From Parvularcula lutaonensis (GTDB lineage Bacteria > Pseudomonadota > Alphaproteobacteria > Caulobacterales > Parvularculaceae): 64,000 nucleotides of DNA. The notes beneath the pieces were generated by a model. It had not been told where the DNA came from and did no database searches. It worked only from the letters and a program-made list of their open reading frames with translations. Position numbers and translations under genes: made by a program. Location of the stretch: contig NZ_BMXU01000001.1 of assembly GCF_014651915.1 (NCBI RefSeq), forward strand, positions 930,001 to 994,000, given 5' to 3'. This document shows, piece after piece, positions 1 through 64,000 of the stretch; within the stretch, counting starts at the first letter, position 1; each line of letters starts with the position of its first letter.

Positions 1-469
1 CGTAGGTGAAGCTCCTGAGTTGCGAGGGCTTCAGCGTCACCGGCAGCCTGCCCTCCCGGTCATCCGCCTGTAGCCCCATCGCTCGCAGCGGGTCGAGGAC
101 CCGTCCCATCGGCCTGCGCATCAGGCTCGGATCGCCCGTGAAGGTGCATAAAGCGCCCTGCCCCGCAGCCAGCCCCATCAGGAGCCTGACGCCGGTTCCG
201 GCATTGCCGAGGTCGAGCATTCGCGCCGGCGTCCGCCACGCATCGCCCCGGACGATGAACGTACCGTCGATGCGCTCAACGGAAACGCCGAAGGCCCGCA
301 GCGCCGAAGCGGTGCTCAGGACATCACCGGCCTCGAGAATCGAGGACACCCGCGTCACCCCGGCGGAAATCGCGCCGAGCATCAGCGCGCGGTGGCTCAT
401 GCTCTTGTCACTTGGCACGCGAGCCGTGCCTTTCAGGGCTTCTGAGGGTCGGGCGACGGCCTCGGTCAT
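1..469 (-). CDS. aroA: 3-phosphoshikimate 1-carboxyvinyltransferase (EPSP synthase), N-terminal part
   Basis: Transfers enolpyruvate from PEP to shikimate-3-phosphate, the sixth step of the shikimate pathway, in the cytoplasm. Only the first 156 codons are in the window; the gene runs off the left edge. The ATG is at 467-469 on the complement. Residues 19-29 read PSDKSMSHRAL, the substrate-binding N-terminal motif of the family, and residues 87-93 read LGNAGTG, the signature around the shikimate-phosphate site. It diverges from the FYDLN-acid gene at 580, a pairing I know from other alphaproteobacteria. No frameshift is visible in the part shown. Confidence 0.95.
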   Translation of the reverse strand, partial: MTEAVARPSEALKGTARVPSDKSMSHRALMLGAISAGVTRVSSILEAGDVLSTASALRAFGVSVERIDGTFIVRGDAWRTPARMLDLGNAGTGVRLLMGLAAGQGALCTFTGDPSLMRRPMGRVLDPLRAMGLQADDREGRLPVTLKPSQLRSFTY

Positions 470-579
470 GGACACTCCGCGGGATTACGATAGGTCCGCT
501 TTGACAGCGCCGCTCGGCTCTGCCAACCAGCGCGGCTGGAACGACCTTCTTTTCTGACCCAACCCATCAGGACACTTAA

Positions 580-1059
580 GTGGCGAACGAAGAACTCGGT
601 ACGAAGCGCGACTGCCCGAACTGCGGCGCGCGATTCTACGACCTCAAAAAAGACCCCGCGCACTGCCCCAAGTGCGATCACGAATTCACGCCGGACGTGC
701 TGCTGAAATCTCGCAAGCGCCTCCGCGAGGAAGAAGAAGCAGCGCACAAGGCCGCCAAGCCCTCGAAAGAGGTCGATGACGACGGCGAAGAGCTGGATGA
801 TGAAGTCCAGGAGATCGACGCCGAGGCCGAGAACACGACCAGCCTCGACGATGCCGAGGACGAAGTCGCTCCGGCCAAGTCCAAGCGCGCCAAGTCGCTC
901 GACGAAGACGACGATGATGACGACGAGGACGAGGACGACGAACTCGCCGATCTCGATCTTCCCGACGATGACGACGACACACTGCTCGACGATGATGATG
1001 ACGACGAAGACGACGTCGCAGGCATCGCGATCGGCGGAGACGATGACGACGACCGTTGA
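580..1059 (+). CDS. FYDLN-acid family (TIGR02300) zinc-ribbon protein with acidic tail
   Basis: A 159-residue protein of unknown function. The GTG start at 580 places a four-cysteine zinc ribbon at the N terminus (C12, C15, C29, C32) with FYDLKKDP between the knuckles, which is the hallmark of the TIGR02300 'FYDLN acid' family of alphaproteobacteria. From about residue 60 the chain becomes almost wholly acidic, with long D/E runs up to the C terminus, so it is probably disordered. The repetitive GAC/GAT codons create long antisense reading frames that are not genes. It lies between aroA (divergent) and icd. Confidence 0.88.
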   Translation: MANEELGTKRDCPNCGARFYDLKKDPAHCPKCDHEFTPDVLLKSRKRLREEEEAAHKAAKPSKEVDDDGEELDDEVQEIDAEAENTTSLDDAEDEVAPAKSKRAKSLDEDDDDDDEDEDDELADLDLPDDDDDTLLDDDDDDEDDVAGIAIGGDDDDDR

Positions 1060-1171
1060 TTTTGGGGGCTAAGCCCCCGAAACGACGCCTGTCGGAAGAT
1101 TTTCACCCTGGCGCGCCGGCACTCACCGGAGTGGCCGCGCGCACAGACAGTAGAATTCAAGGAGACCACGC

Positions 1172-2383
1172 ATGGCCAAGATCAAGGTCAAGAACCCCGT
1201 CGTCGAGCTCGACGGCGACGAGATGACGCGGATCATCTGGAAGCTGATCAAGGACAAGCTGATCCACCCCTACCTCGACATCAACCTGATCTACTTCGAC
1301 CTCAGCATCCAGAATCGTGACGCGACGGACGACCAGGTGACGATCGATGCGGCCTACGCGATCAAGAAGCATGGCGTCGGCGTGAAATGCGCCACGATCA
1401 CCCCGGACGAAGCGCGTGTCGAGGAATTCGGCCTCAAGAAGATGTGGCGCTCGCCGAACGGGACCATCCGCAACATCCTTGGCGGTGTCGTTTTCCGTGA
1501 GCCGATCATCATCCGTAACGTGCCGCGCCTCGTGCCTGGCTGGACCCAGCCGATCATCATCGGCCGTCATGCTTATGGCGACCAGTACCGCGCCACCGAT
1601 TTCCTGTTCCCCGGCAAGGGCAAGCTGACGATCAAGTGGGAAGGCGAAAGCGGCGAGATCATCGAGCACGAGGTCTTCGACGCGCCCTCCTCGGGTGTCG
1701 CCATGGGCATGTACAACCTCGACGATTCGATCCGCGACTTCGCCCGTGCGACCTTCAACTACGGCCTGCAGCGGCAGTATCCGGTCTACCTGTCGACGAA
1801 GAACACGATCCTCAAAAAATACGACGGTCGCTTCAAGGACATCTTCCAGGAGATCTACGAGACCGAGTTCAAGGAAGAGTTCGAGAAGATCGGAACGCAT
1901 TACGAGCACCGTCTCATCGACGACATGGTCGCTGCGTGCCTCAAATGGTCAGGCGGTTATGTCTGGGCCTGCAAGAACTATGACGGCGACGTCCAGTCGG
2001 ACACCGTCGCACAGGGCTTCGGCTCGCTGGGCCTGATGACCTCGGTTCTCCTCACCCCCGACGGGAAGACGGCCGAGGCGGAAGCCGCCCACGGCACGGT
2101 CACCCGTCACTACCGCGCCCACCAGCGTGGCGAGGAAACCTCGACCAACTCGATCGCCTCGATCTATGCTTGGACCCGCGGCCTCAAGCACCGCGCCAAG
2201 CTCGACGACACGCCGGAGCTCGCGAATTTCGCCGAGACCCTGGAGAAGACCGTCGTCCAGACCGTCGAGAGCGGCCACATGACCAAGGACCTCGCACTCC
2301 TCATCGGCGCCGAGCAGGGCTGGCTCACCACCACCCAGTTCCTCGACAAGGTCGACGAGAATTTCCAGAAGGCCATGGCCTAG
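1172..2383 (+). CDS. icd: NADP-dependent isocitrate dehydrogenase
   Basis: TCA-cycle enzyme that oxidatively decarboxylates isocitrate to 2-oxoglutarate and makes NADPH. The 403-residue length and start ([20 protein letters not shown]) are those of the eukaryote-like NADP-IDH subfamily, not the E. coli type. [12 protein letters not shown] (near residue 95) is the isocitrate-binding loop, and [11 protein letters not shown] towards the C terminus belongs to the NADP-binding region. An AAGGAG ribosome site lies 6 bases before the ATG. The gene is monocistronic: a strong hairpin with a T-run follows it at 2411-2437. Confidence 0.97.
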
Positions 2384-2410
2384 CCCAGCGCCTGGACAAT
2401 CGAATGAGAG

Positions 2411-2437
2411 AGCCCGGCCGCCGTGCCGGGCTTTTTT
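2411..2437 (+). terminator. Rho-independent terminator of icd
   Basis: Perfect 8-bp stem AGCCCGGC / GCCGGGCT with a 6-base loop, running directly into six T residues, 28 bases after the icd stop codon. Confidence 0.92.
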
Positions 2438-2762
2438 GTGCATGGGATGCGCCTGTCCTCCTGCGACCCCCTGCCCCTTCCTGACGGTATCGGCAGGTGG
2501 TGAACTGGCGGAGTGCCCCCGCTGCGAGCCAGCGGAAGCCTCGATTTCCGCTTTAAGGGGAGGTGAAATTCCCGTGGCATTTGAGGCAAATTGAACGGCG
2601 TTGTTTGCGACACGCTTTACCCGCGTCTGAACAATGTGGCCGCAATAGGGCATGCGGAATGTTGCTGGCTTTGGGTTCCTTGTCGTTCGGGAACCCGCAG
2701 GGTACAGGCCATCCAAATCCCGTTTAGGTTGAATGATTTGGGGAGGAGCAACCTTGGCATTC
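2438..2762. other. Intergenic region before the NTF2-like pair
   Basis: No coding sequence is supported here. A 7-bp inverted repeat (GGGTTCC at 2673-2679, GGAACCC at 2690-2696) sits about 65 bases before the next gene and could be an operator or leader hairpin. I found no recognisable riboswitch. The right end carries the GGGAGGAG ribosome site (2741-2748) of the next gene. Confidence 0.5.
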
Positions 2763-3203
2763 ATGAGCACCGAAGAGGCGGTGCGCGCATATTACCGGGA
2801 CAGGCTTCTGAATGATCCCGAAGTGCTGCGCAGCTGGTTCACACGCGACGCGCAGGTGTCGATCAATGGCAGTGACGCGCTGTTTGGTCTCGACAACACA
2901 TTTGGCATGAAGGACGGCGCCTCGGCGCAGGCCTTCACCAATTTTCTCGTCAACACCTGGAAACTACTCGACTTCGAGATCCTTTCACTGGTCAGCGAAG
3001 GCAATCGCGCGGCGACGCGCGTGATCGTCGAGGTCGAATGCATACCGACGGGCCTCAAGGGCCGCTCGGAGATCTGCAACCATTTCACATTCGATGGGGA
3101 GCGGATGACCTCGATCCTCGAATTCCTCGACACCGCTCACGCGGCGAAGCTGCTCGAAGGCGCCGAGAGCTTCCCGGCTGCCTATGCCGGGCAAGAGGCC
3201 TAG
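2763..3203 (+). CDS. NTF2-like / SnoaL-fold protein, copy 1
   Basis: A 146-residue soluble protein that looks like an NTF2-like cone fold: N-terminal helix (EEAVRAYYRDRL), then alternating strands ending in a conserved HFTFDGERM..ILEFLDT segment. This fold covers ketosteroid isomerases, limonene hydrolases, polyketide cyclases and non-catalytic binding proteins; no substrate can be named. ATG 2763 was chosen because it matches the start of the paralogue at 3207. A TTG at 2754 lies closer to the GGGAGGAG site and is a real alternative. It is 3 bases upstream of its paralogue, so the two are co-transcribed. Confidence 0.75.
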   Translation: MSTEEAVRAYYRDRLLNDPEVLRSWFTRDAQVSINGSDALFGLDNTFGMKDGASAQAFTNFLVNTWKLLDFEILSLVSEGNRAATRVIVEVECIPTGLKGRSEICNHFTFDGERMTSILEFLDTAHAAKLLEGAESFPAAYAGQEA

Positions 3204-3206
3204 ACC

Positions 3207-3638
3207 ATGAAATACGACAACCTCGAAGAAGCCATCCGCGCCTATTACCGCGATCGCCTTCGCGCAGACGGGTTCCTTTCCTCCGAATGGTTCCATCCGA
3301 GCGCCGTCATCTCGCTGAACGGCAGCGGCATTGTCGATGCGCATGAGCCGCTGACACCGATCTCAGGCCGGCGCCGCTCCTCCGACGATCCCGAGGAGCA
3401 GCAGGCGCTTCTAGACACGTTGCGCAAGAGCTGGCGTATCCACACCGCGGAAATCATCGACACGCTGACCCAGGACGACGTCATCGTCCTGCGCGCGATC
3501 TGGGACGTCGAGTGCCTCGAGACGGGCGAGCGTGCGACCACAGAAGTCTGCGAGCACTACCGCTTCGCCGGCGACCGCATCGCTTCGGTCATCGCGTTCT
3601 TCGACACGGCGCTCGCCAAGCGGATGATCTCGGCCTGA
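3207..3638 (+). CDS. NTF2-like / SnoaL-fold protein, copy 2
   Basis: A 143-residue paralogue of the preceding gene. They share EEAxRAYYRDRL at the N terminus, an INGS / LNGS motif near residue 40, a VECxxTG segment and a C-terminal FxGDRI..xxFFDTA stretch. Copy 2 has a different central insertion (a SGRRRSSDDPEEQ stretch), so substrate or partner may differ. The pair arose by tandem duplication and is probably one transcript; recG starts 42 bases downstream and may be read through from the same promoter. Function unknown. Confidence 0.75.
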   Translation: MKYDNLEEAIRAYYRDRLRADGFLSSEWFHPSAVISLNGSGIVDAHEPLTPISGRRRSSDDPEEQQALLDTLRKSWRIHTAEIIDTLTQDDVIVLRAIWDVECLETGERATTEVCEHYRFAGDRIASVIAFFDTALAKRMISA

Positions 3639-3680
3639 ACAGGTTGCGGGTGGACGGCAGGACGGGGCAGAAGGTGCCCC

Positions 3681-5777
3681 GTGCGACCGTCGATCCTGAA
3701 CCCCCTCTTCGCTGATCTCACCACGCTTGAAGGCGTCGGCCCGAAGACGGCGGCGCTCCTGCAGAAGGTTGCCGGGCCGCGCCTCATCGACCTTGTATTC
3801 ACGCTCCCCTCGGGGGTCATCGACCGCAGCCACAGGCCGCCCATCGAGGCGACACGGGACGGCGAGCACGCCACCCTCACGCTTACCGTCGATGCGCACG
3901 AGCCTCCCCCTGCGAACCGTCCGCGCTCACCCTATCGCATTCTTTGCTCTGACGGTACGGGTTGTATAAGGCTGGTCTTCTTTCGTGCCCATCGCGACTG
4001 GCTGGAGAAGCAGCTTCCCCAAGGCGCAACACGGATCGTTTCCGGGAAGGTCGAGCAGTATGGCAACCAGCGCCAGATGGTGCATCCTGACGCCATCGTC
4101 GATCCGGACAAGGACGGTGAGCTTCCCTCCGCCGAGCCCGTCTATCCCCTGACCGCAGGTCTGCAGCCGAAGATCATGCTCCGTGCCGTGAGAGATTCCG
4201 TTGCCCAGGTGCCCGATCTTCCTGAATGGCACCGCCCGGATGTCATTGCGCGCGAAGCCTTTCCTTCCTTCCAGACCGCGATCCGTGAGGCACACAACCC
4301 GGAAACGCGGATGGACCTCCTCCCCGACACGCCCCACAGGCGAAGGCTCGCCTATGACGAGTTCTTCGCCAGCCAGCTCGCTCTCGCCCTGACCCGCAGG
4401 CGCCAGCGTTCGCTCGGTGGGCGGAGCTTTCGGGGCGATGGCAGCCTCGTCGCCGCGGCGAAAGCGGCGCTGCCCTTCGACCTCACGGGGGACCAGCAGA
4501 AGGCGCTGCAGGAAATCCAGGAAGACCTTGCCCGTCCGCAGAAAATGGTCCGCCTGCTGCAGGGTGATGTCGGCTCGGGCAAGACCGCCGTTGGTGTCCT
4601 AGCCGCACTGTCGGTCATCGAAGCGGGCGCACAGGCGACCCTCATGGCCCCGACCGAAATCCTCGCGCGCCAGCATTTCGAGTCGATCGAACCCATGCTG
4701 AAGGCAGCGGGCGTTTCCTCCGTTCTCCTCACCGGGCGCGACAAGGGACAGGAGCGGGCCGCCAAGCGCCGGGCATTGGCCGAAGGCTTTGTCCAGCTCG
4801 CCGTCGGCACCCATGCCGTGTTCTCCGAGGACGTGGAGTTCGAAGACCTCGGCCTCGCCATCATCGACGAGCAGCACCGCTTCGGTGTCCAGCAGCGCCT
4901 GAAACTCCAGGAAAAAGGTCAGGGCACGGACGTCCTTGTCATGACCGCGACACCCATCCCGCGCACCCTCGCCCTTACCGCCTATGGCGACATGGATGTC
5001 AGCCAGATTCGAGAGAAGCCGCCCGGCCGCAAGCCGGTCGATACCCGCGCCATCCCCCTCGCCCGGCTCAATGACGTGGTCGCGGGCGTTCGCCGCGCGA
5101 TGGACGCCGGCGGGCAGGTCTACTGGGTCTGTCCCCTCGTCGAGGCCAATGACCAGCTCGAAGCCACTGCGGCCGAGGAGCGCTTCGCCCACCTCCAGAC
5201 CCTCTTCGGCGACCAGGTCGAACTCGTGCATGGAAAGATGAAGGGGCCGGAGAAGGACGCTGCCGTGGCGCGCTTCGCCTCGGGTGCCTGCAAGCTGCTG
5301 GTCGCCACCACAGTCATCGAGGTTGGCGTCAATGCTCCGGATGCGACCGTTATCGTCATCGAACACGCCGAGCGCTTTGGCCTCGCCCAGCTTCACCAGT
5401 TGCGAGGCCGAGTCGGTCGCGGCGAGAAGCCTGGGAGCTGCATCCTCCTTTACGGGGGTGAGCCGGGGGGCCTCTCGGAAACCACCAAGGCAAGGCTCAA
5501 CGTGCTCAGGAACTCGCAAGACGGTTTCGAGATTGCCGAAGAAGACTTGCGCCTGCGGGGATCGGGCGATGCTCTCGGCACGGCGCAGTCGGGCTTCCCC
5601 ACCTTCACCCTCGCCAGTCTCGGCGACCATCAGGGCTTGCTCGAAATGGCCGCAGCGGACGCCAAGATGGTCGTCGAAGAAGACCCGGAGCTGCAATCCG
5701 AACGCGGCGAAGCGCTCCGCGTGCTGCTCTACCTCTTCAGTCGTGACGATGCGGTTCGAAGGCTGCGGGCGGGCTAA
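3681..5777 (+). CDS. recG: ATP-dependent DNA helicase RecG
   Basis: Branch-migrating helicase that reverses stalled replication forks and processes Holliday junctions. At 698 residues it has the normal family length. Order: N-terminal helical and OB-fold wedge domain (TLEGVGPKTAALL near residue 16, then the OB barrel), Walker A LLQGDVGSGKT (near 295), the DEQH box in IIDEQHRFGV (near 395), and the C-terminal helicase lobe with TTVIEVGVNAPDAT and QLRGRVGRG. The start is GTG at 3681, which gives the expected N terminus. It converges with the DUF502 gene, with only two bases between the stops. Confidence 0.96.
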   Translation: MRPSILNPLFADLTTLEGVGPKTAALLQKVAGPRLIDLVFTLPSGVIDRSHRPPIEATRDGEHATLTLTVDAHEPPPANRPRSPYRILCSDGTGCIRLVFFRAHRDWLEKQLPQGATRIVSGKVEQYGNQRQMVHPDAIVDPDKDGELPSAEPVYPLTAGLQPKIMLRAVRDSVAQVPDLPEWHRPDVIAREAFPSFQTAIREAHNPETRMDLLPDTPHRRRLAYDEFFASQLALALTRRRQRSLGGRSFRGDGSLVAAAKAALPFDLTGDQQKALQEIQEDLARPQKMVRLLQGDVGSGKTAVGVLAALSVIEAGAQATLMAPTEILARQHFESIEPMLKAAGVSSVLLTGRDKGQERAAKRRALAEGFVQLAVGTHAVFSEDVEFEDLGLAIIDEQHRFGVQQRLKLQEKGQGTDVLVMTATPIPRTLALTAYGDMDVSQIREKPPGRKPVDTRAIPLARLNDVVAGVRRAMDAGGQVYWVCPLVEANDQLEATAAEERFAHLQTLFGDQVELVHGKMKGPEKDAAVARFASGACKLLVATTVIEVGVNAPDATVIVIEHAERFGLAQLHQLRGRVGRGEKPGSCILLYGGEPGGLSETTKARLNVLRNSQDGFEIAEEDLRLRGSGDALGTAQSGFPTFTLASLGDHQGLLEMAAADAKMVVEEDPELQSERGEALRVLLYLFSRDDAVRRLRAG

Positions 5778-5779
5778 CC

Positions 5780-6616
5780 TCAGCTATCCGCCTCGACCTC
5801 GCGTTCGTAAGCTTCCTGGAGTTCAGGATCGGTCTCGGTCTTCTTGCGCTTGAGGAAGCTGAAGGCCCCTGCATTGGAGTGCAGGTCCACAGGCTTGTGC
5901 CCCTCGTCCTCAAGCACGAATTCCGGCGCCACGAGACCAGCCGAGAAGATCATCTTCGCTCCGTCCTCGACCGACATCGACAGCACACGAAGCTTCGACC
6001 GTGGAACGAACAGCAGGAACCCGGAGGTCGGGTTCGGCGTCGTCGGCACGAAGACGTTGGTCATGTCGTCGCCTATGTCTTTCAGCGCGTGAAGCGGTTC
6101 CCCCTTCGTCCGTGTCACGACGAAGCAAAGCGTCCAGAGGCCCGGACGTGGATACTCGATCATCGCCACTTCCTTGAACGACTGCTCCGACTGCTGAAGC
6201 CCCATCTCGAAGACGTTCTTGAAGAAGCCATAGAGGTTCCGCACCAGCGGTGTTGAATCGACGAGGCCCTCACCCATGCTGATGAAGAAGCGGCCGATGA
6301 CGTTCTTTGCGAACATCCCGAGCAGGGTCAGGAGGACGATCGTCACCAGGATACCGAAGCCGGGCACGTAGAGATCGGCCCAGGCCGGCGGCAGCCATGC
6401 GTCGGGGATGTAATTCTGGACCGTGCCGTCGACCTGGGCCAGCGGCCCGGTGATCAGCCAGTACATCACCCCGGCAGTGATCAGGAGCGGCGCGGCAATG
6501 ACCACGCCCGCAAAGAAGCTGTTGCGCAGGCCTGCTATAGGCCCGGTGCGGGGGATCATCGCTCCCTCCTGTTTTCTCTTGCGCCTGGTGCGTCCCTGAT
6601 TTTCGCTTTTTGCCAT
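5780..6616 (-). CDS. DUF502 family integral membrane protein
   Basis: A 278-residue inner-membrane protein of unknown function. A basic, hydrophilic N terminus is followed by two hydrophobic segments (FFAGVVIAAPLLITAGVMYW near residue 34 and a second, ILVTIVLLTLLGMFA, near residue 88). A conserved soluble part carries STPLVRNLYGFFKNV and FVPTTPNPTSGFLLFVP, both typical of DUF502. The C-terminal tail is acidic. It often neighbours recG in alphaproteobacteria, but no link is established. An alternative start at the internal MIPRTGPIAG would remove the basic leader. Confidence 0.85.
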   Translation of the reverse strand: MAKSENQGRTRRKRKQEGAMIPRTGPIAGLRNSFFAGVVIAAPLLITAGVMYWLITGPLAQVDGTVQNYIPDAWLPPAWADLYVPGFGILVTIVLLTLLGMFAKNVIGRFFISMGEGLVDSTPLVRNLYGFFKNVFEMGLQQSEQSFKEVAMIEYPRPGLWTLCFVVTRTKGEPLHALKDIGDDMTNVFVPTTPNPTSGFLLFVPRSKLRVLSMSVEDGAKMIFSAGLVAPEFVLEDEGHKPVDLHSNAGAFSFLKRKKTETDPELQEAYEREVEADS

Positions 6617-6640
6617 AATCTTTCCGCCGACGCGTCCTAG

Positions 6641-7870
6641 ATGCCACGCAAGTCCAAATTTCGCGTTAGACCTGCATGTAGGGCCTTAGCGCGCGCCTCA
6701 ACAGGCGCTAGCACCGACCTTGCGACAGGGAAAAGTTCCGCGTCCGTAATCTGGAGACTGACACCCTTGCGACTGGTTCTGATCCTGATGCTGGGTATTT
6801 TTGCGGCGCTGGGCGCGCTCGCCTGGCACTATCAGGACGAGCTGACCCTCGCATGGATCAACCCCGACCGCAGCTATGAGGGCTACACGCCACCGCCAGC
6901 ACCCGATTACCGGGAGGACGAGGCATGGTTCCGGCGCGGAGGGCCGCAGGATGGCGGCGCGCAGGTCTTCGTCATCCACTCGAATGTCTATCGCGGCGAC
7001 GGGAACTGGAACGCGCCCTATGACCGCGAGACCCAGGCCGATTTTATCGAGGATGTCATTCTCGTCGCGGAGGCGACCCCGTTCGAGCCTCTCGGCCCGG
7101 TCTGGGCACCGAAATACCGCCAGCCGACCATCTTCGCGCGCTTCACGCAGAAGCATCCCGGCGCGGCTTCCCGCGCCACGGCTTATCAGGACATCAGCGC
7201 CGCTTTCACCCAATTCCTGCAGGAGGCTGATCCCGAAGCGCCGGTCATCGTCGCTGGCTATGGCGACGGCGCTCTTTTCGCCGGGCAGCTCTTCCTTGAA
7301 CGAATCGCCGACGACCCGGACGTCATCCGCCGCACCGCCGCGGTCTACGCCATCGGGATGCCGCTACCGGCGCGGCTCTTCGAGGGTCAGGTCTGCGAGG
7401 GAGAGGAGCAGCCACGCTGCATCGTCGCCTTTACGCCAGTGGACGCGCGCTTTGAAGGCTATCAGGACCGCCTGCGGACCCGGACGCTGACCCTCGGACC
7501 CGGCGGCAGCTACGTCTCGACGTCCGGCGTCGGCAAGCTCTGCGCTCCACCGCCGATGGGCAAAGAGCTCTCCGCGATTGACGCCCGGTCCCGGCGGCTC
7601 ATCGACGTCACCCTCGACGCCGAATGCGTCGACGGCCTTTTCGTCTTCCAGCCGCCCGAACCCCAGGCGCTGCGCAGGCGCCGCCTGTTCGGCCAGCAAT
7701 GGTTCCCCGATGGCGTGAACCTCTTCGCCGAACCCATTGCCGAGGACGCCGCCCGCCGTGTTGCCGGGGCCTATCGCATCATGGCCAAGGAAGAGAATGC
7801 CGTGCCGCCGCTTGTGGCGCCCGAAGAGATTGTCCCAAGCCCGATCAACAAGGTGCCCGAGCCGAACTAG
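6641..7870 (+). CDS. DUF3089 alpha/beta-hydrolase-like protein lacking the nucleophile serine
   Basis: Membrane-anchored protein of up to 409 residues. A hydrophobic anchor (LVLILMLGIFAALGALAW, about 44-62) precedes a domain matching DUF3089: NWNAPYDRET, GPVWAPKYRQ, AYQDISAAFTQFL and a FVIHSNVY strand in the expected order. The family's GHSQG nucleophile elbow reads GYGDG here (VAGYGDGALFAGQ), so the catalytic serine position is glycine and hydrolase activity is doubtful. The first 40 residues look non-coding; a TTG at 6767, downstream of a GGAG, would start the protein at the anchor. It diverges from DUF502 and converges with the gene ending at 7993. Confidence 0.75.
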   Translation: MPRKSKFRVRPACRALARASTGASTDLATGKSSASVIWRLTPLRLVLILMLGIFAALGALAWHYQDELTLAWINPDRSYEGYTPPPAPDYREDEAWFRRGGPQDGGAQVFVIHSNVYRGDGNWNAPYDRETQADFIEDVILVAEATPFEPLGPVWAPKYRQPTIFARFTQKHPGAASRATAYQDISAAFTQFLQEADPEAPVIVAGYGDGALFAGQLFLERIADDPDVIRRTAAVYAIGMPLPARLFEGQVCEGEEQPRCIVAFTPVDARFEGYQDRLRTRTLTLGPGGSYVSTSGVGKLCAPPPMGKELSAIDARSRRLIDVTLDAECVDGLFVFQPPEPQALRRRRLFGQQWFPDGVNLFAEPIAEDAARRVAGAYRIMAKEENAVPPLVAPEEIVPSPINKVPEPN

Positions 7871-7889
7871 CGCAGTCATGTCTCGCACT

Positions 7890-7981
7890 GTCATCCCGGA
7901 CAGCGCGCAGGCGCTTCTCCGGGACCCAGACGCAGCGATCTATGGGTTCAGGGCTCCGGCTTCGCCGTCTCCGCAATGACA
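7890..7981. repeat. REP-like intergenic element (GTCATCCCGG...ATGAC)
   Basis: Fills the gap between two convergent genes. It opens with GTCATCCCGGA, has an internal TCCGGGACC arm 25 bases later that folds back on the opening, and ends with CAATGAC. Related openings occur at 29241 and 38673. Confidence 0.5.
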
Positions 7982-7992
7982 CGCAGGGGCGC

Positions 7993-8427
7993 CTAGAAAA
8001 TCCCGAGGAATTTCTTCCGCTTACGGCGCAGTTTGTCGGAATGGTATTTCTGCGCATATTCGAGGTAGTCGGATCCAGAACGCCGCACGCGTGCCTCGGT
8101 GAATTTGAGATCTGCGAGCAGCCGGTCGTCGAGACCCTGAAAGCTCGTCGCTTCCGCCTCCGCGTCGAAGCTGGCCTGCGGCTGCCCCCCACGGCGCCCG
8201 CCGCGTTTGGCCTTGCGCTGAATGTCTGCGTGCAGAGCGGCAAAAGCAGCCTGAACGGCATCGCTCTTGTCGTCGTGCCCTGCCTCCAGGGCCTTCGCGG
8301 CACCGGCGCGCAGCTCGGCCCGCTCGACAGCGGAAGGCCGCTGCACCGTATCGATATCCACCGATGTCAGCCGCGCGCTCGTCCGTCCTGCGAACTCGCC
8401 CCAGATCTGTTTCAGCCTGTCCGCCAT
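7993..8427 (-). CDS. Conserved-looking hypothetical protein, coupled to the proteasome-like gene
   Basis: A 144-residue, strongly basic, soluble protein; I recognise no family. The first half is helical (MADRLKQIWGEFAGRT...), a glycine/arginine-rich linker (KRGGRRGGQ) sits near residue 77, and a helical tail ends in a basic cluster (DKLRRKRKKFLGIF). There is no signal peptide or membrane segment. Its ATG (8425-8427) lies two bases after the stop codon of the upstream proteasome-like gene, so the two are almost certainly translationally coupled; a role as partner, substrate or adaptor of that protein is an inference from position alone. Confidence 0.7.
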   Translation of the reverse strand: MADRLKQIWGEFAGRTSARLTSVDIDTVQRPSAVERAELRAGAAKALEAGHDDKSDAVQAAFAALHADIQRKAKRGGRRGGQPQASFDAEAEATSFQGLDDRLLADLKFTEARVRRSGSDYLEYAQKYHSDKLRRKRKKFLGIF

Positions 8428-8429
8428 GG

Positions 8430-9713
8430 TCAGAGCTCCGCTTTCTCTTTGCCCATCACCAGACCCTCATTGCGGGTGATGGTCGCAAGGCTGATCGGCC
8501 CGCCCACGGTCTCCACCGAGTTCATCACCTTCTGCTGGAAGGAGTTGAGCTTGATGAGCGACGCGGCGGTCTCGCCCAGTTCCTTCTTCGGCAGTACACT
8601 GACGGCCCTGAGGATAGGCATGGTGTGGACGTGGTACTGGAACTGGTCGATCGAAGTGAAGAACGCCTTCAGCGCATTGGCGAGATTGCCTTCGGAATAG
8701 TCCTGCATCAGCTGCGCGCGCTGCTGGTCGTTCATGCCCGGCGCGCGCCCGATGACGTCAGCGACCAGATGGCTCGACAGCTTCAGGGTCTCGCCAAACA
8801 GGAACATCCTGAGATGCGCGTCCATGCCGGTCAGGAAGGTCCGGATCATCCGGTCCTGCGCGAACGGAGCGATCACCGGACCTGAATCCGCGCTCATGTC
8901 CTGCGCCCGGTCCATGCGGTTCTTCATCTTTCCGAGGACCACGGACGATGTCAGGTAGCTCCGCATCGAGGGGAACTTCTCGGTCCGTCCGAAGCCGGCG
9001 AAAACGACGCCGGTATAGTGCTCGAAGAACGCATCCTGCGTGACCGACATCACCGCGATATCCCGCAGCTTGGCGATGGTGTCGTTGGCCACCGACAGGG
9101 TCGGGAACTCGTTTTTCAGGGCGTTGACGAGGCTCGCGATCAGTTCGTCAATCTCCGCGCCGTACCGCCGGAGGAGCTGCTCTTCCGTCCCCTCCGGGAA
9201 GACTTCGAGGCGCCCGCGCGGCGTGCCATCGAGATTTCGGGTCAGGTCGCCATAGAGCTCCTCGACGACATAGGCGAAGACCGCCGAGACGTGATCGCGG
9301 ATGCGCCCTGCCTGAGCCTGCTTGAGCTGTTCGAGCTGGAAGTCGAAATCCTCGGCGATGATCGAGAAAATGACGGCAACATGCTTGAAGAATTCGGTGT
9401 CCTGGTGGTCCTGCGGGAACAGCTCGGGATTGTCCGACAGGAAAGCGATGAAATCGCGCGCATGGGCGTCCAGCGTGTCCAGCGCCCGGCCCCGCGCCTG
9501 CTCGCGATACAGGGAGATGATCGTCTCCCACGGCGTGCTCATCAGCTCGGCATTGTTGTAGATCATGACGCCGATCGGCTGGCCTTCGACCAGCGGGAAA
9601 AGCTTATCAACCGACTGATATGTCTTGAGATAATTCGCCCCGGAGATCGTCACAGCGCTGTCGGCGGCCATGGCCACCGCAGACCGGTTCATCAGGACCA
9701 CTTCAGACGTCAT
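8430..9713 (-). CDS. Proteasome-beta-like (Ntn-hydrolase fold) protein of unknown function
   Basis: A 427-residue protein, no signal peptide. ATG 9711-9713 has an AGGGAG site upstream. The N terminus resembles proteasome beta subunits and HslV. If Met1 is removed, Thr becomes residue 1; an aspartate falls at position 17 (AVAMAADSAVT), the conserved D/E17 site; and KLFPL after a three-residue insertion matches the region of Lys33. The following IGVMIYNNAELM resembles the beta-subunit G-V-x-x-x-G strand. The remaining 330 residues are mostly helical with no known domain, so it is much longer than HslV, Anbu or beta subunits. The C terminus (KKELGETAASLIKLNSF..VGGPI) looks conserved in type. Peptidase activity is inferred, not shown. 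Confidence 0.7.
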   Translation of the reverse strand: MTSEVVLMNRSAVAMAADSAVTISGANYLKTYQSVDKLFPLVEGQPIGVMIYNNAELMSTPWETIISLYREQARGRALDTLDAHARDFIAFLSDNPELFPQDHQDTEFFKHVAVIFSIIAEDFDFQLEQLKQAQAGRIRDHVSAVFAYVVEELYGDLTRNLDGTPRGRLEVFPEGTEEQLLRRYGAEIDELIASLVNALKNEFPTLSVANDTIAKLRDIAVMSVTQDAFFEHYTGVVFAGFGRTEKFPSMRSYLTSSVVLGKMKNRMDRAQDMSADSGPVIAPFAQDRMIRTFLTGMDAHLRMFLFGETLKLSSHLVADVIGRAPGMNDQQRAQLMQDYSEGNLANALKAFFTSIDQFQYHVHTMPILRAVSVLPKKELGETAASLIKLNSFQQKVMNSVETVGGPISLATITRNEGLVMGKEKAEL

Positions 9714-9846
9714 GCCCCACCCGTCTCCCTGGTCTGGCCCCCTGGCCAGGTTTGACGCGGGGGTGGAACCCTCGCGCCCTCTCATCCGTATCTATTCCAA
9801 AAGTGACGTTCTCGCCAGTGGGCGGGGCCAGAAAGGGTTAATCATC

Positions 9847-9987
9847 ATGGCCAAGCATCTCGACACGAACGAAGCGCGTCAGGGTCGCAACCGTCCGTTC
9901 CAGTGGAGGGTCTTCATCATCTCGACGACGGCGGCTGCGGCGATCTTGCTGGCGATCTGGCTGTTGTTCCTCGGCGGAAGCTTCTAA
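9847..9987 (+). CDS. Small single-pass membrane protein
   Basis: A 46-residue protein with a basic, polar N terminus (MAKHLDTNEARQGRNR) and one transmembrane helix (VFIISTTAAAAILLAIWLLF). A weak AAAGGG site lies upstream. It is 38 bases before the HIG1-type gene and in the same direction, so probably the first gene of that transcript. No family recognised. The 133 bases between it and the divergent proteasome-like gene must hold both promoters. Confidence 0.6.
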   Translation: MAKHLDTNEARQGRNRPFQWRVFIISTTAAAAILLAIWLLFLGGSF

Positions 9988-10025
9988 CTGGACGCTGACC
10001 TCTCACGCGGACGGAAGGAAGCTCC

Positions 10026-10235
10026 ATGATCACCGCACTTCAGTATTTCCTGATCCCTCTCGCGATCCTCGCGACCACGGCGTTTCTCGTCATGGGAATT
10101 TACTCGCTCGCCAAGGGCGGGGAGTTCGCGGAGAAGAACTCGAACAAGCTGATGCGCGCGCGGGTGGCCGCCCAGGCGGTCGCTGTCGCGCTTCTGCTGC
10201 TCCTCGCCTACCTCCTCTCGCGAGGTGGCAACTGA
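10026..10235 (+). CDS. HIG1-domain twin-transmembrane protein
   Basis: A 69-residue inner-membrane protein with two helices (YFLIPLAILATTAFLVMGIY and AAQAVAVALLLLLAYLL). They are joined by a loop containing the HIG1-type motif NKLMRARVAAQ. Mitochondrial HIG1 proteins help assemble respiratory complexes III and IV; bacterial members often sit next to the PduO-type adenosyltransferase and etfBA, as here, although a GH16 gene intervenes. A GAAGG ribosome site precedes the ATG. Role in respiration is an inference from the family. Confidence 0.82.
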   Translation: MITALQYFLIPLAILATTAFLVMGIYSLAKGGEFAEKNSNKLMRARVAAQAVAVALLLLLAYLLSRGGN

Positions 10236-10249
10236 CAACGTAGTCATCT

Positions 10250-10299
10250 ATCCTGCGGTGGACAAAGGGGCTTTGCATGTTTCCCATTCACCGCAGGAT
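10250..10299 (+). promoter_or_regulatory. Nested inverted repeats in the GH16 leader
   Basis: A perfect 11-bp inverted repeat (ATCCTGCGGTG at 10250-10260, CACCGCAGGAT at 10289-10299) encloses a second one (CAAAG-GGG-CTTTG at 10263-10275). There is no T-run, so it is unlikely to be a terminator for the upstream gene. It overlaps an AAAGGGG site and an ATG at 10277, the upstream start option for the GH16 gene. Confidence 0.45.
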
Positions 10300-10357
10300 C
10301 ACACCCACTGACCGCAAAAAGATTGTCGCGGGTCAGAGTCGGCAACAGGCTTGCCCG

Positions 10358-11467
10358 ATGGCCAGGTCGATCTCTCTCCGCCCCTTGTCTTCGATGAGCA
10401 GGCTTCTCGCAGCCGCGCTTCTCGGCTTCTCCTTGGCAGCGTGCGGCGGCGGGGGATCGTCTGGCGGCAGCAACGCCCCGGCGGGAGGCAGCACGCCTCC
10501 GCCCACGACCCCTCCGCCGACCACAAGTGAGCCCGACCGGCCACCAGTCCCCAGCACCCCGCCTTCCGGGCCGGATTACTTGCCTTCCGGCAAGGGCTGG
10601 AACCTCGTCTGGTCCGACGAATTCGACGGAACGGCTCTCGACGACACGAAATGGAGTGCTGAGGAAGCCTGCTGGGGCGGCGGCAACAATGAACGCCAGT
10701 GCTACACCCAGCGGCAGGACAATGTCGAAGTCGTCAATGGCGTCCTGCGCCTCGTCGCGCTCGAGGAGAGCTTCACGGGCTCGACCCTGCCGGTGACCAC
10801 CAATCCGAATGACACGGCGACAAACACGCAGCCTTATACCAGTGGCCAGGTCCGCTCCATCGGCAAGGCGTCATGGACCTATGGCCGGATCTCCGTCCGC
10901 GCAAAACTGCCCTCGGGCCAGGGGACATGGCCTGCGATCTGGATGCTCGCCGACAGCGAAACCTACGGCACCGTCTGGCCCCTTCACGGCGAGATCGACA
11001 TCATGGAGGCGGTCAACCTCAAGGCGACCTGCAGCCAGTGCGGCGGCTCCACCGGTGAGAACCGCACCTCCTCCGCGATCCATTTCGGCAGCGAATGGCC
11101 GAACAACCAGTTCGTGGACGAGAAGACCCCTCTCCCAGGCGAGGTCAATCCTGCTGATGGCTACCACGTCTACTCCGTCGAATGGGCCGAAGGGATCATG
11201 CAGTTCTTCGTCGACGACGTGCTGCATTTCACCGTCAGGAATTTCGAATGGTACACGGATCATCCGGCGGGCGCCGGAAATCCGAACGCACCCTTCGATG
11301 CGCCCTTCTACCTCATCATGAACCTCGCCATCGGCGGCAACTGGCCCGAAAGCGTCAATGATGGCGGCGTCGCCCCGGACGTTGCACCGAGCCAGATGCT
11401 GGTGGACTGGGTGAGGGTCTATGAGTGCACCGGCGATACGACAGCGGTGGCCTGCCTGTCGAACTGA
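10358..11467 (+). CDS. Glycoside hydrolase family 16 lipoprotein (beta-1,3-glucanase / laminarinase type)
   Basis: Probable outer-membrane lipoprotein that cleaves beta-1,3- or mixed-linkage glucans such as laminarin. From this start a signal peptide ends in the lipobox LAAC (Cys29), then a glycine/proline/threonine linker, then a GH16 jelly-roll domain: WNLVWSDEFDG at its start, FGRISVRAKLP-like WTYGRISVRAKLP, and the catalytic HGEIDIMEA with both acid residues (E-x-D-x-x-E). The C terminus has DWVRVYEC. An earlier ATG at 10277 has a better ribosome site but would give a 57-residue leader before the lipid cysteine. It interrupts the usual HIG1-PduO-etf order. Confidence 0.9.
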   Translation: MARSISLRPLSSMSRLLAAALLGFSLAACGGGGSSGGSNAPAGGSTPPPTTPPPTTSEPDRPPVPSTPPSGPDYLPSGKGWNLVWSDEFDGTALDDTKWSAEEACWGGGNNERQCYTQRQDNVEVVNGVLRLVALEESFTGSTLPVTTNPNDTATNTQPYTSGQVRSIGKASWTYGRISVRAKLPSGQGTWPAIWMLADSETYGTVWPLHGEIDIMEAVNLKATCSQCGGSTGENRTSSAIHFGSEWPNNQFVDEKTPLPGEVNPADGYHVYSVEWAEGIMQFFVDDVLHFTVRNFEWYTDHPAGAGNPNAPFDAPFYLIMNLAIGGNWPESVNDGGVAPDVAPSQMLVDWVRVYECTGDTTAVACLSN

Positions 11468-11507
11468 CGCGGTGGCGTTTCTCAGGGGCACGGCCTAGAA
11501 GCTTGCC

Positions 11508-12083
11508 ATGGTCACCCTGAACAAGATCTACACCCGCACCGGCGATGGCGGCGACACCGGCATTGTCGGCAGTTACCGCCTTTCCAAGCATCACCCGCGC
11601 ATCGCCGCCATCGGCGACGTGGACGAGCTGAACGCCGCCATTGGCGTTGCCATGCAGGCCGACCTCGGTGACGCGTTGCGCGGCATGCTGCTGGCCATCC
11701 AGAACGACCTCTTCGACCTCGGCGCGGACCTCGCAACCCCCGAGACCCAGAAGGGCGAGCTTCGCCTCGCCCCCGGCCGGATCCAGAAACTCGAAGAGAT
11801 GATCGACGAGATCAACGACAAGCTTCCGCCGCTCGAAAGCTTCGTCTTGCCATCAGGGCCAGGCGGCGCCCCCGCCCTCCACCTCGCCCGCGCCATCGCG
11901 CGCCGCGCCGAGCGCTCGGTCTGGGCACTGAAGGAGCTTGGCGAGCCCGAGGGCAAGGTTTCCGAGCCGGTGCCCACCTTCCTCAACCGCCTGTCGGACC
12001 TCCTCTTCGTCGCCGCGCGCAAGGCGAGCCGGGACAAGGGCGGCGAAGTCCTTTGGGTCCCCGGCGGCGCGTCAGGCGAATAA
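11508..12083 (+). CDS. pduO: Cob(I)alamin adenosyltransferase, PduO type
   Basis: Adenosylates cob(I)alamin to the coenzyme B12 form, using ATP. The 191-residue protein has the family N terminus TRTGDGGDTGI, which forms the ATP-binding loop, followed by KHHPRIAAIGDVDELNAAIG. The later ARAIARRAERSVWAL and FLNRLSDLLFVAAR segments make the trimer's active site. It lies between HIG1/GH16 and etfBA, its common neighbourhood in alphaproteobacteria. Confidence 0.93.
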   Translation: MVTLNKIYTRTGDGGDTGIVGSYRLSKHHPRIAAIGDVDELNAAIGVAMQADLGDALRGMLLAIQNDLFDLGADLATPETQKGELRLAPGRIQKLEEMIDEINDKLPPLESFVLPSGPGGAPALHLARAIARRAERSVWALKELGEPEGKVSEPVPTFLNRLSDLLFVAARKASRDKGGEVLWVPGGASGE

Positions 12084-12152
12084 TCCCGCACACTCTTACA
12101 AGGCGACGGCCCTGACCTTACCTGCCTGTCATCGTCAGCAGGGAAGTCTTCC

Positions 12153-12989
12153 ATGATCCGTCGCCTCGGCCTCCCCGGCCTCTCCGCCGCTCTTCTCACA
12201 GCCTGCGCCTCCACCGGGCATGGAGAAGGCCCCCACGAGGCCCCGATCGAGGTGATGGTAATCGGCAGCTGGCACATGCAGTCGACCGACAGCAACGTCA
12301 TCGACGTCGATGGCCCGGACGTCCTGACCGCTGAGCGGCAGGCAGAGTTGGAGGCCCTCATCGACCGCCTCGAGCGCTTCGCACCCACCGTAGTCGCCGT
12401 CGAGGAGAGCACCGATGAGCCGGGCTTCATCGATGACGGCTATTCCCGGTTCAGTCCGGACATGCTGCTGGCAAACCCCACTGAGGAGCTGCAGATCGGC
12501 TACCGCCTTGCCCGCCGCATGGGCCATGACGAAGTCTACGGCATCGACGAACAGCCCGGCGCGGGCGAGCCCGACTATTTCCCCTTCGGCAAGCTGATGG
12601 CCCACATGGCAGAGACCGGCGAGGCCGAGGCCCTGCAGGCGACGCTCGCCGAGATGGAGACCCGCATCGAAGCGACCATGGCCTCCTTCGAAGAGATGAC
12701 CATCGGCGAAGCCCTCGCGGAGACCAATCGCGGCCTCCTCAGCTCGGCGGACCTCTATTACGACATGCTCCGCTACGACCAAGGCGAGAGCCAGCCAGCC
12801 GCCGAGCTCTACGCCTATTACATGATGCGCAACGCCAAGATCTTCTCGAAGCTTCTCGACGTAACCGAGCCAGGCGACCGCGTGGTCGTTGTCTACGGCG
12901 CAGGCCACAAGCACTTCCTCGAACTCCTTGCCGAGAACATGCCCGGCGTCGAAAGGGTCGATCCGATGCCCTATCTCGAGGGTCGCTAA
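12153..12989 (+). CDS. DUF5694 lipoprotein (TraB/TIKI-like fold)
   Basis: A 278-residue probable lipoprotein: the signal peptide ends in LLTAC with Cys18. The mature part has the DUF5694 pattern: VMVIGSWHMQS at the start, VVAVEESTDE near residue 85, a helical middle, and VVVVYGAGHKHFLELL close to the C terminus. The two histidine motifs (GSWHM and GAGHKHF) recall the metal-dependent TIKI/TraB peptidase superfamily, but no activity is established for DUF5694. It is inserted between the adenosyltransferase and etfB. Confidence 0.82.
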   Translation: MIRRLGLPGLSAALLTACASTGHGEGPHEAPIEVMVIGSWHMQSTDSNVIDVDGPDVLTAERQAELEALIDRLERFAPTVVAVEESTDEPGFIDDGYSRFSPDMLLANPTEELQIGYRLARRMGHDEVYGIDEQPGAGEPDYFPFGKLMAHMAETGEAEALQATLAEMETRIEATMASFEEMTIGEALAETNRGLLSSADLYYDMLRYDQGESQPAAELYAYYMMRNAKIFSKLLDVTEPGDRVVVVYGAGHKHFLELLAENMPGVERVDPMPYLEGR

Positions 12990-13090
12990 TCACACACTGC
13001 CGAGCAGCCCTTCGTCGCGTTGCGTCGGGCGCTGACACCGCCTAGACCCCGGCCCAACCATAGAAACCCCAAGCGTAAGGAGTGACGCCC

Positions 13091-13840
13091 ATGAAGGTGC
13101 TCGTCCCTGTCAAAAGGGTGGTCGACTATAACGTGAAGGTCCGCGTGAAACCGGATCAGACCGACGTCGACCTCGCCAACGTCAAGATGTCGATGAACCC
13201 CTTCGACGAGATTGCCGTCGAAGAAGCCGTTCGCCTGAAAGAGGCCGGCATCGCCGACGAAATCGTCGTCGTCTCGATCGGCCCCGAAAAGGCCCAGGAC
13301 CAGATCCGTCAGGCACTCGCCATGGGCGCGGACCGCGGCATTCTCGTCACCACCGACCAAGAGGTCGAAAGCCTAGCTGTTGCCAAGATCCTCAAGAAAA
13401 TCTGCGAGGAAGAGCAACCGGGTCTCGTCATCATGGGCAAGCAGGCCATCGATGATGATCGCAACCAGACAGGCCAGATGCTCGCCGCGCTGCTCGACTG
13501 GCCGCAGGGCACCTTCGCTTCGGAAGTGAAGAAGGAAGGCGACAAGCTGCTCGTCACCCGTGAAATCGACGGCGGTCTGCAGACCGTTGCGTTGAACCTT
13601 CCTGCGGTTGTCACCACCGACCTTCGCCTGAACGAGCCGCGCTACGCTTCCCTGCCGAACATCATGAAGGCGAAGAAGAAGCCGCTCGACAAGAAGGCCG
13701 CGGCCGACTTCGGCATCGACCTGACCCCGCGCCTCAAGAAGCTCAAGGTCACCGAACCGCCGAAGCGCAAGGCTGGCATCAAGGTCGAGAGTGTCGAAGA
13801 GCTCGTCGACAAACTGAAGAACGAAGCGGGGGTCCTCTAA
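13091..13840 (+). CDS. etfB: Electron transfer flavoprotein subunit beta
   Basis: Forms the ETF heterodimer with EtfA; it collects electrons from acyl-CoA and other flavin dehydrogenases and passes them to ETF-ubiquinone oxidoreductase. 249 residues. [20 protein letters not shown] is the usual N terminus, and [18 protein letters not shown] and [13 protein letters not shown]-like [13 protein letters not shown] match the AMP-binding subunit. The ATG at 13091 has AAGGAG 9 bases upstream; a GTG at 13082 overlaps that site and is rejected. EtfA starts three bases after the stop. Confidence 0.96.
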
Positions 13841-13843
13841 GCC

Positions 13844-14773
13844 ATGGCCATTCTCGTTATCGCTGACCACAACAACGAAGAACTGAACGACGCGACCCTG
13901 AAGGTCGTCGGCGCGGCCCAGAAGATCGGCGGCGACATCGACGTCCTCGTTGCGGGCGAGAACGCTGGCGCTGTCGCTGAAGCGGCGTCGAAGATCTCCG
14001 GCGTGCGCAAGGTTCTGCACGCTGACGATCCGCACTATGCGAAACGCCTTGCCGAGCCGATGACCGAACTCATCGTGCGCTTGGCGGATGACTACGACTA
14101 CATCCTCAGCTCGACCAGCACCGACGGCCGTAACTTCATGCCGCGCGTCGCTGCCAAGCTCGACGTGATGCAGATCTCGGCCATCACGGGCGTTGAGAGC
14201 CCTGACACCTTCGTGCGTCCGATCTATGCGGGCAACGCGCTGGCGACGGTCCAGTCGTCCGACCCCAAGAAGGTCATCACGGTCCAGCCGACGGCCTTCG
14301 AGGCCGTGGGGATGGACGGTTCTGCCCCCATCGAGAAGATCGAAGGTGGTCCTTTCCCGGAAGTCTCGGAATTCGTCTCCGAAGAACTGACCAAGTCCGA
14401 CCGTCCGGACCTTGCCAGCGCCAAGATCGTCATTTCCGGCGGTCGCGCCCTCGGCTCGGCCGAAGCGTTCGAGAAGTATATCTTCCCGCTCGCTGACAAG
14501 CTCAACGCCGCCGTCGGTGCGTCCCGTGCCGCGGTCGACGCCGGTTACGTGCCGAACGATTACCAGGTCGGCCAGACCGGCAAGGTCGTCGCGCCGGAGC
14601 TCTACATCGCCGTGGGCATCTCGGGTGCGATCCAGCACCTCGCCGGCATGACGGACTCCAAGGTCATCGTCGCCATCAACAAGGACGAAGAAGCCCCGAT
14701 CTTCCAGGTCGCGGACTATGGCCTCGTGGCGGACCTCTTCGAAGCGCTTCCGAAACTGCAGGAAGCTCTCTGA
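13844..14773 (+). CDS. etfA: Electron transfer flavoprotein subunit alpha
   Basis: FAD-binding partner of EtfB; 309 residues, normal length. N-terminal [16 protein letters not shown], then the C-terminal FAD domain with [55 protein letters not shown] and [19 protein letters not shown], all family signatures. Translationally close to etfB, with a terminator after it. Confidence 0.97.
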
Positions 14774-14820
14774 GCCTGCCAGGTTATCCTGGACGGCCGA
14801 AGGTCGATCCAGGACCCAAG

Positions 14821-14849
14821 GCCCGCTGCCTCCCGCAGCGGGCTTTTTT
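14821..14849 (+). terminator. Rho-independent terminator after etfBA
   Basis: Perfect 9-bp stem GCCCGCTGC / GCAGCGGGC, 5-base loop, then six T residues. Confidence 0.92.
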
Positions 14850-15036
14850 GTTCCAGACTCCCGCGCCATCTTGTCCCGCGCCCAGAAGTACCCTTGCGGC
14901 TGTCATGAATTGCGCGATTTTGGTTCCAAAGGTCGACGCCCGGCGGTGTCGGGCGTAACCTCTCGGGGATGTGCCCGCGCCGGATACCGGGCCTAACGCA
15001 TGCGCCAACGGCGTGGCATGAAGGGACGAACAGGGC

Positions 15037-16611
15037 ATGAGCGAAGCGGTCAGAATGGACCCGATGAGTGAGCTGACACAGCCTGCGAATGACGGCTCGA
15101 AACCGGCGGCCTGCGTCGTCGGCGCGGGCTTTGGTGGGCTCACCCTCGCCTGCCGCCTTCAGTCGATGGGTTTCCAGACCACCCTGATCGAGGCGCGCGA
15201 CAAGCTCGGCGGCCGTGCCTATGTCTATGAGAAGGACCAGTTCTTCTTCGACGGCGGTCCGACGGTCATCACCGACCCCTCCTGCCTCGAGGAAGTCTTC
15301 GCTCTCTCCGGTCGGAAGCTATCGGATTACGTGGAGCTGCTCCCCGTCGAGCCGATGTACCGACTCGCCTGGGAAGACGGCGAAATCTTTGACTATTTTC
15401 AGGACACGGAAAAACTGGTCAAGGAGATCGAGCGTCTCAGCCCACAGGACGTCGAGGGCTACCACAAGTTCTACAAGTATTCCGAAGCCCTCTTCGAACA
15501 CGGCTATCTCAAGCTCGGCCATGTCCCGTTCCTGAACTTCTGGTCGATGATCAAGCAGGCCCCCGCCCTTGCAACGCTGCAGGCACAACGCTCCGTGGCC
15601 GGACGGGTCAAGGACTTCATCAAGGACGACAAGCTGCGCCAGGCATTCAGCTTCCACACCCTTCTCGTCGGCGGCGACCCGCACAAGACCAGCGCCGTCT
15701 ATGCCCTGATCCACGCGCTCGAGCGCAAATGGGGTGTCTGGTTCCCGCGCGGCGGCACGGGCGCCCTCGTCCGTGCCTTCGGCAAGCTGTTCGAGGACCT
15801 TGGCGGCAAGACCATCATCGGCGACCCGGTGGAGGAGATCACCGAGGTCGGCGGCAAGCTCAAGACCGTCCGCACCAAGAGCGGTTTCGAGCAGGATTTC
15901 GACTGCGTCGCCTCCAACGCCGACATTGTCCACACCTACGACAAGCTTCTCGGCAAGACCCCGCGCGGCCGCAAGATGGGCCCGGCGATGAAAAGCAAGC
16001 GCTTCTCCATGTCGCTCTTCGTCGCCTATTTCGCGACCGACCAGAAATACGAAGACGTCCGCCACCACACGATCTGCTTCGGCCCTCGGTACAAGGAGCT
16101 TATCGCGGAAATCTTCTCAGGCCCGAACCTGCCTGACGATTTCTCCCTCTACCTCCACAGGCCGACGGCCACCGATCCCGGCATGGCGCCGGAGGGGCAC
16201 GACACCTGGTACGTCCTCTCCCCGGTTCCGCACCTCGGCAAGGCACCGATCGACTGGTCCGTAGAAGGACCGAAATACAAGCAGAAGATCTACGACTACC
16301 TCGAGAAGCACTACCTGCCGGACCTGAACAAGCACATCGTTGCCGATCACTTCATCACGCCGCAGAGCTTCAAGGACGACCTCGTCGCCCACCACGGCTC
16401 GGCCTTCAGCCTCGAGCCCGTGCTGACCCAGTCCGCCTTCTTCCGGACCCACAACCGCGACGACGAGATCCCGAACCTCTACTTCGCCGGCGCAGGCACC
16501 CACCCGGGCGCAGGCATCCCCGGCGTCGTCGGCTCGGCCAAGGCCACGGCAAAGCTGATGGCCGAAGACTTCGGCATGGCCGAGCGCTACAAGGCGATGG
16601 CTGCGGAGTAA
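15037..16611 (+). CDS. crtI: Phytoene desaturase
   Basis: FAD-dependent enzyme that desaturates phytoene stepwise to lycopene. 524 residues. The dinucleotide-binding motif VVGAGFGGLTLACRL is near residue 27, followed by KLGGRAYVYE and FDGGPTVITDP; the C-terminal FAD motif is LYFAGAGTHPGAGIPGVVGSAKATA. It heads a tight + strand carotenoid operon: crtB starts 6 bases after its stop. The 187 bases upstream, after the etf terminator, should hold the promoter; I saw no clear TGT-N12-ACA (PpsR-type) site. Confidence 0.95.
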   Translation: MSEAVRMDPMSELTQPANDGSKPAACVVGAGFGGLTLACRLQSMGFQTTLIEARDKLGGRAYVYEKDQFFFDGGPTVITDPSCLEEVFALSGRKLSDYVELLPVEPMYRLAWEDGEIFDYFQDTEKLVKEIERLSPQDVEGYHKFYKYSEALFEHGYLKLGHVPFLNFWSMIKQAPALATLQAQRSVAGRVKDFIKDDKLRQAFSFHTLLVGGDPHKTSAVYALIHALERKWGVWFPRGGTGALVRAFGKLFEDLGGKTIIGDPVEEITEVGGKLKTVRTKSGFEQDFDCVASNADIVHTYDKLLGKTPRGRKMGPAMKSKRFSMSLFVAYFATDQKYEDVRHHTICFGPRYKELIAEIFSGPNLPDDFSLYLHRPTATDPGMAPEGHDTWYVLSPVPHLGKAPIDWSVEGPKYKQKIYDYLEKHYLPDLNKHIVADHFITPQSFKDDLVAHHGSAFSLEPVLTQSAFFRTHNRDDEIPNLYFAGAGTHPGAGIPGVVGSAKATAKLMAEDFGMAERYKAMAAE

Positions 16612-16617
16612 GAATTG

Positions 16618-17589
16618 ATGGACGGCACCCTCGCCAAACGTTCAGCAGACGCCATCGCCGAGGGCTCGAAGAGCTTCGCCCTCGCTTCGCTTCTCTTCCG
16701 TCCACGGATGAAGAAGCACGCGCACATGCTCTACGCCTGGTGCCGTTACTGTGACGACGTCATCGACGGCCAGAATCTCGGCTTCGGCGAAACCGTGGCT
16801 GCAGGCCGCGAGGGCCACCCCGACGCCGAAGACCTCGCCTTCCTCGAAGCGGAAACCGACAAGGTCTATCGTGGCGAAGATCCCAAGACCTGGCAGTTCG
16901 AAGCCTTCCAGCAAGTTGTCCAAGAAACGGGTATGCCGCGTCAGCATGCGGACGACCTCCTGCGCGGCTTCCAGATGGACGTCGCCCAGCACAGCTACGA
17001 CACCCTCGAAGACACGCTGCGCTACAGCTACCACGTGGCCGGCGTCGTCGGCGTCATGATGGCGATCGTCATGGGCATCGACCCCTCTGACGACAACACT
17101 CTCGATCGCGCCTCCGACTTGGGCATCGCCTTCCAGCTCACCAACATCGCCCGCGACGTGATCGACGATGCGGCGATTGGCAGGGTGTACCTCCCCGGCG
17201 ACTGGCTCGAAGAGGCAGGCGTGCAACCCGAACCGCGCCATGTCCTCGACGAACGCAACCGCGAAGCGGTCTGGAACGTCGCCATCCGCCTCTTGGACGA
17301 AGCGGACAAGTACTATGTCTCGTCAGGACCCGGCGTCAGGAAGCTCCCCATCCGCGCAGGCTTCGCCGTCGCCGCTGCCCGCGGCGTCTACCGCGATATC
17401 GGCCGGGTCATCCGCGCCAAGGGGCCGGAAGCGTGGAAGGAGCGCGCCCGAACCTCGGCCCGCCGCAAGCTCGCCCTTGCGGGCCTTGGCTGCCTCCAGG
17501 GTGCAGGCTCGAAGTCTCTCTTCTTCCGCCAGCTTCCTCCGCGCGCAGACCTATGGAAGCGCCCCATGCTCAAGGGCTTGCCTTCGTGA
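16618..17589 (+). CDS. crtB: Phytoene synthase
   Basis: Condenses two geranylgeranyl diphosphates to phytoene. 323 residues. The first aspartate-rich motif is in WCRYCDDVIDG (near residue 40), the second in ITNIARDVIDDA-like LTNIARDVIDDA, with RVYLP after it, as usual for trans-prenyl synthases. ATG 16618 was preferred to the TTG at 16615. Its stop codon overlaps the GTG of crtW (GTGA), so expression is coupled. Confidence 0.95.
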   Translation: MDGTLAKRSADAIAEGSKSFALASLLFRPRMKKHAHMLYAWCRYCDDVIDGQNLGFGETVAAGREGHPDAEDLAFLEAETDKVYRGEDPKTWQFEAFQQVVQETGMPRQHADDLLRGFQMDVAQHSYDTLEDTLRYSYHVAGVVGVMMAIVMGIDPSDDNTLDRASDLGIAFQLTNIARDVIDDAAIGRVYLPGDWLEEAGVQPEPRHVLDERNREAVWNVAIRLLDEADKYYVSSGPGVRKLPIRAGFAVAAARGVYRDIGRVIRAKGPEAWKERARTSARRKLALAGLGCLQGAGSKSLFFRQLPPRADLWKRPMLKGLPS

Positions 17590-18326
17590 CAGCAAAAGAG
17601 ATGCAACGGCAGGGGGTCATCGGCCTGACCCTGGCGGGCCTCGTCACCTTGGCCTGGCTGACGCTGCACGTCTACGCTGTCCATGTCTTCGAGATCGGCC
17701 CGGAGAGCGGATGGCTCATCCCCGTGATGGTTCTCAGTCTTTGCTGGCTCTCCGTCGGCCTCTTCATCATCAGCCACGACGCCATCCATGGCAGCCTCGC
17801 ACCGGGTCGGCCGCGCATCAATCGGACCATCGGCTGGATCGTGACGACGCTCTACGCTGGCTTTGATTTCGACCGCCTCGAAGACAACCACAACAGGCAC
17901 CATGCAGCACCCGGCACCGCCGCGGATCCTGATTTCTCCGCCGATCATCCCCGTGCCTTCGTGCCGTGGTTCAGGGAGTTCTTCCTCCGCCATTTCGGCT
18001 GGCGCCCGCTCCTCTTCGTGAACGCAGTGGTCCTCGTCTATTGGCTCGTCTTCGACGCCTCGATAGTCAACCTCGTGCTTTTCTATGGCATTCCCGCCTT
18101 GGGAAGCGCCGTGCAACTCTTCTATTTCGGCACCTACCGCCCGCACCGGCACGAGGGTGACAGCTTCGCCGATCACCACCGCACCCGCAGCAGCGGCTAT
18201 GGCTGGCTCACCAGCCTCCTCACCTGCTATCATTTCGGCTATCATCACGAGCACCACCTCTACCCGCATGAGCCGTGGTGGAGACTGCCGCAACGCCGCG
18301 GCCAGACAAAGGAGGTGACAGCGTGA
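17586..18326 (+). CDS. crtW: Beta-carotene 4-ketolase
   Basis: Di-iron membrane oxygenase that adds keto groups at C4/C4' of beta-ionone rings, leading to canthaxanthin and, with CrtZ, astaxanthin. 246 residues. Four histidine clusters are present: HDAIHGSLAPG, DNHNRHHAAPGTAADPDF, ADHHRTRS and YHHEHHLYPHEPWWRLP, with several hydrophobic segments between them. The GTG start (17586) overlaps the crtB stop by four bases; upstream extension in this frame is crtB shadow. The same GTGA arrangement links it to crtZ. Confidence 0.93.
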   Translation: MTAKEMQRQGVIGLTLAGLVTLAWLTLHVYAVHVFEIGPESGWLIPVMVLSLCWLSVGLFIISHDAIHGSLAPGRPRINRTIGWIVTTLYAGFDFDRLEDNHNRHHAAPGTAADPDFSADHPRAFVPWFREFFLRHFGWRPLLFVNAVVLVYWLVFDASIVNLVLFYGIPALGSAVQLFYFGTYRPHRHEGDSFADHHRTRSSGYGWLTSLLTCYHFGYHHEHHLYPHEPWWRLPQRRGQTKEVTA

Positions 18327-18820
18327 CCCTCGAACTCTGGCAAAAGATCGCCCTCGTCCTCGGCACCGCCGTCCTGATGGAAGGCTGGGCCTGGTGGGCG
18401 CATAAATACATCATGCACGGTTGGGGCTGGAGTTGGCACGCCGACCACCATGAACCGCACGACAACCTGTTCGAGAAGAACGACCTCTTCGCAGTCGTCT
18501 TCGGCAGCTTCGCGATGGCCCTGTTCGTCATCGGCTGGTTATGGTTCCCGCCGCTCTGGTACGTCGCGGCTGGGATTACCGTCTACGGACTGGTTTACAG
18601 CTTCGTCCATGACGGCTTGGTGCACCAGCGCTTCCCTTACAAATGGGTGCCCAAGAAGGGCTACTGGAAGCGCCTCGTCCAGGCGCACAAGCTCCACCAC
18701 GCGACCACCTGCAAGGAAGGCGCGGTCAGCTTCGGTTTCGTGCTCGCGCCCGATCCGCAAAAGCTGCGTGTCAAACTCCGTGAATTGAAAGAAGCGCGCC
18801 GCGCTGCCGGCTCGCTCTAG
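18323..18820 (+). CDS. crtZ: Beta-carotene 3-hydroxylase
   Basis: Fatty-acid-hydroxylase-superfamily enzyme that hydroxylates C3/C3' of beta-ionone rings. 165 residues. Histidine motifs: WAHKYIMHGWGWSWHADHH, YSFVHDGLVHQRFP and AHKLHHA. The start is GTG at 18323, overlapping the crtW stop, and directly served by a near-perfect Shine-Dalgarno (AAAGGAGGTGA, 18308-18318), the strongest in the operon. Its stop overlaps the crtE stop on the other strand. Confidence 0.94.
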   Translation: MTLELWQKIALVLGTAVLMEGWAWWAHKYIMHGWGWSWHADHHEPHDNLFEKNDLFAVVFGSFAMALFVIGWLWFPPLWYVAAGITVYGLVYSFVHDGLVHQRFPYKWVPKKGYWKRLVQAHKLHHATTCKEGAVSFGFVLAPDPQKLRVKLRELKEARRAAGSL

Positions 18821-19701
18821 GCAGCGATCGTCGTGGCGAAATAGCTGCGGATGAACTCCGCCAGCGTGGCCAGCGGCGTGTCCTCACCGACAGCCTTCAC
18901 GGCTGTATCGAGATGGCGGTTCGCAAGCGCCGTTGCGCTTTCGATACTCGCGCGCCTCCCCAGCACGGCAGTCGACTTGCCGCTATCCTTGCCGGTCGTC
19001 TTCCCGGCTGTCTCTTCGCAGGCCACTTGGTCGAGCACGTCATCATAGGCCTGATAGGCAAAGCCCAGCGCCCTGCCATAGGACCGCAAAGCACGCCGGT
19101 CATCATCCGTGGACCCGGGAGCAGCGATCCCGCCGCATTCGGCCGCCGCGATGAACAGGACGCCGGTCTTGCCTTCGTGGATGGCATCGAGGCTTGCCGT
19201 GTTCTCGCCCGAGGAAAGGTCCAGCGCCTGGCCATGGACAAGCCCCTGCCAGCCCACCGCGCGGGTGATGACCCTGAGGACCTCCAGACGCCGCTCGGCA
19301 TCCATCGCCCTCGAATTCGCCACCACCTCATAGGCCCCGTTGATGAGACCAATGCCCGCGAGGATCGCGATATCCTGACCGAACATCGCATGAGCCGTTG
19401 GCACGCCACGGCGCAAATCCGCGTCATCCATCGCCGGAAGGTCATCGAAAACGAGGCTAGATGTGTGGATCATCTCGATCGCACAGGCGGCGTCGAGAGC
19501 ATCCTCTATCTTCCCGCCGAGCGACCGTGCCGCGCTCAGCGTGATGATCGCCCGCAGGCGTTTTCCGGGTGCGAGGAGGCTGTGCCGTGCCGCAACGGCA
19601 GGCCCAGAAGCGGCCCCCTCGGGGACCAGCTGGGCCAAGCGGACATTGATGAGCTCCCGAAGGCTTTCGAGATCCACGCCGGGCGCACCGGGTGTTGGCA
19701 T
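18817..19701 (-). CDS. crtE: Polyprenyl (geranylgeranyl) diphosphate synthase
   Basis: Chain-elongating trans-prenyl transferase; next to crtB it most probably makes the GGPP that CrtB uses, though farnesyl diphosphate synthase cannot be excluded from sequence alone. 294 residues. LLAPGKRLRAIITL is the IPP-binding region, VFDDLPAMDDADLRRGVPT the first aspartate-rich motif, and AYQAYDDVLDQ the second. It converges on crtZ with a 4-base overlap at CTAG. A 68-base gap upstream contains no other gene. Confidence 0.9.
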   Translation of the reverse strand: MPTPGAPGVDLESLRELINVRLAQLVPEGAASGPAVAARHSLLAPGKRLRAIITLSAARSLGGKIEDALDAACAIEMIHTSSLVFDDLPAMDDADLRRGVPTAHAMFGQDIAILAGIGLINGAYEVVANSRAMDAERRLEVLRVITRAVGWQGLVHGQALDLSSGENTASLDAIHEGKTGVLFIAAAECGGIAAPGSTDDDRRALRSYGRALGFAYQAYDDVLDQVACEETAGKTTGKDSGKSTAVLGRRASIESATALANRHLDTAVKAVGEDTPLATLAEFIRSYFATTIAA

Positions 19702-19804
19702 CGCTCACACTCCCTTGAGCGGAACGATAGGCCCGAATCCCGTCCGAGGAAAAGCGATTCCAACGGATTCGCGGCAGAATGCTGCTTTTCGGGGGATGCG
19801 ACGA

Positions 19805-20146
19805 TCAGGTCCGGCGCAGGCGCTTGATCTCGACGAGGGCGGTTTCGACGCAGGCCTGGATCTGCTGCTTGAGCGCGATACGCGCCTCGCGAACATCGTC
19901 CGGCGTGCCGCTCAGCTTTTCCGCCTGCTCGCAGACGGCGCCGACTTCCCATGCGCCAATCCCGCGCGAAGCACCCTTGAGTGCGTGGGCGATCGAGCGC
20001 CACTCCTCGTTCGGGCCGTCGACGTCCAGAAGCCGGAGGCAGCGAGCAACCTGACCCTCGAAGATGGTCAGAACTTCGTCTCGAAGCGCCGCGTCGCCAG
20101 CGACGTAGCGGTCGAGGTGATCAAAATCGATGGCCTGGTCAGTCAT
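19805..20146 (-). CDS. Histidine phosphotransfer (HPt) domain protein
   Basis: A 113-residue stand-alone HPt protein that would relay phosphoryl groups between a hybrid kinase and a response regulator. SIAHALKGASRGIGAWEVG carries the phospho-accepting histidine in its normal context. The ATG at 20144-20146 was chosen over an upstream start because it gives a compact four-helix domain. A hybrid kinase with receiver domain (26356-28125) lies 6 kb away and is a possible partner, by inference only. Confidence 0.82.
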   Translation of the reverse strand: MTDQAIDFDHLDRYVAGDAALRDEVLTIFEGQVARCLRLLDVDGPNEEWRSIAHALKGASRGIGAWEVGAVCEQAEKLSGTPDDVREARIALKQQIQACVETALVEIKRLRRT

Positions 20147-20207
20147 GCCCCCGGTGTAGCGCAGAGCGGTTAACACCCTGTCTTCACTTGCGGGATTTGT
20201 GCAGCGA

Positions 20208-20852
20208 TCAGTCGTGGGGCTTGATCACATGATCGACAAATGCCCGCAGGCCGGTCTGGCGGCGTCGTTTCAGCCGCTCGGCCATCAGGATGGCGCGCAG
20301 CTGGGTATCGGCCTTGTCGATGTCGTCATTGACGATAACGTAGTCATACTCGGCATAGTGGCTGATCTCGCTGTCTGCCATCGCCATGCGTTGGGCCACC
20401 ACCTCGTCGGAGTCCTGCGCCCGTTTCCGCAACCGCTCCTCCAGCGCCGCGCGTGACGGCGGCAGGATGAAAACCGAGACGACATCGCCACCCGCCCGCT
20501 CGTCGAGCTGCTGCTTCCCCTGCCAGTCGATGTCGAAAAGGATGTCGGTCCCCTCCTCCAGCATGTTGAAGACGTGCTCCTTCGGCGTGCCGTAGAAATT
20601 GCCGAAGACCTCGGCGCTTTCGAGGAACTGTCCTTCCTGCTCCCGGCGGCGGAATTCCTCCACCGAGAGAAAATGGTAGTCCTTGCCGTCGATCTCGCCA
20701 GGCCGCATCGGCCGCGTCGTGGCGGACACGGACAGGGTGATGTTCGGATCTGAGCCGAGCAGCCTTTTTGACAGCGTCGTCTTGCCTGCGCCCGAAGGGC
20801 TCGAGACGACCAGGAGAAGGCCGCGGCGTTCGATGGGTTTGGGATTGCTCAT
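20208..20852 (-). CDS. gmk: Guanylate kinase
   Basis: Phosphorylates GMP to GDP with ATP. 214 residues. P-loop VSSPSGAGKTTL near residue 16, the GMP-binding SVSATTRPMRPGEIDGKDYHFLS-type region (ATTRPMRPGE then DYHFLSVEEF), and DIDWQGKQQL. The start codon overlaps the stop of the upstream YicC gene (ATGA), so it is the last gene of the minus-strand block fabF-mltG-yicC-gmk. Confidence 0.96.
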   Translation of the reverse strand: MSNPKPIERRGLLLVVSSPSGAGKTTLSKRLLGSDPNITLSVSATTRPMRPGEIDGKDYHFLSVEEFRRREQEGQFLESAEVFGNFYGTPKEHVFNMLEEGTDILFDIDWQGKQQLDERAGGDVVSVFILPPSRAALEERLRKRAQDSDEVVAQRMAMADSEISHYAEYDYVIVNDDIDKADTQLRAILMAERLKRRRQTGLRAFVDHVIKPHD

Positions 20853-21739
20853 GCGATGTTCAGCACCTGCTCGCGGAGGCCGTCGATCAGCTCTTTCATG
20901 TCGAGGCCATCATTCTTGAGGTGCGCCGTATGGAGTTTCGCGGTCAGCGTCGAGGCTTCGCGCATCAGCTCCTGGGTGAGGAATTCGAGGCGCCGCCCGG
21001 CTGCCCCGTCGGATTTCAGCAACTCACGGAAGGACGCCGTGTGCACGTCGAGCCTGTCGAGCTCCTCGGTGACATCAGCGCGAATGGCGAGCATCGCTGC
21101 TTCCTGCGCCAGCCGTTCCGGTGCCACCTGGTCAGCCAGCAGCTCGCCGAGCTGGGCCTTGAGCCGCTCAGCAATCTGTTCACGAGTTGTCGCGGTCTTC
21201 TCGCGGATTGCGGCGATGTTCCTGGCCATCTCCGCGCAGCGTTCTTCGAGAAGCTTGCGCACGCGGTCGCCTTCCGCCCTGCGCGAAGCGAGAAGGGCCG
21301 CGAGCGCCTCTTCAAACCCGCCCTTGAGCGATGCGAGTTCCTTGGGTGTGAGGCCGTTATCCGTCGCCGGAGTCGTCAGCACGCCGCGCATCTGGAGGAC
21401 TGCTTCGGGCCGCGGCGGGTCGCAGGTGATGACCTCCTGCACCCGGCCGATGGCCTTCGCCGCCGCCGCAAGCGCTTCCTCGTCGATGACGAGGGCCGAA
21501 GCCGCCTCGGCACGGTCGAGCTTCAGGCTGATATTCACTGTGCCCCGGTGAAGAACCCGCAGCGCGCTGCGGATGTCGGGCTCGAGAGCCTCCGCACCCG
21601 GAGGGAGCCTGAACTTGGCATCAAGTCCGCGCCCGTTGACCGTGCGCAGCTCCCAGCGCCACTTGATCGAGCCCGCTTCGCCCTCGGATGCGCCATAGCC
21701 CGTCATCGACTGCAGGCCGGAGGTCTCCGCCTTGGTCAT
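20849..21739 (-). CDS. YicC/YloC family endoribonuclease
   Basis: Member of a conserved family whose E. coli member is an RNA endonuclease involved in small-RNA decay. 296 residues. SMTGYGASEG near the N terminus, LRTVNGRGLDAKFRLP, and the C-terminal ELDRLDVHTASFRELL ... GRRLEFLTQELMREASTLTAK-type segments (DFLxQEMNRE equivalent: EFLTQELMRE) define the family. Four-base overlaps on both sides (with mltG and gmk) show a single transcript. Confidence 0.93.
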   Translation of the reverse strand: MTKAETSGLQSMTGYGASEGEAGSIKWRWELRTVNGRGLDAKFRLPPGAEALEPDIRSALRVLHRGTVNISLKLDRAEAASALVIDEEALAAAAKAIGRVQEVITCDPPRPEAVLQMRGVLTTPATDNGLTPKELASLKGGFEEALAALLASRRAEGDRVRKLLEERCAEMARNIAAIREKTATTREQIAERLKAQLGELLADQVAPERLAQEAAMLAIRADVTEELDRLDVHTASFRELLKSDGAAGRRLEFLTQELMREASTLTAKLHTAHLKNDGLDMKELIDGLREQVLNIA

Positions 21740-22734
21740 TGTCCGTTCTGCCGCGCGCGCTCGATGGCACGCCAGCGCGCGACATTGGCGTTGTGTTCGC
21801 GCAGGGTCGCGGCGAAGACGTGCCCCCCTGTCCCGTCGGCCACGAAGTACAGATCGTTCGTGTCGGCAGGATTGAGCACCGCGGCCAGAGAGGCCCGGCC
21901 CGGATTGGCGATCGGCGTCGGCGGCAGGCCACCGCGGCGATAGGTGTTGTACGGATTGTCGGCGTTATCGAGTTCGGACCGGCGGATGCCCCGGCCCAAC
22001 GGCTCGCCGCCGGTGATGCCATAGATGATCGTCGGATCCGACTGCAGGCGCATGCCGCGCTTCAGCCGGTTGATAAACACTGCGGCCACCCGCGGACGCT
22101 CTTCGGCCAGAGCGGTTTCCTTCTCGACGATCGAGGCGAGGATCACCGCCTCCTCCTTGGTCTTGATCGGCAGGCCCGGCGCGCGCTGGGGCCAGAGCTC
22201 GTCGAGAAGCTCCCGATGCGCATCGACCATCCTCTTGACCAGGGCATCGCGGGTCTCGCCGCGCTGGTAGGCATAGGTCTCCGGCAGGAGGTCGCCCTCC
22301 GCCACGTCGAGGGTGATCGGTCCCTCGAGGACCGGCGCTTCTTCGATGATCCGAAACGCCTGCTGCACGGTCCGCCCCTCGGGGACGGTCACGAAGCGCA
22401 ACAATGGCTCGCCCTCGCGCAGGATCTCTGCGACCTCCTTGATCGACGCGCCTGGCGGGATCACGAACTCGCCGGCGCGCAGGTTTTCCGCGAGGCCGGT
22501 TCCGCGACCGTAGTAATAGAAGAGTTGCGGGCCTTCGAGGACGCCCGCGCGGATCAGCTTGCTCTCGACCGTCTTCAGCCCGTCGCCCCGCTCGATCCAG
22601 ACCACGACTTCCTCGTCCAGGGGTCCCGGAGCCTGCACCCGCCTTGTCGCCTCGAAGGCCACGAAGGCGACACCGGCCAGAATCGCCAGCGCCAGCAGCA
22701 CCAGAACCCGAACGAAGCCGCGGCTGTCCCGCAT
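21736..22734 (-). CDS. mltG: Endolytic murein transglycosylase MltG
   Basis: Inner-membrane lytic transglycosylase that cuts nascent glycan strands and sets their length. 332 residues from the ATG at 22732-22734; the longer frame upstream is fabF shadow. A transmembrane helix (VLVLLALAILAGVAFVAF) is followed by a LysM-like region (GDGLKTVESKLIRAGVL) and the YceG catalytic domain with ILASIVEKETA (catalytic Glu), LKRGMRLQSDPTIIYG and PYNTYRRGGLPPTPIANPG. It starts 4 bases after the fabF stop. Confidence 0.95.
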   Translation of the reverse strand: MRDSRGFVRVLVLLALAILAGVAFVAFEATRRVQAPGPLDEEVVVWIERGDGLKTVESKLIRAGVLEGPQLFYYYGRGTGLAENLRAGEFVIPPGASIKEVAEILREGEPLLRFVTVPEGRTVQQAFRIIEEAPVLEGPITLDVAEGDLLPETYAYQRGETRDALVKRMVDAHRELLDELWPQRAPGLPIKTKEEAVILASIVEKETALAEERPRVAAVFINRLKRGMRLQSDPTIIYGITGGEPLGRGIRRSELDNADNPYNTYRRGGLPPTPIANPGRASLAAVLNPADTNDLYFVADGTGGHVFAATLREHNANVARWRAIERARQNGQ

Positions 22735-22738
22735 GATG

Positions 22739-24013
22739 TCAGACCTTGCGCATGATGATCGACGCATTGGTGCCCCCAAATCCGAAGGAATTGGATAGCA
22801 CGCAATCGATGGTCTTCTCCACCGGCGTCTTGGGCGCAAGGTTGATCGGCGTTTCCACAGAGGGGTTGTCGAGGTTCAGCGTGGCTGGAGCGACACCGTG
22901 CTTCATCGCAAGCAGGGAGTAGATCGCCTCGATCGCCCCCGCCGCACCCAGGAGGTGCCCCACCGACGACTTGGTCGAGGACATGACGAGGCCTTGGGCG
23001 GCATCGCCGAACAGGCGCTCGACGGCCCGCAATTCGGCTTCGTCGCCCAACGGCGTCGAGGTGCCATGGGCATTGACGTAGCCAATCTCGGACGGGCTGA
23101 CGCCAGCCCGCTTCATCGCCGCTTCCATGGCGCGATAGCCGCCATTGCCGTCTTCGGCCGGGGCGGTGATGTGATAGGCATCGCCGGACAAGCCGTAGCC
23201 GATCACTTCGCCATAGATCTGCGCGCCGCGGGCCTTCGCCTGTTCGTACTCCTCTAGGATCACGACGCCCGCGCCCTCGCCCATCAGGAAACCGTCACGG
23301 TCCTTGTCGTAAGGCCGCGAAGCAGCCGTCGGATTGTCGTTGAAGCTCGTCGTCAGTGCCTTGCAGGCGAGGAAGCCCGCATAGCCGATCCGGCAGATCG
23401 CCGCCTCGGCGCCGCCCGCGACCATCGCGTCGGCATCGCCGAGCGCGATCAGGCGCGCCGCGTCACCGATGGCGTGCACGCCGGTGGCGCAGGCTGTGAC
23501 CACCGAATGGTTGGGGCCCTTGAGGCCGTATTTGATCGAGATCTGGCCCGAGGCGAGATTGATGAGGCAGGCCGGAATGAAGAACGGCGAGACCCGGCGC
23601 GGCCCCTTCTCGTTCAGCAATTGGGTGGTTTCGGCAATGCCTTCGAGGCCGCCGATGCCGGAGCCGACGAGAACGCCTGTACGCTCCTGCTGTTCATCCG
23701 TATCGAGGGGCAGCCCGGAATCGGCCAGCGCCATCTCGGCAGCGGCCATGCCATAGATGATGAAGTCCTCGACCCGGCGCTGCTCTTTCGGCGGCACGAA
23801 GTCGTCGGGATTGAACGCACCCTCGCCTTCGCGGGGGACGGGGGCTCCGATCTGGCAGGCCAAATCGGAGACATCGAACTTGTCATCGATGCGGCGGGCG
23901 CCGGAAGCGCCGGAAATCAGCGCTTCCCAAGGTTGCTGCCAGGGCTTCTCGCGAGTTCCGCTGCCCAGAGGGGTGACCAGGCCCATCCCGGTCACAACGA
24001 CGCGTCTCAACAT
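22739..24013 (-). CDS. fabF: 3-oxoacyl-ACP synthase II (KAS II)
   Basis: Elongates acyl-ACP with malonyl-ACP in fatty-acid synthesis. 424 residues. Catalytic cysteine in VVTACATGVHAIGDA; histidines in YVNAHGTSTPLGD and SSVGHLLGAAGA; C-terminal NSFGFGGTNAS. The usual gap of about 90 bases separates it from acpP upstream. Confidence 0.97.
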   Translation of the reverse strand: MLRRVVVTGMGLVTPLGSGTREKPWQQPWEALISGASGARRIDDKFDVSDLACQIGAPVPREGEGAFNPDDFVPPKEQRRVEDFIIYGMAAAEMALADSGLPLDTDEQQERTGVLVGSGIGGLEGIAETTQLLNEKGPRRVSPFFIPACLINLASGQISIKYGLKGPNHSVVTACATGVHAIGDAARLIALGDADAMVAGGAEAAICRIGYAGFLACKALTTSFNDNPTAASRPYDKDRDGFLMGEGAGVVILEEYEQAKARGAQIYGEVIGYGLSGDAYHITAPAEDGNGGYRAMEAAMKRAGVSPSEIGYVNAHGTSTPLGDEAELRAVERLFGDAAQGLVMSSTKSSVGHLLGAAGAIEAIYSLLAMKHGVAPATLNLDNPSVETPINLAPKTPVEKTIDCVLSNSFGFGGTNASIIMRKV

Positions 24014-24104
24014 AATCAGGCCTCCTCACCACGCCCGGGGCCGGTCCGTAGGAACCCTATAACCCAAGGGCGCGGCACCGGCCTACCCGCGCCGGGCCGG
24101 AGGC

Positions 24105-24344
24105 TTAGCTCTGGCGTTCTTTGATGAAGTTGATCGCGTCGCCAACGGTCTGAATGGTTTCAGCGGCGTCGTCGGGGATCTCGATGTCGAATTCTTCTTC
24201 GAACGCCATGACCAGCTCGACGATGTCGAGGCTGTCCGCGCCGAGGTCGTCGATGAAGCTGGCCTTCGGCTCAACTTTGGACGCGTCCACATCGAGGTGC
24301 TCGACGGTGATCTTCTGAACGCGTGCCTGGATATCGTCCGACAT
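24105..24344 (-). CDS. acpP: Acyl carrier protein
   Basis: 79-residue acidic carrier; the 4'-phosphopantetheine site is Ser38 in [11 protein letters not shown]. The ATG at 24342-24344 follows an AAGGAG site by 7 bases. It feeds FabF, FabG and FabD, all in this block. A longer in-frame reading upstream is not translated. Confidence 0.97.
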
Positions 24345-24454
24345 TGGAAACTCCTTGTTCGTCTCTCTTTTGGTCCAGAGAGGCGTTTGATGATTTTCGC
24401 GCTGTAAGGGAAGCAAAAATGCCGCGCAAGGCGGCGCTTCCATGGAAAATGCGG

Positions 24455-25438
24455 TTATTCCGCGGCCATGCCGTGGCTTTCGCCGTCATCATCATTGGCT
24501 GATTGCCCCCGAATCGGCAACGGCTCCTTGAAGGTGAGCGTCCTGTAAGGGAACGGGATCTCGATTCCGGCGTCGTCCAGCGCCTCCTTGATTGCCTGCA
24601 CGACCTGGTCCCGGCTCTTGTGCATGTCGAGGGGCTCGGGCTCGGCCCACCAGCGGACATTGAAGTTGATCGAGCTGGCACCGAATTCCGCGGCGAAGAC
24701 CTGAGGCTTCTTCGAGCTGCCGAAATCGAGGCCATCCATCGCTTTCTGGATGACTTCACGGCACTGGGCGACGTCTTCGTCATAGCCCACCCCGACGACG
24801 ATATCGTAGCGGCGATAATCGGGGTCGGTCCACACTCGCACCGGGTTTTCAAAGAGATGGGCGTTGGGGACGAGCACCAGCTCGCCATCGACCCGTCTCA
24901 GATAGGTATCGCGCAGGGTGATGTGCTCGATCCTTCCCTCGACACTTTCGCTCTGGATGTAGTCCCCGATCGCCATGGTCTTGCGGGCAAGGATCAGGAC
25001 ACCGGCCATGAAGTTCTTGAAGATGTCTTGGAACGCGATGCCGATCACGATACCGCCGACGCCAAGGCCAGCGACGATCGAGCCGGCATTGATCGAGGGA
25101 AAGAGCACCGTCAGCGCGGCGAAGCCGCCGAACAGCCACACGACGACCCCCGACAGCGTCTTGAACAGGTCCCTCAACGAGGGCCGGGTATCGGCCCGGC
25201 GCGACAGCCAACCGACCAGCAGCCTGACGCCCCGCGCCACCATCCAGGTGATGAGCAGGATCACCGCGACGACGATCAGCTTCGGCGTCAGCGCCAGCGC
25301 GCTGTCCCAGTAATCGGCGAAGCGGTCGGCCAGGTATTCCGGCAGGTCGGAGATGCTCGTCACCTCCTCCGGCTTGATCGCATCGGCAGAGGGCGAGGCG
25401 CCCGGGTTCTCGGGGTTGGCGTTCTGTTGGTCCTGCAT
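24455..25438 (-). CDS. MscS-family mechanosensitive channel
   Basis: Small-conductance mechanosensitive channel that releases solutes on hypo-osmotic shock. 327 residues: a polar N terminus, TM helices ([18 protein letters not shown] near 53 and [16 protein letters not shown] near 100), then the pore-lining TM3 with glycine/alanine repeats ([24 protein letters not shown]). The cytoplasmic vestibule follows ([36 protein letters not shown]). It is inserted between fabG and acpP, with gaps above 100 bases on each side, so it may have its own promoter. Confidence 0.92.
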
Positions 25439-25565
25439 AGTGACAGGAAAACGACGACGCCCACCCGAAGTTCACACCCCTCACGCGCTGTTCAGAACTG
25501 CAAGGGACGCCAGGAACACTGCCGGAACAGGAGGAGTGACCCACTCCTCCTGCACCTTGGCATCA

Positions 25566-26303
25566 TCAGATCATCGCCATGCCGCCATTCACGTGCAGGG
25601 TGTGGCCGGTCACGTATGCTGCCTCGTCAGAGGCCAGATACGCCGCCGCAGCCGCGATCTCCTCTGGCGTGCCCATGCGGGCGGCGGGGATGTTGTTGTT
25701 GATCGCCGCCTTCTGGTCGTCGGTCAGGGCTTCGGTCATCGCCGTCGCGATGAAGCCCGGCGCGATGCAGTTCGCGGTGATGTTCCGGCTCGCCACTTCC
25801 GCTGCGAGGGACTTCATCATGCCGATCATCCCGGCCTTGGAGGCGGCGTAGTTCGTCTGGCCCGGATTGCCGGTCACGCCGACGATCGACGTGATCCCGA
25901 TGATCCGGCCCTTTTTCGCCTTCATCATCCCGCGCAGGCAGGCCTTGGCGAGATGCCAGGTGGCCGTGAGGTTCACCTTCAGCACTTCATCGAAGTCCTC
26001 GGGCTTCATCCGCATCATCAGGTTGTCCCGCGTGATCCCGGCATTGGCGACGAGGATTTCGAGGCCGCCCATCGCGTCCTGCGCGCGCTTCGGCAGCTCG
26101 TCGCAGGCGCCAAGGTCCGAAAGGTCCGCAGGCAGGATATGCACCCGCTCGCCAAGGTCGGAGGCCAGCGCCTCGAGCTTGCTTTCGTTGCGGCCGGAGA
26201 TCGCGACGGTCGCGCCCTGGCCGTGCAGCGTGCGGGCGATCGATTCGCCGATGCCGCCCGTGGCACCGGTGATGAGAGCGGTTTTGGATGTCAGGTCAAA
26301 CAT
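25566..26303 (-). CDS. fabG: 3-oxoacyl-ACP reductase
   Basis: NADPH-dependent SDR that reduces 3-oxoacyl-ACP in fatty-acid elongation. 245 residues from the ATG at 26301-26303. Cofactor loop TGATGGIG (near 12), NAGITRDNLMMRM, catalytic YAASKAGMIG with Ser in ITSIVGVTGNPGQ, and the C-terminal GHTLHVNGGMAM. A longer upstream start is unlikely because it runs into low-complexity sequence. Confidence 0.96.
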   Translation of the reverse strand: MFDLTSKTALITGATGGIGESIARTLHGQGATVAISGRNESKLEALASDLGERVHILPADLSDLGACDELPKRAQDAMGGLEILVANAGITRDNLMMRMKPEDFDEVLKVNLTATWHLAKACLRGMMKAKKGRIIGITSIVGVTGNPGQTNYAASKAGMIGMMKSLAAEVASRNITANCIAPGFIATAMTEALTDDQKAAINNNIPAARMGTPEEIAAAAAYLASDEAAYVTGHTLHVNGGMAMI

Positions 26304-26332
26304 GCACGGAGGGTTAGGCCCTGCCGCAGCGG

Positions 26333-26360
26333 CTGTCACCCACTGTCACCCACTGTCACC
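26333..26360. repeat. Short tandem repeat across the histidine-kinase stop codon
   Basis: About 2.8 copies of a 10-bp unit (CTGTCACCCA) in tandem. The last copy supplies the TGA of the kinase gene on the minus strand. Copy-number change would shift or extend that gene's end. Confidence 0.7.
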
Positions 26361-28125
26361 CGAGCAGCTCCCCGCGCCCCCGCTCCCTCGCCTGCTCGTC
26401 GTAATAGACAAGAGCGATCTCCCGCTTGAGGGTTTCGGGCTTGAGGGGTTTCGACACGAAGCCGTCGGCGCCCTTGGCGAGCATCGCGAACCTGTCAGCT
26501 TCCATCGCATCCGCCGTCACGGCGATGATCGGGACCAGCGCCTTTTCATCCTTCCGTGCCCGGATCTGTTCGACGACGCCCTCGCCGTCGAGGCGCGGCA
26601 TCTGCCGGTCCACGAGGACGACGTCGAAATCCGCGGTGTCGAGGAGTTCGAGGGCTTCGACCCCGTCGACGGCGAAGACGGGCTTGGCATGCCACGCGGT
26701 CAGGAACTCCCCCAGCACCAGCCGGTTGACCGCATTGTCCTCGGCCACCAGGACCCGCAGCCCCTCTAGCCCGCCGGCAAGCAGGCCCGAACCCGTGCGG
26801 TCGGCCTCGGGCTTCGCCGCGTGAGGAAGCGGAAGCGTCACCATGAACACGGTCTCTCCGGGTTCGGACCGCACCAGCTCGATGGACCCGCCCATGAGAA
26901 CACACAGCTGGCGACAGATCGACAGGCCGAGCCCGGTTCCGCCGAAGCGCCGCGTCGTTCCCCGGTCGCCCTGTTCGAAGGGCTCGAAGATGATGCTCCG
27001 CGTCGCCTCGGGAATGCCCTTGCCGGTATCGGTCACGGTAAAGACGATTGCGTCGTCCTCGCCATCTTCCGCGACAAGGCGGACGCCGCCCTCCTCGGTA
27101 AATTTGACGCCGTTGGAGACAAGGTTGTTCAGGACCTGCCGCACCCGCTGGTCGTCGCCCAGGACCCATTCGGGAACCGCATCCGAGACCTCGAGTTCGA
27201 GCGCGATCCCCTTGGCCACCGCCGTCTCGGCATAGGTTTCCTTCACTGCATCGAGCAGCGTCGGCAGGTGGAAGGGCCGCGGATCGAGCTTGATCTTCCC
27301 CGCTTCAATCTTCGACAGGTCGAGAAGGTCGTTGAGGAGGGCCAGCAGATGCTCGCCCGATCCCCGCACGGAGCCGAGCAACGTTCTCTGCCGGTCGTTC
27401 ACCGGGCCCGGTCCTTCGGACAGGACGGCTTCGGTCAGCCCAAGGACGCCGTTCATCGGTGTTCGCAGCTCGTGGCTCATCACGGCGAGGAAGTCGTTCT
27501 TCGCTCGCGCGGATTTCTCCGCCCGGACCCTCGCTCGCTCGGCGCGCATGAAGGCATTGTGGCACGTCGCGCTCAGCGCCGCACTCATCGCTGTCCCCAT
27601 GATGATCGAGAACACCGCCTGGAAGTAGCGTTGCTCCGTTCGCTCCACCGTCCAACCAGCCTCTGCGCCCAGAAGGCTGAGAGAGTTCGTGTACTGATAT
27701 GTGACGAAGGCAATCGCGCCGATTCCGATCACGGTCGCTGTCCGCCATCCACAGACGAACGCTGCCATCATCGGGCCAAGGACGATTGCCGGGAGGAGCG
27801 ACGTATGGATCCCCGCACTAAGGGACGACATCCACAAAGCGACGAGGGAAACCCCCGAGTAAATCGCCACGAAGAGAATGAAATTCTTGGTCCAGCGTAG
27901 CAGCAGCATCGTGGCGAGATGGACCGAGATCGCGATCACGGCTGCCCAGTGGTCGATCACCCAGCCGCCATAGGTCCGGGTCATGCCGAAGAGGTTCAGG
28001 ACCTGAAGGCTGCAGGTCAGCAGGGCGTAGAGATAAACGCCGCGGGCGCGCATCACGTCCCACGGCTTCATCCTGCGATCGATGCGCAAAAAGCGCTCGA
28101 GGTCTTCGATTGCCGCCTTCAACAC
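26356..28125 (-). CDS. Hybrid sensor histidine kinase with C-terminal receiver
   Basis: 589 residues. The N-terminal third is a membrane region with about six hydrophobic segments and no large periplasmic domain. Then a dimerisation helix with the H-box FLAVMSHELRTPMNGVLG, ATPase motifs (LNNLVSNGVKFTEEG, VTDTGKGIPE, GTGLGLSICRQL), and a receiver domain (VLVAEDNAVNRLVL, phospho-acceptor Asp in VVLVDRQMPRLDG, SKPLKP). It would need an HPt protein; the one at 19805 is a candidate. It is inserted between fabD and fabG, 53 bases before fabG. Signal unknown. Confidence 0.93.
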   Translation of the reverse strand: MLKAAIEDLERFLRIDRRMKPWDVMRARGVYLYALLTCSLQVLNLFGMTRTYGGWVIDHWAAVIAISVHLATMLLLRWTKNFILFVAIYSGVSLVALWMSSLSAGIHTSLLPAIVLGPMMAAFVCGWRTATVIGIGAIAFVTYQYTNSLSLLGAEAGWTVERTEQRYFQAVFSIIMGTAMSAALSATCHNAFMRAERARVRAEKSARAKNDFLAVMSHELRTPMNGVLGLTEAVLSEGPGPVNDRQRTLLGSVRGSGEHLLALLNDLLDLSKIEAGKIKLDPRPFHLPTLLDAVKETYAETAVAKGIALELEVSDAVPEWVLGDDQRVRQVLNNLVSNGVKFTEEGGVRLVAEDGEDDAIVFTVTDTGKGIPEATRSIIFEPFEQGDRGTTRRFGGTGLGLSICRQLCVLMGGSIELVRSEPGETVFMVTLPLPHAAKPEADRTGSGLLAGGLEGLRVLVAEDNAVNRLVLGEFLTAWHAKPVFAVDGVEALELLDTADFDVVLVDRQMPRLDGEGVVEQIRARKDEKALVPIIAVTADAMEADRFAMLAKGADGFVSKPLKPETLKREIALVYYDEQARERGRGELLG

Positions 28126-28220
28126 GTCGCGTTGTCCTGCCCTGCCTCAGGCAGGCTAGGCGGCGCCGGGTTGAAACGAGGTCAACACTTCGGGCTAAAG
28201 GCCAACAACCCTTTTCTTTT

Positions 28221-29156
28221 TCAGTTGCCGAGCAGGGCCTTCACCGCGTCCAGTTCTTCGGTCTCGCCGAAATTCGCGATCTGCACGTCGCCTGCGATCT
28301 TTTTCACGAGGCCGGACAGCACCTTGCCTGCCCCGAGCTCGACAAAGGTCGTGGCGCCTTCCGCCTCGAGCTTCCGGACACAGTCCTGCCAGCGAACGCG
28401 GCCGGAGACCTGCTCGGTCAGGGTCCGGCGCACCTCGTCGGGCTCGGTGACAAGCGAGGCGTCGATATTCGCCACCACCGGCCGCTGCGGCGCGTTGATC
28501 GCGGCTTCGGCCAGGGCCTCCGCCATCTTCTCCTGCGCCGGCAACATTCCTTTCGAGTGGAAGGCCGCGGAGACGTCGAGCTTCAGCGCGCGTTTGGCGC
28601 CAGCATCTTTCGCCGCGGCGCAGGCCCTGTCGATGGCCTCCGTCGGGCCGGAGATCACGACCTGTCCCGGACAGTTGTCATTGGCGATCTCGACGCCGGC
28701 TTCCTTCGCGACCTTCTCCAGCTCTTCGATCGAAAGCCCGAGGATCGCCGCCATCGCCCCCTGCCCCAGCGGCATGGCCGACTGCATGGCATTGCCGCGG
28801 ATGCGCAGGAGCTTCGCCGTGGTCGTCAGGTCGAAGCTGCCAGCGCAGGCATGAGCCGAATATTCGCCCAGCGAGTGACCGGCGAGCCCGACAACGTGAT
28901 CGAGCGACAGCCCCGCCTCTTCCTTCAGCACGCGGAACGCTGCGACGGAGCAGGCCATCAGCGCGGGCTGCGCATTGGCCGTCATCGTCAGCTCGGACTG
29001 GTCGCCCTCGAACATCAGCTGCGAGAGCTTCTGCGACAGCGCCTCATCGACCTCCTCGAAGACCTGCTTTGCCACCGCAAAATTCTCGGCAAGGTCCTTG
29101 CCCATGCCGACTTTCTGGCTGCCCTGTCCGGGGAAGATAAGCGCGAGATGGGTCAT
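28221..29156 (-). CDS. fabD: Malonyl-CoA:ACP transacylase
   Basis: Loads malonyl groups onto ACP. 311 residues, normal length. ALIFPGQGSQKVGMG at the N terminus, nucleophile serine in AGHSLGEYSAHAC, and the catalytic histidine in AAFHSKGML. First gene of the split fab block on this strand. Confidence 0.97.
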   Translation of the reverse strand: MTHLALIFPGQGSQKVGMGKDLAENFAVAKQVFEEVDEALSQKLSQLMFEGDQSELTMTANAQPALMACSVAAFRVLKEEAGLSLDHVVGLAGHSLGEYSAHACAGSFDLTTTAKLLRIRGNAMQSAMPLGQGAMAAILGLSIEELEKVAKEAGVEIANDNCPGQVVISGPTEAIDRACAAAKDAGAKRALKLDVSAAFHSKGMLPAQEKMAEALAEAAINAPQRPVVANIDASLVTEPDEVRRTLTEQVSGRVRWQDCVRKLEAEGATTFVELGAGKVLSGLVKKIAGDVQIANFGETEELDAVKALLGN

Positions 29157-29240
29157 GGTCTGGCCTCCTGTTCTGCTGCGCCGAAGGGCTAGCGGAGGCC
29201 GTGGCGCGGTGCAATCACGTGCTCAGCGCATCCCGAAACC

Positions 29241-29276
29241 GTCATCCCGGAATCTGCGAAGCAGATATCCGGGACC
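29241..29276. repeat. REP-like hairpin element
   Basis: Opens with GTCATCCCGG and folds into a long hairpin (CCCGGAATCTGC ... GCAGATATCCGGG with a 3-base loop). It shares its opening with elements at 7890 and 38673 and sits between fabD and the YbjQ gene. Confidence 0.55.
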
Positions 29277-29375
29277 TACGGCCTGCCGTTCAGCGAGGCG
29301 CGCCTCGAATGAAGGTCTGGCCGTGCTTCCGGGGAAGCGCTGACACGCTTTCCGAAATCAGGATAGGCATCGAAC

Positions 29376-29699
29376 CTACCGCAGCTTCACCGCCGTCCCG
29401 TTGCAACTCACCATCAGCATGCTGCCTTTCTGCGTGTCCACGGCCTCGTAGTCGATATCGACGCCGATCACCGCATCTGCGCCCAGCGCAACTGCTTCGG
29501 CTTCCATGTCCCGCATCGCATGGTTCCGCGCCTCGCGGAGCGCTTTCTGGTAGCCGCCGGAGCGCCCGCCGATGATGTCCCGGACCCCTGCAAAGAGGTC
29601 CCTGAACACATTGACACCGAGGATCGCTTCCCCGGCCACGATATCGAGATGCTGGGCCGTCTCCCGGCCCGGCACATTGTCCGTCGTCGTCACGATCAT
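29376..29699 (-). CDS. YbjQ / UPF0145 family protein
   Basis: 107-residue soluble protein of the YbjQ (UPF0145, 'heavy-metal-binding domain') family. Residues [26 protein letters not shown] and the C-terminal [12 protein letters not shown] are typical. These proteins form pentamers; physiological role unknown. The ATG (29697-29699) overlaps the stop of the upstream peroxiredoxin gene by four bases, so the two are co-expressed. Confidence 0.9.
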
Positions 29700-30214
29700 T
29701 GCTCGGTCTCCGTTCCACGGGTCGGGTAGTCTTTCTTGAGAATGTACTCGATGCCTTCGGCGAGGTCCTCGAATTTCGGCCGCGCGAAGGGAACGCTTTG
29801 GTAGTATGCCGCGTAAAGCTCGCCAGAAGGACGCACAAGGAACATCGCAGGCTCCGAGAAGATCTCCGGCTCGCTTTCCTGGAACCCCTTGGACAGGTAA
29901 AGGCCCCAGTCCTTCGCCTGCTCGCGGGTCAGGTCGAACAGCAGCGGCACGCCGCGGATTTCCCATTCCTCGAACGTCTTCTGCGCGCGCTCCTGGCTGT
30001 CCATAGAGACCGCGAAAGGGCTCACCCCCAGCTCCTCGAACCGCCCGAGGTGCTGCTTCAGCTCCTGAAGCTGGCTCTTGCAGATCGGGCAGTGATAGCC
30101 GCGATAGAAGACCAGGAGCGTGAAGTTCTCCGAAGCGGCGTTGGCAAGCCGCCAATTGTCCGCGCCGAGCATCGAGAGCTCAAGCTCGGGCACGTGCTTC
30201 CCGGGTATCAGCAT
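29696..30214 (-). CDS. Peroxiredoxin-like (AhpC/TSA) protein
   Basis: 172-residue thioredoxin-fold protein. The active-site region reads [14 protein letters not shown], with the peroxidatic cysteine and a second cysteine in a C-P-I-C arrangement, as in the AhpC/TSA family members that resemble PRX-like proteins. No signal peptide. It probably reduces hydroperoxides or disulfides, partner unknown. Downstream YbjQ is coupled to it. Confidence 0.85.
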
Positions 30215-30298
30215 GGCTTCCTCCTTTCAGAACATGACTGCCTGAAAGGTAGGAACACCGGCTCAGAAGGGAACGATCCGCCTGCAGTGGGCCGAAAA

Positions 30299-30334
30299 AG
30301 AGTAAAGCCCGGCCAGCGCGAAGCTGGCCGGGCT
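30299..30334 (-). terminator. Terminator of the chemoreceptor gene
   Basis: 12-bp perfect stem (AGCCCGGCCAGC at 30306-30317 and its complement at 30323-30334) with a 5-base loop; on the minus strand it is followed by a T-rich tract (TTACTCTTTTT). Confidence 0.85.
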
Positions 30335-30359
30335 CTGCCCCCTCCCGGGACGCCGCGTG

Positions 30360-33215
30360 TTACGCAGCGGCGTCCTGTGCAGTGTAGACCTTGGTCGTGA
30401 CCGAGCCTTCCAGCTTGAAGGCGGCAACGACGCGGTCGAGGTGGTCGAATTCGTGTTTCGCCTCGGTGATTGCGTGGTTGTTCCGGTCGACAAGGGTGTT
30501 ATTGCCCTGCGTCAGGCGATCGAGGTCCGACATCGCCGCATTGATCTCGCGCAGGGTGAGGTTCTGGCTGTCCGTGGCCTGAGAAATCTCGTCGATGAGA
30601 TCGACGTTCTGGGCCACTTCCTCGACGATCGCCTTGAGGTCCTCGGCAGCTTTCGACACCAGGGTCACGCCGCCCTTGATTTCCTCATTGGACTGACCGA
30701 TCAGCTGGCCGATCTCTTTCGAGGCATTCGCCGTGGACTGGGCGAGGTTCCGGACCTCTGCCGCGACGACGGCAAAGCCCTTGCCGGCCTCCCCTGCCCG
30801 CGCCGCTTCGACCGAAGCGTTGAGGGCCAGAAGGTTCGTCTGGAAGGCGATCGATTCGATCACGCTCGTGATCTCCGTGACCTTCTTCGACGACTTGGCG
30901 ACGCGATCCATAGCCTCCGTGGCCTCTTCCATGACGCGCCCGCCCTCTTCGGCTTTCGTCTGGGTTGCACGGGCATTGTCGCGCATCTCGGCGGTCCGCT
31001 TGGCCGTGCTCTCCACGGTGGTGGTGAAGCTCTGGAGGGACGCCGAAGTCTCCTCGAGCGTCGCTGCCTGGGTCGAGGTCTGTGCCGACAGCTCGTCCAC
31101 GCCCTGCATCAGCTCGCTGAGCGACGTGCCGACACGGGCGGAGGTCTTGCGCAGGTTGGTCAGCACGTTAGCCAATCCGTCTGCGGAGAAGTTCACGCCG
31201 TCGCGGAGGTCCGCGAAGCTACCTTCATAGTCGCCCTCGATACGCTTGGTCAGGTCACTGTCTTGCAGGGCCTTCAGCACGAAGATCGTCTCTTCGAGGC
31301 CACCCTTCACGGTGCTGACCAGCTTGTTGAGGTTCGCAGCCAGCTCGTTGAGCTCTTCGTCCTCGAAGTCGGCTTCGACTTCCTTGGTGAAGTCGCCCGC
31401 CTGGGCAGCACGGACCACTTCGCCAATCGACGAGCCGAGCTTCTGGATCATGGCGCGGCGTTCTGCTTCCAGGCGCTCCTGCGCTTCGATCTCTGCCTGG
31501 CGTTGGCGCTCGGCAGCGGCTTCGCGCTCTTCCTGGGCACGGCGCTCGGCTTCCGCGCGCTCTTCGAGGCGGCGTTTCTCCTCTTCGGCCTTCTCGCGCA
31601 GGGCCTTGGCTTCGGCCTCCTGGCGCTTCTTCTCGGCGATGCGCTCCTTCTCGGCGGCCTCTTCGCGGAGCTTGCGCTCCCGCTCTTCGGCGGCGAGTTT
31701 TTCCTGGCGGCGCTTTTCTTCTTCCTGGCGCTGGCGTTCCGCAGCGGCTTCGCGCTCCTTGCGGGCTTCCTCTTCAGCAGCCGCCTTCTCGGCCAGCAGG
31801 CGCTTCTCTTCCTCGAGGCGCTTGCGCTCGGCTTCGGCTTCACGCTGGCGTTGGCGCTCGCGCTGCTCCATTTCTTTCCGGGCAGCTTCTTCCTTCAGCT
31901 GACGTTCGCGCTCGGCGGCAGCTTCGCGTTCGAGGCGCGCCTTTTCTTCGGCCTCGCGGCGCTCTTTCTCGGCCTTCGCCTCGGCGATGCGGCGCTTCTC
32001 GGCGGCCTCGCGTTCGCGGCGTTCGGCTTCGAGCTTTTCTTCCTGTGCGGCCAGCATCTCCTTATTGAGCTGCTCGGCCTTGATCGCATTCTCGCGGAAG
32101 ACCTCCAGCGCGCGCGCCATGGTGCCGATCTCGTCCTGGATCTTCAGGCCACGCGGCTTCTGCGACAGGTCACCTTCAGCCACCTTGCCCATGACGCCGG
32201 ACAGGTCGTCCATGCGGCGCAGGATCCCTCTGTGCACGTAGAAATAGCCGAGCCACGTCGCCATGCCGAGGCTGAGAACGGCAATCGCGGAAAGGATCCA
32301 GCTGTTGGCTTCGACGCTTCGCAGGGTCTCTTGCGCGGCTGTTTCAGCAGCCACGGAGATGTCACGGACGACGCCCTGGATGGCTTCGTTCTGGCGGATC
32401 ACGGCCGCCTCGGCCAGGCGGCGGGCCGAACGCGCTTCACTGGCAGCGTTCAGCTCCTCGCGGCGGACGGCGAACAGGCCTTCGTCCCCGGAGCCAATGC
32501 CCAGGAAGCGCTCGCTGAGGTCGCGTACGGCCGGCGTGGCGGCGTTTTGCAGGATGGCGAGGTTGATGCGGATATCGTCCGCAAAGGTTGAATATTCGGA
32601 TTCGAGGCGGTCAACGGCGTCCGGTGAGTTGGCTCCCGTCACGTCCGCATAAAGAACAGCGACAGAGTTCACCGCAAGAGCAAGGCGGAGCAGCGTCTCG
32701 ACGTCGGCTTCATCGGCACCGTCAATGGCGACCTCGATCGCGTCGGCGAGCTCGGCCCGCAGGCGCGACGCTTCGGCGCGGAGTTCCTCCTGATGGGCCC
32801 GCGCAGAAAGGTAGCTTGCCTGGGCTTCGTTCACGGAGCGGGCGGCGCTCAGCAGGGCGATCCGGGCTTCTTCGAGGCTCTTGAGCTGTTCCTCGCTCGC
32901 GACACCCATTTCGAGACGGCCAACAACGTCGGCGGACTCTTCGAAGCGCTGCTTGAAGGCCGCGTAGCTTTCCTCGCGAACGGTGTCGCTGTCGGCAGAG
33001 ATCAGGCTGCCGACATCGTCCGCCATCCTTTCGGATTCGGCGGCAAGTTCGTTGGCCAGGCTGGCTTGGGGAAGCTTCTGCATACTGACCTGACGGACAG
33101 CATCCGACGTCGAGAACAGGGCGACGATCGCGATCGCGAGCGCCACCAGCTGCAGTAGCGCGGACGCTGTAAGTCCGCTAAGTAGACGTGTACGGATCGT
33201 TGTAAAACGATGCAT
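30360..33215 (-). CDS. Methyl-accepting chemotaxis protein with a very long charged coiled coil
   Basis: A 951-residue chemoreceptor, roughly twice the usual size. N-terminal TM helix (about 14-38), a helical sensor region to about 300, a second TM helix (about 300-322), HAMP, then about 210 residues (378-588) of almost pure E/K/R/A coiled coil (units such as EAERREREAAEKRRIAEAKAE). Next come two further HAMP-like units (AAQAGDFTKEVEADFEDEE; LQDSDLTKRIEGDYEG) and the signalling domain with IESIAFQTNLLALNASVEAA near residue 790. There is no NWETF-type CheR tether at the C terminus. It starts 36 bases after the TonB-domain gene. Confidence 0.92.
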   Translation of the reverse strand: MHRFTTIRTRLLSGLTASALLQLVALAIAIVALFSTSDAVRQVSMQKLPQASLANELAAESERMADDVGSLISADSDTVREESYAAFKQRFEESADVVGRLEMGVASEEQLKSLEEARIALLSAARSVNEAQASYLSARAHQEELRAEASRLRAELADAIEVAIDGADEADVETLLRLALAVNSVAVLYADVTGANSPDAVDRLESEYSTFADDIRINLAILQNAATPAVRDLSERFLGIGSGDEGLFAVRREELNAASEARSARRLAEAAVIRQNEAIQGVVRDISVAAETAAQETLRSVEANSWILSAIAVLSLGMATWLGYFYVHRGILRRMDDLSGVMGKVAEGDLSQKPRGLKIQDEIGTMARALEVFRENAIKAEQLNKEMLAAQEEKLEAERREREAAEKRRIAEAKAEKERREAEEKARLEREAAAERERQLKEEAARKEMEQRERQRQREAEAERKRLEEEKRLLAEKAAAEEEARKEREAAAERQRQEEEKRRQEKLAAEERERKLREEAAEKERIAEKKRQEAEAKALREKAEEEKRRLEERAEAERRAQEEREAAAERQRQAEIEAQERLEAERRAMIQKLGSSIGEVVRAAQAGDFTKEVEADFEDEELNELAANLNKLVSTVKGGLEETIFVLKALQDSDLTKRIEGDYEGSFADLRDGVNFSADGLANVLTNLRKTSARVGTSLSELMQGVDELSAQTSTQAATLEETSASLQSFTTTVESTAKRTAEMRDNARATQTKAEEGGRVMEEATEAMDRVAKSSKKVTEITSVIESIAFQTNLLALNASVEAARAGEAGKGFAVVAAEVRNLAQSTANASKEIGQLIGQSNEEIKGGVTLVSKAAEDLKAIVEEVAQNVDLIDEISQATDSQNLTLREINAAMSDLDRLTQGNNTLVDRNNHAITEAKHEFDHLDRVVAAFKLEGSVTTKVYTAQDAAA

Positions 33216-33251
33216 GTTCCCCAGCCCTGCCTTGCCTTGTTGGTTGTTGGA

Positions 33252-33599
33252 TCAGCCTTGCATCTGGAAGGCGATTTTCTTCTTGATGCCCGTCGTCGGC
33301 TTACCGGCTTCGAACTTCCAGCGCTTCACCGCAGCAACGGCGGCACTGTCGAAGATGCCGGCCGGCTCGGCCGAAAGCACTGTCACGTTGCTGACCTTGC
33401 CGGAACCATCGACGTCGATGCTGACGATGACGGCACCTTCCATCTCGCGGCGTTCAGCCGCACGCGGATATTCCGGCGGCACCGCTTTGATAACGGCAGG
33501 CTCCTCTGCAAATGCGACACTCGAGCCCACCGATCCCAGGAAAACCGCTGCAAAAACAGCCGGAATCGAGGCGCGAGCGCTCCAAGTCTTTTTGGTCAT
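33252..33599 (-). CDS. Secreted TonB C-terminal-domain protein
   Basis: 115 residues: a signal peptide (ASIPAVFAAVFLGSVGSSVAFA) and one TonB C-terminal domain (PPEYPRAAERREMEGAVIVSIDVDGSGKVSNVTV, then AAVAAVKRWKFEAG). There is no membrane anchor after cleavage and no proline-rich spacer, so it cannot work as a normal TonB; free periplasmic TonB-domain proteins are of uncertain function. GAGGAGAGAG precedes the ATG at 33597-33599. Likely one transcript with the chemoreceptor downstream. Confidence 0.82.
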   Translation of the reverse strand: MTKKTWSARASIPAVFAAVFLGSVGSSVAFAEEPAVIKAVPPEYPRAAERREMEGAVIVSIDVDGSGKVSNVTVLSAEPAGIFDSAAVAAVKRWKFEAGKPTTGIKKKIAFQMQG

Positions 33600-33904
33600 A
33601 GCTCTCTCCTCATGGCCGGACCCCCTCCGGCCGTTCCGAGAGCAATAGCCGATGGCCGTTAAGGCCCCGTCATCAAGAGGTGAAGAAAGTCCTGCCACGG
33701 AAAAAAGAAACGATCGACAAGACTTAACAGACAGAATCCCATTTCAAGACATCAGCCCTTCAGGGCTTGGTATCATGGGAAACTTTCAGCTGCGGATTGG
33801 TTAGCAGTTCAGGTGTCGCCGGAAGACTGGCGAGACATCAAGATTCTGCATTCGCTGTAAAAAAAGCGGTGGCCGCAGGCTACGACCACCGCATCGAAGT
33901 TGTG
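33600..33904. other. Intergenic region between clpB and the TonB-domain gene
   Basis: Holds the clpB terminator (33859-33892) and presumably the promoter of the TonB-domain/chemoreceptor transcript (minus strand). It contains no supported gene. Confidence 0.6.
33859..33892 (-). terminator. Terminator of clpB
   Basis: On the minus strand, stem GCGGTGG ... CCACCGC followed by seven T residues, 12 bases after the clpB stop. Confidence 0.85.
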
Positions 33905-36550
33905 TTAGTTGATCATCTGGCTTTCAGGAGCAGCCATCGGGCCAGAGGCGGCGCCCAGCTTGAACGCTTCCCGCGATTTCAACGGCACGCCGTTAAGGGT
34001 CAGCCCGTCATCGTCGGCACCGAGCTTCAGCTCGCTCCCGTCCTTGACGGTCCCCTCGAGAATCAGCTCGGCGAGCGGGTCCTGCACGGCCTTCTGGACG
34101 ACACGTTTCAAGGGACGTGCGCCGAACGCCGGATCGTAACCCGCCTCGGCCAGCCATTCGCGTGCCGAGTCCTCGAGCTTGATGGTGATTTTCCGCTCGG
34201 CGAGCAGCTTTTCCAGCCGGGCGATCTGGATATCCACGATCGCGCCCATCTGGTCCCGCTTGAGGCGCGAGAAGAGGATGATCTCGTCGAGCCTGTTGAG
34301 GAACTCGGGCCGGAACGCCGCGCGGACGGCATCCATTACCTGCGGGCGCACCGCCTCGACATCCGCGTCTTCGGCCAGACCCGCCATGAACTCCGCACCG
34401 AGGTTCGAGGTCAGGATGATCAGCGTGTTGCGGAAATCGACCACATGGCCCTGGCTGTCGGTCAAACGGCCCTCGTCCAAGACCTGCAGCAGGATGTTGA
34501 AGACATCCGGGTGCGCCTTTTCGACTTCGTCGAACAGGACCACCTGGTAGGGACGCCTGCGGACAGCCTCCGTCAGCACGCCGCCTTCTTCATAGCCCAC
34601 ATAGCCCGGAGGCGCACCGACCAGACGGCTCACCGCGTGCTTCTCCATATACTCCGACATGTCGATCCGCTGGATCGCGGTGTCGTCGTCGAAGAGGAAC
34701 GCTGCCAGCGCCTTGGTCAGCTCGGTCTTGCCGACACCCGTCGGGCCGAGGAACAGGAAGCTGCCCAGGGGACGGTTCGGGTCCTGAAGGCCCGCCCGCG
34801 CCCGGCGCACGGCGGAGGACACCGCGGTGACCGCTTCGTCCTGGCCAACGACGCGCTTGTGCAGGGCGTCTTCCATCTTGAGGAGCTTTTCACGCTCGCC
34901 TTCGAGCATCTTGTCGACCGGGATACCGGTCCACTTGCTGACGACCTGGGCCACGGCCTCCGCGTCCACGACTTCCTGGACGAGATCGCCCGGATCGTGG
35001 CTCTGGGCTTCTTCGAGCTGCTTCTCGACCTGCGGGATGCGGCCATATTTCAGCTCCGATGCCCGCGCGAGGTCGCCCGTGCGTTCCGCATCGGCAAGCT
35101 CTGCCCGCATCCGGTCGAGCTGCTCCTTCAGTTCCGTTGCGGACGCCAGCGCCTGCCGCTCCGCCTCCCAGCGGTTCGTGAGATCGCGCGAGCGCTCTTC
35201 CATGTCGGCGAGTTCGGCCTCGAGCGTCTTCAGGCGGTCCTTGGACGCTTCGTCGTCTTCCTTGAGAAGCGCTTCCCGCTCGATCTTCATCTGGATGATC
35301 TGGCGGTCGAGATTGTCGAGCTCTTCAGGCTTCGAATCGACGGCCATGCGGAGCCGCGACGCCGCCTCGTCCACGAGGTCGATCGCCTTGTCCGGCAGGA
35401 ACCGGTCCGTGATGTAGCGGTTGGAGAGGGTCGACGCAGCCACGATCGCGCTGTCGGAGATCCGCACCCCGTGGTGCAGCTCGTACTTTTCCTTCAGGCC
35501 ACGGAGGATCGACACCGTGTCCTCGACCGTCGGCTCGCTGACGAACACGGCCTGGAACCGCCGCGCCAGAGCTGCATCCTTTTCGACGTGCTTGCGATAC
35601 TCATCGAGCGTCGTCGCACCGATACAGTGCAGTTCACCCCGCGCCAGCGCAGGCTTGAGCAGGTTCGATGCATCCATCGCGCCGTCGGTCTTCCCGGCAC
35701 CGATCAGCGTGTGCATCTCGTCGATGAACAGGATGATCGAGCCATCGGCTGCCTGCACCTCGGACAGCACGGCTTTCAGCCGTTCCTCGAACTCACCGCG
35801 ATACTTCGCACCTGCGATCAGAGCGCCCATGTCGAGCGATAGAAGGCGCTTGTCCTTGAGGCTTTCAGGGACATCGCCGTCAACGATGCGCAGGGCCAGG
35901 CCCTCGGCGATCGCCGTCTTGCCAACGCCCGGCTCGCCGATCAGCACGGGATTGTTCTTGGTGCGGCGCGACAGGATCTGCATCGTCCGGCGGATCTCTT
36001 CGTCGCGACCGATGATCGGGTCGAGCTTGCCCTCCTTCGCCCGCGCAGTGAGGTCGGTCGCGTAGCGCTTCAGCGCGTCATAGGCTTGCTCAGCACTCGC
36101 ACTATCGGCCGTACGGCCCTTGCGGATGTCATTGATCGCCGCGTTCAGCGCCTGGGGCGAAGCCTTCGCTTTCGCCAGCGCATCCTTCGCGCTGCCCTCT
36201 ATCCCGAGGGCCACGAGCAGCCGCTCGGCAGTGACGAAGCTGTCGCCCGCCTTCTTGGCGATCTCCTCGGCCAGCGCCAGAACCTTGGCAGTGTCCTGCG
36301 CGAGGTAGGTCTGCGCAGCCTGTCCCTCGACCTGGGGCAGCTTGGCCAGCGCCTGCTCCGACAATTGCAGGGCAATCGCGGGGTCGCCGCCGGCTTTGCG
36401 GATGAGGTTGGAAGCAAGCCCCTCGCTGTCGTCGAGCAGGGCCTTGAGGAGGTGGTGCGGGGTAATCTGTTGGTGGCTCTCCCGGACGGCAATCGTCTGG
36501 GCGGCCTGGATGAGACCGCGAGCGCGGTCAGTGAAGTTTTCGAATTGCAT
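33905..36550 (-). CDS. clpB: ATP-dependent disaggregase ClpB
   Basis: Hexameric Hsp100 chaperone that, with DnaK, rescues aggregated proteins. 881 residues. N domain ([18 protein letters not shown]), first AAA+ module with [15 protein letters not shown] (near 205), the regulatory coiled coil (about 410-530, rich in E/R/K), second AAA+ module with [18 protein letters not shown] (near 604) and [20 protein letters not shown]. The C-terminal tail is short. A sigma-32-like promoter lies upstream (36609-36637). Confidence 0.97.
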
Positions 36551-36608
36551 GTCGACCTCGTCTGAGCATCGTTGGAACGCAGCGTCCCTGACGGCAACGC
36601 TGGAACGC

Positions 36609-36637
36609 AGATGGGTGTTTGCTTTGTCACAATCAAC
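36609..36637 (-). promoter_or_regulatory. Candidate heat-shock (RpoH) promoter of clpB
   Basis: On the minus strand GTTGAT, a 15-base spacer, then ACCCATCT; compare the sigma-32 consensus CTTGAA-N13-15-CCCCATNT. It ends about 58 bases before the clpB ATG. Confidence 0.45.
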
Positions 36638-36734
36638 GCCCCACCGGACAAAAAGAGAACAGCCAGCGCGTCAACCTTGCGAAACTGCACGCAGGCGGTC
36701 ACACCATGGCGACGTCTTTTCCGGGGAGCATCCA

Positions 36735-38660
36735 ATGTTCGAGCTCAACCTTCCGCGCGCCCTTCTCTGCGGCGCAGCCAGCCTCGCCCTCCTTGCCGCC
36801 TGCGGCGAAACCGAGACCCCCGCGGCAGAGCCCGCTCCGAAACAGATGGAGACCGGCGCTGCGCCCGAGCAGGTGGAGGAGACTGCGGACGAGGCCTTCG
36901 AGCGCCTCGTCGATGAAGCCACCACGGCATCGCTTCGCGCCAATCCGCGACGGGCGAGCTACGCCAACCTGCCCGAGGACGTGGCCGGCGGGCGCTACAA
37001 GGACCGCTTTGAAACGCCGGGTATCGCCGGGCTAAGCGAGCGTCGCGCCATCGAGAAAGAGTATCTCGACAGGCTGCGGGCGATCGATCCAGCGACCCTT
37101 TCGCCGAAGAACCGCGAAGGCCTCGCCATCCTGCTTGCAGGTGCCGACGCCATCGAGCGCGCCTACGCCATTGCCGACGAGGCAGGCTATTTCCTCGACC
37201 CAGACAACTACCTTTCGCCGTACAACATCACCCAGATCGGGGGCATCCACATCGACCTGCCCCAGTTCATGACTGGCGGTCATGCTCTGTTCACGGAAGA
37301 TGATGTCGAAGCTTATATCGATCGCCTCGACCTGTTCTACGATCAGTTCCAGGGCGAGATCGAGATCTTCGAGGCCAATGCTGCCGCCGGTGTCCTGCCG
37401 CCGGACTATGCCATCGACGGCGCCATCGCGAACGCTGCCCGCTTCATTGCCATGGACCCATCCGAGAACCCCCTCGTCTCTCATCTCGAAACCGCGATCG
37501 AGGACATTGAGATACCGGACAAGGACGAAGTCATCCAACGCGCGATCGGTGCCGTGGAGACGTCGGTCTATCCTGCATATGAGGCGCTTCTTTCCACCCT
37601 CCGTCAGTATCAGGATGACGCCACCCACGACGCCGGTATCTGGGACATCCCACGCGGATCCGAACTTTACGCCCAGCTCGTCAAGATCAACGGCGAAACC
37701 GATCTCTCCCCGGACGAAGTCCACCAGCTCGGCAAGCGAGAAGTCGCACGGATCCATAACGAAATGGAGGCCCTGTTCGAAGAGATCGGCATGACCGAAG
37801 GCGACATCCGCAGCCGCCTCGCCGCCCTTGCCACCGACCCGGCCCAGATCTTCCCAAACACGCCCGAAGGCAAGGAAGAGCTCCTCGCCTATGTCCGCGA
37901 ACTCGCCTCCGAGGCTGAAGAGGTCATGGACGACTATTTCCTCGTCACGCCGTCGATCGGCTTCGAGGTGCGACCGGTGCCTGCCTATGCGGAGGACGGG
38001 GCTCCGGGCGGATACTACAATTCGCCTGCGGAGGATGGATCGCGCCCCGGCGTCTACTACATCAACCTTCGGGATACAGCGGCGCAGGAAAAATTCTCCC
38101 TGCCGACCCTCACCTATCACGAGGCTGTGCCCGGCCACCACTTCCAGCTCGCCCTCGCCGTCGATGACAAGGACACCAAGCTTGCCATCCGCAATGCGGC
38201 ATCGAGCAATGGCTTCGTCGAGGGATGGGCCCTCTACTCGGAAAGCTTTGCCGAAGAAATCGGTCTTTATGATGACGATCCTTACGGCAATATCGGACGC
38301 CTGCGCGACGAGCTCTTCCGCGCTGTCCGCCTTGTCGTCGATACCGGGATGCATGAGAAACGGTGGAGCCGCGAAGAGGCCATCGACTACATGGTCGACA
38401 ACGCCGGCATGAACCCGGGCGGCGTGGCCACCGAGATCGAGCGCTATTCCGTCTGGCCGGGCCAGGCCCTGGCGTACAAGATCGGTATGCTAAAAATTCA
38501 GGAACTTCGCGCCAAGGCCGAAGAGGCTCTCGGTGAAGACTTCGATGTCGGCGCTTTCCACTACCACGTGCTGCGCGGCGGCGGCGCCCCGCTTCCGATC
38601 CTCGAACAACGCATCGACGCCTGGATCGCCGAAGGCGGCCCTGCACCCGAGATCGGCTAG
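36735..38660 (+). CDS. DUF885 lipoprotein, probable zinc metallopeptidase
   Basis: 641 residues. Signal peptide with lipobox LLAAC (Cys23), an acidic/alanine linker, then a mostly helical DUF885 domain. The zinc motif HEAVPGHHFQL (about 462-472), followed downstream by GFVEGWALYSESFAEE with the third-ligand glutamate, matches gluzincin-like carboxypeptidase-related DUF885 proteins. It is likely to act on peptides in the periplasm or at the outer membrane. It diverges from clpB, sharing a 184-base intergenic region. Confidence 0.9.
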   Translation: MFELNLPRALLCGAASLALLAACGETETPAAEPAPKQMETGAAPEQVEETADEAFERLVDEATTASLRANPRRASYANLPEDVAGGRYKDRFETPGIAGLSERRAIEKEYLDRLRAIDPATLSPKNREGLAILLAGADAIERAYAIADEAGYFLDPDNYLSPYNITQIGGIHIDLPQFMTGGHALFTEDDVEAYIDRLDLFYDQFQGEIEIFEANAAAGVLPPDYAIDGAIANAARFIAMDPSENPLVSHLETAIEDIEIPDKDEVIQRAIGAVETSVYPAYEALLSTLRQYQDDATHDAGIWDIPRGSELYAQLVKINGETDLSPDEVHQLGKREVARIHNEMEALFEEIGMTEGDIRSRLAALATDPAQIFPNTPEGKEELLAYVRELASEAEEVMDDYFLVTPSIGFEVRPVPAYAEDGAPGGYYNSPAEDGSRPGVYYINLRDTAAQEKFSLPTLTYHEAVPGHHFQLALAVDDKDTKLAIRNAASSNGFVEGWALYSESFAEEIGLYDDDPYGNIGRLRDELFRAVRLVVDTGMHEKRWSREEAIDYMVDNAGMNPGGVATEIERYSVWPGQALAYKIGMLKIQELRAKAEEALGEDFDVGAFHYHVLRGGGAPLPILEQRIDAWIAEGGPAPEIG

Positions 38661-39178
38661 CCCTCACCACTCGTCATCCCGGGCCCGCCGTGCAAGCGCA
38701 CCGGGGTGACAGCCCATCGGGCACTTCCCACGCATCGACCGTGGGGAGCGTGGCTGGAACGACTTATCCCCGCCCGCTCCAGCCAGCGTATCCTGTCCGT
38801 CCCTGCTGCTAGTCAGGACAATCCGGATTCGTCACGGTTTGGCAGCGGCCGGTGTTCCTCGTCGCTACGGATGACAACCGTGGCACGGGGACGAGGGCTT
38901 GAAGTGCTCTGTGGGCCCCTCGCAGAAAAACACCGGGAGCGGGCGCAAAAGGCCCGCATACAAATTAAACTAGAAGCGAGCCCTAGCGTCCGTTGTCCTC
39001 AAACAGCGAAGCGATAGGACAGACGAAAACCAAAACCGCTTACGGACGGACGAACCTGCTGCCTGCCGTCCCGGGGCGCTCGAAGAGCGAGCCCGGGAGC
39101 CAAACAGTGCCCCGTCTGGCTCCCAGGAGCCTCGCCTCGCCCAGAATGACCCAGATGGAAAAGCGTGCGCCCGGCGAC
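38661..39178. other. Convergent intergenic region with REP-like remnants
   Basis: 518 bases between two convergent genes with no credible gene. The first part is a REP-like element: GTCATCCCGG at 38673-38682 faces CCGGGGTGAC at 38701-38710. GGATGAC and AGAATGAC ends, of the type that close such elements, recur near 38872 and 39144. The reading frames present have no family features. Confidence 0.55.
38673..38710. repeat. REP-like inverted repeat
   Basis: 10-bp arms GTCATCCCGG / CCGGGGTGAC (one mismatch) separated by 18 bases; same family as 7890 and 29241. Confidence 0.55.
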
Positions 39179-40180
39179 TCAGTCCTTCACGACCTTCTGG
39201 TCGATGGCCCCGAAGATCGAACGGCCCTCGTCGTCCTCCATCCAGATCTTCACCCGATCGCCGTCCTTCAGGAAGGATGTCTTCGGCTCGCCGTCATTGA
39301 TCGTCTCGATCATCCGGATTTCCGCGATGCAGCTATAGCCGGCACCGCCTTCGGAGACCGGTTTGCCCGGCCCGCCATCGAGCTTGTTCGAAACCGTCCC
39401 TGAACCGATGATCGTTCCGGCACCAAGCGGTCGCGTTCGCGCAGCATGGGCCACCAGCTGGTCGAAGCCGAAAGTCATTTCTTTTCCGGCATCGGCACGG
39501 CCGAACGGTTCGCCATTCACGTCGATCTTCAGGATGCCGCTCAATTTCCTGCCGTCCCATGCATCACCGAGCTCGTCCGGTGTCACGGCAACAGGGGAGA
39601 ACGCTGTTGGCGGCTTCGACTGGAAAAAGCCGAACCCCTTGGCGAGCTCGCCTGGAATCAGGCCCCGTGCACTGACATCATTGACCAGCATGACGAGGCG
39701 GATCTCCCGCTCCGCTTCTTCCGGACTGACCCCGCGCTTCACGTCGCCGGTGATGACGGCGATCTCTCCTTCAAGGTCGAGACCCCAGCTCTCATCACCA
39801 AGGGGAATGTCCTCCGTGGGCGCAAGGAAATCCGTCCCCCCCTGATACATCAGCGGGTCGGAATAGAAGCTTTCCGGAACCTCGGCCCCACGCGCCTTCC
39901 GGACCAGCTCCACATGGTTGATATAGGCCGAGCCGTCTGCCCACTGATACGCACGGGGAAGAGGTGAATGGAACTTTTCGGCCTCGAACTTCTCGGAGGC
40001 CACATCCCCCCGCTCGAGCATCGCGCTCAGCTCTTCAAGCCGGGGCTTTGTCGCTGACCAGTCGTCCAGAGCAGCCTGCAGCGTCGGTGCGATATCCTCG
40101 GCGACGGCATAACGGCTAAGGTCTTTCGAGACGACGACCAGTTTGCCGTCACGGCCACTTTTCAGTGATGCGAGCTTCAT
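39179..40180 (-). CDS. Fumarylacetoacetate hydrolase family protein
   Basis: 333 residues from the ATG at 40178-40180. N-terminal KLASLKSGRDGKLVVVS and a C-terminal FAH domain: metal ligands in LDLEGEIAVI, LVMLVNDVSARGLIP, and GAGTIIGSGTVSN. Divergence from maleylacetoacetate isomerase 89 bases away points to fumarylacetoacetase, which splits fumarylacetoacetate to fumarate and acetoacetate in homogentisate (tyrosine) breakdown. Other acylpyruvase-type roles are possible. Confidence 0.88.
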   Translation of the reverse strand: MKLASLKSGRDGKLVVVSKDLSRYAVAEDIAPTLQAALDDWSATKPRLEELSAMLERGDVASEKFEAEKFHSPLPRAYQWADGSAYINHVELVRKARGAEVPESFYSDPLMYQGGTDFLAPTEDIPLGDESWGLDLEGEIAVITGDVKRGVSPEEAEREIRLVMLVNDVSARGLIPGELAKGFGFFQSKPPTAFSPVAVTPDELGDAWDGRKLSGILKIDVNGEPFGRADAGKEMTFGFDQLVAHAARTRPLGAGTIIGSGTVSNKLDGGPGKPVSEGGAGYSCIAEIRMIETINDGEPKTSFLKDGDRVKIWMEDDEGRSIFGAIDQKVVKD

Positions 40181-40269
40181 TCCGCGCACTCCCTTGTTTG
40201 CCGGTCCCATATCGCCCAAGCCCGCCAATGCCAAACCCTGTGCGGCACCGATAACAGTGAGGTGGAGCG

Positions 40270-40917
40270 ATGAAACTCTATGGCTATTGGCGTTCAGGCA
40301 CGTCCTACCGCGTCAGGATCGCTCTCGCGCTGAAGGGCGCGACGATCGAGCAGGAGCCGGTGAACCTGCTGGCAGGAGAACACCACAGCGAGGCCTTTCG
40401 TGCCAAGAACCCGCAAGGACTCGTTCCTGCCCTCGAACTCGACGATGGAACGATCCTCACGCAGAGCCCGGCAATCATCGAATATCTCGACGAGACCCTG
40501 CCGGGCCCGAAGCTCCTGCCGGAGGATCCACTTCGCCGAGCCAGGGCTCGCCAGCTTGCGGCGATCATCGGGTGTGACATCCATCCGGTCCAGAACCTCC
40601 GGATCCTGAAATATCTCCAGGACCCTCTCGGTCACGACAAGGAAACCGCTTTCGCCTGGGCAGCGCACTGGATTGATGTGGGCTTTGAGGCGCTCGAAAA
40701 AGAACTCGAACGGACAGGCTGGCAGGGCCCCTTCCTCCTCGGCGCACAGCCATCCGTGCCCGACTGCTACCTGCTTCCCCAGCTCTACGCCGGACGCCGT
40801 TTCGGCGCGAACGTGCAGCATTTCCCCAAATTGCTTCAAGTCGAAGAAGCCCTCACCGCTATGCCTGCGGTCAAGGACGCGCATCCCGATCACCAACCCG
40901 ACGCCCAACCATGTTAG
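40270..40917 (+). CDS. maiA: Maleylacetoacetate isomerase (zeta-class GST)
   Basis: 215 residues. Glutathione-dependent cis-trans isomerisation of maleylacetoacetate in tyrosine catabolism. N-terminal thioredoxin-fold motif YWRSGTSYRVRIALALKG, NPQGLVPALELDDG and ILTQSPAIIEYLDE for glutathione, then the all-helical domain with GCDIHPVQNLRILKYL. A GGTGGAG site precedes the ATG. Pairs with the divergent FAH gene. Confidence 0.94.
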   Translation: MKLYGYWRSGTSYRVRIALALKGATIEQEPVNLLAGEHHSEAFRAKNPQGLVPALELDDGTILTQSPAIIEYLDETLPGPKLLPEDPLRRARARQLAAIIGCDIHPVQNLRILKYLQDPLGHDKETAFAWAAHWIDVGFEALEKELERTGWQGPFLLGAQPSVPDCYLLPQLYAGRRFGANVQHFPKLLQVEEALTAMPAVKDAHPDHQPDAQPC

Positions 40918-41249
40918 CGGCGGTTCGCAAACCGGGGTTAGGATGATGGTCCGAGCAGCTTGAGGGATGCGCGAGAAGGCTATGCTAGCCAGGTTGGCAA
41001 AGCCTTCCTGATCGCTTTCAGATCGTCGGTCTTGCCGCATCGGCAGTGTGGACCACCGGGAGACGGTGAGCAGTTCGCCGGCTGGCCGGCGCTTGTTGAT
41101 CTCTTCGGATAGGCCGTCAAAGCCTGCCTCTATCCCGCGGGCTGCTGCCGACCGAACGCATCGACGCGCTCGTCTTTCTGCAGGGGGCGCAAAGGACAAA
41201 AAAGGCCGCGCTGGGGGCGCGGCCTTTCTTTGTGTCGGTCAAGGGAGCC
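40918..41249. other. Intergenic region maiA / TonB operon 3' end
   Basis: 332 bases with no supported gene. Its right part is the shared terminator at 41201-41227. A minus-strand stretch near 40960-41030 has loose similarity to transposase tails, but no terminal repeats or catalytic residues are visible. Confidence 0.5.
41201..41227. terminator. Bidirectional terminator ending the TonB operon
   Basis: 11-bp perfect stem (AAAGGCCGCGC / GCGCGGCCTTT), 5-base loop, with A-rich sequence on the left and T-rich on the right, 22 bases beyond the TPR gene stop on the minus strand. Confidence 0.85.
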
Positions 41250-42818
41250 TTAGCCAGCTTCTTCTTCCGAAGCGGTGTCGTCACCCTCGGTGCCTTCAGC
41301 TTCGCCCCGTGCTTCGCGAACGAGGCTTTCGGGGGTGGCACCAGCCTCGACCTTGGCGACCAGTTCACGGCAGGCGGCGAGCTGCTCTTCGGGCACCTCG
41401 GTCTGGCCACCGAGCTCGATGACATCGAGGATCGTCTTGCACCGATCGATCTGACGGCGCTGGCGCTCGACAGCCTGGCTGAATTCGACCTCGGCCTGGC
41501 GTTTGAGGGTCGTCTCGATGGTGTCGATATACTCGATCCACGAGTTGGCCGTGCGCGCTGCGCTCGGATAGTCCCGGGCACGGACGAATTCAGCCCGCGC
41601 AGCTTGTCGCCCTTCCCGGCTGTCGCTGTCCTTCTGGAACAGGGCCGTGCCGAGGAGGACGTAGGCATTGCCCACTTCGCGGTCGTCGAGACCGCCACGC
41701 CGCAAGGCCTGACGAAGGTTCGAGATCGCACGATCGTAGTTCTCGTCAGCAAGATAGCTCTGGCCAAGCTGGTAGTAGAGACGACCGTCCGAACGCTTCG
41801 GAGCCGCTTCATTCAGGATCGCGATAGCCTTTTCCTGCTCACGCGCCGCGGCCCAGAGTTGGGCCAGCAGTTCGAGATTGGAAAGGTCGCGTTTGACGTT
41901 GCCCGCGTTCATCTCTGCTTCGAGAAGCTGGGCGCCGCGGAACGGGTTGTTCTGGTCGTAGTAGTACTGCGCGAGGGCGACAATCTTGTCTTCCTCGTCG
42001 ATCAGGCCAGCTTTGTAGGCGACCTCAAGAGCAGCGAGGGCATCGGCGCGGCGATTGGCCTGCGAATACGCACCAGCAAGTTGTTCCCAGTAGCTGGCCT
42101 CGCCGGGGAAGTACTCGACCATGGTCTCGAGAAGACGGCCGCGCTCGGCCTCGAGATTGAGCTCGTTGTAGATGAGGTTCAGCAGGTCGTAGAACTGCTT
42201 GTTCCGATTGCCGGACTGCTGGTCGAGGCGAACGGCGGTCTCCGCCGGGCCACGAGCCTGCGAGAACTGGTTGTTCTGCACATAGGCGGCGGCAAGGATG
42301 AAGTAATCATTCGCTTCGGCCTCGGCGCCTGCTTCGCGGATATACTGCTCCATGAAGCGGATCGCCTCATCGTAGCGTTCCTGCGTGTAGTACAGCTGCG
42401 CGACGTTCCGGCGGATCTGGCGCTGCCGGTCGGAGGGCAGGACGTCGAGATTCAGGACTTCCACGAAGTCACGCAGGGCGGCATCCAGATTGTCGAGCTG
42501 GAAATAGAGCTGGCCCCGCACTTCGAGCGCTGTCGCCCGGTCATAAGGCGGCAGGTTGCGCTGCAACAGCGCGTTCACCGTATTCAGCGCTTCCTGGGTT
42601 TTCGGCGGTTCCTCGTTGATGAGGTTAATCGCCTCGGCAAGCGCCCGGCCCGAACGCTCCGTCAGGGTCTGGCGCGAACGGCGCCGGTCTTCCTCTTCCT
42701 GACTGCGGTTCTGGGCGAACGCAGAATCGATGGGAAGGACCATCCCCGCCGTCATCAGGACAGCGAGAAACGCAGAGGCCGGTTTGCGAAGCTTGGTCAT
42801 GCGTTCATTCATGCTCAT
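41250..42818 (-). CDS. TPR protein of the TonB/TtpC operon
   Basis: Periplasmic protein of 522 residues. A signal peptide (ASAFLAVLMTAGMVLPIDSAFA) leads into about nine tetratricopeptide-like helix pairs (AQLYYTQERYDEAIRFMEQYI, LYYQLGQSYLADENYDRAISNLRQAL) and a charged, acidic tail. ATG 42816-42818 follows a GGAG; a GTG at 42827 overlaps the tonB stop. It is the last gene of the operon. In gammaproteobacterial TonB2-type operons a TPR protein occupies the same place; it probably scaffolds the complex, but its exact role is unknown. Confidence 0.87.
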   Translation of the reverse strand: MSMNERMTKLRKPASAFLAVLMTAGMVLPIDSAFAQNRSQEEEDRRRSRQTLTERSGRALAEAINLINEEPPKTQEALNTVNALLQRNLPPYDRATALEVRGQLYFQLDNLDAALRDFVEVLNLDVLPSDRQRQIRRNVAQLYYTQERYDEAIRFMEQYIREAGAEAEANDYFILAAAYVQNNQFSQARGPAETAVRLDQQSGNRNKQFYDLLNLIYNELNLEAERGRLLETMVEYFPGEASYWEQLAGAYSQANRRADALAALEVAYKAGLIDEEDKIVALAQYYYDQNNPFRGAQLLEAEMNAGNVKRDLSNLELLAQLWAAAREQEKAIAILNEAAPKRSDGRLYYQLGQSYLADENYDRAISNLRQALRRGGLDDREVGNAYVLLGTALFQKDSDSREGRQAARAEFVRARDYPSAARTANSWIEYIDTIETTLKRQAEVEFSQAVERQRRQIDRCKTILDVIELGGQTEVPEEQLAACRELVAKVEAGATPESLVREARGEAEGTEGDDTASEEEAG

Positions 42819-42823
42819 GGCGA

Positions 42824-43426
42824 TCACTCCGCACCAATCGAGAAGACGATGGTCGTTTCCACGCCGCGACGTGGGACCTGTTCGCCCTTCAGGACCTTCG
42901 GCTGGTACTTCCAGCGCTGGGCCGCACGAACGGCGTAACGGTCGTAGCAGCGGTCGGTGGAATCGAGGACCTGGACGTTCACGACGTTGCCGTTCGGATC
43001 GACGTCGAAACGCAGACGCACACGTTCCTCGCCCACATCACTGTCGATGCAGCGCTCGAACCCCGTCGGATTGACCCGGACGAGCGGCTGGGCGTCCCGG
43101 TCTGGGTTGAAACCGGACCCGATATCGACGTCGGCACCGAAATCAGGCGCGGCGGCGCGGACGCCATCGACCTGGGGTTCAAAGTTCTGGCGCTCGATCG
43201 CCGGCGGAGGCGGGGGCGGAGCGTCGAGCTTCGGCCGCTCGAAGCGACGCTGGTTCACGAGCTCGGAATCTTCGATCTGGTTCGTGATGGTGATCTTGAT
43301 CGGTTCCTTGTCTTCCTCGAGCGGGACGTCCTTCGGTCGGATCTGCGCCCACATCAGCAGGAAGAGACCAAGCACGACAACACCGGCGACAGGAACACCG
43401 ATCACGGTGCGGATGAGGCCACCCAT
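42824..43426 (-). CDS. tonB: TonB2-type energy transducer
   Basis: 200 residues. An N-terminal anchor (TVIGVPVAGVVVLGLFLLMWAQ), a short proline-rich linker (DAPPPPPPAIE), and a TonB C-terminal domain (VNPTGFERCIDSDVGEERVRLRFDVDPNGNVVNVQV, then RAAQRWKYQPK). It couples ExbB/ExbD proton flow to outer-membrane receptors. The short spacer and a cysteine pair in the C-terminal domain are typical of the TonB2/TtpC class rather than E. coli TonB. Confidence 0.9.
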   Translation of the reverse strand: MGGLIRTVIGVPVAGVVVLGLFLLMWAQIRPKDVPLEEDKEPIKITITNQIEDSELVNQRRFERPKLDAPPPPPPAIERQNFEPQVDGVRAAAPDFGADVDIGSGFNPDRDAQPLVRVNPTGFERCIDSDVGEERVRLRFDVDPNGNVVNVQVLDSTDRCYDRYAVRAAQRWKYQPKVLKGEQVPRRGVETTIVFSIGAE

Positions 43427-43480
43427 TTGTCTTCCTCCATTCGACTCGAGACGCGCCAGCGCCCGGCCGATTCAAACTTG

Positions 43481-43885
43481 TTACTCAGCGACCGTCGACA
43501 GGGCGACGTCCGCAATCCCGGCGTCCTTCACCTGCTGCAGGACATCGAGGGTCAATTCCGACTTGGCGCCCTGGTCAGCCTGAACGACGGCGTTGCCCTT
43601 CGGTGTCTCGCGACGGAGTTCCTCCACCTTGTAGCGGACCTCCGAGAGCTCGACGCGCTCCTTGTTGATGTAGATCTCGTCGTTCTCCGTGATCGCGATG
43701 AGCACGGCAGGGTTTTGCTCGACCTGCGTCACCGCGACGGGCCGGACAACTTCGACACCCGGTTCCTTGATGAAGGTCGAAGTGACGATGAAGAAGATCA
43801 GCATGATGAAGACGATATCGAGCAGAGGCGTGATGTTGACGTCCTCTTCCTCTTCCGTCGCGCTTTGCAGTCCACGTCTCGACAT
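43481..43885 (-). CDS. exbD: ExbD-type biopolymer transport protein, second copy
   Basis: 134 residues: one TM helix with the proton-carrying aspartate in NITPLLDIVFIMLIFFIVT, then a periplasmic ExbD/TolR domain (EIYINKERVELSEVRYKVEEL, AVVQADQGAKSELTLDVLQQVKDAGI). ATG 43883-43885; the upstream part of the frame is spacer. It is paralogous to the gene just upstream. Confidence 0.92.
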   Translation of the reverse strand: MSRRGLQSATEEEEDVNITPLLDIVFIMLIFFIVTSTFIKEPGVEVVRPVAVTQVEQNPAVLIAITENDEIYINKERVELSEVRYKVEELRRETPKGNAVVQADQGAKSELTLDVLQQVKDAGIADVALSTVAE

Positions 43886-43975
43886 GGTGTGCACCCAGTT
43901 CTTGGTTCTCACTGTGGCGCCGGAGCGCCTCGATTTCGGTGGCGAGGGCCGGATCAACCGGCCCCGCCTTGTTTT

Positions 43976-44407
43976 CTAGCCCTTGGACTGCGGGGCCAGG
44001 ATGATCCGGTCGTAGCGATCCTGACCTGCTGCCTGCCGAGCCTCGTCAAGGGTCGTGACCATCACTCCCGTCTCGCTGTCGCCAGCGGCAGAGATGATGA
44101 CGACGCCTTTCGGCTCTTTCGCCAGGAACTCCTCGACGACCGGCTCCACCGACCGGGGATCGACGATCCTGATGTCATCCACCAGAACGAAGCCGTCGGC
44201 CTGAACCGTCAGGAGAAGCGAGGGCGGCGGAATCGAGTCGTTCTCGTCTTCAGGGCTAGGGGTCGGCAGGTTCGGCGCGATGCCGTCCTCGTATACGAAC
44301 GTCGCCGTCACGATGAAAAAGATCAGCATGATGAAGACGATGTCGAGCAGAGGCGTGATGTTCACATCGGAAGCATCACCCTGCCCGTGTTTGACGCGAT
44401 GGCGCAT
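43976..44407 (-). CDS. exbD: ExbD-type biopolymer transport protein, first copy
   Basis: 143 residues. The TM segment is nearly identical to the second copy (NITPLLDIVFIMLIFFIVT) but the periplasmic half differs strongly: an acidic/proline insert (PTPSPEDENDSIPPP) and LLTVQADGFVLVDDIRIV. ExbD works as a dimer within the ExbB pentamer, so this operon could build a heterodimer. It starts 3 bases after the ExbB stop. Confidence 0.92.
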   Translation of the reverse strand: MRHRVKHGQGDASDVNITPLLDIVFIMLIFFIVTATFVYEDGIAPNLPTPSPEDENDSIPPPSLLLTVQADGFVLVDDIRIVDPRSVEPVVEEFLAKEPKGVVIISAAGDSETGVMVTTLDEARQAAGQDRYDRIILAPQSKG

Positions 44408-44410
44408 CTC

Positions 44411-44941
44411 TTAGTCCTCCAAGGCCAGGCGGCTCGACACGTTAGAGACGGCGCGCTTCTGCTGACGTTCGAGAAAGTTCATCGCGATGATCCCCGACAG
44501 CGATGCGACGAGACCGGCCATGGTCGGGATCGTCGCCTTACTGATGCCGCCAGCCATGAGGCGGGCGTTGGACGAACCGGTCACGGCCATCACGTCGAAC
44601 ACCTCGATCATGCCTGTGACGGTCCCGAGGAGGCCCAGCAGCGGTGAAACCGCCACAAGGCCCTTGATCACCCCAAAGTTCGCGCGCGATTCGACATCGA
44701 CCTCCGAGATCAGCTTCTCCCGGATCGCATGGGCGTACCATGAGTGCCGCTCAGGGCGGGAAGCCCACTGACGCTCCACGCGCTTCTGGAGAGCACCCAG
44801 TCCGGTAGCGAAGAAGATGATCCGCTCGACGATCAGAGCCCACATGATGAATGTGACGATCATGATCACGAGGAGAACATTTCCGCCAGCGAGCAGGAAG
44901 GCCCGGATCGCTTCGAACGGGTTCAGGAAAATTTCTGCCAT
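44411..44941 (-). CDS. exbB: ExbB-type proton channel protein
   Basis: 176 residues. TM helices VLLVIMIVTFIMWALIVE (near 25), LLGLLGTVTGMIEVFDV and IPTMAGLVASLSGIIAMNFL form the channel; short N terminus as in the ExbB2 class. ATG 44939-44941 follows GGGAGG by 9 bases; the TTG upstream is less likely. Second proton-channel protein in the operon after the TtpC-like gene. Confidence 0.92.
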   Translation of the reverse strand: MAEIFLNPFEAIRAFLLAGGNVLLVIMIVTFIMWALIVERIIFFATGLGALQKRVERQWASRPERHSWYAHAIREKLISEVDVESRANFGVIKGLVAVSPLLGLLGTVTGMIEVFDVMAVTGSSNARLMAGGISKATIPTMAGLVASLSGIIAMNFLERQQKRAVSNVSSRLALED

Positions 44942-44974
44942 AACAGACAACCTCCCGAGGTTGCCAAGGCGCGC

Positions 44975-46357
44975 TTAATGGCGCGCCTCAGCGTGTTCCG
45001 CGATCATGCCTGCAGCCTGCTCTTCGAGGATCGACGCCACCGACTTGGCAGTGCCAGCCGCGAAGGCATGGATCAGCAGGAGCGGGATCGCAGCGATCAG
45101 GCCCATCGCCGTCGTGATCAGCGCGAGCGAGATACCGCCGGCCATGATCTGCGGGTCACCCGTGCCGAACAGCGTGATCTGCTGGAAGGTCTGGATCATA
45201 CCCACGACGGTACCGAGAAGACCGACGAGCGGCGCAATGGCGGCGAGCACCTTCACGAGGTTCAGGCCGGCATCGAGCTTCGGCAGTTCCTTGAGAATGG
45301 CGTCGTCGAGCTTGAGCGCGAGAGTCTCGGTGTCGGCATCCCTGTTGCTCTCGTAAGCCATCATGATCCGGCCAAGCGGGTTGCCGCGCGAGGGCGACTT
45401 GCGGCGCATCTGCGATTTCACCGCGGCCTTGACCGACATCAGGGACAGAAGGCGAATGATACCGATCGCCATACCCACGATGAGGATGAAGGTGATGAAG
45501 TAACCGAAGATGCCACCGGAGTGGAAGCGCTCCTCCAGGGTCGGCGTCTCGATGACGAGGCTCAGAAGCTGGCCAAGCGACGGGTCGATCGTCCCGGCAA
45601 TAAAGCCATCACCGGTATAGCTGCTGACGGCCTTGGCATTCGCCACGGCATTGGCCGTGCTCGGGTTGCGGGCGAGTTGGCTCAGGCGCGAACGGCCGTC
45701 CTGGAGCTTCTCCATGACGTAGTAGTTGCCGTCGCCGTCGAAAGCCGAGAACGGACCGATGCGGGTAATCCTGCGGGTCACGGTCTCACCGCCAGCGTCG
45801 ACCACCGACGCGTCGAAGGATGCAACGTTCGACTGCGCAACGATCTGCTCGAACATCACGTCAGTGATGAAGCGGAGCTGCTCTTCCGACGGAAGCGTAT
45901 CGGATTGGGCGATTTCCTGGAGCGGCTGAACGCGGCCAGGGAACTGGGCCGAGATCACCGAATCGGCAAGCTGAGCGGCGAAATCGCCAGCGGCGGAGCG
46001 AGCGACACCGAAGAGCTCGCCGAACTCGCCCTGAGCTGCCTGCAGCTCGGTGGTAAGCTCGTTGATGCGGGCGTCATTGGCCTCGAACTCAGCGGCCAAG
46101 CGGTCGGATTCGGCCTCGGCGGCAGCCACTTGGGCACGAACCTCGGCGAGGCGGGCAGCCTGGCGGTCACGCTCGGCGAGGAATTCCCGCTCGCGCTGGC
46201 GGTCGGCTTCACGGGCGCGCTGTTGCTCCTGGCGAGCGGCACGCAGCACGTCTTCAAGCGAAACGCCGGTGTCTTGGGCGAGGGCCGTGGTCGTCGCCGC
46301 TGCAGCGAAGGCTGCGCCGGCAATGAGACCCTTTTTGAGCATCTGAAACATCATCAT
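44975..46357 (-). CDS. ttpC: TtpC-like MotA/TolQ/ExbB family protein
   Basis: 460 residues. A signal peptide (MLKKGLIAGAAFAAAATTTALA), a charged coiled coil (about 35-120) in the periplasm, and a C-terminal ExbB-like unit: FGYFITFILIVGMAIGIIRLL, AAIAPLVGLLGTVVGMIQTFQQ and GLIAAIPLLLIHAF. This is the layout of TtpC, the essential fourth component of Vibrio TonB2 systems. Position between DUF3450 and ExbB matches too. The function in an alphaproteobacterium is inferred. Confidence 0.88.
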   Translation of the reverse strand: MMMFQMLKKGLIAGAAFAAAATTTALAQDTGVSLEDVLRAARQEQQRAREADRQREREFLAERDRQAARLAEVRAQVAAAEAESDRLAAEFEANDARINELTTELQAAQGEFGELFGVARSAAGDFAAQLADSVISAQFPGRVQPLQEIAQSDTLPSEEQLRFITDVMFEQIVAQSNVASFDASVVDAGGETVTRRITRIGPFSAFDGDGNYYVMEKLQDGRSRLSQLARNPSTANAVANAKAVSSYTGDGFIAGTIDPSLGQLLSLVIETPTLEERFHSGGIFGYFITFILIVGMAIGIIRLLSLMSVKAAVKSQMRRKSPSRGNPLGRIMMAYESNRDADTETLALKLDDAILKELPKLDAGLNLVKVLAAIAPLVGLLGTVVGMIQTFQQITLFGTGDPQIMAGGISLALITTAMGLIAAIPLLLIHAFAAGTAKSVASILEEQAAGMIAEHAEARH

Positions 46358-46381
46358 CCTCTATGAATCTCTTATCGTACC

Positions 46382-47176
46382 TTATTCGCCCGACGTATCG
46401 GAAACGGCTTCGATCGCCGGTTTCGGCGCAGTCACCGGCACTTCCAGAAGGCCCGGAGGCGTCTGTTCCTTGGCCATGCGGAGGCCGAGGCGGACATCGT
46501 CAAGGAATGACTTATCGAGGTCTTCGAATTCGCGGGTTTTCTTGTTGTAGATACGCAGGATGCTGTCGTCGGCGGACTTGTAGATCAGCGCAATACGACC
46601 GATGCGGAGGAACTCGACCGTGAGCTCGGTCCCGTTGTCATCAACCGTGCCGTCATAGGCCTGGATGGTGCGGCCGTACTCGTTCTCGATCTGGTAGGCC
46701 TCAATAATCAGGCGATAACGCGAGGCCGCCGTCTGGGTCGGGTCGGCCATGACCGCTTCCAGTCGCTCCAGACGCCTCTGGCGCTCAGTGCTCAGGAACG
46801 GAATGTCGGCGGCAACAATCAGCTTGAGCTGTTCAAGCATGTCCCCGATCAGAGGAACGACGGCGCGCTCGAGACCTTCGACGTTAGCGATGTCTTGCTG
46901 GAGACCGGCGATCTGCTCGAGCTGGTTCTCGATCTCAGCCCTCTGGCTGGCGTTGAACCGCTGCAGCAGGTCCAATTGCTTCAACGCAGCGCGATACTCC
47001 GTGAGGAGCTCCGTGGTCTGCTGGTCCAGCTGCTCGATCCGCTGCTGCGACTGCGCACCGGCGCGTGCCGTCTGGCGGCTGATATCGAGAGCCTCCCGGA
47101 ATTGAGCCGAAGCCGGAGCGATCGCCGTCACAGCAACCACGGCGGCCGTGCCGAGCAGCGCAATCTTCTTGTGCAT
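46382..47176 (-). CDS. DUF3450 periplasmic coiled-coil protein
   Basis: 264 residues, first gene of the TonB operon. Signal peptide (IALLGTAAVVAVTAIAPASA), a long coiled coil (about 25-120, QSQQRIEQLDQQTTELLTEYR) and a globular C-terminal part with LTVEFLRIGRIALIYKSAD. This matches DUF3450, which accompanies TtpC-TonB2 genes in marine gammaproteobacteria. ATG 47174-47176 follows AAGG; upstream GTG and TTG codons are rejected because they break the signal peptide. Confidence 0.87.
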   Translation of the reverse strand: MHKKIALLGTAAVVAVTAIAPASAQFREALDISRQTARAGAQSQQRIEQLDQQTTELLTEYRAALKQLDLLQRFNASQRAEIENQLEQIAGLQQDIANVEGLERAVVPLIGDMLEQLKLIVAADIPFLSTERQRRLERLEAVMADPTQTAASRYRLIIEAYQIENEYGRTIQAYDGTVDDNGTELTVEFLRIGRIALIYKSADDSILRIYNKKTREFEDLDKSFLDDVRLGLRMAKEQTPPGLLEVPVTAPKPAIEAVSDTSGE

Positions 47177-47616
47177 GTGCTTCACCTTCAAGTGTCTCCA
47201 CCCATCTTGGTAACAGGCAAGGACACGAATGGTGCGCCTCGCCCCAAAAACTTTCCTACGAAGGGGTCCCGATGCGCCCTCGGCGCCTCACCCCACCAGT
47301 CCCAGCCGCCCGACGACGGAACCTTACCATGAAGCCAAACTATCCATTTGGCAACAAATTGGACGCCCGCGGTTAACCGCGTGAACGCAACATCCCTCCT
47401 GTCGGCCACCAAAGAGCATGATCTGCCCTTTGGCGAATCAAGCGTGACGTAAAAACGCCCGCGGATCAATCGCGCCTGAAAGCTTCTGTTGCAATCTTCA
47501 CGACGCAATCGCGCTCTTAACATTACGTGAGAAAATCACAACAGGGCATAAGGAAGATCGGGCGGGCGCTCTCAAGACCGCCGCCTATCCGGATTACCTT
47601 AAACCTTCGTGATGGA
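47177..47616. other. Upstream region of the TonB operon
   Basis: 440 bases without a supported gene between the DUF3450 start and tRNA-Gln. It must hold the operon promoter on the minus strand. The only clear element is the 14-bp palindrome at 47368-47381. No Fur-like or riboswitch pattern was recognised. Confidence 0.5.
47368..47381. promoter_or_regulatory. Perfect 14-bp palindrome (CGCGGTTAACCGCG)
   Basis: Uninterrupted self-complementary site 192 bases before the DUF3450 start; candidate operator of the TonB operon. Confidence 0.35.
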
Positions 47617-47691
<75 letters not shown>

Positions 47692-47833
47692 ACTGGAGAC
47701 CGAGGCAATAACGACCTCCGCCTAGGGATGCAATGCAAAACTGGAATGAAAAATACACAGGATTGTCGCGTCGATTTTTCGGGCGAATACCGATTGACGG
47801 GCGCGCGGCCCTGGGTCTATGGGCCGCTCCCTA

Positions 47834-47910
47834 CGGAGTGTAGCTCAGCCTGGTAGAGCACTGTCTTCGGGAGGCAGGGGCCGGAGGTTCGAATCCTCTC
47901 ACTCCGACCA
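47834..47910 (+). tRNA. tRNA-Pro (CGG)
   Basis: Acceptor CGGAGTG pairs with CACTCCG, discriminator A, encoded CCA; D-loop TAGCTCAGCCTGGTAGAGCA; anticodon stem CTGTC/GGCAG (with a G-T pair) around TTCGGGA, anticodon CGG; T-arm GGAGGTTCGAATCCTCT. 77 bases. The next gene starts 26 bases later. Confidence 0.95.
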
Positions 47911-47936
47911 TTCTTCACATCGAAGGAGATCAACCG

Positions 47937-48362
47937 ATGCGGCGACTGAACGAAAAAGTCTCCGTTTCAGGCCAGATTTCTCCCGAAGATCTCCCCAAGC
48001 TCAAGGCTGCAGGCTTCGACGTTGTCGTCGACGGTCGGCCCGACCAGGAAATTCCTGCTGAAGCAGGCTCTGCCGTGATGGCCGAGAAAGCCGCCGAGGC
48101 GGGCCTTTCCTTCCATTATGTTCCGATCACGCCGGGTTCTCTGCCCTCCGAGGAGCACGTGGCAGCCTTCCAGAAGGCGCTGGGCGAAGGCCGGGTCTTT
48201 GCCTATTGCGGGGGCGGACCGCGGGTGATCGCGCTGGCGAGCTTCGCCGCGGCGGCCGAGGGTCGGCTGGTGGACGAGATCATCGAAGAGGCGCGTACGG
48301 CCGGCATCGATCTTTCCCAGGCAAGGCTTCTCCTGATCGAGCGCGGCGCGCGGGAGAGCTGA
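47937..48362 (+). CDS. TIGR01244 family protein (DUF442, phosphatase/sulfurtransferase-like)
   Basis: 141 residues. N-terminal LNEKVSVSGQISPEDLPKLKAAGFDVVVDGRPD is the family start. The active-site loop AYCGGGPRVIAL carries a Cys-x4-Arg signature related to dual-specificity phosphatases and the BLH-type sulfur transferases; activity in this family is unsettled. An AAGGAG site is 9 bases upstream, immediately behind tRNA-Pro. The MBL-fold gene starts 7 bases after the stop. Confidence 0.85.
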   Translation: MRRLNEKVSVSGQISPEDLPKLKAAGFDVVVDGRPDQEIPAEAGSAVMAEKAAEAGLSFHYVPITPGSLPSEEHVAAFQKALGEGRVFAYCGGGPRVIALASFAAAAEGRLVDEIIEEARTAGIDLSQARLLLIERGARES

Positions 48363-48369
48363 TTCGTCC

Positions 48370-49254
48370 GTGGGCATCCCCTTCGTCCATGCGCCCGATC
48401 TCGAACGCGGCCAGCCAGAACGGCTGACGGAGCGAATCACGCGGGTCATCGCGAACAACCCGGGGCCTTTTACCTATACAGGCAGCGGCACCTATCTGCT
48501 CCAAGGAGAGGGTGAGACCTGGGCCATTGATCCAGGGCCCTTGGACGAGGCGCATCTTGCGCTTCTCAAGCAGGCCGCACCCTCCCCGATCACCAAAATC
48601 ATGATCACCCATACGCATTCGGATCACTGCGGGGGAGCGAACGCCCTCAAGGAACGCACCGGGGCGACGACCTTCGGCTTCGGCCCCCACCCTTCGGCGC
48701 CTGATGATTCTCCACCGGCACTGGACGAAGGCGCGGACCATTCCTTCAAGCCTGACGAGCTCCTGTCGGATGGTGATTCCCTGGTGATTCCCGGACTGAC
48801 CATCAGGGCACTGCACACGCCGGGACACATTTCGAATCACCTCTGCTTCGTGCTCGAGGAAGAAGGCGCGCTGTTCACGGGCGACCACATCATGGGCTGG
48901 GCCACGACCGTGGTTGCGCCGCCCGATGGCGACATGCGGTCCTATATGAAGAGCCTCGACCTGCTGCTCGAACGGCGGGACCGGGTTTATTATCCGACCC
49001 ACGGCGCCCCGATCACGGATCCCCTGCCCTTTGTCGAAGCGGTCAGGGAGCACCGGCTTGGCCGAGATGCCGCCATCCTTCGTGAGCTCGAAGCCGGAGC
49101 GCGGAGCATCGAAGAGCTGGTGGAGGCGATCTATGTCGGGCTCAACCCGGCCCTGAAAATTGCCGCGGGCCTCAACGTGAAGGCCCACCTCGATGGCCAT
49201 GTCTCGGATGGCACGGCAGAAGAGATCGAACCGGGACGGTTCGCGCTTCTTTGA
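48370..49254 (+). CDS. MBL-fold metallo-hydrolase (LACTB2-like)
   Basis: 294 residues. The GTG start at 48370 is the only one near the family N terminus. Metal-binding motif THTHSDHCGGAN (H-x-H-x-D-H), then HTPGHISNHLCFVL, FTGDHIMGW, and the C-terminal winged-helix-like tail common to LACTB2-type proteins. Substrate unknown: thioester, nucleotide or RNA substrates are all known in the fold. Likely one transcript with the TIGR01244 gene, a pair that suggests sulfur or thioester metabolism. Confidence 0.87.
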   Translation: MGIPFVHAPDLERGQPERLTERITRVIANNPGPFTYTGSGTYLLQGEGETWAIDPGPLDEAHLALLKQAAPSPITKIMITHTHSDHCGGANALKERTGATTFGFGPHPSAPDDSPPALDEGADHSFKPDELLSDGDSLVIPGLTIRALHTPGHISNHLCFVLEEEGALFTGDHIMGWATTVVAPPDGDMRSYMKSLDLLLERRDRVYYPTHGAPITDPLPFVEAVREHRLGRDAAILRELEAGARSIEELVEAIYVGLNPALKIAAGLNVKAHLDGHVSDGTAEEIEPGRFALL

Positions 49255-49755
49255 TCAGATCTCGCTCGGCGCGGGATCGTCGCCGATAGCTTCGAGTCGC
49301 TCGGCAAGGCCGGGGAAACCGGGGTCCAGCTCGGCAGCCTTTTCGTAGAGAACGGCCGCGCCGCGGACATTGCCTTCTTCGGCTTCGAAATCGCCCATTT
49401 CGACGAGGATGGCGGGGTTCGAGGGCTCGAGCTCAGCGGCCTTTTCGTAATGGCGACGGGCCTCGTCCACGCGGCGGCCGTTTTGGGCCACCTCCGCCCG
49501 GACCACCCAGACACCCGGATGGCTGGGCGCCAAGCGAGCGGCGATTTCAGAGATCTCGTCAGCGACGGAGAGTTCGCGGGCTTCAAGAGCGAGCCGGGCG
49601 CGATCGCAAAGAATTCCGACACCCACCTCAGGACCGTCCTCAGCCGAGCAGCGCTCAAGGCCGTAAGGTTCCTGCACCGCCGCCTGGGCGGCGAAAAGAA
49701 TGACTGCCAGCGTGATCACGACCGGGATGCTAACCCAAGCCGGTAAACCGGCCAA
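49255..49755 (-). CDS. TPR repeat protein with N-terminal membrane anchor
   Basis: 166 residues. One TM helix (VSIPVVITLAVILFAAQAAV), two cysteines, then about three TPR helix pairs (EARRHYEKAAELEPSNPAILVEMGDFEAEEG, GAAVLYEKAAELDPGFPGL). Similar in shape to CcmI- or YfgM-like adaptor proteins, with no specific assignment. Its stop directly abuts the stop of the convergent MBL gene. Confidence 0.75.
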   Translation of the reverse strand: MAGLPAWVSIPVVITLAVILFAAQAAVQEPYGLERCSAEDGPEVGVGILCDRARLALEARELSVADEISEIAARLAPSHPGVWVVRAEVAQNGRRVDEARRHYEKAAELEPSNPAILVEMGDFEAEEGNVRGAAVLYEKAAELDPGFPGLAERLEAIGDDPAPSEI

Positions 49756-49813
49756 TACGGCCAGCCAACAGAGTCAAGGAAAGAGAGTGACGATCCCGTC
49801 AGGACCGAAATCC

Positions 49814-49939
49814 TCAGCCCTGGCGTGCCTTGAAGCGACGCTGCGTCTTGTTGATCACGTAGATGCGGCCCTTACGGCGCACCACGCGGCAGTCACGGTG
49901 ACGGTTCTTCAGCGATTTGATCGAGCTGCGGACTTTCAT
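49814..49939 (-). CDS. rpmJ: 50S ribosomal protein L36 (bL36), zinc-free type
   Basis: A 41-residue basic protein: [20 protein letters not shown], then [21 protein letters not shown]. It is the longer L36 form with only one cysteine (Cys17), i.e. lacking the full C-x2-C...C-x4-H zinc site, typical of alphaproteobacteria. GAGAG precedes the ATG at 49937-49939. No other ribosomal gene is next to it. Confidence 0.96.
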
Positions 49940-50097
49940 CGGTCTCTCTCAGAAGAGGGAAAATAAGAACGCGCCCCATGCCGCATAGCCGGGGGACAAG
50001 TCAACGCCTGATGCGGGAGAATCGACGCGTTGATTATTCGACACGGAGCGAAATACCTGTCACACGATCACGCGAGGGTGAGGTCGAGGGATTGTAG

Positions 50098-51111
50098 GTG
50101 GAGACAAGGACGCTCGGGCGGTGTCTTGTGACAGGCGCAACGGGGTTTGTCGGTCGACGCCTCGTGAAACGCCTGCTCCGCGAAGGTCATGACGTCAGGG
50201 TGTTCGACCTTCCCGGCTCGAAGATTCCAAAGAAATGGGATGTCGAGGTCGTCTCCGGGGACATTGCGGACGCTGAGAGCGTCACCGAGGCCGCCGCCGG
50301 TGCTGACACGATCTTCCACCTCGCAGCCTTCATTGGTGATTACGGTCCCTGGTCCCGGCACGAAAAGGTCACGGTGGAGGGCACTCGCCTGGTGGCAGGG
50401 GCTGCCGCGGCAAGCGGCGCGCGGCTCGTCGTCTCCTCTTCGATCTGCGCCTACGGCACCGCTCTGCGCAATGGGCCGGTCACGGAAGAGACGCCGCGGG
50501 GCAAGCCGACGGGGCGCTACGACCGCGCCAAGCAACTCCAAGAGGATGCGGCGCTCACAAGCGCCGCGGACGTCGCGATCGTCAGGCCCGCGAACGTCAT
50601 CGGCGCGCGATCGGGACCGTGGGTCCTCGCGCTCACCGAGACAATCCGCAAAGGCGAGCCGGCGATCATCGGCGACGGCTCGGGCAATGCCGGCCTCATT
50701 TATATAGAGAACCTGCTCGATATCCTGCTGCTGGCGGCCGAGCGAGCCGAACTTCCCCACCGGGTGTTCAATGCCTGCGACCGCTATGGCGTGACGTGGC
50801 GACAGTATGCCGAGGATCTTGCCAAGCTGATCGGCGCGCCGCCGCCGAAGATGATCCCGCGGCATACTGCATGGATGGTTGCCAACGCTGCGGACGCGCT
50901 GTGGCGGGCGACCGGGCGGCAAGACCGGCCTCCCCTCACCCGCTCGACGGTCAATCTCTGCGGCTATCCTATGCTGATCGACATGACGCGGACCGAAGAA
51001 ACCTTCGGCCCGCTTCACTCCCGTCCCTATTCCGAGGCCCTGGTCGAGATAGCGGAATATCTCGACAAGAACCCCTCGCGGACACCCACCGTGGGCAAGG
51101 CTTTCGGCTAG
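50098..51111 (+). CDS. NAD-dependent epimerase/dehydratase (extended SDR)
   Basis: 337 residues, GTG start. Rossmann motif VTGATGFVGRRLVKRLL near residue 10, DIADAESV, the catalytic Tyr-x3-Lys in YDRAKQLQED, and Ser in VVSSSICAYG. It resembles sterol-dehydrogenase/3-beta-HSD-like or sugar-epimerase SDRs; the substrate cannot be fixed. It converges on xseA with a 4-base CTAG overlap. Confidence 0.88.
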   Translation: METRTLGRCLVTGATGFVGRRLVKRLLREGHDVRVFDLPGSKIPKKWDVEVVSGDIADAESVTEAAAGADTIFHLAAFIGDYGPWSRHEKVTVEGTRLVAGAAAASGARLVVSSSICAYGTALRNGPVTEETPRGKPTGRYDRAKQLQEDAALTSAADVAIVRPANVIGARSGPWVLALTETIRKGEPAIIGDGSGNAGLIYIENLLDILLLAAERAELPHRVFNACDRYGVTWRQYAEDLAKLIGAPPPKMIPRHTAWMVANAADALWRATGRQDRPPLTRSTVNLCGYPMLIDMTRTEETFGPLHSRPYSEALVEIAEYLDKNPSRTPTVGKAFG

Positions 51112-52493
51112 AGCAGGCTCTGCTGGTCACCTGATGGCGGGGTCTTCTTTCTCGGCTTGGGTGCAGGCCTGCCCGAGCCGACACGGGCCGTGCCGTCGGC
51201 AAAGGTGAGGTTGAGGACCGGCGCCGCTTCAGCGGCTTTTTTCGTCTTGACGACCCTGCCTTCATCGTCCGTGACCAGAGCGAAGCCCCTGTCCAGAACG
51301 CCCTTGTAGCTGACCGAATCTAGAAGCCGTCCGGCCTGGGCCACCCGTTCTTCTCGCCGTTCGAGGCGGGAGAGCATCAGGCCGCGAGGCAGGCTCGCAC
51401 GGCCGAGGCGGTACTCCATTTTCTCTACCGGGCGCAGCAGGAGGCTCGGCTGGAGCCGGGGCAGGCACCTGCCGAGTGCAAGCTCCCGACCTTGCAAAAG
51501 CCCCTGCCGGAGCGACAGGAACCGGCTGTCGGCGCGGTCGAGACGCTGCTCCGCCGTGGACAGAAGGCTCTCAGGACTTCCAAGGCCACGTTCGGCCGAG
51601 CGCAGCGCCATGCGCGCGCCCTCGAGGAGCGCGCCCATCTGGCGACGCAGGCGCCCTTCGCATTGGCTGACCTTCGCCATGAGTTCCGAGCGCACCGGCA
51701 CCGCAATCTCGGCTGCGGCTGTCGGGGTCGGGGCGCGGACATCAGCCGCGTAGTCGATCAGTGTCGTGTCGGTCTCGTGCCCGACAGCAGAAATCAGCGG
51801 GATCGGGCTTGCCGCCGCTGCGCGCACCACCGCTTCGTCGTTGAAGCACCACAGGTCCTCGAGGCTGCCGCCGCCGCGGGCCACAATGACAACGTCAGGA
51901 CGCTGACCTTCGGGCATGCGGCCAAAGCCCTCGATGCCGCGGACGATGCCTGCGGGCGCACCCTCTCCCTGCACGAGGGTCGGCCACACCATGACATGGC
52001 TCGGGAAGCGGTCGCGCAGGCGATGGAGGATGTCGCGGATCACCGCTCCCGAAGGCGAGGTCACGACACCAATCCGGGCCGGCAGCATGGGAAGCGGCCG
52101 CTTGCGGGCGGGATCGAACAGTCCCTCCGCGGCGAGCTTCTTCTTCCGCTCTTCATAAAGCGCCATCAGCGCGCCTGCGCCCGCCGGAGCCAGCGTGTCG
52201 ATAATGAGCTGGTAGCGCGACTGGCCCGGGAAGGTGCTCATACGTCCGGTGGCGACGACCTCCATACCCTGTTCGGGCTTCACGGTCTGGCGCTGGGCCG
52301 TGCCCTTCCACATCACCGAAGAAAGGACGGCGCGGTCATCCTTGAGGTCGAGATAGACGTGCCCCGACCCTGCGCGGGTCACGCGGCCAAGCTCGCCCCG
52401 CACACGGACATAGCCATAGGCATCCTCGATAGTGCGTTTCAGCTTTCCAGCCAGCTCGGTGACGGTGAATTCGGGGACGTTGCCATCGGACAT
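51108..52493 (-). CDS. xseA: Exodeoxyribonuclease VII large subunit
   Basis: Single-strand-specific nuclease subunit with XseB. 461 residues from ATG 52491-52493. N-terminal OB domain (FTVTELAGKLKRTIEDAYGYVRVRGELG), catalytic domain with IGVVTSPSGAVIRDILHRL, VIVARGGGSLEDLWCFNDE and ISAVGHETDTTLIDYAADVRAPTPTAAAE, coiled coil, and the C-terminal GFALVTDDEGRVV. The C-terminal end has an extra basic, proline-rich tail. xseB is not nearby. Confidence 0.95.
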   Translation of the reverse strand: MSDGNVPEFTVTELAGKLKRTIEDAYGYVRVRGELGRVTRAGSGHVYLDLKDDRAVLSSVMWKGTAQRQTVKPEQGMEVVATGRMSTFPGQSRYQLIIDTLAPAGAGALMALYEERKKKLAAEGLFDPARKRPLPMLPARIGVVTSPSGAVIRDILHRLRDRFPSHVMVWPTLVQGEGAPAGIVRGIEGFGRMPEGQRPDVVIVARGGGSLEDLWCFNDEAVVRAAAASPIPLISAVGHETDTTLIDYAADVRAPTPTAAAEIAVPVRSELMAKVSQCEGRLRRQMGALLEGARMALRSAERGLGSPESLLSTAEQRLDRADSRFLSLRQGLLQGRELALGRCLPRLQPSLLLRPVEKMEYRLGRASLPRGLMLSRLERREERVAQAGRLLDSVSYKGVLDRGFALVTDDEGRVVKTKKAAEAAPVLNLTFADGTARVGSGRPAPKPRKKTPPSGDQQSLL

Positions 52494-52536
52494 GCAGAAC
52501 GATGTGTGCGAGTCACGCGGTAGGCTCAAGGGCGGA

Positions 52537-53418
52537 TCAGCTGCCGCTGGGGCTGACCGGGTTGTAGGTGGCTGCGTCCTGGTCGCGCTCGCGCTCTTCC
52601 TGAATCGCCTGCTCGACCTCCGAGGAGCGACCGAACTCCTGGATCGCCTGGCGGCGCCGCAGCTCCACCAGGGCTTCCTCGTATTGTCGCAGGACTTCAG
52701 GTGGGACTTCGAGACCGGACGGATAGCCGAACTCCTGCGGATTCACCGGCGCGCGCAGGGGGCCATAGCGGATCTGCCGCCGTCCCGTCCCCAACGTCTC
52801 GGCGAAGCTGGTCCAGTCATCGGCAAGGGTCGAGGCGAGCTCTGCGCGCCAACCCGACAGGATCTCGCGGCCCGCGCATTCGAGAGCTTTCTCACGGTTG
52901 TCCGAGAAAACGGCGTAGCAGTCGACGCCGACAATGCCGTCGGGGCGGCCCTCCCCGGCATCAACTTCCGGCAGGGCGATCGAAGGAATGTCCACGCCGA
53001 CCCGCGCGGCAGTGGTCTGCTCGCCCACCTCTTCTTCGGGGGGCTGTTCGCCTTCGAGTTCACCGACCTCCTCGCCTTCCTCGATGGCGTTGCCCTCGGG
53101 AAGGGTTTCGGCGCCGACCTCGGCATTTTCGGGCTCGTCAGTGTCCTCTGCCTTGATCTCCGGCTCGGGCTCCTCGGTCGGGATGGCGTCGAAGAACTCG
53201 ACCGAGACCACGCGGTCACCCAAACCGCCGTCACGAATGCCCTTGGCAACGAAGGACGTGTAGCCTGCGGCCAGGGCGAGGACGAGCGCACCATTGAGCA
53301 ATGCGGACAACGCATAGGGCGAGGCGCGGCGCGCGCGCGCGAGCTGCGCCGCCACGCCGGGGCGCCGCTTCCAGCGGCGCAATCGCACGGCCGCACGCAG
53401 AATCCTCACACTCGTCAT
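52537..53418 (-). CDS. TolA/TonB-like anchored protein of unknown function
   Basis: 293 residues. A basic N terminus, one TM helix (ALSALLNGALVLALAAGYTSF, about 45-65), then a long acidic, proline- and glutamate-rich spacer (EEPEPEIKAEDTDEPEN, then EEGEEVGELEGEQPPEEE), a cysteine-containing segment (VGVDCYAVFSDNREKALEC) and a charged helical tail. The layout resembles TonB/TolA proteins but no TonB C-terminal domain is recognisable, so the assignment is tentative. Start chosen at 53418; an ATG 24 bases upstream is possible. Confidence 0.6.
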   Translation of the reverse strand: MTSVRILRAAVRLRRWKRRPGVAAQLARARRASPYALSALLNGALVLALAAGYTSFVAKGIRDGGLGDRVVSVEFFDAIPTEEPEPEIKAEDTDEPENAEVGAETLPEGNAIEEGEEVGELEGEQPPEEEVGEQTTAARVGVDIPSIALPEVDAGEGRPDGIVGVDCYAVFSDNREKALECAGREILSGWRAELASTLADDWTSFAETLGTGRRQIRYGPLRAPVNPQEFGYPSGLEVPPEVLRQYEEALVELRRRQAIQEFGRSSEVEQAIQEERERDQDAATYNPVSPSGS

Positions 53419-53479
53419 AGACCTGAGCCTCGACCGCAGCATAAAGCCGGTCACGTGACATAAGATAGAGGGTACAGCC

Positions 53480-54709
53480 TTGAAGATCCTTCTTATTGGA
53501 AGCGGTGGCCGCGAGCACGCCCTTGCCTGGAAAATTGCGCAAAGCCAGCTTGTTAGCAGGCTCGTCTGCGCGCCTGGCAACCCTGGAATGGCGAAAGTGG
53601 GCGAGTGCATTCCCGTCGATGACCCCATCGCTTTTTCCAAAGAGAACAGCATCGACCTCGTGGTGGTCGGCCCTGAGCAGCCCCTCGCGGAGGGGCTGGC
53701 GGACAGGCTGGCAGAGGCGGGCATCCCCTGCTTCGGCCCGGTGAAGGCTGGCGCCATGCTGGAAAGCTCGAAGGCTTTCACGAAGGAAATCTGCGACGAG
53801 GCGGGCATTCCGACCGCGCGCTACGGCCATTTCACCGAAGCGGCTTTAGCGAAAGCATTCCTCGATGAGTTCGAAGCGCCCTTCGTCATCAAGGCCGACG
53901 GCCTCGCTGCCGGCAAGGGCGTCATCATCGCCGAGGACCGTCAGCAGGCGGAAAAAGCGATCGACGACCTTCTCAACATCTCAGGCTCGCTCGTCATCGA
54001 GGAGTTCATGAAGGGCTACGAAGTGTCCCTCTTCGCGGTCACCGATGGCGAAACCGTGCAGCGCTTCGGCACGGCCAGCGACTACAAGCGCGCTTTTGAC
54101 GGCGACAAAGGTCCCAATACGGGCGGGATGGGCTGCGTGTCCCCCGCCCCCCGGTTCACGAAGGAACTCGAAGACCGGGCAATGGAGGAGATCGTCCTGC
54201 CCACGGTCCGGGCACTGAAGGCGCGGGGGGTCACCTATCGCGGGGTCCTCTATGCCGGCCTGATGGTGACGGATGACGGTCCGAAGCTCGTAGAGTACAA
54301 TTGCCGTTTCGGCGATCCTGAATGCCAGCTCCTGATGCGCCGCCTACGGTCCGATGTCGTGCCTTCGCTTTGGGGGGCGGCGACCGGACGGCTCGCGGGT
54401 GTCGGGCTCGACTGGAAGGACGAGGTCGGTGTGCTGATCACCTACGCGACCAAAGGCTACCCGGGTGCGTATGAAAAAGGCTCTGAGATCAGGGGAGTCG
54501 AAGAAGCCGAAAAAGACGACAGCATCGTGATCTTCCACGCAGGGACAAAAGAAGAAGGCGGAAGGCTGCTCGCCAATGGGGGCCGCGTCCTGTCAATCAC
54601 CGCGCTCGGCGAAGACTACGCCTATGCGCGCGGCAAGGCCTACCAGGCGGCAAACCTGATCGACTGGCCCGAAGGATTCTACCGGAAGGACATCGGTGAG
54701 GGGTTCTAG
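53480..54709 (+). CDS. purD: Phosphoribosylamine-glycine ligase (GAR synthetase)
   Basis: Second step of purine synthesis: joins glycine to phosphoribosylamine with ATP. 409 residues. The TTG start at 53480 gives the standard MKILLIGSGGREHALAWK. ATP-grasp motifs KADGLAAGKGV, EEFMKGYEVSLFAVTDG, NTGGMGCVSPAP and LVEYNCRFGDPECQ. It overlaps the stop of the DUF4272 gene by 4 bases. Confidence 0.96.
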   Translation: MKILLIGSGGREHALAWKIAQSQLVSRLVCAPGNPGMAKVGECIPVDDPIAFSKENSIDLVVVGPEQPLAEGLADRLAEAGIPCFGPVKAGAMLESSKAFTKEICDEAGIPTARYGHFTEAALAKAFLDEFEAPFVIKADGLAAGKGVIIAEDRQQAEKAIDDLLNISGSLVIEEFMKGYEVSLFAVTDGETVQRFGTASDYKRAFDGDKGPNTGGMGCVSPAPRFTKELEDRAMEEIVLPTVRALKARGVTYRGVLYAGLMVTDDGPKLVEYNCRFGDPECQLLMRRLRSDVVPSLWGAATGRLAGVGLDWKDEVGVLITYATKGYPGAYEKGSEIRGVEEAEKDDSIVIFHAGTKEEGGRLLANGGRVLSITALGEDYAYARGKAYQAANLIDWPEGFYRKDIGEGF

Positions 54710-55332
54710 ATGTCCAAAGGGATATCGTCCCAGTCGGTCCCCTGATTGCAGACCCACTCAATGGCGTGGCGACGCGCCTTGATGACGGAGAACCATTCCG
54801 GCGGCAGGTTCCGCTCGGCAGCGCCATGACGGGCTGCCCAGTGCAACCGGTAGTGTCGGTCGAGGGCGACCTGTAGCTCCTCCTTCGGACGAAGCCTTGC
54901 CTCCGCGAGCATCGCTGCAGGATCCGTCCACGGAGCGATGATCTCGCGCAGCTTGGCGGGAGCAGTCGCGAACGGGTTGAGCTCCACAACGCCAAGGCAC
55001 CAGCCGAGCCCAGCGATAGTCTCATAGGTCCAGCGCGTATCGATCCGCGCCCAGGCCGGGATGAAAAACCGCTTTTCGACCGCCGTCTGCTCAATCGGCG
55101 TGAGGCCGTCCCAAAGGCGATAGGCTTTCAGCGCTTTCTTGATCCGGCGCTTCCGCACGCCCTGGCTGATCCCGAGAAGGTGCATCAGGGCAAAGGCGCG
55201 CCGCATGACTTCCGCAGGCGCGCGCGGCTTCAGTTCATCCAGCTCCTCGATCAACGGCAGGCCGGGAACGAAACCGATACCCTCGGACGCAAGCCAGATC
55301 TCGGTTTCGGCCTTGAGTTTCTCGGGATCCAT
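54706..55332 (-). CDS. DUF4272 domain-containing protein
   Basis: 208 residues, soluble. The N terminus (LASEGIGFVPGLPLIEELDE) and the C-terminal VIKARRHAIEWVCNQGTDWDDIPLD match DUF4272, where the R/ERHxALxW...WDxV motif closes the domain. The middle is helical with several tryptophans. No function is known. Tail-to-tail with purD. Confidence 0.82.
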   Translation of the reverse strand: MDPEKLKAETEIWLASEGIGFVPGLPLIEELDELKPRAPAEVMRRAFALMHLLGISQGVRKRRIKKALKAYRLWDGLTPIEQTAVEKRFFIPAWARIDTRWTYETIAGLGWCLGVVELNPFATAPAKLREIIAPWTDPAAMLAEARLRPKEELQVALDRHYRLHWAARHGAAERNLPPEWFSVIKARRHAIEWVCNQGTDWDDIPLDI

Positions 55333-55421
55333 CAGGCTTCTCCTCGCCCTATCTCTAGCGTGCTGCGAGAAACGGAACCATCCACGTGACTCAACGCCCG
55401 GCGAGGACTAGAGCGCGGCCC

Positions 55422-56075
55422 ATGAAAATCTTCATCGACACCGCCGACACCGACGAGCTGCGCGCGGCCTTCGACACGGGCCTCGTGGACGGCTGCACCA
55501 CCAACCCTTCGCTGATCGCCAAGTCCGGCAAGGACTTCAAGGAAGTGATCGCGGAAATCTGCGGAATGACCGACGGCCCGGTCTCCGCCGAGGTTGCTTC
55601 GACCGAAGCCGACATGATGATCAAGGAAGGCAAGCGCCTGGCCGAGATCGCGGACAATGTCGTGGTCAAGCTGCCGCTGACCTGGGACGGCCTGAAAGCA
55701 TGCCGCGCCCTGACGGCGGACGGCATCGATACCAACGTCACCCTCTGCTTCACGGCCACGCAAGCCTGGCTCGCGGCCAAGGCGGGCGCGACCTACATCT
55801 CGCCCTTCATCGGCCGCCTCGACGACCTCGGCCAACAGGGCATGGAGCTGATCGGTGAGATCCGCGCGCTCTACGACGCCCAGGACTACGACACCCAAAT
55901 CCTCGCCGCCTCGATCCGCGGCCCGCTGCACGTGAAAGAAGCGGCCCTTCTGGGTGCCGATGTGGCGACCATCCCGCCGAAGGTCTTCAACGCCCTGCTC
56001 AGCCACCCGCTGACGGACAAGGGGCTCGACGCCTTCGTCAAGGACTGGGCCGGCACGGGTCAGTCGATCCTCTAG
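55422..56075 (+). CDS. fsa: Transaldolase / fructose-6-phosphate aldolase
   Basis: 217 residues, the short TalC/Fsa subfamily. Moves or cleaves three-carbon units in the pentose-phosphate pathway. Motifs: [31 protein letters not shown], the Schiff-base lysine Lys83 in [41 protein letters not shown], and the C-terminal [14 protein letters not shown]. Transaldolase activity is more usual than aldolase in this subgroup. A terminator pair follows at 56171. Confidence 0.93.
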
Positions 56076-56170
56076 CGAACTCACCGGCTAAGTTGCTGTC
56101 GCTGTGACAGTCTTTCCGCGCAGCCGTGCTCGAACCGTATTCGCATGAAGGCGGCGTGATTCAGCCAACA

Positions 56171-56207
56171 AAAAAGCCGCGCTGGGATTTTCCCGGCGCG
56201 GCTTTTT
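56171..56207. terminator. Bidirectional terminator between fsa and the 34-aa peptides
   Basis: Stem of 12 bp (AAAAAGCCGCGC / GCGCGGCTTTTT) extended by a T-G and three G-C pairs, 5-base loop, with T-runs in both directions. It ends fsa on + and the peptide transcript on -. Confidence 0.9.
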
Positions 56208-56242
56208 CCTTGTCTTGTCCGCCGGTCGGCGGCGTTCTGGGA

Positions 56243-56347
56243 TCAAACCAGGACCCCTGTCTGGGTAACGGCAGTACCAATGACCACAGCGCTCATGACG
56301 ACGGTGACGAGCGAGACGAGGGTGAGTGCGAAACCTGAGGCTTTCAT
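56243..56347 (-). CDS. 34-residue hydrophobic peptide, copy A
   Basis: A short open frame with AAGGAA 10 bases before its ATG. It encodes M-K-A-S-G followed by one transmembrane-like segment rich in V, T, S, A and G (AAs 6-28, containing TLVSLVTVVMSAVVIG) and a TQTGVLV end. 25 of 34 residues equal copy B 171 bases upstream, with equal length and stop position, and both keep the frame, which argues for a real product. Function unknown: small membrane regulator or toxin-type peptide are possible. Expressed from the promoter of copy B. Confidence 0.72.
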   Translation of the reverse strand: MKASGFALTLVSLVTVVMSAVVIGTAVTQTGVLV

Positions 56348-56413
56348 TGTTTTGATTCCTTGTTCTGCGAGCGGATCATTCGCTTGAGTTCTGTTCTTGG
56401 CCGGACGCGTGGC

Positions 56414-56518
56414 TCAGACCAGGACATTCATTTGCGTGATCGCGGCGCCAATGGTGACGGCGCTCATGACGACGGTGATGAGCGAAACGACGGTAAGTGC
56501 GAGACCCGATGCAGACAT
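56414..56518 (-). CDS. 34-residue hydrophobic peptide, copy B
   Basis: Upstream member of the tandem pair. M-S-A-S-G, then a hydrophobic helix (TVVSLITVVMSAVTIG) and TQMNVLV. An AAGGGA site lies upstream of the ATG (56516-56518). Its leader has a perfect inverted repeat (56539-56555) and, 75 bases before the start, the 40-bp shared element (56594-56633). Differences from copy A are mostly conservative (F/L, L/V, V/I), a pattern of protein-level selection. No cysteine, one or no charged residue. Confidence 0.74.
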   Translation of the reverse strand: MSASGLALTVVSLITVVMSAVTIGAAITQMNVLV

Positions 56519-56538
56519 GGTGTTTTCCCTTCTTCCTT

Positions 56539-56555
56539 GAGCGGACGGTCCGCTC
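56539..56555 (-). promoter_or_regulatory. Leader hairpin of the 34-aa peptide transcript
   Basis: Perfect 8-bp arms (GAGCGGAC / GTCCGCTC) around a single base. A degenerate counterpart (GAGCG-gatcatt-CGCTT, 56369-56385) sits at the same distance from copy A. Confidence 0.5.
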
Positions 56556-56593
56556 TCTGATTTCCTTGGCTCTGTTTCGATAAGTGTCGTCCT

Positions 56594-56633
56594 TATCGAC
56601 TCTCGATATTGTCGCTTCTCGATAAATTACAAG
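56594..56633 (-). promoter_or_regulatory. Shared 40-bp promoter/operator element, copy 1
   Basis: Plus-strand text begins TATCGA and ends TTACAAG. It matches the other two copies at 34 (copy 2) of 40 positions. Read on the minus strand it offers a TTGTAA -35-like and a -10-like box, and contains the inverted repeat TATCGA-N3-TCGATA. An extra TCGATAAG / CTTATCGA repeat (56577-56584, 56592-56599) overlaps it. Confidence 0.7.
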
Positions 56634-56692
56634 TGCCGACCCACACTTTTTTCAGCTCGTCAAGAAAAATATTGCAGGTAGGGGAAGGCATG

Positions 56693-56726
56693 AAAAAACC
56701 GCCCGGCTGGGACAAAGCCGGGCGGT
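56693..56726 (-). terminator. Terminator of UrcA-like gene 1
   Basis: 11-bp perfect stem (ACCGCCCGGCT / AGCCGGGCGGT), followed on the minus strand by six T residues. Confidence 0.85.
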
Positions 56727-56859
56727 CAGTCTGGGGAGCGAACCGGAGCAAGGGGCAGTTGCTGCGGCCGTCCCTGAAGCGTAGGACCCCGCCTCCGGTC
56801 CATTGGTGGGGACATCGGGGCAGTCCGGGAGCGGGGCCTACACCTCGAAAAGGTGCAGT

Positions 56860-57174
56860 TTAGCGGGTCGCTTTGAACTCGCTTCGCATATATTTTTTCA
56901 TCGACCGGTCGAGACGTTCGTCTTCGACATTCTCGACAAAGAATTTCATCATACGGACACGACACTTATCGACGATAATGACACCATCCGTCAGCTCACT
57001 GCTGGCAACGCAGAACTCGGTCGCTGCCTCGTCCACTTCGGCCAGAAGCTCGATCCGGCTCTCGGCGGTGGCGAGCTGTTCCTCATCGAGATCGATGTCT
57101 ATCGTCAGGTCGCGGGCCGAGGCCGTGGCGGCCAGTGTCAGGGCACAAGCAGCAGCTGTGAGCATCAGTTTCAT
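56860..57174 (-). CDS. Secreted UrcA-like protein 1
   Basis: 104 residues: signal peptide (MKLMLTAAACALTLAATASA), then an acidic N-terminal strand (RDLTIDIDLDEEQLATAESRIELLAEV), a cysteine in ATEFC and a second in DKCRVRMMKF, with a basic helical tail (MKKYMRSEFKATR). The beta-strand plus C...CR arrangement is that of UrcA-type small periplasmic proteins; the match is weak at the residue level. The two cysteines probably form a disulfide. Copy 2 of the 40-bp element is 90 bases upstream. Confidence 0.75.
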   Translation of the reverse strand: MKLMLTAAACALTLAATASARDLTIDIDLDEEQLATAESRIELLAEVDEAATEFCVASSELTDGVIIVDKCRVRMMKFFVENVEDERLDRSMKKYMRSEFKATR

Positions 57175-57264
57175 TCTCGTCTCCCTCTCCCCCCCTCAGC
57201 GGGGCCTACCGGTCAAGGTGGCGGTGGGCATCCCGCCTCCCCTCAAGCGACACAACTTGCGCTG

Positions 57265-57304
57265 TATCGAAACTCGATATTATCGCTTTTCGATGAGTTA
57301 CAAG
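57265..57304 (-). promoter_or_regulatory. Shared 40-bp promoter/operator element, copy 2
   Basis: 37 of 40 positions equal copy 3. On the minus strand it reads TTGTAA, then about 15 bases, then TAATAT, and carries TATCGA-GTT-TCGATA, a perfect inverted repeat. It lies in the divergent region between UrcA-like 1 (minus) and the CDF gene (plus), so it could influence both. Confidence 0.72.
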
Positions 57305-57423
57305 ACGCCGCCAGCAAAAAAATCGCTCTTTTTGCAGCGCTGCCCGGAAAGTGAGACTGCGCCAGCCTTTCAGCCGCAAAGATAGCTTTTGACGGCGGGG
57401 CCGGAGCGACGCATGTCCCGTTC

Positions 57424-58326
57424 ATGCATGGAAGTCTCGGTACCACGAAAAGCAGGAATGGCTGGGCTGTTGCAGGCACGGTTGCGGCGCTTTGCGTTGC
57501 TGGCCTGCTGATCGCAGCGAAGGCCTATGCCTTCTTTGTCTCAGGATCCGTTGCCGTTCTGGGCAGCCTGGCGGACTCGGCGCTCGATCTCCTGGGTAGC
57601 GCAGCGGCGTTCTTCGCCGTGCGCTACGCCTCGCAGCCGCCGGATGATGACCACCGCTTCGGTCACGAGAAGGCCGAAGCCGTCAGCGCGCTCGCCCAGG
57701 CTTTCCTCATTTCCGCCTCAGCGCTTTTCATCGCCGTGGAGAGCATCAAGCGCCTCGTGCACCCGCAGCCGCTGGAGGATAGCGGGGCTGCGATCGCCGT
57801 TCTCACGTTCGGCGTGGTGGCGACGGTGGGGCTGGTCACGTTCCAGACATTCGCGCTCAGGCGGTCGGGATCTCTGGTCGTCGAGGGAGACCGGGCGCAC
57901 TATCTCGGGGATGTGATCGCCCATTCGGGCGCGCTGGCCGCGGTGTTCCTTTCGGCCCGGTTCGGTTTCTTCAGGGCCGATGCCATCGCGGGACTTGTCG
58001 CTGCGTTTTTCCTTGCCTGGTCCGTGCGCGAGCTGGTCGGCAAGGCCCTGCCCCAGGTCATGGACCAGGAGCTGCCAGACGAGGACCGCGACAGGATCAT
58101 CGCGATCATCGACGAAGAGCCCGAGGCCTACGGCTTCCATAATCTCCGGACACGGAGGTCGGGCAATGTGCGTTTTGTGCAGATGCACCTCGACATGCGG
58201 CCGGACCTGACCCTGCGCGAGGCCCATGAGATTGCCGACAGGGTCGAGAAGAAGATCGAGGCGATCTTTCCCGATACGGACGTGATCGTTCACCAGGACC
58301 CGCTGGAAGCGTGGGAAAAAGAGTAG
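57424..58326 (+). CDS. Cation diffusion facilitator (FieF-like) transporter
   Basis: Exports divalent metal ions (Zn, Fe, Mn or Cd) using the proton gradient. 300 residues, six TM helices. TM2 holds the metal site in SLADSALDLLGSA (D-x3-D), and TM5 HYLGDVIAHSG (H-x3-D). FGHEKAEAVSALAQ is the conserved cytoplasmic loop. The C-terminal domain (ADRVEKKIEAIFPDTDVIVHQDP) binds metal and dimerises. It sits inside the cluster of 40-bp elements; an in-family regulator is not present. Confidence 0.93.
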   Translation: MHGSLGTTKSRNGWAVAGTVAALCVAGLLIAAKAYAFFVSGSVAVLGSLADSALDLLGSAAAFFAVRYASQPPDDDHRFGHEKAEAVSALAQAFLISASALFIAVESIKRLVHPQPLEDSGAAIAVLTFGVVATVGLVTFQTFALRRSGSLVVEGDRAHYLGDVIAHSGALAAVFLSARFGFFRADAIAGLVAAFFLAWSVRELVGKALPQVMDQELPDEDRDRIIAIIDEEPEAYGFHNLRTRRSGNVRFVQMHLDMRPDLTLREAHEIADRVEKKIEAIFPDTDVIVHQDPLEAWEKE

Positions 58327-58327
58327 G

Positions 58328-58358
58328 CTGGAAGCGGGAGGACAAAACCGCTCCCAGC
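58328..58358. terminator. Hairpin between convergent CDF and UrcA-like gene 2
   Basis: 11-bp arms with one mismatch (GCTGGAAGCGG / CCGCTCCCAGC) around a 9-base loop. On the minus strand a T-run follows after six bases, so it can serve the UrcA-like transcript; the + side is weaker. Confidence 0.55.
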
Positions 58359-58387
58359 CCGTGCGCTGGTTGAAGACACCCTGGGGC

Positions 58388-58702
58388 TCAGTGGCCGTGC
58401 TTCATGGCGGCGCGATAACCGTCCCTGTTCATTTCCTGGATGTCCCAATCGCCGAGGTCATCGACCAGGCTATCGACATAGTCCTGGGCGCAGGTCGCAA
58501 CGGAGGACAGGCGCTTGGTCGGGCGAAGGCTGGCGCGGCATTCATCGAGGGCTTCCTCGACAAACATGGCGTAGATCTCGGCGCGGCCTTCATCGGATTT
58601 GAGCAGTTTCTCGTTGAATTCCACTTCGACGTCAGCAGACGCCGTGCCCAGCATGGCGGCGGCACCGGTGATGGCAGCGGCGAACATAGCAACAGTCTTC
58701 AT
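58388..58702 (-). CDS. Secreted UrcA-like protein 2
   Basis: 104 residues, the same length as protein 1. Signal peptide (MKTVAMFAAAITGAAAMLGTASA), then DVEVEFNEKLLKSDEGRAEIYAMFVEEALDEC, RPTKRLSSVATC and an acidic-to-basic helical end (MNRDGYRAAMKHGH). Two cysteines again flank a variable loop. The strand-helix-C-loop-C plan is close to UrcA family proteins. Copy 3 of the 40-bp element is 163 bases upstream. It converges with the CDF gene. Confidence 0.78.
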   Translation of the reverse strand: MKTVAMFAAAITGAAAMLGTASADVEVEFNEKLLKSDEGRAEIYAMFVEEALDECRASLRPTKRLSSVATCAQDYVDSLVDDLGDWDIQEMNRDGYRAAMKHGH

Positions 58703-59107
58703 GATGGTCTCCTCTCCTCGACCTCGTTCCTCCGGGCGCAGGCCAGCCTGCGGGGTTCCGGCGCGAGCCGGGTGTTGCCTCCTGAGACTGCCTCAGGACC
58801 CGTCGGACACACTCGTGATGTATGCGGAGGGAAATTCCTCCGCGGTTGCCGATACGGTTCGTTCGTATCGAAATACGATATTATCGCTTTTCGATGATTT
58901 ACAAGATTGCGTGCTGAGAAAAGTTCAGTACGGATATTACGGCACTGATAGTTTCAAGCGAAACCAGGTGCTGGTGAATCAAGACTTAACAGGCAAAGGG
59001 GCAGAAGGCGAAGGAGCAGCACAGGCAGGATCGCCATTCGATCGCGATACGGATGAAAGCGGCTGGAGCCGCGCACGCTGGAGGGCGTCCCGGCTTTCGG
59101 GACCGCC
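58703..59107. other. Upstream region of UrcA-like gene 2 and 3' end of the RM gene
   Basis: 405 bases without a gene. Contains the 40-bp element at 58866-58905. The bases beyond it up to 59107 hold a partial hairpin (GGGCGTCCCG / CGGGACCGCCC) without T-run that may close the restriction-modification transcript. Confidence 0.55.
58866..58905 (-). promoter_or_regulatory. Shared 40-bp promoter/operator element, copy 3
   Basis: Same outer ends (TATCGA, TTACAAG) and inner blocks (CGATATT, TCGCTT, TCGAT) as the other copies. It differs from copy 2 at three positions. The inverted repeat here is TATCG-N5-CGATA. Its distance from the UrcA-like start is longer (163 bases). Confidence 0.7.
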
Positions 59108-60214
59108 CTACTGGTTTGCGGCGCGTTGCTGGTTGAGGTCGAAGAGGCGTTTGAGGATGTCCTCCTCGTCCATCCCGGCCTCCCAGTCGTCCTCCCAGCC
59201 ATAGGCGGCGGCGACGGCGCGGTCGAGTTCGGCGTGGGCGTGGTCCAGCCAAGCCGGGCGTTCGTTGTAGAGATTGGTCAGTGTGCGTTTCTTGAGGATC
59301 TTCGCCGCTTCCTCGTCCCTGGGCAGGATGCGGTCGGGATAGCCCTCCACGACCTCAGGCTCGCGGATGACGAGGTCCTCCGGGTTCAGCCAGTTCTCGC
59401 GCAGGGTGTTCAGCCTCTCAGCGGCCTCGGCAATGCGGATGGCGCGGGGGTCATCGGCGTAGTCTTCGGCGGGGATGTCGGGGGTGAGGCCTTCTGGGAA
59501 GGGGAAGGTTTCGAACGAGTTCGTTGGCGTGTACTGAGGGTCATTCCCTTTGCCGTGCCAGCCTCCCGTAGCAAGCGACCAGACTTCGTGAATGCGCCCC
59601 TGTAGGAGCACGAAGCTTGTGTCATCGTCCCGAGCAATCACGACTAGCCGTCCATCGGGAACCACCGAAACGTCCAGCCATTTGAAGAGCCGCCACTTAG
59701 CTACACGTGGGGTCGCGAGGTACCTAGCCCTTCCAGTCAGTGCGCGACGCATAGCAGGCCGCGCCTCTCCAAATATCCACCATCGTTCGCGATGATTTCG
59801 TCGCCGCACCTTGGCCCGAGCGGGCTTCACCTTGTGCAACAGGTGCTCAAAAGGAGCTTCGAACATCGCTGCATCCGCTTCAGAAGCGTCAGTGCCGAAG
59901 TCGATTATCCACTTTTCACTACTGCGGCCAGTTACATCCTGACCGTTAGCCCAAGGACGGACGACGCGTTCGTTTCGTTCGCCGTTCGGGTTCGTCGGCG
60001 CATTTATGAGCCGGACAGCCAGTTCACGCTCGATGTCAAAGTCGCCAACCTTTATAGTTCCTTGGAATGAGGCCTTAGCATTCTCACCAAGACGTGCAGC
60101 CCTTGAAAAATCAACGCCACTGGTACGCGCCGACAGATCTGCGTTGATGGTGGGGACTTCGCTGCCATCGAGATAACGTTTGCCACCGCGATCGCCCAAG
60201 AAGACAATTGACAC
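59108..60214 (-). CDS. C-terminal fragment of the MmeI-like enzyme (target recognition)
   Basis: 368 codons from a GTG that could reinitiate after the amber codon. Contains the family block FQGTIKVGDFDIERELAVRLINAPTNPNG, VVRPWANGQDVT, DFGTDASEADAAMFEAPFEH, PPRVAKWRLFKW-type strands and the C-terminal YADDPRAIRIAEAAERLNTLRENWL. It has no catalytic motif of its own. It is unlikely to be an independent gene: the frame continues unbroken from the upstream part. Confidence 0.7.
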   Translation of the reverse strand: MSIVFLGDRGGKRYLDGSEVPTINADLSARTSGVDFSRAARLGENAKASFQGTIKVGDFDIERELAVRLINAPTNPNGERNERVVRPWANGQDVTGRSSEKWIIDFGTDASEADAAMFEAPFEHLLHKVKPARAKVRRRNHRERWWIFGEARPAMRRALTGRARYLATPRVAKWRLFKWLDVSVVPDGRLVVIARDDDTSFVLLQGRIHEVWSLATGGWHGKGNDPQYTPTNSFETFPFPEGLTPDIPAEDYADDPRAIRIAEAAERLNTLRENWLNPEDLVIREPEVVEGYPDRILPRDEEAAKILKKRTLTNLYNERPAWLDHAHAELDRAVAAAYGWEDDWEAGMDEEDILKRLFDLNQQRAANQ

Positions 60215-60244
60215 ACGGACCGCGGCGCCGTCCGCTGCCCAAGG

Positions 60245-61975
60245 CTAATCTGAGTACGCGCGAAAAATCTGCTGATTGTCGGCGGCGGCTTGTAGAACCG
60301 ATCTGTTATTCTGCCCCCGGATGGAATTAGTTGTTACAAGACCAGAATACTTAACTTCTGAATTCCGGATCAGCTTCCAAGTTCGAAGAACCCAGAACAT
60401 AACGAAATCCGCGGTTTTCGGGAGTTCGCGATACGCTCCCCGGACGTCCAGAACATATTGCTCCCCCAATTCACCGATCATCCGCTTGTTCCCCAAAAAC
60501 GGCGGGTTCCCCACGATCACGTCGGCTTCGGGCCATTCCGCTTCGCGCCATTCGCCAGTCTCTTCGTCCTGCTCGATCAGGGCGTCGCGGTTTTCGATGT
60601 TGTTCAGGGGGCGGAGAATGGGTGTCGAGGTGCCGAAGCCTTTCTTCTGCATCCACTGGATATCGCCGATCCAGACCGAGACGCGGGCGAGTTCGGCGGC
60701 GTAGGGATTGATCTCTATGCCGAGGACATTCTCCGGCCCGACCCGCGGCAAGCCGCGCGGGAGGCCCAGATCCTCGGCCTCTGAATTCGCGCGCTGCTCG
60801 ATGTCCTTGAGGGCCTTGAGCGAAAGGTAGAGGAAGTTGCCGGAGCCGCAGGCAGGGTCGAGGACGCGGAACCCCGCGAGCTTTTCGATGAAGTCCGCAT
60901 GCAGCTTTTTCGCCCTGTTCATCGCACGGGTGCGGGTTGCGCCCTTGCCCTTCGCGGCCTTGGCCAGCTCTGCCTCGATCTTGCCTCGCACCTCCTCCCA
61001 CTCTGCCGTGAGGGGCTCGATGATGACGGGCTCGACGATCATCATGATCTTCTCGGCGTCGGTGTAGTGGGCGCCGAGCTGGCTGCGCTTGGAGGGGTCG
61101 AGGCCGCGTTCGAACAGCGTGCCGAAGATCGAGGGGTCGATCTCCGACCAGTCGAGCTTGGCCGCGTGGACGAGGAGCTTCACATCCTCCTTCTCCAGCG
61201 GCAGGGCCGTGTCGTCGTCGAACAGGCCGCCGTTGAAGTGCGGAACGGCTACAAAGCCGACGCGGCCACCAAGGCTCATCGCGCGGAAGAGATCGGAGAG
61301 GTTCTGCTGCGCCTCCGCCGGGTTCTTCACCGCCAGCTCCATCGAGCGCTGGAAGAGCTTGTTGGGCAGGAGGTTCACGTCCTCCGCGAACATGCAGAAG
61401 ACCAGCCTGTTGACGAAATGCGCGACGGTGTGGGGATCGTGCCCCCTCTCCCGCAGGCGCTGGGCCAGGCCCGAGAAGTCGTTCGCCGCATCGCGGGTCA
61501 GCTCGTCCCGGCTGCGCTTGGGCCTGAGGGCCGAGGGGTTCTCGAAGACGTTTTTGAGAAACTCGCGCTTCTTCGCGTCGAGAAGATCGTCGAGAGCGAT
61601 CTCGTGGACCTCGGTGACGTAGTTGGTCCAGTCGGTGTAGACGCGGATCGTCTTGGTGTCCGAGACGATGAGGAGCGGCGGGTTGCCGAGCGCGCCCTTG
61701 TAACGCTGGAGCTGGCGGTAGGCGGCGTCGAGGTCCTTGCCGGGACCCTTGTACTCCCACGCGAAGTGGCCCTTCTTCCAGACATCCGCGAAACCGATGC
61801 GGCCGTCATCCTTCGCGGTCTGCTTTTCGAAGGTGTATGTGTCGCCCTTGGTGTCGTCGTCGAGGGGCTTCGTAACACCGAGAAGATCGCAGAGGTCGTT
61901 GAAGTGGCTGTGCGCGGCCTGGCGCTCGCCAAGCTCCATGTCCCGCCATTTCTTCACGAAGTCAGTCGGTTGCAT
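60245..61975 (-). CDS. N-terminal fragment of the MmeI-like enzyme (nuclease plus methyltransferase)
   Basis: 576 residues up to the TAG. Contains the ExK nuclease and complete methyltransferase motifs (DPACGSGNF; NPPF) but no target-recognition domain, so alone it should be inactive or non-specific. The last 80 codons switch to codons rare elsewhere in the window (AGA, CTA, GTA, ACA, AAT). Confidence 0.75.
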   Translation of the reverse strand: MQPTDFVKKWRDMELGERQAAHSHFNDLCDLLGVTKPLDDDTKGDTYTFEKQTAKDDGRIGFADVWKKGHFAWEYKGPGKDLDAAYRQLQRYKGALGNPPLLIVSDTKTIRVYTDWTNYVTEVHEIALDDLLDAKKREFLKNVFENPSALRPKRSRDELTRDAANDFSGLAQRLRERGHDPHTVAHFVNRLVFCMFAEDVNLLPNKLFQRSMELAVKNPAEAQQNLSDLFRAMSLGGRVGFVAVPHFNGGLFDDDTALPLEKEDVKLLVHAAKLDWSEIDPSIFGTLFERGLDPSKRSQLGAHYTDAEKIMMIVEPVIIEPLTAEWEEVRGKIEAELAKAAKGKGATRTRAMNRAKKLHADFIEKLAGFRVLDPACGSGNFLYLSLKALKDIEQRANSEAEDLGLPRGLPRVGPENVLGIEINPYAAELARVSVWIGDIQWMQKKGFGTSTPILRPLNNIENRDALIEQDEETGEWREAEWPEADVIVGNPPFLGNKRMIGELGEQYVLDVRGAYRELPKTADFVMFWVLRTWKLIRNSEVKYSGLVTTNSIRGQNNRSVLQAAADNQQIFRAYSD

Positions 61976-62167
61976 CAGAGCCTTGTAAGCAGCTTCGCGT
62001 GACGCGCCAGCCCCGATAGCACTTGCCCCCCGCCCCCTTTTCCGCTAGCCGCCGCGTTTCGAGCAGCGGTCGGCTGGCATCTGGGATTGTCCCGCCGTCA
62101 GTCGAGCCGAAGGCGGTCCAGCGTTCCCGCGCCCCGTCTCCGCTGCCAGACAAGGGTGATAGAGCAT

Positions 62168-62515
62168 ATGGCTCTTTACGAGCACATCTACATCGCGCGT
62201 CAGGACGTGAGCCCCGCGCAGGTGGACCTCATCACTGAGGAACTCCAGAACATCGTGAAAGAGAACGGCGGCAAGGTCGAGAAGACCGAATACTGGGGCC
62301 TCCGTAATCTTCAGTACAAGATCAAAAAGAACCGCAAGGGTCACTACTCGCTCATGCAGATCGACGCGCCGTCCGAAGCGCTCGTCGAGATGGAGCGCCA
62401 GATGAAGCTGAAAGAGGACATTCTCCGCTTCATGACCATCCGCGTGGACGAGTTCGACCCCGAGCCCTCGCCGGTGATGAGCCGCCGCGACCGCGACGAA
62501 AGGAAGCCTCGCTAA
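62168..62515 (+). CDS. rpsF: 30S ribosomal protein S6
   Basis: 115 residues. [21 protein letters not shown] and [27 protein letters not shown] are the bS6 signatures. The ATG at 62168 was chosen; the frame upstream is leader. The stop TAA overlaps the rpsR start (TAATG). First gene of rpsF-rpsR-rplI. Confidence 0.97.
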
Positions 62516-62742
62516 TGGCCAAGACCTTTTTCCGCCGCCGCAAGACCTGCCCGTTTTCGGGCGAGAAGGCGCCGAAGATCGACTACAAGGATCCCAAGCT
62601 CCTCGGACGCTACGTCTCCGAGAAGGGCAAGATCATCCCGTCGCGCATCTCGGCCGTCAGCCAGAAGAAACAACGCGAGCTCGCCCGCGCCATCAAGCGC
62701 GCCCGCTTCCTCGCGCTTCTTCCCTATGTTGCGCAGGACTGA
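62515..62742 (+). CDS. rpsR: 30S ribosomal protein S18
   Basis: 75 residues: [55 protein letters not shown], the complete bS18 signature. One base overlap with rpsF; rplI begins 3 bases after its stop. Confidence 0.98.
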
Positions 62743-62745
62743 TCC

Positions 62746-63369
62746 ATGACCCAGGTTATTCTCCTCGAACGCGTCGAGAAGCTCGGCTCGATCGGTGACG
62801 AAGTCACCGTGAAGCCCGGCTTTGCCCGCAACTTCCTCGTGCCGAAGGGCAAGGCCCTCCGCGCCACCGCCGAGAACCGCAAGAAGTTCGAAGCCGAACG
62901 TGCCGCGATCGAAGCCCGCAACGCCGAAGAGCGTGAAAAGGCCGAAACGCTCAGCCGCTCGGTGGCGGGCAAGCAGTTCACGGTCATTCGCTCGGCCTCC
63001 GACAGCGGCATGCTGTTCGGCTCGGTCTCCTCGCGCGATATCGCCGAGACCGCTTCGACCAAGAAGCTGAAGCTGAACCGTCAGAACGTCCTGCTCGACT
63101 CACCGATCAAGACTATCGGTATCTTCCCGGTCCGCATTCGCCTGCACCCGGAAGTGACGGTCGAGATCGAGGTCAACGTCGCCCGGACCCAAGAAGAAGC
63201 CGAACGCCAGGCCCGCGGTGAGAACGTCCTCGCCAAGGAAGAAGAGGTGGTCGAAAAGGTCACCGGCACCGGCTTTGATGAAGACGAAGAAGGCACGGAA
63301 GCTTCTGCAGAAGCCGCCGACGCCTCGGCCGAAGAAGGCACCACGGAAAACGTCACCGACGCTCCGTAA
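62746..63369 (+). CDS. rplI: 50S ribosomal protein L9 with acidic C-terminal extension
   Basis: 207 residues, about 55 more than E. coli bL9. VILLERVEKLGSIGDEVTVKPGFARNFLVPKGKAL is the N-terminal 23S-binding domain; the long helix and C-terminal domain (GMLFGSVSSRDIAE, IGIFPVRIRLHPEVTVEIEV) follow. The extra tail (from about residue 165) is rich in E, A and D, a common feature of alphaproteobacterial L9. Confidence 0.97.
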   Translation: MTQVILLERVEKLGSIGDEVTVKPGFARNFLVPKGKALRATAENRKKFEAERAAIEARNAEEREKAETLSRSVAGKQFTVIRSASDSGMLFGSVSSRDIAETASTKKLKLNRQNVLLDSPIKTIGIFPVRIRLHPEVTVEIEVNVARTQEEAERQARGENVLAKEEEVVEKVTGTGFDEDEEGTEASAEAADASAEEGTTENVTDAP

Positions 63370-63398
63370 GCCCCGCTTCTTCTGCAAGCATCCAAGAG

Positions 63399-63426
63399 CC
63401 CCGCATGTTCCCCATGCGGGGTTTTT
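63399..63426 (+). terminator. Terminator of rpsF-rpsR-rplI
   Basis: 9-bp stem CCCCGCATG / CATGCGGGG with a short loop, then five T residues. Confidence 0.9.
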
Positions 63427-63492
63427 CATGCCTGAAGGGGAGCCATCGTCATCGCCGCTGCGGACGCCGACCCCGCTCGGTGCAAGGCACGT

Positions 63493-63975
63493 TCAGCCGC
63501 AGCCGTAAGGCGCGGAGATGCGCCAACGCACCCCCTGCTGGTCGGTGCCCCAGATCGGACCCTCGGCGATGCTCGCCCAGGTCGGCACCGACACGAGAGC
63601 GATGCCGTAGGCGGTGGGTATCGAGATGTAGTTGCGGTCGGTCCGGTAAACGCCACCACCGACAGCCCGGTTGAGGGCTTGCCCGCTGCGGATCTGCACC
63701 ACGGTGATCCTGCCCCGGTCATTGCCGCGGGCGGCGCAAACCCTGACCGATCGAGCCGGGACCCCGCCATAGCCGGAACCGTATCCCGAGCCGTAACCCG
63801 GATCGTAGCCGGAACCGTAACCGCTCCCGTAGCCTGAGCCGTAGTAAGGGTCGTAGGTGGCCTCCGCGAGGCCGTTCGAGATACCCTGAAGCAGGGCTGC
63901 CTGCTCCTCCGGGGTCAGTTCACAAGCCGACAGGCCGAACACGGCGAGAATGGCAAGGCCAAGTCGTTTCATCAT
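63493..63975 (-). CDS. Lipoprotein with glycine-tyrosine-serine repeats
   Basis: 160 residues. Signal peptide ending in FGLSAC (lipid Cys18), a helix (TPEEQAALLQGISNGLAEATY), about seven short repeats of the G-Y-G-S type (residues 46-70), and a globular C-terminal half with five cysteines or fewer (VRVCAARGNDRGRITVVQIR ... WRISAPYGCG). The 3' half is an SH3-like or beta-rich domain, not identified. GGGAG lies upstream of the ATG. An outer-membrane or surface lipoprotein of unknown function. Confidence 0.75.
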   Translation of the reverse strand: MMKRLGLAILAVFGLSACELTPEEQAALLQGISNGLAEATYDPYYGSGYGSGYGSGYDPGYGSGYGSGYGGVPARSVRVCAARGNDRGRITVVQIRSGQALNRAVGGGVYRTDRNYISIPTAYGIALVSVPTWASIAEGPIWGTDQQGVRWRISAPYGCG

Positions 63976-64000
63976 CACAACGCGCTCCCTCGTTCGTGAG

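Follow-up and report, generated by a model that had tools for sequence, protein, structure and literature searches.

Tandem ATCG-N5-CGAT elements of Parvularcula lutaonensis as predicted operators of a YozG-like regulator

Controller (C) proteins of restriction-modification systems are small Cro/C1-type regulators that use tandem operators placed over their own promoter. The YozG-like regulators lie on a branch apart from the C proteins according to a 2025 paper (PMC12376442), which describes the YozG group as barely characterised, and our literature search gave no study of operators for the subfamily. Hosts of several phyla carry YozG-like regulators together with DUF2975-type membrane partners; we refer to such combinations as pairs of the YoaS-YozG type (DUF2975 plus XRE). 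Among systems that involve UrcA-like products, urcA of Caulobacter is under the control of UzcRS, as stated in a review (PMC8963506).

An initial annotation of a 64,000-nucleotide stretch of the P. lutaonensis genome (the window) drew attention to three near-identical 40-bp elements, here A, B and C (Table 1), and ascribed them to one regulator. The copies are identical at 32 of 40 columns, as it had counted, all three contain the TATCG-N5-CGATA motif that it had described, and each reads on the minus strand toward a minus-strand gene. Every element consists of two tandem ATCG-N5-CGAT palindromes, 16 bp apart, over a promoter-like TTGTA/TATCG pair. With a 40-column weight matrix the elements score 64-69 bits; the next scores (31, 24 and 12) are those of the same elements on the opposite strand, because the 40-bp element is nearly palindromic, and the rest are below 7. 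The annotation saw no other copy, and in a scan of 2,954,603 bases (2.95 Mb) at 24 fixed positions, allowing up to three mismatches, elements A-C were the sole copies in the genome, with no matches to a reversed-pattern control. A looser tandem pattern added two places across the genome, each with three mismatches. By these pattern scans the element is not scattered about the genome, and the random placement that would have marked it as a repeat was not seen.

Table 1. Elements, genes and hairpins of the locus, with the candidate regulator gene
Feature	Position	Strand	Remarks
Element A	56594..56633	-	tandem ATCG-N5-CGAT units, left unit with one mismatch; upstream of both 34-aa peptide ORFs
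Element A hexamers	TTGTAA 56632-56627 / TATCGA 56608-56603	-	
Element B	57265..57304	-	two perfect tandem units, in 57281-57295 and 57265-57279; between urcA-like 56860-57174 (-) and CDF 57424-58326 (+)
Element C	58866..58905	-	two perfect tandem units; upstream of urcA-like 58388-58702
Hydrophobic peptide 1, 34 aa	56414..56518	-	probably single-span membrane
Hydrophobic peptide 2, 34 aa	56243..56347	-	by eye a tandem duplicate of peptide 1
UrcA-like, 104 aa	56860..57174	-	signal-like N-terminus (by eye); TIGR04433 27.3 bits, cut-off 25
UrcA-like, 104 aa	58388..58702	-	signal-like N-terminus (by eye); TIGR04433 26.8 bits, cut-off 25
CDF-superfamily cation exporter	57424..58326	+	divergent from element B; TIGR01297 over cut-off
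Terminator-like hairpin with T tract	56697..56727	-	between urcA-like 56860-57174 and element A
17-pair hairpin with T tract	56171..56207	listed on +	T run on minus strand; after both peptide ORFs
YozG-like HTH_26 regulator, 68 aa	G000:C1:222489-222695	-	outside the window

The products named by the annotation, two 34-aa hydrophobic peptides and two UrcA-like proteins, are encoded downstream of the elements by the ORFs it gave. Family searches in the window covered six proteins, four of which were run again. Both 104-aa proteins belong to the UrcA family by a small margin over the curated TIGR04433 cut-off, and a Pfam search with them gave no match. The adjacent gene does encode a CDF-superfamily transporter, as annotated (TIGR01297, 199.6 bits vs a cut-off of 82.35); FieF models score best, yet fall under their own cut-offs. 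This exporter also neighbours the element in both other element-bearing species, and is a possible target of element B. Terminator-like sites number eight in the region vs 2.7 in shuffles, and inspection by eye of the ORF list for 54-64 kb revealed no regulator gene beside the elements.

As a promoter, the annotation had proposed TTGTAA together with a TAATAT-like hexamer. TTGTAA stands, but TATCG(A/T), 18 bp after it, is a likelier second hexamer than TAATAT, because it is TTGTA-N19-TATCG that is kept between species. In the window clade the right palindrome unit covers this second hexamer and the left unit lies between the hexamers. The hexamers are poor sigma-70 matches; a generic scan for sigma-70 promoters called a single site in the region, about as many as in shuffles (0.9), and none at elements A-C.

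Two further species (G004 and G005) carry the element in the same place between the same genes as the window's genome (G000), at a fixed distance to the promoter-like pair. No other long block between the urcA-like and CDF genes is shared by all three, and the similarity that these species have in common reaches only a few bases beyond the element. Across 62 genomes of the family, a stricter tandem pattern was found in the three element species and at one place in G049. In four sister species within Parvularcula (G002, G003, G006 and G008) a membrane peptide of 37-41 aa is encoded directly before the regulator gene, and the promoter stretch in front of it aligns without gaps with the window elements; a short membrane peptide likewise comes first in 18 of the 22 loci of the window's family that have a DUF2975-type partner. 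DUF2975 was detected in none of ten Parvularcula genomes, and the two-gene DUF2975-YozG module was not found in this organism, as against 51 of 52 other family genomes with DUF2975 at E <= 0.001 (49 over the cut-off). In profile comparisons the window peptides are weakly similar to other Parvularcula peptides (20 and 2 of 500 shuffles score as high) and not significantly similar to those of other genera (137 and 266 of 500). At 30 UrcA loci of the family the motif showed no excess (2 seen vs 4.9 in shuffles), and the exact unit was absent from the three other UrcA loci of the window's genome, so that control of UrcA genes would be at most clade-specific.

To look beyond these relatives, we scanned the genomes of 84,980 species with a DNA pattern, which yielded 35 stretches outside Parvularcula with the tandem-palindrome arrangement. 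A YozG-like Cro/C1 (HTH_26) regulator is encoded nearby in 29 of these, identified by phmmer at E 5.5e-21 or better, with Pfam run on two; in two of the six stretches without a regulator (L086 and L095) the sequence runs out no more than 0.7 kb beyond the site, in the direction of its downstream gene. No regulator was present in control loci (0/30 for UrcA, 0/19 for CDF), which are shorter than the pattern-found stretches (166 kb in all vs 272 kb). The tandem-palindrome core is thus found in several phyla next to a single subfamily of regulators. In 28 of the 29 foreign loci a membrane protein is encoded between site and regulator, and all 28 form one DUF2975-type family (leave-one-out E 1.4e-8 or better); when five of these partners were submitted to Pfam, two passed the DUF2975 cut-off (L068, L066), one scored 22.8 bits, under the cut-off of 27 (L076), and two gave no match (L097, L065). 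The automatic start codon lies 11-30 nt from the site in 19 of these 28 loci. A looser pattern, applied to 299 genomes of the order, gave nine matches outside Parvularcula, none of which has a regulator within about 1.5 kb, and these are therefore chance matches or remote targets.

The association was also recovered in reverse, from regulator loci fetched by protein and not by motif. An exact ATCG-N5-CGAT site is present within 1.6 kb upstream in 27 of 49 such loci and absent from the other 22, vs a mean of 2.8 and a maximum of 8 in 100 shuffles; the 49 loci, all from a single family, are not independent of one another. Pairs of sites 13-60 bp apart number 35 vs 2.4 in shuffles, a spacing of 26 bp accounting for 16 of them and one of 21 bp for 4. 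At 18 loci of paralogues with another recognition region there was no enrichment (no exact site, 1.1 expected). Unlike this test, which was restricted to upstream regions, a ranking of four-base dyads by raw count used 30 whole regulator loci and was uninformative, with G+C-rich dyads dominating and ATCG-N5-CGAT at rank 89; the same whole loci contain 16 exact units vs 4.3 in shuffles (maximum 10).

The window's genome encodes a single YozG-like regulator at E <= 1e-6 (E 1.9e-33), a 68-aa protein (Pfam HTH_26, 92 bits, which makes its fold class clear) that has the matching recognition region. Its gene lies about 0.76 Mb from elements A-C; this candidate, which the annotation lacked, does not stand next to the elements. 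The label 'YozG-like' follows the 2025 paper, and the names YoaS and YozG, after the B. subtilis proteins, are used as family labels in the sense of the cited literature (PMC2701414, PMC12376442). The best match in a PDB sequence search with the regulator was 3tyr (E 5.7e-8), with no functional information attached. Since the element is not dispersed, its spacing to the promoter-like pair is conserved and its core lies beside one regulator subfamily, comparative evidence supports the reading of the elements as operators of one regulator in a small local regulon.

From these sequence comparisons we consider it likely that elements A-C are operators of the YozG-like regulator and that they mediate repression; they are probably repressor sites. 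Each element would be a promoter with a double operator, its TTGTAA/TATCG(A/T) pair carrying two palindromes, each of them matching in size what a dimer of a small Cro/C1-type protein would cover. The single 68-aa protein would bind here as two cooperative dimers and would act as a repressor, the sites overlapping the promoter and elsewhere lying close to the start codon. It may also regulate its own gene, which in the foreign loci examined lies downstream of the same predicted operator; autoregulation is doubtful in the window's genome and in G004, because the regulator gene is preceded by a single one-mismatch unit in the former and by no ATCG-N5-CGAT unit in the latter. Metal stress or another envelope signal might lift the repression. 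In the window clade, where the regulator gene stands apart from the peptide, putative promoter/operator copies precede two peptide and two UrcA-like genes; the operators would have been co-opted in this one clade for UrcA-like genes, and perhaps for the CDF exporter as well. We further entertain, as a rather unlikely speculation, that short membrane peptides replaced the lost DUF2975 protein, a single-span peptide of 34-41 aa supplanting a multi-span sensor to retain the YozG-like repressor at the membrane or let it go, and to signal envelope or metal stress, the promoter/operator then being copied to UrcA-like and metal-export genes.

The same operators would be used if the YozG-like protein activated transcription, or did both, a reading that overlaps in its odds with the preferred one and that we regard as rather unlikely. 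The direction of control is not readable from sequence, and poor hexamers that the sigma-70 scan did not call would suit a promoter needing help; the placement of the units over and between the hexamers in the window clade speaks for a repressor, as do the foreign start codons 11-30 nt away, since such a site should overlap the transcription start. The tandem, small and hydrophobic peptides might instead form a toxin-antitoxin module with the XRE regulator as antitoxin and repressor, which is compatible with the operator assignment. Xre proteins with a membrane partner did surface in a toxin-antitoxin survey, but that survey set aside Xre/membrane-protein pairs, YoaS-like ones included (PMC2701414), and the 0.76 Mb between peptides and regulator fit a regulon better than an addiction module; we judge this improbable.

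Given that UrcA-like genes and a CDF exporter adjoin the element, a metal-responsive two-component regulator like UzcR might bind there, as for Caulobacter urcA. By eye, however, the element lacks the UzcR half-sites CATTAC-N6-TTAA given in the review (PMC8963506), and the motif's cross-genome partner is an XRE-type protein; a UzcR site was rejected on motif, and this assignment is very improbable. Three near-identical copies within 2.3 kb could also suggest a mobile repeat lying by chance before three genes, which is scarcely credible for an element without other copies in the genome, with the same gene context in G004 and G005, and with interspecies similarity that ends within a few bases of it.

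For the YozG-like group this predicts an operator of tandem ATCG-N5-CGAT units with a start-to-start distance of 16, 21 or 26 bp, or about 1.5, 2 and 2.5 helical turns, which is testable at once in hosts that carry a DUF2975-type/YozG-like pair. The locus also offers an example of an apparently rewired target set, and would link both unannotated membrane peptides and UrcA-like proteins of unknown function to one predicted regulator. With C proteins the arrangement shares a small Cro/C1-type regulator and predicted tandem operators, and the window's next gene is of RM type; here, however, the element stands before a urcA-like gene rather than that RM gene, and in G004 and G005 it is conserved next to CDF and UrcA genes. 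The UzcRS/urcA system of Caulobacter is alike in having UrcA-family products near a metal-transport gene, but has another binding motif and another regulator type. Closest is the YoaS-YozG type pair, with the same regulator type (HTH_26, with N-L-S-x-L-K in the recognition region) and, by our scan, the same tandem predicted operator; it differs from Parvularcula, where no DUF2975 was detected, where the window's genome has its regulator gene at an unlinked place, and where UrcA-like genes of the window carry the predicted operator.

An earlier sequence-only reading (the initial annotation) described three 40-bp elements that might answer to one regulator, and all three copies (elements A, B and C; see table) are present, identical at 32 of 40 columns and, as it held, oriented alike relative to a minus-strand gene. 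It saw no further copy in the window, and a search of the whole 2.95-Mb genome (up to three mismatches over 24 fixed positions) likewise revealed no fourth; the reversed pattern gave no match in the same search. Its products also stand, since two 34-aa hydrophobic peptides and two proteins barely over the UrcA cut-off are encoded downstream of the elements, and the adjacent CDF-superfamily exporter gene, a putative target, is divergent from element B. Each element comprises two ATCG-N5-CGAT palindromes (units) spaced 16 bp apart, with one mismatch in the left unit of element A. One terminator-like hairpin lies between the first urcA-like gene and element A and another 3' of the peptide ORFs; the region contains eight terminator-like sites versus 2.7 in shuffles. 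TATCG-N5-CGATA occurs at seven places in the genome (reversed control, one), namely the three elements, two sites within a phage-like stretch, and a last two, which we regard as chance matches. The phage-like sites are exact palindrome copies with the same N5 (TATCGTTATTCGATA), separated by 273 bp in apparently non-coding DNA with a T7-type terminase piece on one side and a ThyX-like ORF on the other; this region may carry the host operator. The window also holds two neighbouring MmeI-type ORFs, one with N-terminal, helicase-spacer and methylase parts over the cut-off and the other with target-recognition and C-terminal parts under it, which look like a single gene split in two.

Features of the window and its genome (G000), and pattern-scan stretches (L numbers) without a regulator gene
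Feature	Position	Strand	Remark
Element A	56594-56633	-	
Element B	57265-57304	-	
Element C	58866-58905	-	
MmeI-type restriction-modification ORF	59108-60214	-	
MmeI-type restriction-modification ORF	60245-61975	-	
Regulator gene	G000:C1:222501-222695		E 1.9e-33
Phage-like palindrome copies (L217/L218)	G000:C2:822452 and 822725		
L069			site precedes an ORF
L072, L082, L084			site inside ORF of automatic list
L086, L095			0.3 and 0.7 kb of the locus remain downstream of site

At up to three mismatches the element was found in three of ten Parvularcula genomes and in none of the family's remaining 52; species returned with it by the species-wide scan include P. maris and P. mediterranea. Two Parvularcula genomes, G004 and G005, match the window in their neighbouring genes (CDF exporter, UrcA-like gene(s), short peptide and aldolase), and the G005 copy ahead of the peptide is without the left palindrome. 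The promoter stretch TTGTA-N19-TATCG-N5-CRA occurs at nine places in five of the ten Parvularcula genomes (reversed control, two places, both in the window's genome). G002 carries a copy diverged by one change and G003 one diverged by two. In the window's clade the left palindrome begins 9 bases into this stretch with a spacing of 16 bp; in G002, G006 and G008, whose units have one or two mismatches, it begins 4 bases in with a spacing of 21 bp. The promoter pair and right palindrome stay put while the left palindrome shifts.

Scanning the genomes of 84,980 species with ATCGANNNNCRAYAATATCGNNNNNCGAT returned 37 stretches, 2 from Parvularcula and 35 from elsewhere, where our own uniform-base arithmetic predicts about two chance matches. 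In keeping with the single regulator envisaged initially, a gene for a protein of one YozG-like subfamily lies no more than ~1.5 kb from the site in 29 of the 35; two of these proteins were compared with Pfam, and both are HTH_26. In L093, L094, L096 and L097 the distance is 1.3-1.5 kb. Among stretches lacking the gene, L069 has behind its site an ORF that is presumably HigB-like, L095 shows a membrane-protein ORF before the locus ends, and a site inside an automatic-list ORF is also seen at some regulator-positive loci. In 28 of these 29 loci, site and regulator are separated by a gene for a membrane protein (176-257 aa, plus one given as 418 aa, probably through a wrong automatic start), and leave-one-out profiles place all 28 proteins in one family. 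Hosts include many actinobacteria, two Bryobacterales, Novosphingobium, Acidomonas and a Pseudomonadales genome. Thirteen of the 29 loci have an extra unit (one mismatch allowed), not required by the search pattern, no more than 60 bp ahead of the pair or 40 bp beyond it. In ten it extends the 16-bp step; these ten are not independent because seven come from Nonomuraea, Microtetraspora or near relatives, judging by their names. The 28 membrane proteins, DUF2975-type partners of the regulator, share similar short C-terminal tails, often after acidic residues (e.g. EGTV, EGLV, SLTI, DLTV), a candidate contact for the regulator.

The association was also recovered from the protein side. A profile built from 13 regulators identified exactly one regulator in the window's genome at E <= 1e-6 and at least one per genome in nine of ten Parvularcula genomes. 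Among 49 family loci chosen by protein, not motif, with the three element-bearing species left out, the exact unit occurs within 1.6 kb upstream in 27 (shuffle mean 2.8, maximum 8; 100 shuffles) and is missing in 22, the loci not being independent since all come from one family. Unit pairs 13-60 bp apart (one mismatch allowed per unit) number 35 versus 2.4 in shuffles: 16 at 26 bp, six at 47 (21+26), four at 21, three at 42 (21+21) and six at other distances, the shuffles giving 0.08 at 26 bp and 0.05 at 21 bp. The exact unit is absent from 18 paralogue loci (1.1 expected), where the encoded protein has a different recognition region (e.g. TEANLSKLKSGNMKGVKF in place of TIANLSILKTGKAKAVRF).

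DUF2975 was found in 51 of 52 non-Parvularcula family genomes (49 over the cut-off) and in none of the ten Parvularcula genomes. Where the hydrophobic partner ORF ends beside the regulator (22 of the loci L112-L141), manual counting gave 18 loci in which it is preceded by an ORF of 42-45 aa containing a single hydrophobic stretch, and 11 of them have a second ORF of 47-55 aa as well. This second ORF, with a signal-like start and at least one cysteine towards the C-terminus, lies between peptide and DUF2975-type gene in L122, L125, L127, L128, L132, L133 and L137-L141. In G002, G003, G006 and G008 a 37-41-aa peptide directly precedes the regulator, behind the promoter stretch. The G004 peptide occupies the same position as the window peptides and resembles peptides from other genera (0 of 500 shuffles reach its score). 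The window peptides show no significant similarity to the latter (137 and 266 of 500) and are weakly similar to other Parvularcula peptides (20 and 2 of 500), so the link rests on position and the G004 intermediate.

Several observations speak against the proposed operator circuit. No regulator lies within ~1.5 kb of the nine order-level matches; these like tandem palindromes occupy other settings, named by eye, such as between hisG-like and argD-like genes or before a methyltransferase-like gene. There is no motif excess at 30 UrcA loci and no exact unit at three other UrcA loci of the window's genome. Its regulator gene is preceded by just a one-mismatch unit, and that of G004 by none. As for mechanism, repression is the most likely direction of control, because the second promoter hexamer falls under the right unit and the left unit occupies the interval separating the two hexamers. 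The automatic start codon is also close to the site, 11-30 nt away, in 19 of 28 foreign loci; the site should therefore overlap the transcription start, and we count this for repression. With 10.5 bp to the turn, spacings of 16, 21 and 26 bp would set two dimers ~1.5, 2 and 2.5 helical turns from each other, an arrangement compatible with cooperative binding on opposite or equal faces. The UrcA and CDF family names, with PMC8963506, suggest metal or envelope stress as the signal.

A toxin-antitoxin survey lists 32 pairs of Xre with a YoaS-like membrane protein and puts such pairs aside (PMC2701414). The YozG group is described as hardly characterised in a 2025 paper (PMC12376442). One listed Streptomyces cluster has DUF2975 and HTH genes side by side (PMC7827011), and a table of B. 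subtilis expression data includes yozG (PMC4326333). No operator study of the DUF2975/YoaS/YozG/HTH_26 group was found in the literature searched, which lay mostly outside subscription papers. We rate the predicted site and the apparently rewired regulon as new here, and the Cro/C1-type operator system to which they would belong as known.
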